The translations under genes were made by a program, and so were the position numbers. From positions 1 through 34,418 of the forward strand of contig NZ_JAHKRL010000317.1 in NCBI RefSeq assembly GCF_019396405.1: a stretch of DNA of 34,418 nucleotides. The letters are read 5' to 3'. The DNA comes from Nonomuraea rhizosphaerae (GTDB lineage: Bacteria > Actinomycetota > Actinomycetes > Streptosporangiales > Streptosporangiaceae). Every line of letters starts with the position of its first letter. Position 1 is the stretch's first letter. Of the stretch, positions 1 through 34,418 are shown piece after piece. Under the pieces are notes generated by a model, which saw only the letters and a list, made by a program, of their open reading frames with translations, searched no databases and was not told the origin of the DNA.

Positions 1-15
1 CCTCCTCGCACTCAT
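1..15 (-). CDS. Start of the next gene after the tape measure gene (partial)
   Basis: An ATG at 15-13 overlaps the tape measure stop codon in an ATGA arrangement. The frame stays open to the window edge, giving only five codons (M-S-A-R-R). The same 4-nt overlap occurs at six other junctions in this element, so a translationally coupled gene is likely. In long-tailed phages the gene after the tape measure usually encodes a distal tail protein. Nothing in the five residues tests that. Confidence 0.4.
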
Positions 16-2696
16 GGCACGCCGTTCTTGAAGATGTGGAAGCCCACGTCCGCGCCGATCCGATCCACGTCGGCCTGCTCGTGGAAGGTGGACCCGGACA
101 TGTCGACGGTCACGTTCACCCCGCCCGTCGCCGCGCCGGCCCCGCTGGCGTTCGTCATCGCGGACGCGCTGCTGGACATGTAGTCGACGCCCTGCATGCC
201 GGCGATCTGGTTCTCGTTGATCACGACGGCCTTGGGCGCGTTCTTCGCCTTCCACTTCGCGAAGTCCTCAGACAGCCGGTCCATCTGCGTCTTGGTAGCC
301 GCAGCCCAGGCCGCGAAGTCCTGGCTGAGCGCGTCCATCTGCGTCTTCGCCGCCGAACGGGCGGATGAGACGGCCTTGTGTGCGACGCCGGCCATCACCT
401 CGTTGAGGGTGGGCCCCATCGACGACGCGCCGTTGATCATGCCCTGGATGGTGTTCGTGCCGATCTCGTGGAAGACCGTCGACGGCGACTTGATGCCGAG
501 CAGGTTCTTGGCTCCGTCGATGGCGCCCTGCACGGTGCCCTTCGCGGCGTTGACCAGTTCGCCCGCCTTGGCCTTGATCCCGTTGATCATGCCGTTGATC
601 AGGTCTTTACCGGCCTGAAGCAGCCACGTCCCGGCTTCGGACGCCCATTTCTTCAGGTTCTCCGGCAGGTTCTTCACCACGGCGATCAGGTTGTCGATGC
701 CCTTCTGGCCTCGGGCTTTGATCTGGTCCCAGTTGAAGCCCATCGCCTCGCCGAGCAGCCGCATCCCGGTGTCGGCCAAGCTGCGGATTCCGCGGGTGCC
801 GCCCTCGACGATGGAGCCGAGCCCGTTCCACAGGCCCTGCCAGTCGCCGGTCAGCACCGACTTGACGGCCTGGAAGATGCCCTTCAGGACCTCGATGAAG
901 CCGCCGATCGCGCTGAGCACGAAGTCGAGGGCGCCGGTGACGATCGTGAGGATCTCGTCGCCCCACTCATCCCAGAACACCTTGATCCCGTCGAGGACTT
1001 CGACGACCAGGCCCTTGATGGACTCGAAGTATTCGCCGAATGTGTCTCTGAGCTGCGACAACAGCTCGCCGTTGTCGGAAACCCACGTGGCGACGTCCTC
1101 GCGGATGCCGTCGAACACTTCGCCGAACTTGTCGCGGACCTCCTGAATCCCTTCACCAAGGTCCGACATCTCGAACCCTTTGGCGAGGGCGTCACCCAGC
1201 TCTTCCAGCTTGGGTAGGACGGTGCTACCGAGGAAAGTCACGACGTTGGTTTCAAGGCCGCGCTTGAAGGCGGTGAGCTTGTTCTCGGCCGTGTCCGCCA
1301 GGGTGTCGCTGGCCGTCTTCGCAGCGCCGTCCACCTTGCCGAGGGCGTCAACGGCACTGGACGGGTCCAAGGACAGCAGGGCCTTAGCAAGGTCTTCGCT
1401 CTGCGTGCCGAGCAACTGCTGAGCCAGCGCGTAACGCTGCGTCTTGTCGTCCACACCGCGAAGCCGGTCGAGGATCTCGTCGAGGGCCTTCCGCGCGGTT
1501 GGCCCGCCCTCTGCGAACGCGGACGCCATCTCCTTGGCGTTCAGCCCCAGCTTCTGCAAGGCGGGCGACGCGGTCAGATCCTGGACACGGATGTTGATCT
1601 CTTTGAGTGCGTCCGCCACGATGTCCGAGTCCCGGGCACCCGCCTTCAAGCCCTGCATCATCAGGCCGAGTGCGTCCTTAGCGGTCAAACCAAGGTCACG
1701 GAACTGGGTCGGGTATTCGTTCAGTGTGTCGAGCAGATCCTGACTGCTGTCGGCGCCGAGCTGCGTGCCTCGTACCAGCACATCGAACGCTTCCTCAGCG
1801 TCCTTGGCCAGGCCGGTGCGCAGGAGCTTCGACACCGTACGGGTAACCCCGCCCACCTCTTCGTCCATGACCGTGGCGACATCCATCGCCCGTTCAGTGA
1901 CGGCCTTCAGGCTTTCGTCGCTGGCGTCGCGCATCCCGTCCAGGTTCTGCACGACGGACTTGATCGCGTCGCCCACGTCCGCCATGGACTCGCCGTACGC
2001 GTCGGCGTACACCTGGCCGGCCACCCGGCCGAGCTGCTCCATCTGCGGGCCGGTGGCGCCCACCTGGGCAATGAGCTTCTGCTTCGCGGACTCGGCGTCC
2101 ATCGCGGACTCGATGCCGGACATGATGGCGTCGCCGATCGCCGCGCCCGCCATCAGCCACGGAGCCGCCTTCAGCACGCCGATCAGGCTGGAGGCGATGC
2201 CGGACATGCGGCCGCCGCCCCCGACGCTGGCCTCCTCGACCCCGTCGCCGAACTCCCGGCCAGCGTCCTCGCCAGACTCGCGGGCGACGCGCTCGACGTC
2301 CCTCAAACCGTCTCGGAAGCCGTTCAGGATCTCGTCGGCCGCCCGCTGGCCGTCCGCGCGCGCCCCGTCGTCGAGCCGGTCGAACGCGGAGGTGAGCTGG
2401 TTGACGATGCCCTGCCCGCCCCGGCCGGCCTCGGTCTCCATCCGGTCCATGTCGGAGCCGAACTCCGACACCAGGCGGTCGATGTCGGCCAGCCCTTGTG
2501 TGGGGTCGAGGCCGTCGGTGATGTCGCGCTGGATCTCGGCGAACGCCCTGTTCACGGTCGATTCGATGGCGGACGTCGACGAGCTGGTGGTCGACTGGAG
2601 GCGCTCCATTCCCTGCCCAGCGCTCTGGAGCGTGGAGACGAACCCCTTGTCCTCCAGGTCGATAAACCCGGCCAGCTCGCCAACAGTCATCGCCAT
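12..2696 (-). CDS. Phage tail tape measure protein
   Basis: At 894 residues this is the largest protein in the element. Tape measure proteins set the length of a phage tail and act inside the tail tube during assembly and DNA injection. The central part (about 370-500) resembles the TP901-type tape measure domain. The stretch around 690-760 has the familiar D-L-I-N-G-M-I-N-G-I and I-K-S-P-S-T-V-F-H-E-I-G segments. A hydrophobic patch lies near 165-200. Two related blocks (K-T-Q-M-D-x-L-S-x-D-F-A) repeat near 790-825. The ATG at 2696 follows a GGAAGG ribosome binding site nine bases away. By the usual scaling of about 1.5 angstroms per residue the tail would be near 130 nm. The family call is firm; the domain limits are approximate. 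Confidence 0.9.
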   Translation of the reverse strand: MAMTVGELAGFIDLEDKGFVSTLQSAGQGMERLQSTTSSSTSAIESTVNRAFAEIQRDITDGLDPTQGLADIDRLVSEFGSDMDRMETEAGRGGQGIVNQLTSAFDRLDDGARADGQRAADEILNGFRDGLRDVERVARESGEDAGREFGDGVEEASVGGGGRMSGIASSLIGVLKAAPWLMAGAAIGDAIMSGIESAMDAESAKQKLIAQVGATGPQMEQLGRVAGQVYADAYGESMADVGDAIKSVVQNLDGMRDASDESLKAVTERAMDVATVMDEEVGGVTRTVSKLLRTGLAKDAEEAFDVLVRGTQLGADSSQDLLDTLNEYPTQFRDLGLTAKDALGLMMQGLKAGARDSDIVADALKEINIRVQDLTASPALQKLGLNAKEMASAFAEGGPTARKALDEILDRLRGVDDKTQRYALAQQLLGTQSEDLAKALLSLDPSSAVDALGKVDGAAKTASDTLADTAENKLTAFKRGLETNVVTFLGSTVLPKLEELGDALAKGFEMSDLGEGIQEVRDKFGEVFDGIREDVATWVSDNGELLSQLRDTFGEYFESIKGLVVEVLDGIKVFWDEWGDEILTIVTGALDFVLSAIGGFIEVLKGIFQAVKSVLTGDWQGLWNGLGSIVEGGTRGIRSLADTGMRLLGEAMGFNWDQIKARGQKGIDNLIAVVKNLPENLKKWASEAGTWLLQAGKDLINGMINGIKAKAGELVNAAKGTVQGAIDGAKNLLGIKSPSTVFHEIGTNTIQGMINGASSMGPTLNEVMAGVAHKAVSSARSAAKTQMDALSQDFAAWAAATKTQMDRLSEDFAKWKAKNAPKAVVINENQIAGMQGVDYMSSSASAMTNASGAGAATGGVNVTVDMSGSTFHEQADVDRIGADVGFHIFKNGVP

Positions 2697-2702
2697 GTGG
2701 TG

Positions 2703-3032
2703 TTACCTTCCGATCTTCGCTGCGGACCGGCCCCACTCCTGGAGCACGGCATCCACGTGGGCGGGGTCGCCGATGGCCAGCTCCCACTCAGCGATGGCGC
2801 GGGCGGCCAAGTCCGCCAGATGCAGGGCGAACCGGCCCAGGTCCTTGGCCCTGTCGCCGTCCGAGCGGTCCGCGATCAGCTCTTGCAGGCTCTGCAGCGT
2901 GATGGCGCCGAGCTGCTTCATCGGCAGGCCGGAGCGGCGGGCGATGATGAGGCCGATGGCGAGGGTGAACGGGTCGCGCGTGAGCTGGTCAACCTCGGGG
3001 AGGGCTTCGGCGGGGAGCTGCTCGGCGGCCAT
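2703..3032 (-). CDS. Small helical protein just upstream of the tape measure gene
   Basis: This is a 109-residue, mostly helical, acidic protein without a motif I can name. It ends six bases before the tape measure start. It lies in the same reading frame as the preceding 106-aa gene, separated from it only by TGA-CCG. Its ATG at 3032 has no clear ribosome binding site, which suggests translation coupled to, or reading through from, the gene before it. By position it could be the second member of a tail-assembly chaperone pair. That is positional inference only, because the sequence does not match the chaperones I know. Confidence 0.6.
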   Translation of the reverse strand: MAAEQLPAEALPEVDQLTRDPFTLAIGLIIARRSGLPMKQLGAITLQSLQELIADRSDGDRAKDLGRFALHLADLAARAIAEWELAIGDPAHVDAVLQEWGRSAAKIGR

Positions 3033-3035
3033 CGG

Positions 3036-3356
3036 TCAGACCCCGCTCACTTCGACCAGGTCGAGCGCGGCCAGCTCGCCGGCCTCGGCAAGCCACGCCT
3101 CGGCCGGTGCGCCGCCGACGGCCTGGTTCCACTGCTCGCACAGGTCCCCGGCCCCGGCCGCGAGCTGGTAGACGAGCCAGCACAGCCGCTCGGCGGCGTT
3201 CGGCTCGGCCTGGATGTCGGCGACGGTGCGCGCGACCAGCTCGGCGAAGTCTTCGAGGCTCACATGCTCGCCCCGCCACGCGGTGACCAGCGCCACCATG
3301 GCGGCCATGCCGTGCGCCGCCTGCTCCTTGTTCTGCCGCTGCTCTGCCGGGTTCAC
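3036..3356 (-). CDS. Small helical protein, positional tail-chaperone candidate
   Basis: This is a 106-residue protein starting at GTG 3356, where a 4-nt GTGA overlap joins it to the stop of the 235-aa gene. The frame is open upstream to 3704, but that extension overlaps the 235-aa gene and is Arg/Pro/Gly-rich shadow sequence, so I reject the longer start. The protein is predicted helical (for example M-A-A-M-V-A-L-V-T-A-W and L-C-W-L-V-Y-Q-L-A-A-G). It has no recognised domain. It ends in TGA followed by C, and the next gene continues in the same frame, which makes readthrough worth testing. Confidence 0.6.
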   Translation of the reverse strand: MNPAEQRQNKEQAAHGMAAMVALVTAWRGEHVSLEDFAELVARTVADIQAEPNAAERLCWLVYQLAAGAGDLCEQWNQAVGGAPAEAWLAEAGELAALDLVEVSGV

Positions 3357-4060
3357 CGCGCGCCCGCCTTCGCGCGGGCGGCTTGGCGGATCTGGGATAG
3401 CCGCATGTGCACGGTGGGCGGCGCCAGGTGCGGGAATGACGCCTTCGCTGCGGACAGGTGGAGGTCGACCTCTCCCGCCCATGACGCGTAGTGGCCACCC
3501 GCAAACTGGTGCTCGGCGAGCTTGTCCGTCAGGAGGTGGTCGAGTGGAAGGGCGGCCAGCTCGGCGGGCGGCGCGGGCGGGCGAGGCGCGGCCGGCGCGG
3601 GCAGCATGCCGGTCTCGCCGTGCTCGCGGGCGATGGCGAGGACCTCGCCGCGGGCGGCCGTGGTGCGGGCGAACAAGTCGTTGCGCTCCCCGGCCAGGTC
3701 CCACAACTCAGCGAGGACGTCGCGGGCGCGGCCGAACACGTCCGTGATACGCGCCTCCAGTTCATCGGCGGCGGCCCGGTCGCCGGCCACCGTGGCGGCG
3801 TAAACCTCGTACGCCCGATGGCGCGCCTCGGTGGCGGCCTGGACGGCGCGGCGCTCGGCGGCCTCGACGCCGAGTTCGGCGATGCGGGCCAGCTCGCGGG
3901 CGTTCGCCAGATCCGCGGGGTTGACGCTCTGGCCGTCGCGGATGTTCTCTTCGAGCGCGTCCACCAGGGCGGCGGCCTCGCTGGCCTGGTCGCGGGCGGC
4001 CCGAATGTCCTGGCGGGAGCGGGCGGCGTCGGCGGCGAGTTGCTGGGCAACGGTGGTCAC
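3353..4060 (-). CDS. Coiled-coil phage protein of unknown function
   Basis: This 235-residue protein starts at GTG 4060, which overlaps the stop of the 78-aa gene by four bases. Residues 1-150 are Ala/Glu/Arg-rich with long heptad-like stretches and are almost certainly helical coiled coil. A Pro/Ala linker follows near 165-180. The C-terminal 60 residues are mixed in composition and contain several His. The frame is open further upstream to 4378, but that part is arginine-rich shadow sequence of the 78-aa gene. I do not recognise a family. It does not look like a beta-rich major tail protein or a capsid protein, which matters because those genes are otherwise absent here. Confidence 0.65.
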   Translation of the reverse strand: MTTVAQQLAADAARSRQDIRAARDQASEAAALVDALEENIRDGQSVNPADLANARELARIAELGVEAAERRAVQAATEARHRAYEVYAATVAGDRAAADELEARITDVFGRARDVLAELWDLAGERNDLFARTTAARGEVLAIAREHGETGMLPAPAAPRPPAPPAELAALPLDHLLTDKLAEHQFAGGHYASWAGEVDLHLSAAKASFPHLAPPTVHMRLSQIRQAARAKAGAR

Positions 4061-4293
4061 TGGCCGGACTCCTGTTCGGCGCGGGCGCGGTTGGCGAGGT
4101 TGAGGGCCCGGTCGGCGACGCGGCGCCGCAGGTCCTCGGGGAGGGCGGCGAACGCGGCAGGGTTCGTCTGGGACAGCTGCACGTACTCGTCGAGGCGGGC
4201 GACGCTCGACGGCGTGCCCTCCGCGAGAGGCGGCGGCCCCTGCTTGGCCGCAGCGCGCTCGAATGCCTCCTGGATGCTGGCGGGCCGGTCCAT
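4057..4293 (-). CDS. Small helical phage protein of unknown function
   Basis: This is a 78-residue soluble protein. Its ATG at 4293 shares one base with the preceding stop codon (TGATG), and its own stop overlaps the GTG of the 235-aa gene by four bases, so it sits in a translationally coupled run. The sequence is charged and helical, with L-P-E-D-L-R-R-R-V-A-D-R-A in the second half. There is no zinc site, membrane segment or known motif. A head-tail or assembly role is possible from position but is not shown. Confidence 0.55.
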   Translation of the reverse strand: MDRPASIQEAFERAAAKQGPPPLAEGTPSSVARLDEYVQLSQTNPAAFAALPEDLRRRVADRALNLANRARAEQESGQ

Positions 4294-4601
4294 CAGGCGG
4301 CCGGAGTCTTCGCGGCGCGGCGCTTGGGCTTCGTCTCCTGCTCGTCCTGCTCCGGGTCGAGCGGCGTGCCGTGATCATCGGTCTCGACGAGCTTGTATGC
4401 GCGGCCGGCGGCGATCTGGCGCTGGACGTAGAGGACGGCGGACCGGCCGATCTGCACCACCGGGTAGTCGGTGTGGCATTCGCCGTTCTCGTCGCGGGTG
4501 TCGTCGAAGGAGACGCGGGCGACCCCGTGAACGAACACGATGCCGCCGAGCATCTCGCCGGTGTAGTCGTCGCGCGGTGCGGTGATGGTGAAGTACTTCA
4601 T
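4293..4601 (-). CDS. Small beta-rich phage structural-type protein
   Basis: This protein has about 102 residues from the ATG at 4601. It begins M-K-Y-F-T-I-T-A-P-R-D-D-Y-T-G-E and continues with V-F-V-H-G-V-A-R-V. That pattern, a short N-terminal strand, then Y-T-G and a V-F-x-x-G-V-A segment, resembles small proteins often encoded next to phage capsid genes. The C-terminal 25 residues are charged and Lys/Arg-rich. The frame is also open to 4658, but that extension overlaps the end of the HTH gene. The family resemblance is from memory and moderate. If correct, this is the only head-associated gene visible in the window. Confidence 0.55.
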   Translation of the reverse strand: MKYFTITAPRDDYTGEMLGGIVFVHGVARVSFDDTRDENGECHTDYPVVQIGRSAVLYVQRQIAAGRAYKLVETDDHGTPLDPEQDEQETKPKRRAAKTPAA

Positions 4602-4603
4602 GC

Positions 4604-5011
4604 TCACGAGCTGGCTCCCTGCCGGTAGGTCTTGAAGCTGGTTGGGTCGATCAGCCACGCGCGGGCGTGGAGTCGTTGGGCGCGGATGCGGCCAGCGGCG
4701 GCCAGGCGGCGAAGCTGACGCGGCGAGTAGCCGGTCTGCTCTGCTACCTGGCCGACGGTGACCATCACCCGTTCCACCGTGGCAGGGGCGTGCTCGGGAG
4801 GGCCGACGTCGGCCACCGGGGCGGGCTGGTCGGCGGCCTGGAGGGCGCGGAGGAACTCCGTCATGCCGGGCCGGGGGGTGCCGCCGTTCTCGCGCATCTC
4901 GCGGTTGAGGCCGCGCAGGAGGGTGACGAGCACGTCGCGTTCAAGGCCGGCGGGTACGGTGACGCCCCCTGGCTCCGAAGGGGACGGAGAGCGGGCGTCA
5001 GCGCTGCCCAT
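4604..5011 (-). CDS. Excisionase-type helix-turn-helix DNA-binding protein
   Basis: This protein has about 135 residues from the ATG at 5011. The C-terminal 55 residues form a MerR/excisionase-like winged helix: V-T-V-G-Q-V-A-E-Q-T-G-Y-S-P-R-Q-L-R-R-L-A-A-A-G-type recognition sequence followed by a wing ending W-L-I-D-P-T-S-F. The N-terminal half is Pro/Gly-rich with a short helical segment (D-V-L-V-T-L-L-R-G-L-N). Such proteins act as recombination directionality factors or as regulators. A recombination directionality factor would suit the serine integrase of this element, but a regulator is equally possible. The frame is open to 5074. No start has a convincing ribosome binding site, so 5011 is a best guess. 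Confidence 0.65.
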   Translation of the reverse strand: MGSADARSPSPSEPGGVTVPAGLERDVLVTLLRGLNREMRENGGTPRPGMTEFLRALQAADQPAPVADVGPPEHAPATVERVMVTVGQVAEQTGYSPRQLRRLAAAGRIRAQRLHARAWLIDPTSFKTYRQGASS

Positions 5012-5197
5012 GATCGACCACGATGACGGACCGTGTCTGCATGACCGAGTGAATGGCCCTGCATGACCGGACAAAAGCGGACGAATATCGGGGCGTCGGC
5101 CATCCCATAAGGTCGGCGCACGTCAGCGCGTCGTCAGACCGTACAGAATCGAGATTCTGTCTGGTATAGCGTCCAGCGTCGTCACAGATCGTCATGG
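5012..5197 (-). promoter_or_regulatory. Regulatory spacer with direct repeat and palindrome
   Basis: The 186 bp between the XRE gene and the HTH gene hold an 11-bp direct repeat, CTGCATGACCG, at 5037-5047 and 5059-5069 (22 bp apart, two helical turns). They also hold an 18-bp perfect palindrome at 5143-5160 (ACAGAATC-GA-GATTCTGT). This is the only long gap between minus-strand genes in the element, so it probably carries the promoter of the downstream gene set and operators for one of the element's regulators. I could not identify a convincing -35/-10 pair. Confidence 0.5.
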
Positions 5198-5803
5198 CTA
5201 CATCCCAGCCCTGATGACGTGACCGCCGACCTTGAGCGTGAACGGCGGCCCGGCCTCACGACGAGCAGCGGCAGCGATGCCCATCAGCTCCCGAGCGCGC
5301 GTGAGCGCCGTCACGTCGTCGAGCGCGCCCGGTCGGACCAGCAGCGCTTCCGCCTCGCCCTGCGCTGCGTTGGCGCGCGCATGCAGCGCCAACGCACGGG
5401 CGATCCGTGAGGGCATGGGAACGCGCCCGGCGAGGATCCCGGCCTCCATGGCGCGACGCCGACAACGGCGTGAGCCGTTGGTCTCCGGACGCAGCGACGG
5501 CCCGGCCGCGGCCACCAGCACCTCCAGCAGCTCCAGATGCGCATCAGGGTCGAGGGCGAGCGCCAGCGACGACAGCATGGAACGGCGCGGCCGGCGCTCC
5601 CCGCGCTCCAACCTCGTGATGGTGCTGCGTGACGTGGCCGCACGGAGAGCGAGCCGCCGAGTGCTCAATCCGTAGCGGGCACGCAGGGCGCGCAGGGTCG
5701 CGCCGAGCGTGGCCACAAGGCGGTCGCGTTCGGCATCCCCCGGTAGGTGGTCGCCTAACACGCGCACGCGAGACCCGTCCGCCTCCCCGCCCGGCGCTGT
5801 CAT
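5198..5803 (-). CDS. XRE-family transcriptional regulator
   Basis: This is a 201-residue protein starting at ATG 5803, which overlaps the stop of the zinc ribbon gene by four bases (ATGA). Residues about 30-90 form a classic XRE helix-turn-helix: L-R-A-L-R-A-R-Y-G-L-S-T-R-R-L-A-L-R-A followed by S-R-S-T-I-T-R-L-E-R-G-E-R-R-P. The rest is helical, Ala/Arg-rich and unassigned. It lies at the downstream end of the early gene cluster, just before the regulatory spacer at 5012-5197. It therefore may control the switch from early to structural genes; that role is inferred from position. Confidence 0.75.
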   Translation of the reverse strand: MTAPGGEADGSRVRVLGDHLPGDAERDRLVATLGATLRALRARYGLSTRRLALRAATSRSTITRLERGERRPRRSMLSSLALALDPDAHLELLEVLVAAAGPSLRPETNGSRRCRRRAMEAGILAGRVPMPSRIARALALHARANAAQGEAEALLVRPGALDDVTALTRARELMGIAAAARREAGPPFTLKVGGHVIRAGM

Positions 5804-5967
5804 CGGCGGGCCTGGATCCGAATCCAGGTGGGGCAGTCGTCGTCGTGGTGGAGCGACAGGTGGGCGACGCCGTTCTTGATCGCGATGTCGGTTTCGGAGT
5901 CGCAGTCGGGGCAGCCGCCGGGGATGGTCGCACCGTCGAGGCGGGCGAAAAGCTCCGTGACGTTCAT
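5800..5967 (-). CDS. Small zinc-ribbon-like protein
   Basis: This protein has 55 residues from the ATG at 5967, which begins two bases after the primase stop codon. It contains C-P-D-C near residue 20 and a second cluster H-L-S-L-H-H-D-D-D-C-P, so Cys and His residues could bind zinc. Small proteins of this kind with a C-x-x-C and a later H/C group are common in actinophage early operons, usually without known function. An in-frame ATG at 5988 would add seven residues and overlap the primase end. Confidence 0.6.
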   Translation of the reverse strand: MNVTELFARLDGATIPGGCPDCDSETDIAIKNGVAHLSLHHDDDCPTWIRIQARR

Positions 5968-5969
5968 GC

Positions 5970-7805
5970 TTATTCGTCCGTTTCGCAAAGGGGGTGTCGC
6001 GTCTGGCCGGGTTCGACGATGGTCATGGGCTCGCGGCAGGCTTCGCAGCGGCCGTTTTGGCTGGTGGGAGGGGAAGTTGCAGACCTTGCAGACCCTTCCG
6101 GAACTTTCTGATGTCCCACGTGGGAAGCGGAAAGTTCTGAAGAGGTCTGCAAGGTCTGCAACTTGGGGTCTTCTCCCTGGTCAAGGTCGGTCTCCGACTC
6201 CTCCGGGATCGGGTCATCCTCGGTCCGGAATCGGACACCGACATAGACCACCGGTTGCTTGGGGAGCGGGTCCGGTACGGAGAGCGGCGAGGTGTAGTCC
6301 CGGTACCTCACGAGGCCGTCGAGGCGCTTCGTGCGGCGCTCGGCGACCCCGTGCCGGGCGGTCTCCGTGTGAGTCTTGAAGCGGGGGTGGAACAGCTCCT
6401 TGGACCACATCTTGTGGCCGTTGCCGACGAGCCAGGTGTTGAACGCTTCGAGCATGTCGGTGGTAAGCACGAGCGCGGCCCGGTCGGCGACGAGCTGCTC
6501 GTCCCAGAAGCCGAGCACCCGATCGGCTTCGGCGCGCCACGCTCGGGTGTCGGCGGCGACCGTCTTCGTGACGGACATCGAGGTGTCGGGGTCGGCGTAC
6601 CAGCGCATCGCGCCCTCGACCACCCACGTCACGATGGCGTCCTGCTGGCCGCTCCTGTTGGCCTTGATGCGCGCCTTGAGGCCGGGGTCGCCCTGGCGTT
6701 CGTCGGGGCGCCGGCACTCCTCACCGGGCTTGCGGAAGGTGTAGGGGAAGCGCAGCAGGGCGAGCCGCCGCCACGTGCCGTGATCTGTTTCGTTGACGAC
6801 CGGAAGATAGTTCGTGGTGGCGAACAGGGAGTGGGTGGCCGGGAAGGTCATGTTGGACTTGTAGACGTGCCGGGCTCGAATGACTCCGACGTCCATGATG
6901 CGCTTGATCGCGGTGACGTTGAGGGCGCGGCCCTCGGTCATCTCCTCCGACACGAGGAAGCGCTGCCCGCGTAGGCTCGCCATCTCTTCGGAGTGCTCGT
7001 TGCCAGGGGAGAGCAGCTTGTGACTGGCGACGTCGGCGTAGTCGCCGAGCGCTGCGACGAGGCTGTCTGTGGTGATGAGCGTCTTGCCGTTTTCACCGCC
7101 GCCCTGCATGACGACGAGGATGCCGTCGGGGTTCGCGTGGCCGGTGACGGCCTGGCCGATGCGGACCTGGAACCATTCGCACTCGGCGCAAGGGAGCGCG
7201 TCGAGGGCCTTCATCCAGTCGGGGTGCCTGTAGCCGGGCCGGTAGGAGCCGCGCGTCATCTTGGTCATGAGCAGCGCCGGGTCATGGGCGCCGAGCTGGC
7301 CGGTGCGCAGGTTGACGACGCCGGCCGGGGTGTTGAGCAGGTCGGGGTCGGCGTCGAGGTCGGCCGGGTCGACGTGGATGCCCTCGACGCCGCGGGCGAG
7401 CGTGGTCACGTTGCGCACCTTGGCCGCCGAGAGCATGCCGAGCAGCTCCTTCAGGCGGCCCTGGTTGAGGCGCGGCCCGGCGGCGGCGGTCCTCTGGCCG
7501 AACTGTGCGGCCAGGTGGAGCCGTACGACCTCGTGCACGAGGGATTCGTCCACGGCGGCCCACCGCTTACCGTCCCAGCGCAGCCAGCCCAGGCCGGGGC
7601 ACCACCGGAACTTGCCGACCAGGACGGCGTCGGCCACCTGGTCGACGAGCACGGAGTCGGACACGTCGCCATGGCCTGCCGCGTCCTTCACATCATCGTC
7701 GGGGCTGTCAGCGGGGGGAGCGTCAGGCCAGGACGGGTCATCGCGCGTCAGGGAGTCCACGTACGCCTGAAGGGCGTCGGGGTCGGAGAAGTCGGGGTCG
7801 TTCAC
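5970..7805 (-). CDS. P4-family primase / SF3 helicase
   Basis: This 611-residue replication protein resembles phage/plasmid primases of the P4 family. A helicase of superfamily 3 unwinds the origin and the N-terminal region is linked to priming. Walker A is G-G-G-E-N-G-K-T at 235-242. Walker B is near 274-283 (R-F-L-V-S-E-E), and sensor motif C is near 323-332 (L-F-A-T-T-N-Y-L-P-V). The C-terminal tail has a C-x-x-C...H-x-L-C group that may bind zinc. The GTG start at 7805 overlaps the preceding stop by four bases. Codons near residues 545-575 coincide with a 91-bp nested palindrome, a candidate origin. The element therefore probably replicates autonomously after excision. Confidence 0.88.
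   Translation of the reverse strand: MNDPDFSDPDALQAYVDSLTRDDPSWPDAPPADSPDDDVKDAAGHGDVSDSVLVDQVADAVLVGKFRWCPGLGWLRWDGKRWAAVDESLVHEVVRLHLAAQFGQRTAAAGPRLNQGRLKELLGMLSAAKVRNVTTLARGVEGIHVDPADLDADPDLLNTPAGVVNLRTGQLGAHDPALLMTKMTRGSYRPGYRHPDWMKALDALPCAECEWFQVRIGQAVTGHANPDGILVVMQGGGENGKTLITTDSLVAALGDYADVASHKLLSPGNEHSEEMASLRGQRFLVSEEMTEGRALNVTAIKRIMDVGVIRARHVYKSNMTFPATHSLFATTNYLPVVNETDHGTWRRLALLRFPYTFRKPGEECRRPDERQGDPGLKARIKANRSGQQDAIVTWVVEGAMRWYADPDTSMSVTKTVAADTRAWRAEADRVLGFWDEQLVADRAALVLTTDMLEAFNTWLVGNGHKMWSKELFHPRFKTHTETARHGVAERRTKRLDGLVRYRDYTSPLSVPDPLPKQPVVYVGVRFRTEDDPIPEESETDLDQGEDPKLQTLQTSSELSASHVGHQKVPEGSARSATSPPTSQNGRCEACREPMTIVEPGQTRHPLCETDE
6074..6164. repeat. Nested palindrome inside the primase gene, candidate replication origin
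   Basis: The outer arms are perfect 21-bp inverted repeats at 6074-6094 and 6144-6164. Inside them GAACTTTC at 6101-6108 pairs with GAAAGTTC at 6130-6137. The centre is the perfect palindrome TCCCACGTGGGA at 6114-6125. Each outer arm also contains a short direct repeat, GGTCTGCAA twice in the right arm, as iterons would. The element lies in the 3' part of the primase/helicase coding sequence, so both strands read similar peptides. An origin recognised by the encoded protein is the simplest reading. A strong mRNA structure is the alternative. Confidence 0.8.
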
Positions 7806-8164
7806 GCGACGTTCTGCTCCTCGTCTGGCGTGTCCCAGGGGACGGGACCGCCGCTGTACTCACTGCCGCCACGGCGTTCGAGCGCGGCCGTGTAGATCGC
7901 GCCGCCGGGCTCGATGCGCTTGGCGACGAGCACGCCGTACGGCAGCGACCTCGACTTGCCGAGTTCGCGCACCTGGCGGGCGACCTGTGCCCAGCTCGCG
8001 GCCATCTCCTCGCAGGCGCGCCGGTACCCGTCCTGCTCGCCACTGTCGTATCCGGCGCGGTAGCCGTTCTTCCACGCGGCGTTGACCTGGCGGGCCTCGT
8101 GAGCTGCTCTGGCGCTGATCTGCTCGATCAGTTCGGCGGCCCGGTCGAGCGTCGCGCCGTTCAC
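7802..8164 (-). CDS. Early phage protein of unknown function
   Basis: This is a 120-residue protein starting at GTG 8164, coupled by 4-nt GTGA overlaps to both neighbours. The first 70 residues are helical and charged. They include an aromatic/Gly pattern, W-K-N-G-Y-R-A-G-Y-D-S-G-E-Q-D-G-Y-R-R-A, which looks like a Y-x-x-G-Y-x-x-G repeat. The C-terminal 45 residues are polar. No enzyme motif is visible. Its place directly before the primase suggests a role in replication or its control, but this is not demonstrated. Confidence 0.65.
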   Translation of the reverse strand: MNGATLDRAAELIEQISARAAHEARQVNAAWKNGYRAGYDSGEQDGYRRACEEMAASWAQVARQVRELGKSRSLPYGVLVAKRIEPGGAIYTAALERRGGSEYSGGPVPWDTPDEEQNVA

Positions 8165-8442
8165 GCGGCCACCTTGACCAGGTACGGCTTACCGCCGCCC
8201 TGGCAGTGCGACAAGCGGTGAACCTCGGTCGTGTCGAGGCCGGCGGGCGCGCCGTGGGTGTGCCGCTGCTCGCAGAGGGGGCAGCGGTCGACGGCCAGAA
8301 GCCAGCGGGGGCGGCGGCTGTCCGGGGGAATGAGGCGGCCGGTTGCTACGATCGGCGTGTTGGTGGCGCTGGTGGTCGCATCGGCGTCCGGGCGGGCCTG
8401 GGAGGTGGAGCTCCCGGGCCCGTTTCGCGTTTCAAGCGGCAT
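8161..8442 (-). CDS. Small Cys/His zinc-binding early protein
   Basis: This is a 93-residue protein with a disordered Thr/Ala/Pro-rich first half. The second half carries R-C-P-L-C-E-Q-R-H-T-H-G, then H-R-L-S-H-C, then G-G-K-P-Y-L-V. The pattern C-P-x-C-x-x-x-H-x-H-G...H-C-x-G-G-G-Y-x-L/V is recurrent in small actinobacterial phage and plasmid proteins encoded near primases. It probably binds zinc. The ATG at 8442 overlaps the preceding 48-aa gene by 11 bases, and its stop overlaps the next GTG by four. Confidence 0.65.
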   Translation of the reverse strand: MPLETRNGPGSSTSQARPDADATTSATNTPIVATGRLIPPDSRRPRWLLAVDRCPLCEQRHTHGAPAGLDTTEVHRLSHCQGGGKPYLVKVAA

Positions 8443-8578
8443 CGGCGTTCTCCTCCTCGGCCGCGGCCTGGGTGGTGGGTGCGCCCGAGAAGATGAGCTG
8501 CAGGCGGGTGATCTGCTCGGGGGTGGGCGGGCCGAGACGGGCGGCAGCGGCCTTGATGTTGGCCTGCATGTCGATCAC
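8432..8578 (-). CDS. 48-residue coupled early ORF
   Basis: GTG at 8578 overlaps the stop codon of the Cro-like gene in a GTGA arrangement, and the stop at 8434-8432 lies inside the start of the next gene. The product is a short acidic helical peptide beginning V-I-D-M-Q-A-N-I-K-A-A-A-A-R-L-G. It includes P-T-P-E-Q-I-T-R-L-Q-L-I-F-S-G and ends in an Ala/Glu tail. Double overlap with both neighbours and normal third-position GC support real translation. The function is unknown. Confidence 0.55.
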   Translation of the reverse strand: MIDMQANIKAAAARLGPPTPEQITRLQLIFSGAPTTQAAAEEENADAA

Positions 8579-8784
8579 GCGGACACCCCGGTCTGGCCGT
8601 CCACGGTGAACAGGTCGCGGACACGGACGCCGAGACGCCGCGCGACTTGAACCTTGGTGAGGGGAGCCATCTGTCGTTCCCCGCGCTCTACGCGGCTGAT
8701 CATGGCCGCGCTGATGCCGCTCAGGTCGGCGACTTCCTCCAGGCTGAGGCCGTTCTCAAGTCGCCATGCTCGAAAGGGGGACAT
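8575..8784 (-). CDS. Cro/C1-type XRE regulator
   Basis: This protein has 69 residues from the ATG at 8784, six bases after an AAGGAAG ribosome binding site. That site makes this start better than the in-frame ATG at 8805. The whole protein is one XRE helix-turn-helix: S-L-E-E-V-A-D-L-S-G-I-S-A-A-M-I-S-R-V-E-R-G-E-R, then a short tail with V-A-R-R-L-G-V-R-V-R-D-L-F. It is divergent from the plus-strand repressor at 8883 and leads the early operon, which is the classic place of a Cro-like switch protein. Whether it represses or activates is not visible. Confidence 0.8.
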   Translation of the reverse strand: MSPFRAWRLENGLSLEEVADLSGISAAMISRVERGERQMAPLTKVQVARRLGVRVRDLFTVDGQTGVSA

Positions 8785-8882
8785 GCACCACTTCCTTGAC
8801 TGCATGCTGCAATGACTACATCGATCATCTCACTGTTTGGTCACTGTAGTCAAAGCAGCAGGCAGTGATACTGTCTGGGATC
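8785..8882. promoter_or_regulatory. Divergent switch region between Cro-like and repressor genes
   Basis: The 98-bp region contains TGACTACA at 8813-8820 and its inverse TGTAGTCA at 8845-8852. It also has a CAGT-GAT-ACTG palindrome at 8863-8873 and two copies of CACTGT between them. These are plausible binding sites for the two flanking HTH proteins. A possible plus-strand promoter is TAGTCA (8847-8852) and TACTGT (8869-8874). It would start transcription close to GTG 8883 and so give a leaderless repressor message. The promoter is tentative; the repeats are exact. Confidence 0.55.
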
Positions 8883-9512
8883 GTGGCAACAGACGAAGAT
8901 CAGAAGGTCCCGACGGTCGGTCAGGTTGTCGGCCGGAACCTTGCTCGCCTACGCCAGCAGTGGGGGCAAACCCAGCAGGAGGCCGCGACTGTTCTGCGCG
9001 CGGACGGGCTGGCCTGGACGGCGGCGAACGTCGCCTCGATAGAGAGTGGCCGGCGGGAAACGATCGACTTCGGCGCGCTGGTTCTTCTTGCAGGCTCCTA
9101 CGAGACGCCCTTGTCCGGCCTGTTCCTCGGGGAGGGCGACATGCGGCTGAGCGCTGACGTCACGGTCGAGCTGGTCGACCTCAGGCGATGGCTTGACCAG
9201 GAAGCGCGCCTGACCATCACCCTGTCGTCGGGCCCGGCTGTGCAGCGCTGGCTCGACTCGATACCGGCCGAAAGGGTGTCGTTCCAGGCTGACGCAGAGC
9301 TGGCCGCACGGCTGGGACTGCGGCCCGAGGACGTCTATCGCGCAGCCGAGAAGCTATGGGGCGGACGGAACCTGCATCAAGAGCGCGACCGGCGTTTGGC
9401 CGAGTATGGCGACCTGACGCCGGCGCAGAAGCGTACGAGGCGAGGGCACATCACTCGCCAGCTCGCTAAAGAGCTGGAGCCTCACCTGCCGAAGCCTTCT
9501 TCTCAAGCCTGA
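8883..9512 (+). CDS. Lysogeny-type repressor with XRE domain
   Basis: This protein has about 209 residues from GTG 8883; an in-frame GTG at 8865 is possible. The N-terminal 75 residues contain a helix-turn-helix with an unusual insertion: R-N-L-A-R-L-R-Q-Q-W-G-Q-T-Q-Q-E-A-A-T-V-L, then A-W-T-A-A-N-V-A-S-I-E-S-G-R-R. The C-terminal part is helical and charged, without a LexA-like Ser/Lys protease dyad that I can see. It is the only plus-strand gene in the element and diverges from the Cro-like gene, which fits a maintenance repressor. Its 3' end overlaps the integrase 3' end by 47 bp on the opposite strand. The integrase is therefore antisense to repressor transcription. Confidence 0.72.
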   Translation: MATDEDQKVPTVGQVVGRNLARLRQQWGQTQQEAATVLRADGLAWTAANVASIESGRRETIDFGALVLLAGSYETPLSGLFLGEGDMRLSADVTVELVDLRRWLDQEARLTITLSSGPAVQRWLDSIPAERVSFQADAELAARLGLRPEDVYRAAEKLWGGRNLHQERDRRLAEYGDLTPAQKRTRRGHITRQLAKELEPHLPKPSSQA

Positions 9513-10971
9513 TCGCGTCCGGGTCGAAGTAGCCCCACTCCTTGCCGTACTCCGGCGTCCACCCGCGCGGGCGCCCCTTCCCGGCGGGCAGGACGATCAC
9601 GCGCATGATCTCCCTCAGGACAGTGCGCTTCCGGTCGAGGTCGAGCCCATCCCACACCGCTTGCGCTGACTCACCCTGCCGGAAGGGCCCCAGGGCGGTC
9701 ACGCGCGCCGCCGCAGTGTCGGCCTGGTCCAGCTCGGCCCGGCGTTGGGCGGTCTTCTGGTTGGCCTTGATGAGCTGCGCCTTGGTCATCAGTCCTTCGG
9801 CGAACATCTCGGCCGCTTCCTCGTCGCGGACGCGGAGCGCCTCACGCTCCAGTACGCGGGCGCGCGCCGCGCCGTCGTCGCTCCTGCCCTCGAACGCTGC
9901 GACGGCGCCGGGCTGGGACAGCCACTCGACGGCCACGGCCTCCACGTACTTGTCCAGGTGGACGGCGTACCGTGCCACGTGCTTGCGTCCGTCGGCGCAC
10001 CGGTAGGCGGGGACCGTGCTCCGTACGCCGCCCATGCTCATGCCTGCCGTGGCGCAGACCATGAAGGCGTCATCTCGGCCGTCGTCCACGCACACGCCGC
10101 ACTCGTACAACCCCGACCCCAGCCAGCGGCGGCCCGGCCCAGGGGAGGTTCGGCGCTCGGGGTCGTTCAGGAGCGCGACCACGCCCCGCCAGGTCTCTTC
10201 CGGCACGATGGCCGGCCATTCGGCCTTCCCGACGATCTCGCCGCGGTGCTCCATCAGGCCGGCGTTGCGCGGTCGGCGAAGCATCGCGGCCACGGACACC
10301 GCCAGCCACTTCCCGCCGGTCGATGTGGGGATGGCGCGGGCGTTCAGGTCACGCATGATCGCGTGGAGGCTTGCCCCGGACAGGAGCGCCTCGGAGGCCC
10401 GCACCACCTCTGCGGCCTCGGCCGGACGCACGGTGACGCCGTCCGCCTCGTACCCGAACGGGCGACGGCCGCCGAGCCAGCGGCCTTCCTGGGCAGATTC
10501 CACTTTCGCCGCCTCGATTCGTTCGATCATGTGGTCTACCTCGTATTGGGCGTCAACGATGTCGTTGCGGAACCGCTTGCGGCCGGTTGGCGTCGACAGG
10601 TCGTAGGAGCCGGACCGGGCCGTCTCGACGGGGTGTTTGCCCTGCGCGCACACGGAGAGCAGCGCTTCGCCGGAGCCGATGTCGCGGTCGAGCCGGTCGG
10701 CGTGCCATGCCAGGACGCCGAGGGGCTGTGCGCGGCGGTCGCTGCGCAGCTCGTCGAGCATGGCCGTGAAGCGGTCGCGGCGTGCCGGGCCGGCGCCCAC
10801 CTTGACGAAGGCGGTCCGGTCGGCGTCGACGAACTCGGCGACGATCCGGCCGCCGATCCTGGCCGCGTGGGTGGTGCAGTCGCGCCTCTGGCGGGCGATG
10901 CCCGCGCGGCCCTTGGACCTGCGCAGGTACAGCACGTAGTCGCGTTCGCCGTGGGGGGTGGAGGTCGCCAT
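9466..10971 (-). CDS. int: Large serine integrase
   Basis: This 501-residue large serine recombinase would integrate the element between attP and attB. The N-terminal resolvase fold begins Y-V-L-Y-L-R-R-S-K with the nucleophile Ser at position 19, and the arginine-rich R-Q-R-R-D-C follows. The D-R-L-D-R-D segment lies near 92-97. The recombinase domain (about 165-270) has G-R-W-L-G-G-R-R-P-F-G-Y, and a zinc ribbon starts at Y-E-C-G-V-C near 290. A coiled-coil motif follows, roughly 360-430. The length is normal for the family. ATG 10971 is about 20 bases from the yifB junction. No Shine-Dalgarno is visible; a CATACT element seven bases upstream could give a leaderless transcript. The integrase matches the finding that yifB is split. 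Confidence 0.93.
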   Translation of the reverse strand: MATSTPHGERDYVLYLRRSKGRAGIARQRRDCTTHAARIGGRIVAEFVDADRTAFVKVGAGPARRDRFTAMLDELRSDRRAQPLGVLAWHADRLDRDIGSGEALLSVCAQGKHPVETARSGSYDLSTPTGRKRFRNDIVDAQYEVDHMIERIEAAKVESAQEGRWLGGRRPFGYEADGVTVRPAEAAEVVRASEALLSGASLHAIMRDLNARAIPTSTGGKWLAVSVAAMLRRPRNAGLMEHRGEIVGKAEWPAIVPEETWRGVVALLNDPERRTSPGPGRRWLGSGLYECGVCVDDGRDDAFMVCATAGMSMGGVRSTVPAYRCADGRKHVARYAVHLDKYVEAVAVEWLSQPGAVAAFEGRSDDGAARARVLEREALRVRDEEAAEMFAEGLMTKAQLIKANQKTAQRRAELDQADTAAARVTALGPFRQGESAQAVWDGLDLDRKRTVLREIMRVIVLPAGKGRPRGWTPEYGKEWGYFDPDAIRLEKKASAGEAPAL

Positions 10972-10995
10972 AAATCTAAGTATGCCACAACTTGA
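10972..10995. other. Attachment junction (attL or attR) inside yifB
   Basis: Plus-strand yifB coding similarity begins at T-F-D-L-A-I-A-V (from about 10995). Directly upstream, the same frame runs into a stop at 10977-10979 and then into the integrase gene. In intact YifB proteins this point lies about 90-100 residues from the N-terminus, at P-K-x-G-S-x-F-D-L-A-I-A. The crossover site is therefore within about 20 bp here. The other junction and the 5' part of yifB must lie left of the window. The exact core dinucleotide cannot be read from one junction. Confidence 0.75.
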
Positions 10996-12293
10996 CTTTC
11001 GATCTCGCCATCGCGGTGGCGATCCTGGGCGCCGCCGGAGTGGTCCCCGCCGACCGCGTCGCCGAGCCGTTCTTCCTGGGCGAGCTCGGCCTGGACGGCC
11101 GTCTGAGACCCGTACGAGGCGTCCTGCCGTCCGTGCTCGGCGCCGCCGAACACGGAGACGTCACGGTAGTCGTCCCGGCCGCCAACTGCGCCGAGGCTGC
11201 GCTGGTGCCCGACGTCAAGGTGGTCCCGTTCGCCGACCTGCGCCAGTTGGTGGAGTGGCTACGCAGGGGAGAAGACCCGCCCGAGCCGTACATCGAGGAA
11301 ATCCAGGAGCCCCCGCCGCCCACCATTCAACCGGCAGTCGACCTGTCCGACGTGGTCGGCCAGCCGGTGGCGCGCCGAGCGCTGGAGATCTGCGCCGCGG
11401 GTGGCCACAACCTCTGGATGGTCGGCCCGCCCGGCACAGGAAAGACCTTGCTGGCCGAACGCCTTCCCACGCTCCTGCCCGACCTGGAGATCGACCACGC
11501 GCTGGAGGTAACGGCCATCCACTCGGTCGCCGGCATCCTGCCGCCCAACAGCCCGATGCTGAGCAGACCCCCGTTCGTGAACCCCCACCACACCGCCACC
11601 GCGGCCGCCATCATCGGCGGCGGCAGTACGGTCGTACGCCCCGGTGCCGTCTCGCTCGCCCATCGTGGGGTCCTGTTCATGGACGAAGCGCCTGAATTCC
11701 CGCGCAACATCCTCGACTGCCTGCGCCAGCCCCTGGAAGCCGGCCGCGTGACGGTTTCCAGGTCCGCCGGCTCCGTCACGTTCCCGGCCCGCTTCATGCT
11801 CGTACTCGCCGCCAACCCCTGCCCCTGCGCCCAGCCCCAGGACCAGGGGGAGAGCTGCCAGTGCTCACCCACGACAAGACGCCGCTACCTGGGCAGACTG
11901 TCCGGCCCCCTTCTCGATCGCATCGACATGAAGGTCACGGTCGCCCGTACGTCGAGACGCGAGCTCATGGCCGACCGCCAGTTCGTCGAGCCGAGCAAGA
12001 TCGTGGCCGAACGCGTCCTCGCCGCCCGGGAGCGAGCCGCCAAACGTCTGGACGGCACACCCTGGCGTACGAACGCCGAAATCCCCTCGACCTCTCTCCA
12101 CGCCGACTATCGCCCCTCGAACGCCGCCATGAAGTGCATGACCCACGCCCTCGACTCCGGCACCCTCAGCGCCCGCGGCCTCGACCGCGTCCTACGAGTC
12201 GCCTGGACCCTCGCCGACCTCGCAGGCAAACCCGCACCCGAACACGCGGAAACCTCAACCGCCCTCGCCCTGTGGCTGGGCGTGAACACATGA
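10992..12293 (+). CDS. yifB: YifB/ComM AAA+ ATPase, 3' fragment split by the integrated element
   Basis: The 433 residues from TTG 10992 match the C-terminal four fifths of YifB (ComM, Mg-chelatase-like AAA+ ATPase). ComM is a helicase that helps branch migration during natural transformation; its role in actinobacteria is not settled. Walker A is G-P-P-G-T-G-K-T near 143-150, and Walker B is L-F-M-D-E-A-P-E-F near 223. The Mg-chelatase C-terminal domain ends at G-V-N-T. The N-terminal Lon-like domain is cut off at F-D-L-A-I-A by insertion of the element. No ribosome binding site precedes the TTG, so the fragment is probably inactive unless the element excises. dprA follows after 237 bp, the usual order. 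Confidence 0.9.
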   Translation: MTFDLAIAVAILGAAGVVPADRVAEPFFLGELGLDGRLRPVRGVLPSVLGAAEHGDVTVVVPAANCAEAALVPDVKVVPFADLRQLVEWLRRGEDPPEPYIEEIQEPPPPTIQPAVDLSDVVGQPVARRALEICAAGGHNLWMVGPPGTGKTLLAERLPTLLPDLEIDHALEVTAIHSVAGILPPNSPMLSRPPFVNPHHTATAAAIIGGGSTVVRPGAVSLAHRGVLFMDEAPEFPRNILDCLRQPLEAGRVTVSRSAGSVTFPARFMLVLAANPCPCAQPQDQGESCQCSPTTRRRYLGRLSGPLLDRIDMKVTVARTSRRELMADRQFVEPSKIVAERVLAARERAAKRLDGTPWRTNAEIPSTSLHADYRPSNAAMKCMTHALDSGTLSARGLDRVLRVAWTLADLAGKPAPEHAETSTALALWLGVNT

Positions 12294-12530
12294 ACGGCCC
12301 AAGCCGCACACACCTCGACATGCTCCCAAAGCCACCGCAACCAGACATACGCCAACCTCGCCGTCGAGCACCTCACGCCCGCAGCCCATCAAGAATCCCC
12401 TAACCCCACACACCAGAGAACCGCCCCCCGCTGCCCAAACCCCCGCAATCCTCCCCACTCCGACGAGATCCGCTCTCACCTCCGAGACGCTCCCGTCACC
12501 CCCTCCCACCCCCACCTTCTAGGAGCGCCG

Positions 12531-14303
12531 ATGACAAGCACCGAACTGGAGGCCCGGGCCGCCCTCATGCGCGCCGCCGACGCTGGAGACGCCACAATGG
12601 GCCGCCTCGTAGCGTTCTGCGGCGCCGAGGCAGCCGTCGAAGCCATATGTACGCAGACCCTTCCCCCCGAATTCATCACCCAGGAGGTCCAAGCCGAGGG
12701 CACTCCCGACCACCCCTCTCCGGAGCACGTCCGACACACCACAGGCCGACAACACGGGTCCCGCACTCCCACCGGACACCTCCTGCCTGAAGCAGGCACC
12801 CAACCCATCCCGTACGACGCAGGAAGCGCATCACTCGAACCGCCGCCCACACCCTCCAACAACCAGCCCCCTCTGCCTCCACCCCTGGGCACGCGCCACC
12901 CCACGAACCCCGACCACCCACACGGCACAAACAACTCCCTCCACCAACCAAGCGCGCACCTCACTTGGGGGCAGGGCGCCGACACCACTCGGGAGCCCGG
13001 TGCAAAGACCGACCGGCCGTACAGCACAGCAACCAACGCTCAGAACCCGAGCTCAGAGATCATCACGCAGGACCTCGTCCCCTTCGCCCCGCGAGACATC
13101 GCCGCCCTCATCTCACATGACACCCCCGCCCTCACCCGGCAGCGCATCTCCGCCCTCACCCGTCGGCGAGTAACGCACCTCACCCAGCGACTGCAAACGT
13201 GGCACGCCCGCCTGGCCGCCTCCAACCCCACCGCCGACCTGATCGAAGGCGAGCGAAGCGGCGCCAGACTGATCATCCCCGGCACCCCGGAATGGCCCAC
13301 CCAACTGGACCAACTCGGCCCCGCCCGCCCCCTCGGCCTGTGGCTCCACGGCTCGGCCGACCTACGTTTCTCCTGCCTGCGATCGGTCGCCATCGTGGGG
13401 GCCCGTGCCGCGACCCCGTACGGTGTGCATGTCGCGGCCGAGTTCGCCGTGGGTCTCAGCGACTCAGGCTGGACGGTGGTCTCAGGTGGCGCTTTCGGCA
13501 TCGACGGCGCGGCACATCGCGGAGCCCTGGCGGCGGACTCACCCACAGTCGTCGTACTGGCCTGCGGCGTTGACATCAGCTACCCGGCCGGCCACCACGA
13601 ACTGTTCGCCGCGGCCCGCGACCAAGGCGTGGTGGTGAGCGAATGCCCTCCCGGCGTCCACCCCACCCGAGCCCGCTTCCTCATCCGGAACCGCCTCATA
13701 GCCGCCCTGTCCCGCGGCACCGTCGTAGTGGAGGCCGCACTCCGCAGCGGCGCACTCAACACCGCCGGCCACGCCTTGTCCCTCCAACGCCACCTGGCCG
13801 CCGTCCCCGGCCCCATCACCTCCGCCACCTCGGCCGGCTGCCACCGCCTGCTCCGCGAACGCAAGGCCGTCTGTGTCACCTCACCCGACGAAATGATCGA
13901 ACTCGTCGGCGTGATAGGCGACGACCTGGCTCCGCAGACGCGCGGCCCAGCCGTCCCCCGAGACGCACTCAACGAGACCACCAGAAGCGTCCTGGACGCC
14001 GTCCCCAGCCGCGGCGGCGCAGGCCCGGCATCGATCGCGGTAACGGCAGGAGTCTCTCTGGACGCCGCCCTGAGCGCCCTGGGCGGCCTGGCCGCCGCTG
14101 GTTATGTCGAACGAGTGGAGAAGGGCTGGCGAACCCGCAGAACCGCCCCAACCGCGTACCAGAAGGCCCACGACACAGCCCCATCTCGCCCCTCCCCATC
14201 GGATGCGACCGACCCCGACGACCTCCCACCCCCCTTCGACGACTCCGCCCACTTCACGGACATCCCGCCTCCCTGCCCCGACGAGTCCTCCCAGGCCATG
14301 TAA
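12531..14303 (+). CDS. dprA: DNA-processing protein DprA with long low-complexity insert
   Basis: DprA binds single-stranded DNA and loads RecA during transformation. The Rossmann-fold core spans about 255-450: S-V-A-I-V-G-A-R at 285, S-G-G-A-F-G-I-D at 318-325, then G-V-D-x-x-Y-P and R-F-L-I-R-N-R-L-I-A-A-L-S. A winged helix lies near 480-540. At 590 residues it is about 200 longer than usual. The excess is a Pro/Thr/His-rich stretch at about 50-180 that splits the N-terminal helical region, plus a Pro/Asp-rich tail. The ATG at 12531 follows AGGAGCG at a good distance. Its neighbour yifB is broken by the element, so any competence-type function of the pair is compromised on one side only. 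Confidence 0.9.
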   Translation: MTSTELEARAALMRAADAGDATMGRLVAFCGAEAAVEAICTQTLPPEFITQEVQAEGTPDHPSPEHVRHTTGRQHGSRTPTGHLLPEAGTQPIPYDAGSASLEPPPTPSNNQPPLPPPLGTRHPTNPDHPHGTNNSLHQPSAHLTWGQGADTTREPGAKTDRPYSTATNAQNPSSEIITQDLVPFAPRDIAALISHDTPALTRQRISALTRRRVTHLTQRLQTWHARLAASNPTADLIEGERSGARLIIPGTPEWPTQLDQLGPARPLGLWLHGSADLRFSCLRSVAIVGARAATPYGVHVAAEFAVGLSDSGWTVVSGGAFGIDGAAHRGALAADSPTVVVLACGVDISYPAGHHELFAAARDQGVVVSECPPGVHPTRARFLIRNRLIAALSRGTVVVEAALRSGALNTAGHALSLQRHLAAVPGPITSATSAGCHRLLRERKAVCVTSPDEMIELVGVIGDDLAPQTRGPAVPRDALNETTRSVLDAVPSRGGAGPASIAVTAGVSLDAALSALGGLAAAGYVERVEKGWRTRRTAPTAYQKAHDTAPSRPSPSDATDPDDLPPPFDDSAHFTDIPPPCPDESSQAM

Positions 14304-15626
14304 CTCAGCCACGCAAGTACCGAGGGCAGCGCTCCGCCACCACCCATAGGCAGGAAACCGTTCCCTCGGCCAACCGCACTGTCACACCCCCTCCAGGGAA
14401 CTGCCGCCTGACTGCACCCCGCTGGAAAGCCGATCCCTGAAAAACCCCAATTCCCGCCAGCCCTTACACAGCCGTCCTGCGCTGACGCTCCTCGGAGCCG
14501 AGGCTCCTGCCCGAAACGGTGGAGGGCAGCCAGAACCGGAGGACAGCCCTCATCACATCTACACGAACGCTCCCTCGCCACCGATCGACCTCCAACGGCG
14601 GACATTCGAAGCTGAGGCCACAGCGTCGGCTGAGAGCCCCATCCAGGTGCGACAGAACCGCAGTCCGAGACTGGGGCTAGCCAGCACCTCTAGCTACTGA
14701 CCAGTACAGTTCCTTGAAGGAAGATCCTCCCACCGCCGATTGCCTCCGATGACCTGCACTTCTCGGAAAGGGGCGTGTCCGGCGATCGGAGCTCAGCCAG
14801 CAACGGAGATGGTGTTTGCGCAGGTGATCGCACTACCGCTTCCGCCTCCGGTTGACTTTCCCGCCGTTCGCCGGGCAGGCCCTCGGAAAGGGGCCTGTCC
14901 GGGGAACGGTGAACCGGCAGTGTGTGGAAGGCGGCGAGCATACGACTCCCGGGGAAAACGATCTTTCAGCCGGCGATCCGCCTCCGAGTACCGGACACTC
15001 CCCAGAAAGGCCGAGAAGCGCGAATGGGCGGCATGCCAACTTGAGGTGGAGCCCCGCGAACTGGCGTAATCGCGGGCATTGCACACGCCGACGAGAGGGA
15101 TGAATACAGCGCGGAGCGGCGTGGCGTGGGTGGCGTGGCAAAGCTAGGCGGAGACATGGCAAGGCCAAGGAGAGGTGGCGAGGACGGGAGACGAGACGTG
15201 GCGTGGCAGGCGCAGGGTGGCGAGGGCACAGCGTTCAGGCGTGCTGAGGTGGTGTGCCGAGACAGTATGGCGCACTCGACATAACCGATCTCGGGGATGC
15301 AGCTGAACTTAGAGGTGTAACCCTCCCCAGGGGGCGTACCGGACCGCAGGTGCAGCCGGACCTGAAGAGGCGTAACTGGAGTCGGGGGTGCAGCCAAACC
15401 TGGAAGGAGTACCAAACCCGGGAGCATGGCGGATCGAGCACGCTCGAACCGAGCGAACAATTGAGCAAGATCGGCGCCCGGAGTGAGGTCGGCGTCCATG
15501 GTGAGGTCAGCGTCCGGAGCGGCCGCGGTTTCGCGGTTCCGAAAGCCGGCCAGGGGTACGACATCAACTTGATGTGTGATCTCAACACCACGTGATGTCT
15601 GTACACAGGCAGGAGGGGAATCGGTC
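14304..15626. other. 1.3-kb gene-free stretch between dprA and xerC
   Basis: I find no credible gene here. The left part (to about 14460) is C-rich on the plus strand like the dprA region, and the right part (from about 15080) is G-rich. It holds one arm of a 115-bp inverted repeat (14889-15003) and a partial related copy near 14716-14790 that shares CTCGGAAAGGGGC and TGTCCGGCGA. Degenerate GTGGCGTGGC-type repeats lie at 15110-15240. Units of about 38 bp start at 15350 and 15388 (GGTGCAGCC... core), and an 18-bp duplication GTGAGGTCGGCGTCC occurs at about 15482-15517. In other actinobacteria this interval may hold whiG; it is absent here. Confidence 0.6.
14889..15003 (+). repeat. Left arm of 115-bp inverted repeat flanking xerC (MITE-like)
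   Basis: The reverse complement of this segment aligns without gaps to 16766-16880, with about 13 mismatches in 115 bp. The two ends of the unit are themselves imperfect inverted repeats: AGGGGCCTGTCCGG on the left and, read inward from the right, GGGGAGTGTCCGG. This is the layout of a short non-autonomous transposable element. All three frames carry similar peptides in both copies, with no sign of codon-level constraint. A MITE or IS remnant is an inference. Confidence 0.7.
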
Positions 15627-16523
15627 GTGGCCGATGGGCAGCTCGAAGCGTACGAAGTGGTAGCCGAGTTCAACAGGTACCTACGGTTCGAGCGCGACCT
15701 GTCCCCCCACACCATCCGTGCCTACCTCTCCGACGTAGAGGCCCTCCTCGATCACCTGGGGAACGAACTCTCCAACATCAACATCGGTACCCTGCGCGAA
15801 TGGCTGGCTGAGCAGCACGCCAGCGGAATGGCGCGGGCAACACTGGCGCGTCGCACCGCGTGCATACGCACGTTCACGGCCTACTGCCACCGCAGAGGCT
15901 GGCTGCCCGATGACCCCGGCCTGCTGTTGGGCAGTGCCAAGGCCCCTCGTCCCCTCCCTGCCGTACTCGACCAGGACCAGGCGCAGGCCGCGCTTGAGGT
16001 GCTGCCTGCTGAGGGGCCGAAGGACTTGCGCGATCAAGCTGTCCTGGAGTTGCTGTATGCCACCGGCGTGCGGGTGAGTGAGCTGTGCGCGTTGGACGTC
16101 GACGACGTGGACAGGGACCGACACGTCATCAGGGTGATCGGCAAGGGCCGTAAGGAGCGCTCGGTGCCATTTGGGCTTCCAGCACTCCATGCTCTCGACA
16201 AATGGTGCGTACAGGGCCGCCCTCTGTGGATCCGCGCCGGCACAGGCCCAGCACTGTTCCTCGGGGTACGAGGTGGGCGCATGGACGCGGGTACGGTGCG
16301 ACGAGTGGTGCATGCTCGACTGCGCCAGATCGAGGGAGCGCCAGACATGGGGCCGCACGGCCTACGACACTCGGCGGCGACACACCTGCTCGAAGGTGGG
16401 GCGGACCTTCGGAGTGTTCAAGAGCTGCTGGGGCACGCCTCGCTCAACACCACCCAGATCTACACGCACGTCTCGATCGAGCGACTCCGCACCGCATACC
16501 AACAGGCACATCCCCGCGCATGA
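15627..16523 (+). CDS. xerC: XerC-type tyrosine recombinase
   Basis: This is a 298-residue site-specific tyrosine recombinase, the usual length for XerC/XerD, which resolve chromosome dimers. The N-terminal SAM-like domain covers about 8-95 (F-N-R-Y-L-R-F-E-R-D-L-S-P-H-T-I-R-A-Y). The catalytic set is complete: R149 (T-G-V-R-V-S-E-L), K173 (G-K-G-R-K-E-R), H244 and R247 (H-G-L-R-H), H270 (L-G-H-A-S) and Y279 (Q-I-Y-T-H-V). GTG 15627 follows AGGAGGGG by eight bases, so I prefer it to the upstream in-frame GTG at 15576. The position between dprA and rpsB is the conserved actinobacterial locus. Inverted 115-bp repeats flank the gene, and a 19-bp tandem array follows its stop. Confidence 0.93.
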   Translation: MADGQLEAYEVVAEFNRYLRFERDLSPHTIRAYLSDVEALLDHLGNELSNINIGTLREWLAEQHASGMARATLARRTACIRTFTAYCHRRGWLPDDPGLLLGSAKAPRPLPAVLDQDQAQAALEVLPAEGPKDLRDQAVLELLYATGVRVSELCALDVDDVDRDRHVIRVIGKGRKERSVPFGLPALHALDKWCVQGRPLWIRAGTGPALFLGVRGGRMDAGTVRRVVHARLRQIEGAPDMGPHGLRHSAATHLLEGGADLRSVQELLGHASLNTTQIYTHVSIERLRTAYQQAHPRA

Positions 16524-16545
16524 CGACTGGGCGGCAGCCGACCCG

Positions 16546-16640
16546 GTCAACGGCTTTGCCTCTAGTGAGCAGCCTTGCGCACGGTGAGTGACCTTGCGCG
16601 CTGTAGATGGCCTTGCCCACGGTGAATGGCTTTGCCTACG
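16546..16640 (+). repeat. 19-bp tandem repeat, five copies
   Basis: Five consecutive 19-bp units start at 16546, 16565, 16584, 16603 and 16622, with consensus close to GTGAATGGCCTTGCGCACG, and a partial sixth begins at 16641. Units differ from each other by three to seven bases. The unit is not a multiple of three, so the array is not coding. It begins 23 bp after the xerC stop codon. Confidence 0.85.
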
Positions 16641-16722
16641 GTGAATGGTGGAGTGCAGCCCGAAGGTGGGCGGCTGAACCGCCTGCTGTTCGCCGGAGCG
16701 GACCTCCACATCAATCATCCTC

Positions 16723-16760
16723 AGTGTCGACGACGGGCGAATTGGACCGTCGTCGACACT
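16723..16760. other. Strong perfect hairpin downstream of xerC
   Basis: AGTGTCGACGACGG at 16723-16736 pairs perfectly with CCGTCGTCGACACT at 16747-16760 across a 10-nt loop. There is no T-run on either side, so it is not a standard intrinsic terminator, although many actinobacterial terminators lack a U-tract. It lies directly beside the right inverted-repeat arm. Confidence 0.7.
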
Positions 16761-16765
16761 CGGCT

Positions 16766-16880
16766 TGGGAGTGTCCGGCGCTCGGAGGCGGATCGCCGAC
16801 TGAAAGATCGTTTTCCCTGGGAGTCGTATGCTCGTCGCCTTCCGCAGATTGCCGGTCTACCGTTCCTCGGAGAGGCCCCT
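16766..16880 (-). repeat. Right arm of 115-bp inverted repeat flanking xerC (MITE-like)
   Basis: This is the partner of 14889-15003 in opposite orientation, gap-free and about 89 percent identical by eye. The outer end here reads GAGTGTCCGG from 16769. The other end, read from the right, is AGGGGCCTCTCCGAGG, slightly decayed from the left copy. The two arms enclose about 1.76 kb that contains only xerC and repeats. Confidence 0.7.
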
Positions 16881-17333
16881 CACCTCAGCTTTCCCGAGAT
16901 TCGCCAAGCTTGTGCAGTCCCCGGATCTTGCTCGGCGGGGGCGGTAAGTCTCACGCTCGCAGGGCTGGCCTCTAACGATGCATTCATCGGTGATGAGGCC
17001 TGTCTGGGAGAGCGATGGAATGGCGGTCGGAGATGGGGTGGCGGCTGGTGCGACTGTCAGGAGGAACGGTCTTTCTGGTGTCGCTTCACCTCCGTACGCC
17101 GGATGCCCCCAGTGGATGCATCGCTGGTGACAGGGAAGTTCGGTTGCGTGAAAATCGCCCTGCTGCATGGGAGATGTCCCAAGAGCGAGGTTGGCTGCAC
17201 GGAAGATCGTTCCGTGAGGTTCCGGCGGCTGGGGCGCATGTCCGACTACATCACGCAGCCGTTTGGGGAGATCGCCAGTGCAATGGATCAAGGTGCCTTT
17301 GAGTCGGGTGCTCGTTCACAAGGCGATGGGCGG

Positions 17334-18380
17334 CTAGAAGTAAGTGTCGCCGTGCCTGGCCGTTCTTGATGGGCGCCGACGTCTTCGGGGAGGCCGTTTG
17401 TGTCGTTGCTTGCGGTGCTGCCCCTTGTGGACGTCGTGTCGGTCGGCGCGTGAGCGTCGGTACCGGTAGATCAGAGCGACCGTCAGTAGTACGCCCAGCA
17501 GTGCGCAGATGCTGATGGCTGAGACTGTGGACGTTGAGGCGGAGACAGGCAGGAATCGAAGCGCGGGGACTGGGGCGCGGAGGGCAGTGGGGTGGTCTTC
17601 AGGGGCAGGGCTGGGGGTGCGTGAGGTAGCCATGTGAATGGGCGGGGGCGGTGGCTGGGCAGCCGTTGGGGCCGATAGTCGCGTACTCGGGGGTGTGGCC
17701 GGCTTGGGGAGGGAGTCAGTGAAGGCAGTGGAGAGGAGCTCGCGGCTGGGCAATGGGAGCTGCGGGTGAAGGGCCTTGCTGCCGGGGGCGTCCGTCGGCC
17801 AGTACGGAAGGAGGCGGATGTGGCCGTGACCGAGGAGGAGCAAGGGGTCGAGGTAGCGGGTGCCGCGGCGCAGGCCCCAATGGAGGCAGGATCTCTGGCA
17901 ATGGGTGTTCGAGGGTTCGATGACACCGAGGAGAGTGCCCAACGCGACCCGTTGATCTCGCCGTACTGATGCTGTGACGGGCAGGTACGTCGTGCGTAGA
18001 CCGTCCGCGTGCTCGACCGTGACCACTCCGCGGCCTGCGAGAGGTCCGGCGTAGCGGACGATGCCGGGGCCGGCTGCCACGACAGGTGTGGCGGGTGCGG
18101 CCGCGAGGTCGACGCCTCGATGGCCTGCCAGCCACGGCTCGGGCGGGGGCGTGAAGCGCCGGAGGATCGTGGGGTGTCCATCCAGGGGCCATCGCCAAGT
18201 AGGCCGTACAGCGGCAGCCGACGGATTGGCGACGGCTAGAAAGACGGTCATGGCGACGGCAAGGGCGAGGACGGTGGCTGCTAGCCTCCGCGCTGTTCGT
18301 CGAGGTGGTCTTGTCGGCGGAGGGTGGCTTGGTGTGCTGTTGCAGGTCGGGCGGGGGGCGGCTCGGACGGCGCGGGGCAA
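17334..18380 (-). CDS. Membrane-anchored M23 (LytM-type) peptidase
   Basis: This is a secreted cell-wall metallopeptidase. A signal segment (R-R-L-A-A-T-V-L-A-L-A-V-A-M-T-V-F-L-A-V-A) ends near P-S-A-A-A. The M23 domain follows with zinc ligands H and D in G-H-R-G-V-D-L and a final motif S-C-L-H-W-G-L. The usual first His of H-x-H is Cys here, a variant I recall from actinobacterial homologues at this locus. A Pro-rich stretch, one C-terminal membrane helix (S-A-I-S-I-C-A-L-L-G-V-L-L-T-V-A-L-I-Y) and a very basic tail complete it. The frame is open to ATG 18800, but 18440-18570 is degenerate repeat with weak third-position GC. I therefore place the start near TTG 18380; ATG 18251 is also possible. 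No start has a good ribosome binding site. The gene faces rpsB's neighbours convergently with xerC. Confidence 0.8.
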   Translation of the reverse strand: MPRAVRAAPRPTCNSTPSHPPPTRPPRRTARRLAATVLALAVAMTVFLAVANPSAAAVRPTWRWPLDGHPTILRRFTPPPEPWLAGHRGVDLAAAPATPVVAAGPGIVRYAGPLAGRGVVTVEHADGLRTTYLPVTASVRRDQRVALGTLLGVIEPSNTHCQRSCLHWGLRRGTRYLDPLLLLGHGHIRLLPYWPTDAPGSKALHPQLPLPSRELLSTAFTDSLPKPATPPSTRLSAPTAAQPPPPPIHMATSRTPSPAPEDHPTALRAPVPALRFLPVSASTSTVSAISICALLGVLLTVALIYRYRRSRADRHDVHKGQHRKQRHKRPPRRRRRPSRTARHGDTYF

Positions 18381-18935
18381 GTGAGGAGGGCTGCCAAGGG
18401 CGCATGTAAGGGCGGAAGTCTGCGCGACGGCGACGCCAGAGTTCAAGCGATCTTGAGTGGTAGGAACGCTGCACTTCAAGCGACCTTGGAGGTTAGGGGC
18501 GCCAGGGGGCAACTGGTCCTGAAGGCTGGGAATGCGGGAGTTCAAGGGGCCCTGAGTTGCGATGCTAGGGGTGCTGGAGGGTGCCCGAGTTGTGATCCTC
18601 CTGGTGTCGGCGGACGTCTGCGCTACGGTGCTGGTGGCACTGGAACGGTGGGGAGCGACTGTGCTGCCGGAGCTGGAATGAGCTTGCGCAGTGAAGATGT
18701 GAGGGCAATGGTGGGCTCGTCGTCGGCACTCACGCACGGCCATAGGAGCGGTGAGAATGCTGTCGGCGGAACGGGCGGGTGCTGCGGAGTTCTTGAGCAT
18801 GCCGCGAGTTTGCGGGATGGCGGGGTGGGCTCGAGGGGGCGAACGACGTTCTGTGGATGAACGGGGTTCGATCAGCGGAGCCTGTGGATAACCGCAGGTA
18901 GGGCATGGCGTGAGTTGGTCCGGAGAGGCGGCATG
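18381..18935. other. Spacer upstream of the M23 gene with degenerate repeats
   Basis: Units of about 33 bp beginning TTCAAG occur at 18442, 18475 and 18541, with a related unit near 18511 (C-T-G-G-T-C-C-T-G-A-A-G-G). Read on the minus strand they would add repeats of the type L-Q-x-x-L-x-x-x-x-P to the peptidase. Third-position GC is poor, so I treat the stretch as spacer. It probably contains the promoters of the M23 gene and the GNAT gene, but I could not identify either. Confidence 0.45.
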
Positions 18936-19409
18936 ATGGAGCTACGCGGACCCCGAGTGATCCTCAGGGATCTCGTACGGGAAGACGAAGCGCGGCTGCG
19001 GGAGATCGTGGCGACCCCCGAAGTGGCCAAGTGGTGGGGGTCTGTCGATGAGTTCGACGGCATGCTGGTGATCGCAGTCGGCGGCGAGGTGATCGGGGCG
19101 ATACAGTACGAGGAAGTTGAGGATCCCATGTATCGCAGTTCGGGGATCGACATCTTTCTTGGCCCCAAGTGGCATGGACATGGTTACGGGCAGGAAGCCG
19201 TTCGGACCTTGGCGCGGTGGTTGATCGAGGAGCGGGGTCACCATCGGCTGACTATCGATCCGGCGGCGCACAACACGGCGGCGATCAAGGCGTATGGTCG
19301 TGTGGGGTTCAAGCCGGTGGGGATCATGCGGGCGTATGAGCGTAATCCGGCGACCGGAAAGTTCCACGACGGGTTGCTCATGGATCTTCTGGCTGATGAG
19401 TTGAGCTGA
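18936..19409 (+). CDS. GNAT acetyltransferase, AAC(6')-like
   Basis: This 157-residue protein has the GNAT fold that transfers acetyl groups from acetyl-CoA. The acetyl-CoA loop is seen as G-P-K-W-H-G-H-G-Y-G-Q-E-A-V (about 75-88). The order of segments (W-W-G early, then S-S-G-I-D-I-F-L-G, then I-D-P-A-x-x-N-x-x-A-I-K-A-Y-x-x-x-G-F) matches aminoglycoside 6'-N-acetyltransferases such as AAC(6')-Ib. This is resemblance only, and substrates of such chromosomal proteins are often unknown. GGAGAGG lies seven bases before ATG 18936; ATG 18933 is the alternative. The gene stands alone, divergent from the M23 gene. Confidence 0.85.
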   Translation: MELRGPRVILRDLVREDEARLREIVATPEVAKWWGSVDEFDGMLVIAVGGEVIGAIQYEEVEDPMYRSSGIDIFLGPKWHGHGYGQEAVRTLARWLIEERGHHRLTIDPAAHNTAAIKAYGRVGFKPVGIMRAYERNPATGKFHDGLLMDLLADELS

Positions 19410-20118
19410 GCCTGTTTCCTTGCAGGTACGCCGTCGCTGCGATCGGCTGAGATTCTTTTATTTTTGTATGGGCAAGTCGGTTGAGCTGATCTCGTCTGTG
19501 ATGAAGCAGCACGGGTGGACGGGCTGATGGGCGCGAGTCTCCATCAAAGCCGGGGCGGTTCAGTTAGCCGGACGCATCGCTGCATGCGGCGGACGAGGCT
19601 GCTCGAACGGTGGGTGGCCGAGGCGGTGGACGCCCTCTGGCGCTGACAGCTACAGGGGTGGAACTCGGGGCGGCCTGTATGGGCGATAGGGATGATTCCT
19701 GTGTTGCTGACCGGCCTCAGCGGTGGCAACTGCCCTTTACGTTGCCGACGGACTTGGTGGTGCCAATTGGCTTTGGAAGTGTTGGCGGGGCCTGGTAGTG
19801 CACGCGGCTCTTGCTGGCGCTGATGGGGCTTGGTAGTGCAGGCCCTTCTTGGCGGTGCCGGTGGCCTCGGTAGCGGTGGTAGGTCGCGGCAGCGTCGAGG
19901 GTTCGACATGGGGGATGGTCTCGGGAGTTTCGGTGATCTCGGGAATGTCGGGAGTGTCGAAGTGGTGATGGGGGTGCGGTGACGGCTGCCCTTGGTGGCC
20001 TTGGCTGGTTGTTCGGGGTGGGGAGCTGACGTCGGGGTGATGGCTGCAGGGGTGGGGGAGCGGGCCTACCCGGGTTCGTGTGGTCGTGTGGCTCGGCTCG
20101 ATATGTAGGTCCGGTCTG
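19410..20118. other. Gene-free stretch with short degenerate repeats
   Basis: The 709 bp show no coding pattern that I trust on either strand. Related segments of the kind TTGGTAGTGCA appear near 19790-19840. TCGGGAGT/TCGGGAAT-type units of 9-18 bp run through about 19918-19960. Both the GNAT gene and the MFS gene end into this spacer, so transcripts converge here. I see no T-tailed terminator. Confidence 0.5.
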
Positions 20119-22134
20119 TCAGATGAATGTGCTGGGCCTGGAGTGGCGTAGGTCGTGGAGGGCGCGGATGAGGGCGGGATCGGTGCCGGGGCCGGTGGGG
20201 TCTGAGAAGCGGCGGTAGCGGCGGTAACGACGGTTGTGGCGGGGGCGCAGAGGAGAGCTCCAGATCCAGACCATGCTGAGGGCGATGCCGACGGCGGAGA
20301 TGATGATCACGGGGCGAAGGCCGATGAGCTCTGCCAGTGCACCGCCGGCCAGGCTGCCGAGGGCCATGACGCCCTGGACGGCGAAGGTCAGGGTGGCGTT
20401 GACGCGGCCGCGTAGTTCGGGGGTGGTTTCGCGGAGGACGATCGCGCCCATGCAGGTGGCAAAGGCGACGACTATGCCACCGGTCACAATGCCGGTGAGA
20501 GCGAGCAACGAGAGTTTCCACCAGAGCGGGCCGCCGAGCAGGCCCACGGCCAGGATTTCGATGGGGAAGAAAAGCACGGAGAAGAGCAGTACGCGGTTCT
20601 CGCCGTAGCGCTTGGCGACGCGGGTCGTGATCCAGGCGCCGATAAGGCCGCCGACGCCGCTGAGGGCGATGAGGACGCCGATGAGGCCGCGAGGGATGCC
20701 CAATGTGTTGATCATGTAGAGCATGTAGATGGCTGTGTAGACCATGGCGAAGAAGTTGATGGTGACGCCCGCTCCGAGGAGGGCGCGAAGTACGGGATGG
20801 GTGACACTCGCGCGCAGGCCATCCATCACGTCTCGCCACATGCCCCGGGAGGCGGCGGGCCGAGTCTTCTCCGGCGTACGTATGGAGCGCAGCAGCAGCG
20901 CGGACGTCAGGAACGACAGTGCCTCCGCCAGCACGGCCAGTGGGGCGGTCAGAACCTGTACCAGGAGTCCGGCGAGACCGGGGCCGCCGACAGAGGCTGC
21001 GGAGTAGGAGGCGTTGAAGCCCGCCATGGCGTCCGTGCGCTGGTCGGGTGAGACGACTGCGGCGATGTGGGGGAAGTTCGCGGCTCTGAAGAGTACGCCG
21101 GCTGAGCCGATCACCAGGGCGACGACGATCAGCCAGTACGCACTGAGGATGCCGAACAGCCAGGCCAAGGGCACCGTCAACGCGGCGGCGCAGGAGACGA
21201 GCTCGCAGGCGATCATCAGCGGACGATGGCGGGAGAGGCGGTCGGCGATCGCGCCAGACTGGAGGCCGAGGAGCAGGGCGGGCAGTGAAGCTGCGGCGGT
21301 GAGGATGCCCATCTCCATGGGAGAGGCGGCCAGGAGGGTGACGGCGGTGAGGGGGACTGCCAGCTTGGACACCTCGGAGCCGGTGATGGAGATGGTGCGG
21401 GCCGTCCAGAGCAGTCGGTAGTCGCGTTGCTTCCGGAGGGGGATTGAGGTGGGTGGAGGTGAGGGCGGATCGGATGCTGGCTGCGCGGTAGGTGCGGTGT
21501 GCGACAGGGCGGCCTGTGCGTCGTCGGCGGGTGTGGGCTTGATCGGTGAGTGCTCGGCAGGTGCGTTGTGAAGGGTGCCGGTTGGTGCTGTGCACATGGG
21601 CTGGGCGGGTGCGCCAGGTATGGGATTGATCGGCGAGTGCTCGCTGGGCGTGGAATTGATCGGAGAGTCGTCGCCGGGGTGAGGGGCGGGGAGGGGAAAG
21701 GCGTCGAGCGAGGGCTTGTCGGGTTCGGGGCCGGTAGGTGAGGAGGTGGCCGTCGCGTGCTCTGTGGTGTTCGGCCGGGTGCGCGGGGAGGCGACGGATG
21801 GATGCTTCCTGTGGGCGGGCTCGGTGCGCGAGGAGGCATCGGACGAGTGGCCCTTGACGACGGGCTCAGTGAGTGGGGAGGCATCGGACGAGTGCCCCTT
21901 GATGACGGGCGCGGTGTACGGGGGTACGGGGGACGAGTGCTCCTGGAGGTCAGGCTGGTTGTGCGGGGAGGCGGTGGGACAGGGGACGTTGAGTGAAGGG
22001 TTGGTGGGCGAGAGATCGGCAGGTCGAGGGGCGGGAGTGCCGGCCTGGCTTGAGGTCGAGGGGTGCGGAGCGGTGAGAAGGGGGCGGTTGGAGTTGGCGG
22101 TGTTCGGCTCGTCCGAGGCGTGGTGGTGACGCAC
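20119..22134 (-). CDS. MFS exporter with 231-residue Pro/Ser/Thr-rich N-terminal extension
   Basis: This is a 671-residue major facilitator of the MFS_3 (EntS-like) export type. The transporter core runs from about 232 (P-L-R-K-Q-R-D-Y-R-L-L-W) to 660 and has about 12 membrane helices. It includes the loop motif G-A-I-A-D-R-L-S-R-H-R between helices 2 and 3. GTG 22134 is preceded by GGAG at an ideal seven bases, so the extension is probably translated. Within it, residues 66-140 are five 15-residue repeats of the type H-S-S-D-A-S-x-x-T-E-P-x-x-K-G, and E-H-S-P-I-N recurs later. The extension has no membrane segment or known domain. The gene diverges from an ArsR-type regulator, whose likely operators cover this promoter, so a drug or metabolite exporter under that regulator is likely. 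The substrate is unknown. Confidence 0.85.
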   Translation of the reverse strand: MRHHHASDEPNTANSNRPLLTAPHPSTSSQAGTPAPRPADLSPTNPSLNVPCPTASPHNQPDLQEHSSPVPPYTAPVIKGHSSDASPLTEPVVKGHSSDASSRTEPAHRKHPSVASPRTRPNTTEHATATSSPTGPEPDKPSLDAFPLPAPHPGDDSPINSTPSEHSPINPIPGAPAQPMCTAPTGTLHNAPAEHSPIKPTPADDAQAALSHTAPTAQPASDPPSPPPTSIPLRKQRDYRLLWTARTISITGSEVSKLAVPLTAVTLLAASPMEMGILTAAASLPALLLGLQSGAIADRLSRHRPLMIACELVSCAAALTVPLAWLFGILSAYWLIVVALVIGSAGVLFRAANFPHIAAVVSPDQRTDAMAGFNASYSAASVGGPGLAGLLVQVLTAPLAVLAEALSFLTSALLLRSIRTPEKTRPAASRGMWRDVMDGLRASVTHPVLRALLGAGVTINFFAMVYTAIYMLYMINTLGIPRGLIGVLIALSGVGGLIGAWITTRVAKRYGENRVLLFSVLFFPIEILAVGLLGGPLWWKLSLLALTGIVTGGIVVAFATCMGAIVLRETTPELRGRVNATLTFAVQGVMALGSLAGGALAELIGLRPVIIISAVGIALSMVWIWSSPLRPRHNRRYRRYRRFSDPTGPGTDPALIRALHDLRHSRPSTFI
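21722..21946 (-). repeat. 45-bp in-frame tandem repeats in the MFS N-terminal extension
   Basis: Five consecutive 45-bp units encode residues about 66-140. The middle two are the most alike (G-H-S-S-D-A-S-x-x-T-E-P). On the plus strand the shared core is GAGGCATCGGACGAGTG, seen at about 21834-21850 and 21879-21895. The unit length keeps the frame. Confidence 0.75.
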
Positions 22135-22217
22135 GATTGATCTCCGTTGATGAGGGGTGAATGGGTTGATGTGGCCTAGGCGCGTTTAGGGAGGCGGAGG
22201 ATGAGATTCGCTAGTTG

Positions 22218-22277
22218 TGAAGGGAATCCTTCATAACTATGAAAGTAACCCTTCAGAGTTGTGAAGGCAATACTTCA
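22218..22277. promoter_or_regulatory. Three phased 16-bp operators upstream of the MFS and ArsR-type genes
   Basis: TGAAGGGAATCCTTCA (22218-22233, perfect palindrome), TGAAAGTAACCCTTCA (22240-22255) and TGAAGGCAATACTTCA (22262-22277) begin exactly 22 bp apart. The second and third deviate from perfect symmetry by one base each. Spacing of two helical turns places all three on one DNA face. They lie in the intergenic region between the divergent exporter and ArsR-type genes, so the regulator is the obvious candidate to bind them. Confidence 0.8.
22242..22270 (-). promoter_or_regulatory. Probable MFS promoter under the operators
   Basis: On the minus strand TTGCCT (22270-22265) and TACTTT (22247-22242) are separated by 17 bp. 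Operator 3 covers the -35, operator 2 the -10, and operator 1 the expected start of transcription near 22235. This geometry fits direct repression. It is read from sequence only. Confidence 0.6.
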
Positions 22278-22302
22278 CATCGCTTCCGGGTACCTTTGGG
22301 CC

Positions 22303-22920
22303 ATGACGCGGGAGACGGAGAGCCTCAGCGACCCCAAGGCGATGCGGGCGCTGGCGCACCCGGCGCGACTGGCGATCCTGAACCGGCTGGGGGTCCAGGG
22401 GAGCGCCACGGCTACCGAGGTCGCCGAGGTCGCCGGCATCACTCCGAGCGCGGCCAGTTACCACTTGCGGATGCTCGCCAAGTACGGGTTCGTGGAGGAC
22501 GCGCCGCCGCGGGGCGACGGGCGGGAGCGGGTGTGGAAGTCGATGGGAGGACCGCTGTCCGTCGGCGTCGAACCCGGCGACCAGCCGGAGGTGCGTGAAG
22601 CCAAGAACTTGCTGATCGAGGCGTTTCGCAGGGAGGCGGACGAGGAGGCTCGGCGGGCGCTGAGCAACCTGGATCAGGAGACCGAGGAGTGGCGTGACGC
22701 GACTCGGTTCAACCGCATGCTGTTGCGGATCGACGCCGAGGAGATGGTGCGGCTCAACGTGGAGGTCGAGAAGCTGCTCAAGCCGTACTTGGTGCGCAAC
22801 CGCAGTGCGGAGGACGCGCCTGCGGGGGCCAGGATCGCGGAGGCGCAGGTCAACCTGTTCCCGCAGGCGAAGCGGTCGGCTCCGGGGTTGCCCACAGAGG
22901 ACCACGACGCGGTCGGCTGA
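22303..22920 (+). CDS. ArsR-type winged-helix regulator
   Basis: This protein has 205 residues from ATG 22303. Residues about 10-75 form an ArsR/HTH_20 winged helix: M-R-A-L-A-H-P-A-R-L-A-I-L-N-R-L, then T-A-T-E-V-A-E-V-A-G-I-T-P-S-A-A-S-Y-H-L-R-M-L-A, then the wing at G-R-E-R-V-W-K. It lacks the C-x-C metal site of classical ArsR proteins. The longer C-terminal helical region (E-A-F-R-R-E-A-D-E-E-A...) resembles the larger drug- or metabolite-responsive members. No Shine-Dalgarno is visible; TACCTT six bases before the ATG could give a leaderless transcript. It is divergent from the exporter and is the likely ligand of the three operators. Confidence 0.87.
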   Translation: MTRETESLSDPKAMRALAHPARLAILNRLGVQGSATATEVAEVAGITPSAASYHLRMLAKYGFVEDAPPRGDGRERVWKSMGGPLSVGVEPGDQPEVREAKNLLIEAFRREADEEARRALSNLDQETEEWRDATRFNRMLLRIDAEEMVRLNVEVEKLLKPYLVRNRSAEDAPAGARIAEAQVNLFPQAKRSAPGLPTEDHDAVG

Positions 22921-23177
22921 CGGTTGGAAGGGCGGGGAGCTGTGCTGGCCGACCTTGGTGTGGGGCGTGCATCGAGGTGGATGGTGGGGGGTGCTGAGCC
23001 TCGGTGGGCGGCTTGATGGGCGTTCTGCGGGGATGGGCTCTGATCCCCAATGGGCTGATCCCCCAATGGCGGGGATGAGGATGATCCCCAAGAGGCGGGC
23101 TGAGCCTGGGGTGGTGATCGAACCAGTGACAGAGGTTAGGTCTGCGGCTGTGGCCAGGTCTGAGGTGGCTGCCAGGG

Positions 23178-23374
23178 CTACGGCGACAGCTGGGGCTGGG
23201 TAGCGGCGGTAACTGGGGTTTACGGCGGTACCTGAGGTTATGGCGGTAGCTGGGGTTACGGCGATGGCTGGGCTGAGTTACGGCGGTGGCTGGGGCGGGT
23301 TACAGCGGTGGCTCGTGTTACGGCGGTGGTAGGGCTACGGCGGTGGCTGGAACTACGGCGCTGGTTGGGGCTGC
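23178..23374 (+). repeat. Degenerate 18-bp tandem array, about ten copies
   Basis: Units of 17-22 bp follow one another with consensus close to GGCGGTGGCTGGGGTTAC. Unit length varies, so no frame is kept across the array. Neighbouring units share roughly 70-90 percent of bases by eye. Confidence 0.8.
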
Positions 23375-24083
23375 AGGGTCAAGTTGCAGGTCTGCGGTGT
23401 TGAGTTGCGTGGCTGCGCCAGCGGCGGTGGCCAAGTTCGCGGAGGTGACTTGGCGCGCGCTGCCAATGGAGCTGTGTCTGTAGAGGCGGCTCGATGGTGG
23501 GGTTGCGGAGGTTACGTCCCGTCGGATGGTGCTGTACCTGTGAAGTCGGTTTGGCGGGTGGGTTGCGGAGGAGGCTGCATTCGCGAAGACGGCTCGACGG
23601 GTGCGTTGTGAAGAGTGCCGATTGGTGCTGTTCGCATGGGCTGGGCCGGCGCTTGGGTTAGTGGGGCAGTTCGCGTTTGGTTGCTGCGGTGAGTGAGGTT
23701 TTGGGCTGCGGGTTGAACGCGGGGAACTGCGGGTCGGGCGCGGTGGGGAAGCTGGTCGTAGGAGCGCGTGTATATGAGTTGTCGGAGCGTGTGTGGATCG
23801 TGTGGGTGTGAGGGACATGTGGGGCGCCTCGGTTGGCAGGTTGTCGGGCTGGGGTGACTTGCGTGTTCGGGGTTGGGCTGACTTGTCGGGCGGTGTGTGA
23901 GCTGACGCGCGACGGTCAGGCTGGGGCGGCGTGGGAGGTAGACTTTTCGGTGGCCTGTCACCACAGGCCGACTTCGCATGCCCCATTGCGGACCGCGCCA
24001 TCGGTCCGGGCCACGGCTCGGCTGGAGCGGTTTCGGGGCATCAGGGTGGTAGTCGCGAGGCTGCCGCGGAACAACCGAGAACT

Positions 24084-24103
24084 GCGCCCGCCCGCACGGG
24101 CGC
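24084..24103 (+). promoter_or_regulatory. Hairpin in the rpsB leader
   Basis: GCGCCCG at 24084-24090 pairs perfectly with CGGGCGC at 24097-24103 over a 6-nt loop. It ends 21 bases before the rpsB start, just before the GGAGG ribosome binding site. Ribosomal protein S2 is known in other bacteria to control its own message through the leader. Whether this hairpin serves that purpose is not shown. Confidence 0.45.
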
Positions 24104-24124
24104 CCAGACCTGGAGGACCATCAC

Positions 24125-25078
24125 ATGGCCCCCGTCGTCACCATGCGACAGCTGCTTGAGAGCGGCGTTCACTTCGGGCACCAGACCCGCCGCTGGAACC
24201 CGAAGATGAAGCGCTTCATCTTCACCGAGCGCAACGGCATCTACATCATCGACCTGCAGAAGTCGCTGTCGTTCATCGACCGTGCCTACGACTTCGTCAA
24301 GGAGACCGTGGCGCACGGCGGCACGATCCTGTTCATCGGCACGAAGAAGCAGGCGCAGGAGGCCATCGCCGAGCAGGCCGCTCGCGTTGGCATGCCGTAC
24401 GTCAACCAGCGCTGGCTGGGTGGCATGCTCACCAACTTCTCCACCGTGCACAAGAGGCTTCAGCGTCTGAAGGAGCTCGAGGAGCTCGACTTCGACAACG
24501 TCGCCGCTTCGGGGCTCACCAAGAAGGAGCTCCTCATGCGTCGCCGTGAGAAGGACAAGCTGGAGCGCACGCTCGGCGGTATCCGTGACATGGGCCGCGT
24601 GCCCAGCGCGGTGTGGATCGTCGACACCAAGAAGGAGCACATCGCGATCAGCGAGGCCAAGAAGCTTGGCATCCCTGTCGTCGCGATCCTCGACACCAAC
24701 TGCGACCCCGACGAGGTCGACTACCCGATTCCCGGCAACGACGACGCCATCCGCGCCGTCGGCCTGCTGACCAGGGTTGTCGCCGACGGTGTCGCGGCCG
24801 GTCTGATGGCCCGTTCGGGCGCGGCCCGCGGTGACGAGAAGCCCGCCGCCGCCGAGCCGCTGGCCGAGTGGGAGCGCGAGCTGATCGAGCAGGGCGCCGC
24901 CGAGCAGACCGCCGAGGCTGCTCCGGCCGCTGAGGCTGAGGTTGTCGAGACCGAGGCCGCTCCCGAGGCTGCTGCCCCCGAGGCCGCTACCGCCGACGAG
25001 ACCGAGGCCGCTCCGGCTGCCGCTGCTGAGGGCGACGCCGAGGCTGAGGTTCAGAACGAGGAGCAGCCGCAGGCCTGA
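24125..25078 (+). CDS. rpsB: 30S ribosomal protein S2
   Basis: This is a 317-residue S2 protein of the small ribosomal subunit. The N-terminus [20 protein letters not shown] is diagnostic. Other S2 signatures are [23 protein letters not shown] and [11 protein letters not shown]. After the conserved core (to about 240) there is an Ala/Glu-rich acidic tail of about 75 residues, which high-GC actinobacteria often carry at varying length. ATG 24125 follows TGGAGG at a good distance. It is the first gene of the rpsB-tsf-pyrH-frr block; a 557-bp repeat-filled gap separates it from tsf. Confidence 0.98.
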
Positions 25079-25151
25079 CCGGCCGCGCCTCGGGTAAACG
25101 CCTGGGGTGAGCGTCTCGCCTCGGCTTTCGGGGCGAGCGCGTCAGGGTCAG

Positions 25152-25420
25152 GTGAGTGTCTGAGGCAAGCGCCTGAGGTGAGAGCTTCGGGTGACCGTCT
25201 GAGGTAAGAGTCTCGGGCGGGCACCTGGGGCGAGAGCCTTGGGTGGGCGTCTGAGGCTCGACGGTTCGGGTGAACGTCTGAGGGTGACGCTTCAGGTGGG
25301 TGTCCGAGGGCGGCGCTTCGGGTCAGTCCTGGGGCGGTTGTCTCGGACGAAGCGCCTGGAGCGGTCGCCCCGGGCGAAACGCTCGGAGCGGACAGTCTCG
25401 GGCAAGTGCCCGAAAAAGGT
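25152..25420 (+). repeat. 13-bp tandem array with alternating 26-bp dimers
   Basis: Starting at 25152 the units run GTGAGTGTCTGAG, GCAAGCGCCTGAG, GTGAGAGCTTCGG, GTGACCGTCTGAG, GTAAGAGTCTCGG and so on. There are about 20 units, almost all 13 bp. Units ending in CTGAG tend to alternate with units ending in TCGG, giving a 26-bp higher-order period. Further right the period loosens to 13-15 bp. Confidence 0.85.
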
Positions 25421-25562
25421 GCTCCGGGTCGGCTTTCCGAGGTGGCCGCCTCGGGTGGCGGACCTGGGGCGCGACGCCTCGGGCAGCGGCCGAGCAGACG
25501 CCGTACCACGTAAAGGGCCTACTTGAGAGGTCCCCGCAAGACGGCACGTGCCAACTGGGAGT

Positions 25563-25583
25563 GGGCGCCGGATCCCGGCGCCC
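25563..25583 (+). terminator. GC-rich hairpin before tsf, possible attenuator
   Basis: GGGCGCCGG at 25563-25571 pairs perfectly with CCGGCGCCC at 25575-25583 over a 3-nt loop. No U-tract follows. It ends 52 bases before the tsf start. It could limit readthrough from rpsB and so set the S2 to EF-Ts ratio, or be a terminator with a tsf promoter after it. Confidence 0.55.
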
Positions 25584-25635
25584 GTCCCATCCACGACGAC
25601 GAATTCCCACGACCAGATCCCACAAGGAAAAAGCA

Positions 25636-26469
25636 ATGGCTTCCGTGAACATGGCCGACGTCAAGCGGCTTCGCGAGATCACCGCCGCCGGAATGATGGC
25701 TTGTAAGAAGGCGCTCGAGGAGGCTGACGGCGACATCGACCGCGCCATCGAGCTGCTGCGTCTCAAGGGCGCCAAGGACGTGGGCAAGCGCGAGACGCGT
25801 ACGGCCTCCAACGGCCTGGTCGCGCTCAAGCAGGACGGCGACTCCGCCGCCGCGCTGCTGGAGATCAACTGCGAGACCGACTTCGTGGCCAAGGGTGAGC
25901 GGTTCCAGGAGCTCGCCTCCCAGGTCGTCGCGCACGTGCTGGCCACCCGTCCGGTCGACGTGGCGTCGCTGCTGGAGTCCTCGTTCGACGGCAAGAGCGT
26001 CAAGGAGCACCTCGACGAGGCCAACGCCGCGCTGGGCGAGAAGATCGAGGTCCGCAGGTTCGCGGTGCTGGAGGGCGGCTACGTCGGCGCCTACATGCAC
26101 CGCACCGACCCGCAGCTGCCGCCGGCCGTCGGCGTGCTGGTCCAGCTCGACAAGCCGAACGCCGACGTCGCCAAGGACATCGCGCAGCACGCCGCCGCGA
26201 TGGCCCCGCAGTACCTCAACGCCGCGTCCGTGCCCGCCGACGTCGTCGAGAAGGAGCGCAAGCTCTTCGAGGAGATGACTCGCGAGGAGGGCAAGCCCGA
26301 GGCCGCCATCGGCAAGATCGTCGATGGTCGCGTCAACGGCTGGTACAAGGACTTCACGCTGCTTCAGCAGGCGTTCGTCAAGGACAACAAGAAGAGCGTC
26401 GGCAAGTACGCGGAGGAGAACGGCGTCGAGGTCCAGGCGTTCGTTCGCTACAAGGTCGGCCAGGCTTAG
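25636..26469 (+). CDS. tsf: Elongation factor Ts
   Basis: This 277-residue protein is EF-Ts, the nucleotide exchange factor that recycles EF-Tu. The N-terminal UBA-like domain contains V-K-R-L-R-E-I-T-A-A-G-M-M-A-C-K-K-A-L-E-E-A. The signature C-E-T-D-F-V-A is at about 77-83. The dimerisation/core region follows with A-A-M-A-P-Q-Y-L-N and the C-terminal R-Y-K-V-G-Q. ATG 25636 follows AAGGA by seven bases. Frames open further upstream come from the repeat spacer. The length is normal for actinobacteria, and pyrH follows after 51 bp. Confidence 0.98.
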   Translation: MASVNMADVKRLREITAAGMMACKKALEEADGDIDRAIELLRLKGAKDVGKRETRTASNGLVALKQDGDSAAALLEINCETDFVAKGERFQELASQVVAHVLATRPVDVASLLESSFDGKSVKEHLDEANAALGEKIEVRRFAVLEGGYVGAYMHRTDPQLPPAVGVLVQLDKPNADVAKDIAQHAAAMAPQYLNAASVPADVVEKERKLFEEMTREEGKPEAAIGKIVDGRVNGWYKDFTLLQQAFVKDNKKSVGKYAEENGVEVQAFVRYKVGQA

Positions 26470-27291
<822 letters not shown>

Positions 27292-27334
27292 GGGATCGAG
27301 CCCGACAACGCCAGCTAGAAGACAGGGAGCCGCT

Positions 27335-27892
27335 GTGATCGACGAAACCCTCCTCGAAGCCGAGGACAAGATGGACAAGGCCGTTTCGGTCGCGAAGGAG
27401 GACTTCGCGAGCATCCGTACGGGCCGGGTCACCCCCTCGATGTTCAACAAGATCAACGCCGAGTACTACGGCACGCCGACCCCGATCCAGCAGTTGGCCT
27501 CGTTCCATGTGCCTGAGGCCCGCATGGTCATCATCCAGCCCTACGACAAGGGCTCGATGGCCGCGATCGAGAAGGCGATCCGTGACTCCGACCTGGGCGT
27601 GAACCCTGGCAACGACGGCGCCGTGATCCGCGTGACGTTCCCCGAGCTGTCGGAGGAGCGTCGCAAGGAGTACATCAAGGTCGCCCGGAACAAGGGTGAG
27701 CACGCCAAGGTCTCCGTGCGCAACATCCGCCGCTCCGCCAAGGAGATCCTCGACAAGATGATCAAGGATGGCGAGGCGGGGGAGGACGAGGTCCGGCGCG
27801 CGGAGAAGGAGCTCGACGACCTCACGCAGAAGCACGTCGCCAAGATCGACGAGCTGCTCAAGCACAAGGAAGCCGAGCTGCTCGAGGTCTGA
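27335..27892 (+). CDS. frr: Ribosome recycling factor
   Basis: This 185-residue protein is the ribosome recycling factor, which with EF-G splits ribosomes after termination. Conserved segments are [14 protein letters not shown] near 29-42, [12 protein letters not shown], and [15 protein letters not shown]. The C-terminal helix [14 protein letters not shown] completes the L-shaped fold. GTG 27335 follows AGGGAG at a normal distance. The length is exactly that of the family. After the stop comes a 310-bp spacer of 21-bp repeats. Confidence 0.98.
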
Positions 27893-27912
27893 GCGGCCGG
27901 CCTCGGATCCGA

Positions 27913-28128
27913 GAGCGGGTCGTTCTGGGTTGTGAGCGGGCTGTTCGGTATTCGAGCGGGCGTTCGGAGTTTGAGCGGGTCGTTCTGGGGTGTGAGCGGG
28001 GAGCTTGTGATTCGCGAGCGGGCGGCTTGTGATTCGTGGGCGGTCGCTCGGGAGCTGTGAGTGAGTCGCTCGGGATTGTGAGTGAATTGCTCAGGACTGT
28101 GAGTGGGTCGCTTCTGGTGGGCTGCGTC
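27913..28128 (+). repeat. Degenerate 21-bp tandem array, about ten copies
   Basis: Units of 19-23 bp begin GAGCGGG or GAGTGAG. The first reads GAGCGGGTCGTTCTGGGTTG and the later ones GAGTGAGTCGCTCGGGATTG. The unit sequence is unlike those in the neighbouring spacers. Confidence 0.8.
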
Positions 28129-28159
28129 GAGCGGACTGCCTCAGGTAGCAGGAGACCTA

Positions 28160-28185
28160 CGGCCCTCGCCCGTCGGCGGGGGCCG
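28160..28185 (+). terminator. Hairpin between frr and cdsA
   Basis: CGGCCCTCGCC at 28160-28170 pairs with GGCGGGGGCCG at 28175-28185 with one G-T pair and a 4-nt loop. No U-tract follows. It may end the frr transcript. It overlaps the in-frame GTG at 28185, one reason to prefer the later cdsA start. Confidence 0.55.
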
Positions 28186-28202
28186 TGGCACATGGAGATT
28201 CT

Positions 28203-29042
28203 GTGGACGAACGTACGGCTGGCACCAGCCCGAGCGGCGGCAGCCGTACCGGAAGGAACCTGCCTGCCGCGATAGGCGTGGGCGTGGGGCTCGGCGCGCT
28301 GGTCATCCTGTCGCTCTACACCGTCAAGGAGCTGTTCCTGCTGGTACTGGCGGGGGCGGTGGGCGTCGGCGTGATGGAGATGGTGCAGGCGTTCGCCACG
28401 CGGGGCATCAAGGTGCCCGTGGTGCCCGTGCTGGGCGGCATGGTGGCGATGCTGGCGGGGGCGTACTGGGGCGGGGCGGTATGGCTGCTGGGTGTGTTCG
28501 TGGTGGTCGTGTTCGTGCTGCTGATCTGGCGCATGTTCAGCGACGGCACCGATGGATACGTCCGTGACGCCACTGGGTCAGTTTTTGTCTTGATTTATCC
28601 GCCTTTGCTGGCGGGATTTGCGGCCTTGCTGCTGGCGCCGGGGGACGGGCGGGACCGGGTGATCGTGTTCATCGCGGTCACCGTGGCCAGCGACATCGGC
28701 GGGTACATCGCGGGGGTGCTGTTCGGGCGGCATCCGATGAGTGTCATCAGCCCCAAGAAGACCTGGGAGGGGTTCGCCGGGTCTGTCGCGGCTTGTGTCG
28801 CGGTGGGAGGGTGGCTGGTGTGGTGGCTGATGGACGGGGCGTTGTGGCAGGGGGCGCTGATCGGGGGGCTCGCGGCGGCGCTGGCCACCGTGGGGGATCT
28901 GATCGAGTCGATGATCAAGCGTGATCTGGGGATCAAGGACCTGGGGTCGATCCTGCCGGGGCATGGGGGGTTGATGGATCGGCTGGACTCGCTGGTCACG
29001 ACGCTGGTGCCGGTGTGGCTGCTGATGTCGCTGTTCTTCTAG
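28203..29042 (+). CDS. cdsA: Phosphatidate cytidylyltransferase
   Basis: This protein has 279 residues from GTG 28203, which has GGAG five bases upstream; GTG 28185 is an alternative six codons longer. CdsA makes CDP-diacylglycerol from phosphatidate and CTP, the branch point of phospholipid synthesis, in the cytoplasmic membrane. About eight hydrophobic segments are visible. The family signature lies near the C-terminus: S-M-I-K-R-D-L-G-I-K-D, then L-P-G-H-G-G-L-M-D-R-L-D-S. S-P-K-K-T-W-E-G-F-A-G is also typical. The first 25 residues are polar. The position after frr is conserved in actinobacteria. Confidence 0.96.
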   Translation: MDERTAGTSPSGGSRTGRNLPAAIGVGVGLGALVILSLYTVKELFLLVLAGAVGVGVMEMVQAFATRGIKVPVVPVLGGMVAMLAGAYWGGAVWLLGVFVVVVFVLLIWRMFSDGTDGYVRDATGSVFVLIYPPLLAGFAALLLAPGDGRDRVIVFIAVTVASDIGGYIAGVLFGRHPMSVISPKKTWEGFAGSVAACVAVGGWLVWWLMDGALWQGALIGGLAAALATVGDLIESMIKRDLGIKDLGSILPGHGGLMDRLDSLVTTLVPVWLLMSLFF

Positions 29043-29342
29043 GCGCGGGGGCGTTCAGGGGATGCAGGTAAGGCGGGCGGTTTTGAGGTGTGCGCTTGTT
29101 GGGGCGTGGCTCGCTTTGTTTAGGCGCGCGGCCTGGCCTTGTTCGGGTGTGCGGCTCGTTTGAGTGGGCGTGCGTCGGGTCGGGCTGCGGAGTGTCGGGT
29201 TCTTTGATGCGCTTTTCTCCTGTACGGCAAGCCGCCCCCACCGCCACCCCCCCGTACGTGGCTGAGGGCCTCCAGGAAAACGGCCGCTGAGCCCGCACGG
29301 GGCGGGTCGCCGTTACGTGCGCGTTCTTGGCCGGTGGCGGCG
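29043..29342. other. Spacer between cdsA and the SUFU gene
   Basis: The two genes converge here. A weak repeat of about 20 bp (GTGTGCG/CGTGGCTCG-type units ending TTGTT or TTTG) runs from about 29085 to 29205. I see no gene and no clear terminator. Confidence 0.45.
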
Positions 29343-30365
29343 TCAACTGCCCCGTTCGTCCATGGCTTCGATGGTGACGGGCTGGAGCCAGAGCCAGCGG
29401 ACGGTTTCGCCGCCGAAGGTGAAGCCGGATAAGTCCGGCATGGCTGGTGGGTCCGCCAGCATCACGACGCCCGAGTACTGGGGGCCGAGCGGAAACGTGG
29501 ACGGCTCGTGGTACCACTTGGCCGTGTGGCCGTGGCCGAGCCAGGTGACCGAGTGCCAGGGGTACTGGGACAGCCAGACCAGCAGCAACGCCGCCTCACG
29601 CGGGTCGTCCCGGGTGGCCACGGCCAGCTCGATGCGGGCGTACGCGCCCGGACGGTCGATCCACTGCTCGACCGTCGGCATGCGCTGGCAGCTCATGCCG
29701 ACCGTGGACAACACTGTGAACCCACGTCGCTGGTGCGGCGGCCGTTCCGTGATGCCGACGGTGGGCAGGCGCTCGCCGCTGACGTCCCAGTAACGGCCGG
29801 CGGGGCCGAGTGATCGTTCCAGGTGACCCATGACGAACTGCTGGAACGACGCCCACGACCCTTCGCCGTGACGCCACCGCCAGTACGACTTGGCGTTGGC
29901 GATGCGGGGGCGCAGCCCGTCGAGCGCCTCGGACAGCGCCCAGGCGAACGGGGTCTCGCCCACGGCGTCACGGGCGTAACCGGGCATGCCTCTGCTCATG
30001 TCCGCCCAGCCGGGGATGACCGCCAGCAGGTCCGCGTCCTCGTACAACGCCACCCCGTCCCCCTCCTCGAACCACAGCGCGGTGAGCTGCCCGAGCGCCC
30101 TGCGTCCGGCGGGGTGAGTGGTGTTGGGCCTGGGCATGAGCGGGGGGAGGCCGGAGTTCAGCCTGGCCAGGTCGACGACCTCGGGGGCGGCGCGGTGGTT
30201 GGCCAGCCAGACGGCGCCGTGGACCTCGCCGTCGGGTGAGCACAGGTAAGCCACCGAGGCGTCCTCGTCCCGCTCGACCACGAGCGTTCGGCTGCCGTAC
30301 GGGTTACCGGCGGTGAGGACGACCTCGGTCTGCCCCTCGCCAGAAGCCGACCGAAAAATCGCCAT
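29343..30365 (-). CDS. SUFU-domain protein
   Basis: This is a 340-residue cytoplasmic protein. The C-terminal part (about 175-335) looks like the bacterial Suppressor-of-fused (SUFU) domain: a V-L-S-T-V-G-M-S strand, I-E-L-A-V-A-T-R, W-L-S-Q-Y-P-W-H-S-V-T-W-L-G-H-G-H-T, then Y-S-G-V-V-M-L and W-L-W-L-Q-P-V-T. Bacterial SUFU proteins are often immunity proteins in polymorphic toxin systems, but no toxin gene is adjacent. The N-terminal 170 residues are a separate soluble region with V-Y-L-type strands and many Asp/Glu; I do not recognise it. ATG 30365 has only a weak ribosome binding site. The gene is inserted against the direction of the conserved cdsA-rlmN block. Confidence 0.78.
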   Translation of the reverse strand: MAIFRSASGEGQTEVVLTAGNPYGSRTLVVERDEDASVAYLCSPDGEVHGAVWLANHRAAPEVVDLARLNSGLPPLMPRPNTTHPAGRRALGQLTALWFEEGDGVALYEDADLLAVIPGWADMSRGMPGYARDAVGETPFAWALSEALDGLRPRIANAKSYWRWRHGEGSWASFQQFVMGHLERSLGPAGRYWDVSGERLPTVGITERPPHQRRGFTVLSTVGMSCQRMPTVEQWIDRPGAYARIELAVATRDDPREAALLLVWLSQYPWHSVTWLGHGHTAKWYHEPSTFPLGPQYSGVVMLADPPAMPDLSGFTFGGETVRWLWLQPVTIEAMDERGS

Positions 30366-30999
30366 ACGAGATGAACTCTAGATCGGCATATAACCGCACG
30401 CGAGAGCCAGCGCCACCAGGAGTACCGGGAGAAGCATGAGGAGGTCTGGAGGAGCCGAAGGTGAAGGAGAAGCGAGGGTGGCGCAGAACGAGCCAAGAGG
30501 GCCGAAGTCCGGGAGGGACGGAAGGTCCGGGAAGGTACAGGGCTGGCGGAGTGGCTGGGGAGTACAAGCTGGTCGGGAGGCCCCCAGTAGTACGGGGCTG
30601 AACAGGAAAGCCCGTGAGTACAGGGGCTGGGGGGAGACCCCGAGTTATAGTGCGGCTCGCTCTGCTCTCGCACAGCCCGCTCGCCCTGCTCCGCGCCGCT
30701 GTGCCCTCCGCTTTGGCTCGCGTCGCTTCGCTGTTCCAGGCTTTCCGCTGGGTGGGCAACATGTCGCATCGGGTCGTTGTCCGGGATGAAACGTCGTCGG
30801 TGGGGAGTCGTGGCTTAACGGCTGTTGTGGCGCAGGGGCTGTGGTGTGTGGAGACCGTCGCCGTTCAGGGAGGGTTGGGTGATCGATGTGGCGGTGATCG
30901 TGGGAGCCGTGTAGTGCCCGATCATGTCTCGTGGAATGACACCTGAAGGCGGAGCGTTCACTACCCTGGTCGGTAACCCCTCAACGCAAAGGCAGGAAC
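30366..30999. other. Gene-free stretch before rlmN
   Basis: The left half is purine-rich on the plus strand with a loose repeat AGTAC(A/G)GGGCTGG near 30535-30630. The right half is ordinary sequence with no gene. It must hold the promoters of the SUFU gene and rlmN, but I could not place either with confidence. Confidence 0.5.
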
Positions 31000-32100
31000 G
31001 TGTCCCAGCAGCCAGGTCAGCTCACCTTCGTCGCGCCGCGCAGGGCCAAGCCGGCTCGGCACCTGGCCGACCTCGCCATGCCCGACCGTCGTGCCGCCGT
31101 GGCCGAGCTGGGGGAGAAGGCGTTCCGTGCCGATCAGCTCTCCCGTCACTACTTCGAGCGCCTGAACGCCGACGTGAACGCGATGACCGACCTTCCGGCC
31201 GCCGCCCGCGACAAGCTGTCGGTGTTGCTGCCGTCGCTGCTGACGCCGGTCAAGGAGTTGACGACCGACGGAGGGACGACGCGGAAGACGTTGTGGCGGC
31301 TGTTCGACGGGGCGCTGGTCGAGTCGGTGCTGATGCGCTATCCCGACCGGGTGACGATGTGCGTGTCGTCGCAGGCCGGTTGTGGAATGAACTGCCCGTT
31401 CTGCGCGACGGGCCAGGCCGGTCTGACCCGGAACATGTCCACCGCCGAGATTGTCGAGCAGGTCGTCTCCGGCGCGCGTGCGCTGGCCGCGGGTGAGGTG
31501 CCCGGCGGGCCGGGGCGGGTGAGCAATGTCGTGTTCATGGGCATGGGTGAGCCGCTGGCCAACTACAAGCAGGTCATCGGGGCGGTACGCCGCTTCGTCG
31601 AGCCCGCGCCGCACGGCCTCGGCATCTCGGCGCGTGGTGTCACCGTGTCCACGGTCGGGCTGGTGCCCGCCATCGGCAAGCTGGCCGACGAGGGGCTGCC
31701 CGTCACGCTCGCGCTGTCCCTGCACGCGCCGGACGACGAGCTGCGCGACACGCTGGTGCCGATCAACACGCGGTGGAAGGTGTCGGAGGTGCTGGACGCG
31801 GCCTGGGCGTACGCGGCCAAGACCAAGCGGCGGATCTCCATCGAGTACGCGCTGATCAAGGACATCAACGACCAGGAGTGGCGGGCCGACCTGCTCGGCA
31901 AGCTGATCCGCAACAAGCTGGTGCACGTCAACCTGATCCCGCTCAACCCGACGCCCGGCTCCAAGTGGACGGCTTCACGGCCGGAGGACGAGCGGGCATT
32001 CGTGCGGCGGCTGGAGTACCACGGGGTGCCGGTGACGGTGCGCGACACGCGAGGCCGGGAGATCGACGGCGCCTGCGGCCAGCTCGCCGCCACCGAGTGA
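31000..32100 (+). CDS. rlmN: Dual-specificity 23S rRNA/tRNA adenine-C2 methyltransferase RlmN
   Basis: This 366-residue radical SAM enzyme methylates C2 of A2503 in 23S rRNA and A37 in some tRNAs. The 4Fe-4S cysteines are C128, C132 and C135 ([13 protein letters not shown]). [12 protein letters not shown] is the SAM-binding G-E-P motif. The second catalytic Cys is C359 in [11 protein letters not shown] 31000 follows AGGAA at a short distance. The last 20 bases of the gene, including the stop codon, are repeated perfectly straight after it (32101-32120), so the tail A-A-T-E-stop exists twice. Position after cdsA is conserved, with the SUFU gene inserted between. Confidence 0.97.
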
Positions 32101-32255
32101 AGCTCGCCGCCACCGAGTGAAATTCGTGGCCAACAAGGTCGTGGCCAACAAGGCCGTAAGCAACAGGTCGTGGGTAATAGGGCTGCGAGTGAGTAAGGCC
32201 GCACCTCAGTAGGCTCGGCGAGCTGAACAGGATCCGCGAGCTGGTAGGACCCCAA
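32081..32255 (+). repeat. Perfect 20-bp duplication of the rlmN end plus a 15-bp array
   Basis: AGCTCGCCGCCACCGAGTGA occurs at 32081-32100 and again at 32101-32120 without a mismatch. From 32122 on, units of 14-18 bp ending in AGG follow. The first two are TCGTGGCCAACAAGG copies, and later ones are increasingly diverged (CCGTAAGCAACAGG, TCGTGGGTAATAGG). The array lies between rlmN and the TetR gene. Confidence 0.85.
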
Positions 32256-32335
32256 GCGCCCAGTTCCCCAGAACCAACGGCGAGTCGGGCAGGCCGGAGG
32301 CCGAGCGGTCGGGCGCGTACATGCCGGGGAGACAG

Positions 32336-32977
32336 TCAGAGGCTCGGCGGCGAGTTCAGAAGTTCGCGGGCCAGAGCCTCGCCCCACCATCGCTCGACGC
32401 GGTCCGGCGTCCAGCCGCGTTCGACGGTGAACGTGGTGTAGACGTCGATGCTGCACAGGCCCGCGTAGATGTCGGCGGCGGCCGGCACGTCCAGGCCCGG
32501 GCGGAGGATGCCGTCCGGCCACGAGGAGAACACCGCCACGCGGGTCTCGTCGGCGCGGGCACGGCTGTCGCGGTAGAGGGCGGCCAGTTCCGGCTCCGTC
32601 CGGGCGGCTTCGCGCAGCGGCACGATGACGTCTCCGGCGTGTTCGAACAGCCGCCGGTCGAAGGCCGCCATCACGGCGAGCTGCCGTTCGGGCGTCGCCT
32701 CGGGTGCCTCCAGTTCGGCGAGTTGCCGAGAGGGGTCGGCGGACAGGCCGGCGGCGTCCACGAGTGCCCGGGTCAGCCCGGCCTTGTTGCCGTACACCGA
32801 GTAGACCGTCGGCACGGAGACTCCCGCCTCGCGCGCGACGTCGCGTACGGTCGTCGCCGTCCACCCTCGCGTCACGAAGAGCCGGCGCGCGGCCTGGGCG
32901 ATCTCGGCCCGGGTCTCCATCGCCTGCGCCGTGCGGCGGAGCGAGTCGTAGCGGCGCCGGGCCCCCTCTGCGCTCAT
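32336..32977 (-). CDS. TetR-family transcriptional regulator
   Basis: This is a 213-residue TetR repressor. The helix-turn-helix spans about 25-70: I-A-Q-A-A-R-R-L-F-V-T-R-G-W, then T-V-R-D-V-A-R-E-A-G-V-S-V-P-T-V-Y-S-V-Y-G-N-K-A-G-L. The all-helical C-terminal domain, where inducers bind in this family, fills the rest. It starts 21 bp after the stop of the membrane protein gene on the same strand, so the two probably form one operon with the membrane gene first. A 19-bp palindrome over the operon promoter (33680-33698) is its likely operator, giving autoregulation. The inducer is unknown. Confidence 0.92.
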   Translation of the reverse strand: MSAEGARRRYDSLRRTAQAMETRAEIAQAARRLFVTRGWTATTVRDVAREAGVSVPTVYSVYGNKAGLTRALVDAAGLSADPSRQLAELEAPEATPERQLAVMAAFDRRLFEHAGDVIVPLREAARTEPELAALYRDSRARADETRVAVFSSWPDGILRPGLDVPAAADIYAGLCSIDVYTTFTVERGWTPDRVERWWGEALARELLNSPPSL

Positions 32978-32998
32978 GACGTGTAAGCGTAGAGGAAG

Positions 32999-33649
32999 CT
33001 ATTGCAGCAGCAGGGAGACGCTGTAGGCGACGATCCAGGAGATCCAGCCCAGCCACCCGATCAGCCCGGCCGGCCCGAGGCGGTTGCCGCCTTCGACGTT
33101 GTACGGGGCGGCGAGTGAGGACAGGAAGAGCAGTGCGGCGCTGACGTATCCCAGCCATGCCTGCCAGACGGGAACGAGCCCGCCACTGACCCCGGCGACG
33201 GTGAAGCCGAGCAGCGCCATGGCCAGGAACACCTGGTTGAACCCGAACAGCACGTTGCTCATCCCCCACTGGCCCGCCATCGCGCCGCCTCCATGTCGGG
33301 CGGCGGTGGCCATGCCGAACCGGAGCGCCTCGACGCAGGTGAACGTCGCGTTCTGGAGCAGCACCCCGGCGAAGCCCACCAGCGCCCATGCCCCCTGATC
33401 GGGGCTGCCGCGCCACAGCACCGACAGCAGCCCGGCGGCGAAGAGCGTGAGGCCCAGCCACGTCACCGGTACGAGTACCGACGGCCTTTTCAGCGCGTTC
33501 GCGATCCCGTCGAACGAGTCGGTGGTCGCGTCCAGGCCCTTGCCCGATGTCGGCAGCGGGAGGCCGGAGCGGAGGTAGACGGCGTTGATGACGACACCTA
33601 CAAGCACGAACCCGATCCCGCCCAGCCCTGCCAGATCGATGAACTCCAT
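32999..33649 (-). CDS. Multi-pass membrane protein of unknown function
   Basis: This protein has 216 residues from ATG 33649, which has AGGAG five to six bases upstream. The frame is open to 33736, but that part crosses the promoter. About six or seven hydrophobic segments are visible, among them G-G-I-G-F-V-L-V-G-V-V-I-N-A-V, W-L-G-L-T-L-F-A-A-G-L-L, V-F-L-A-M-A-L-L-G-F-T-V-A and I-S-W-I-V-A-Y-S-V-S-L-L-L. I do not recognise a family. It is cotranscribed with a TetR regulator, which suggests a compound-responsive or stress-related role, but no substrate can be named. Confidence 0.8.
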   Translation of the reverse strand: MEFIDLAGLGGIGFVLVGVVINAVYLRSGLPLPTSGKGLDATTDSFDGIANALKRPSVLVPVTWLGLTLFAAGLLSVLWRGSPDQGAWALVGFAGVLLQNATFTCVEALRFGMATAARHGGGAMAGQWGMSNVLFGFNQVFLAMALLGFTVAGVSGGLVPVWQAWLGYVSAALLFLSSLAAPYNVEGGNRLGPAGLIGWLGWISWIVAYSVSLLLQ

Positions 33650-33679
33650 GCCGGCGCTCCTCTGTTTTGAGTTGACGCT

Positions 33680-33698
33680 CCTTATAATGAATATAAGG
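33680..33698. promoter_or_regulatory. Palindromic TetR-type operator
   Basis: CCTTATA-ATGAA-TATAAGG is a perfect 7-bp inverted repeat with a 5-bp centre, strikingly AT-rich for this genome. It overlaps the -10 box of the membrane protein/TetR operon. The TetR protein encoded in the same operon is the natural candidate to bind it. Confidence 0.75.
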
Positions 33699-33712
33699 CG
33701 CCTAAATCGCAA
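33684..33712 (-). promoter_or_regulatory. Promoter of the membrane protein/TetR operon
   Basis: On the minus strand TTGCGA (33712-33707) and CATTAT (33689-33684) are 17 bp apart. Transcription would start near 33677, about 28 bases before the ATG, leaving room for the AGGAG ribosome binding site. The -10 lies inside the palindrome, so bound repressor would block it. Confidence 0.6.
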
Positions 33713-34042
33713 CTCCTCCCGTCTGCAGGGGAACAAGGCCGTGTCCTGGGAGCGGGCGGGAAGGCGAGCCGCGTTCGCGGCGAAGCGGCTCCGGGACCTG
33801 ACCCATGCTCCGGCCGACAGGCCGACAGGCCGACCGCCGAACGTCTGGAGGAGGGCGTCCGGTAAAGGAGAGCGGCTGGTGGGACGCGGACGGCGGAAGG
33901 AAGGGACGTCCGGTCACCATGGACGACGAGCTCAGCGACCGGCTCGGGACGAGGGCCTGATCAGGAACGGCTCAGGGCCGCTCGTGAGCAGGGCCGTAGC
34001 TGTGATCTGGCCCGGTGGTGGGGGCCGGTGCTGAGCCGGCGA

Positions 34043-34418
34043 TCACGGGCGGGTGCGGCGTAGCCAGGCGTAGCAGGCCAGACCGATCAGGCACCACGCC
34101 AGCGAGATCGCGCCGAGCTGCGGAAGCTGTTCCACCAGCGCGGCGGAGTTCGCGGACCTCATCCAGCCGACCACCGGGATGCTCAGCCAGTACAGCGGTG
34201 AGGCGCTGAGCATCAGCATCAGCAGGTAGCCCAGCACCAGGGACAGGATCGAAAGGGCGGGCGAGGGCAGGACGGCGCGGCTGGTGAGCGCCCCGAGCGC
34301 GAGCCCGGCCAGGGCGGCGATGCCGTACAGCGCCAGTACGGCGAGGAACTCGCCGGTCGGCGGGACGGCGCTGACGCCGAGCGCCAGCCCCCAGCCCAGG
34401 GCCAGCGCGACGAGCGTC
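34043..34418 (-). CDS. C-terminal part of a membrane protein (partial)
   Basis: The frame is open from the window edge to the stop at 34043, giving the last 124 residues of a larger protein. At least three or four membrane helices are visible (for example F-L-A-V-L-A-L-Y-G-I-A-A-L-A-G-L-A and I-L-S-L-V-L-G-Y-L-L-M-L-M-L), and the end is basic (W-L-R-R-T-R-P). The pattern resembles C-terminal halves of ABC-2-type permeases in actinobacteria, but without the rest of the gene this is a guess. An in-frame GTG at 34237 would make a 64-residue protein that begins in the middle of a helix, so I prefer the longer reading. Confidence 0.65.
   Translation of the reverse strand, partial: TLVALALGWGLALGVSAVPPTGEFLAVLALYGIAALAGLALGALTSRAVLPSPALSILSLVLGYLLMLMLSASPLYWLSIPVVGWMRSANSAALVEQLPQLGAISLAWCLIGLACYAWLRRTRP

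Follow-up and report, generated by a model that had tools for sequence, protein, structure and literature searches.

The DNA analysed here (the window) is a stretch of 34,418 nucleotides from Nonomuraea rhizosphaerae (contig NZ_JAHKRL010000317.1, forward strand). Positions 5970..7805 of its reverse strand encode a D5/SF3 helicase of 611 amino acid residues, the presumed initiator. The protein showed Pfam matches to D5_N, DUF5906 and Pox_D5 (the last at residues 426-493) and scored above the cutoff of the NCBIfam model TIGR01613 (primase_Cterm), the helicase part of the "P4 family primase"; the PHROG primase families were matched in their C-terminal parts only. Neither Pfam nor PHROGs nor NCBIfam revealed a catalytic primase domain in the ORF. 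The gene had been designated a P4-type primase/SF3 helicase in the original prediction, and of this designation the helicase half is borne out by TIGR01613 and D5_N, the primase half being left without a recognised catalytic domain. An AlphaFold model of the protein (mean pLDDT 74.8) was aligned by structure with ASFV PrimPol (Z 28.6) and with the SaPI5 primase-helicase (Z 25.4, 389 aligned residues), and also with poxvirus D5/E5; E1, AAV Rep and SV40 T antigen followed lower down.

The 3′ end of the gene (5970..6056, reverse strand) encodes a CxxC...HxxC tail, a candidate zinc ribbon by its motif and not by a database match; a similar tail is present in the helicase of locus L155. A gene for an HTH protein (5198-5803) lies 270 bp past the element described below, and a serine recombinase gene lies 3.3 kb from it. 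The latter (9466-10971) stands beside dprA (12531-14303), the two spanning 9466-14303, and is followed by an integrase-family gene, rpsB and tsf. One edge of the prophage seems to lie near dprA, and the opposite edge is beyond the contig. On the chromosomal side, positions 29343-30365 encode a SUFU-domain protein.

A palindromic element of 91 bp (6074-6164) is located inside the helicase ORF, on the 5′ side of the tail codons in the sense of that gene. Its outer arms of 21 bp are perfectly complementary: arm 1 (AAGTTGCAGACCTTGCAGACC, 6074..6094, forward strand) has its exact reverse complement in arm 2 (6144..6164, reverse strand). The iteron TTGCAGACC occurs twice in each arm, 9 bp apart, at 6077..6085 and 6086..6094 on the forward strand and at 6144..6152 and 6153..6161 on the reverse strand. 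The window holds four exact copies of TTGCAGACC, all within the 91 bp; two stand in tandem in each arm, and the two tandem pairs are inverted relative to each other. The perfect arms are separated by a spacer of 49 bp (6095..6143), the presumed melting region, which contains an inner pair of 8-bp arms (GAACTTTC at 6101..6108, forward, and its partner GAAAGTTC at 6130..6137, reverse) and, at 6114..6125, the strandless 12-bp central palindrome TCCCACGTGGGA. The original prediction had described the same coordinates, perfect arms, inner pair and centre, together with iteron-type direct repeats in the arms and a location within coding sequence, and all of this was confirmed in the sequence. As single-stranded DNA, the segment 6060-6180 (121 bases) had a folding energy of −42.3 kcal/mol, as compared with a mean of −16.8 for shuffled sequences (z −9.0), and none of 200 shuffles folded equally well. 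A single copy of the element was found in the source genome, whose assembly is 64% complete.

The codons of the palindrome correspond to residues 548-577 of the helicase and fall within a stretch (residues 535-583) with pLDDT below 50, that is, of predicted disorder. Judged from this model, the element seems to be accommodated in the protein as a linker ahead of the small cysteine-containing tail.

It had been suggested that homologous genes be aligned to see whether the palindrome is kept while the arm sequence drifts, and this comparison gave the expected picture: both close relatives retain the element. In L003, a viral contig with 67% identity, it stands directly after the helicase stop codon and carries in both arms the iterons TGCCAGACC/TGACAGACC, whose letters differ from those of the window. 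Between the window and L003, 20 arm pairs were unchanged, and in four a change on one side was matched on the other so that pairing was kept; four were broken by a change on one side and one by changes on both, and two were unaligned. In Microtetraspora glauca (L162/L163, 71% identity) the element is in frame, with the arms conserved and the centre degraded; the central palindrome (6114..6125), degraded in L163, keeps 11 of its 12 letters in L003. Arm codon identity between the window and L163 (11/12) is little above the gene-wide value (279/396), and synonymous-codon conservation was dropped as evidence, the signal being too weak. An ORF at 4328-5242 of L003, presumably transposase-like by its sequence, ends directly ahead of the helicase ORF.

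For a wider survey, helicase loci were collected from IMG/VR, from genomes and from named records, leaving out copies of the window itself and loci found by pattern only. The loci surveyed were the window, L003-L009, L131-L154, L158, L159, L163 and L168-L360 without L172. From 227 loci with a helicase match, exclusion of near-duplicates (those with over 70% of 6-mers in common) and of matches shorter than 700 bp left 179, and removal of four with less than 390 bp downstream left 175. Inverted repeats were scored with a home-made measure, not a published tool (match +1, mismatch −1.5, gap of at most 140). A strong inverted repeat (score of at least 17) was found at the helicase 3′ end in 89 of the 175 non-redundant relatives. 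At a laxer threshold (at least 14) the number rose to 102 of 175 loci, with 0.3 expected from dinucleotide shuffles, and control windows gave 0/174 in mid-gene and 7/170 at +800..+1200. The midpoint of the strong repeat lay 0 to +250 bp from the end of the helicase match in 87 of the 89 cases (0.50 per locus); any other 250-bp bin held at most 0.041 strong inverted repeats per locus. By source, the 89 comprised 74 of 121 loci from IMG/VR, 12 of 49 from genomes, 2 of 4 named records and the window itself. Grouped by best-matching query, which is not a tree, the repeat was present in 7/9 loci of the window's group and in 42/62, 14/23, 20/38, 3/7, 1/1, 2/27, 0/7 and 0/1 of the others.

Homologues without the palindrome had been named in advance as a ground for rejecting a function, and in part they exist: the strong inverted repeat is absent at the helicase 3′ end in 86 of the 175 relatives, of which 84 fall outside the window's group. 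Nine of these 86 have arrays of direct repeats but no strong inverted repeat. In 12 loci outside the 89 a period-9 inverted repeat was found elsewhere, and eight of these loci have it 1.9-2.5 kb ahead of the helicase match end, so that the element may move. In L243, L245, L247, L251, L254, L270 and L281 the period-9 inverted repeats, several of them of the AGACGGGTTAGACAGCTA type, precede the match end by about 2.3-2.5 kb. In L142, L145 and L158, which belong to one group, inverted iterons of the GCGACTGAAGCGACC type stand either 2.1-2.7 kb ahead of the match end or 0.7-0.9 kb past it.

Among named phages and plasmids, OscarSo and LuckyBarnes (within the 175) have no strong inverted repeat, OscarSo showing a 16-bp hairpin with a 10-nt loop and without tandem repeats, and none was found in TM4, Vash or a Thermaerobacter plasmid, three records that are not among the 175. 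In Mycobacterium phage Milly, also outside the 175, the element stands 228 bp after the stop codon, and in plasmids of S. anulatus and Streptomyces sp. SM17 it stands 42 and 57 bp after it. The element follows the helicase in small plasmids (14-29 kb) and in phage contigs alike; the constant feature is its placement relative to the helicase domain.

A tandem run within the arm was detected in 87 of the 89 elements (12.7 expected from shuffled arm letters), and its period was 9 in 67 of them (2.0 expected) and 7 to 12 in the remainder. Total length was 84-92 bp in 38/89 and 81-105 bp in 55/89, within a range of 40-224. The centre has a GC fraction of 0.51 as compared with 0.65 in the flanks, and it was lower in the centre in 87 of 88 elements. 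T-rich or GTTAA-type (GTTAAC-like) motifs were present in 62 of 178 inner half-sites as against 13 of 178 outer ones, according to a motif list compiled post hoc, after looking at the elements. The iteron letters vary by group (GTACCGCCT, GTTACGCCA, TGTCACCTA, GGTGAGGGTT and others). An arm similarity of at least 14 was reached by 23% of the pairs with more than 70% protein identity, by 1% at 60-70% and by a fraction of 0.00 below that; on these sequence comparisons the iterons change rapidly. Iteron similarity was correlated with protein similarity (Spearman 0.21 for the N-terminal part and 0.19 for the C-terminal part; 0/500 permutations as high) in 85 of the 89 elements, short proteins having been dropped. 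No co-variation of the iterons specific to the C-terminal part of the helicase was found among these 85, and since the correlation is weak and no better for that part, it does not pin down the binding domain.

In 42 nearest-neighbour pairs of loci, 527 arm pairs were unchanged, and 83 of the 183 changed ones still paired, the other 100 having broken; 473 of 1183 were unaligned. The number of 83 compensated pairs is inflated, because both members had been chosen for having an inverted repeat. When close neighbours were taken irrespective of such choice, in a comparison that took in 171 of the 175 loci, 52 of 68 had an inverted repeat, as compared with 85 of 171 overall. Over these comparisons the arm letters drift and symmetry is largely retained.

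The palindrome is read through by the helicase frame in 33 of the 89 elements; 55 are located at or after the stop codon, mostly within 60 bp, and for one the stop is not known. Arm starts occupy all three codon phases among the in-frame elements, which says little because arm ends vary. Near-identical iterons are, however, read in two different frames, as GGT TAC (GYASY in L210, GYSGY in L275) and as GTT ACG (VTPVT in L211 and L240). In 28 of the 33 in-frame cases the element lies far from the stop, the ORF running about 600-680 residues further, and a DNA polymerase of family A was identified by Pfam in the continuing ORF of all 11 that were examined (10 loci and L169). One of the 28 helicase ORFs continuing through the palindrome is that of L169 (4016-6034). 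From these readings the element is likely to act as DNA, the reading frame not being what is conserved.

The closest published counterpart is found in plasmid pRN1 of Sulfolobus islandicus. According to the report on this plasmid, a stem-loop and the replication operon are necessary and sufficient for replication, and the stem-loop is still functional when moved; a separate putative terminator, unlike the stem-loop, is dispensable (PMC4234260). Several stem or loop mutations were harmless, and one alteration of the stem needed the restoration of perfect symmetry to be tolerated. The authors suggest the stem-loop as the origin, stating that direct evidence is absent, describe the origin as having no iteron structure, mention that rolling-circle replication was proposed by another group, and extend their idea to phages such as BIP-1 (PMC4234260). 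In Bordetella phage BIP-1, no more than a weak inverted repeat (score 10.5) was found, and it had no tandem run. The pRN1 stem-loop has perfect arms of 21 bp and a loop of 58 nt, 100 bp in total, and lies 54 bp after the orf904 stop, which compares well with the 21-bp arms, 49-bp spacer and 91 bp of the window element; in both cases the inverted repeat is found at the 3′ end of a homologous SF3 gene. The homology of ORF904, an SF3 helicase with a C-terminal winged helix, and the window helicase was detected over the helicase by hhalign (97.8%, E 1e-12), and both proteins are above the TIGR01613 cutoff. The pRN1 arm contains TGTCCA twice, 9 bp apart, and 0.9% of shuffled arms match this at any period; the pRN2 arm contains GGAC twice at the same distance, a repeat shorter than the run length used for the 89. 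Between pRN1 and pRN2, as in the relatives of the window, the structure is kept and the letters drift. Two differences stand against these likenesses: the pRN1 stem-loop lies outside the gene, whereas the window element lies inside the ORF, and ORF904 has a primase domain (PMC4234260), whereas none was recognised in the window ORF. Since geometry and helicase agree, and primase domain and position differ, the element was classed as a variant of the pRN1-type origin.

Other systems point in the same direction. In the Streptomyces plasmid pWTY27 the minimal replicon consists of repA, repB and a 300-bp non-coding stretch adjoining repA, the RepA footprint covers an iteron inverted repeat of about 105 bp, and a 149-bp piece with the footprint failed to restore replication, which the 300-bp piece did restore (PMC3583192). 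The order HTH - primase/polymerase - RepA - iteron inverted repeat resembles that in the window, and the inverted repeat has the plan of the window element with more repeat copies; RepA itself belongs to another helicase family (no Pfam match; PHROG 19930) and is at best a very remote relative. In phage P4, ori and crr are separate sites, and the primase domain is a different one. The P4 alpha protein is an SF3 helicase whose winged helix binds the origin repeats, as summarised in the report on pRN1 (PMC4234260). For the SaPI Rep and SCCmec Cch2 helicases, the iterons that they bind adjoin the downstream end of the helicase gene itself; loading as two hexamers is proposed, and Cch2 binding needs the direct repeats, the inverted ones being dispensable (PMC7581432). 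The likeness to the window lies in several short repeats beside the initiator gene and in Cch2 being of the Primase_Cterm/D5_N type; the Cch2 sites differ in being short direct repeats in intergenic DNA. The premise of the original prediction, that SF3 helicases bind origins close to their own genes, is in line with pRN1, pWTY27 and SaPI/SCCmec.

The 91-bp element is very probably the replication origin of the prophage (estimated probability about 0.85), because the same design stands beside such helicases in dozens of phages and plasmids, including pRN1. The candidate origin first proposed from this DNA thus gains support from the 89 of 175 relatives with a like-placed repeat and from the agreement of three published systems. 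We infer that the SF3 helicase from the surrounding gene would recognise the iterons on both sides and would assemble as hexamers, probably two, head-to-head; the relatively GC-poor centre would then melt, and bidirectional replication would start at the element.

An origin recognised as a cruciform or hairpin, whose arms need complementarity only, is the view favoured by the authors of the pRN1 work (PMC4234260). The symmetry largely kept during letter drift speaks for it, as does the pRN1 stem change tolerated only after symmetry had been restored (PMC4234260). A hairpin, however, needs no tandem repeats, which 87 of the 89 arms possess, 67 of them with a period of 9 bp (2.0 expected), and which the pRN1 stem itself carries (TGTCCA twice, 9 bp apart). 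Moreover, a separation of about 50 bp between the arms is unfavourable to cruciform formation. In SCCmec, direct and not inverted repeats were required for Cch2 binding (PMC7581432). On balance, recognition as a hairpin appears unlikely, though of all the alternatives it survives best.

An operator serving the helicase, or the HTH protein encoded next to it (5198-5803), in transcriptional control is considerably less probable. The HTH gene is near, 270 bp past the element, and iteron origins can double as operators; a sigma-70-type scan of 5150-6400 nevertheless gave no promoter-like site, and three plasmid records have the HTH gene at the opposite end of the operon, with the element still at the helicase 3′ end. 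Still less credence is given to a recombination, packaging or partition site, or to a palindrome symmetrised by mutation alone. A serine recombinase is encoded 3.3 kb away, and template switching can perfect quasi-palindromes, but the element follows the helicase in 14-29 kb plasmids as well as in phage contigs, and neither the bias to a single position nor the 9-bp period looks mutational. A terminator or mRNA hairpin, acting at the RNA level, would suit the strong predicted fold and the 55 of 89 elements at or after the stop, mostly within 60 bp of it, and is nonetheless the least probable reading of all, since a T/A tract at the outer ends was seen in only 7/89, no terminator was called in the window region, which lacks the combination of a short-loop GC stem and a T tract, 33 elements stand within ORFs (28 far ahead of the stop), the tandem repeats are left unexplained, and in pRN1 the putative terminator was dispensable and the stem-loop required (PMC4234260).

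For the element as an iteron origin, an origin of this kind is already known; its position within a gene and the reading of the stem as iterons are new as far as the openly licensed literature was searched. The chances are about even that D5-type SF3 helicases, in replicons ranging from archaeal plasmids to actinobacterial phages, share one origin design that is indifferent to translation. An equally balanced judgement applies to its form, which would be two inverted pairs of iterons of about 9 bp, spanning about 85-100 bp, straight after the DNA-binding end of the helicase. Under such a design the quick turnover of the letters would let them set replicon identity, and with the element in the linker of a larger ORF one gene would be helicase, origin and, there, polymerase; the pRN1 "stem-loop" would be an unrecognised iteron origin. 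Origins in phages, prophages and plasmids that encode a D5-type helicase could then be proposed by a simple rule, and the question of hairpin or iterons in pRN1-type origins would have a testable answer. Likely origins are also seen here to sit in translated sequence, and fast-changing iterons beside better conserved helicases would offer a system for studying how cross-talk between replicons is avoided.

Searches by letters were less informative. When the element was used as a BLASTN query against phages and plasmids, the three records obtained (E 3-4) included no relative. The pattern TTGCAGACNTTGCAGAC was found in at least 120 stretches of IMG/VR, and among those listed only L088 had a tblastn match to the window helicase; many of the matches look like unrelated coding repeats, so that the letters of the iteron by themselves offer no guidance. 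Among 15 such stretches viewed closely, L117 and L062 showed inverted iteron pairs, the repeats of L043 adjoin an ORF of 878 residues, six were coding minisatellites and six others showed nothing clear. The minisatellites (L016, L024, L060, L102, L109 and L119) are in-frame 9-bp repeats within ORFs, with closely similar units (TTGCAGACT/C) read as LQS or LQG, and the ORFs presumably encode D12-class DNA adenine methylases; the loci were picked by the search pattern, and no enrichment is claimed. A pattern with a wider gap gave seven stretches: L062, L117 and L161 and, with CAGAC-type palindromes, L164-L167. The ORF of L167 is not related to pWTY27 RepA. The ORF of L117 is related to it, and the L117 palindrome uses the iteron of the window. 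In L161, a contig of 5.6 kb, the palindrome at 4819-4912 carries three TACCAGACC-type iterons per arm.
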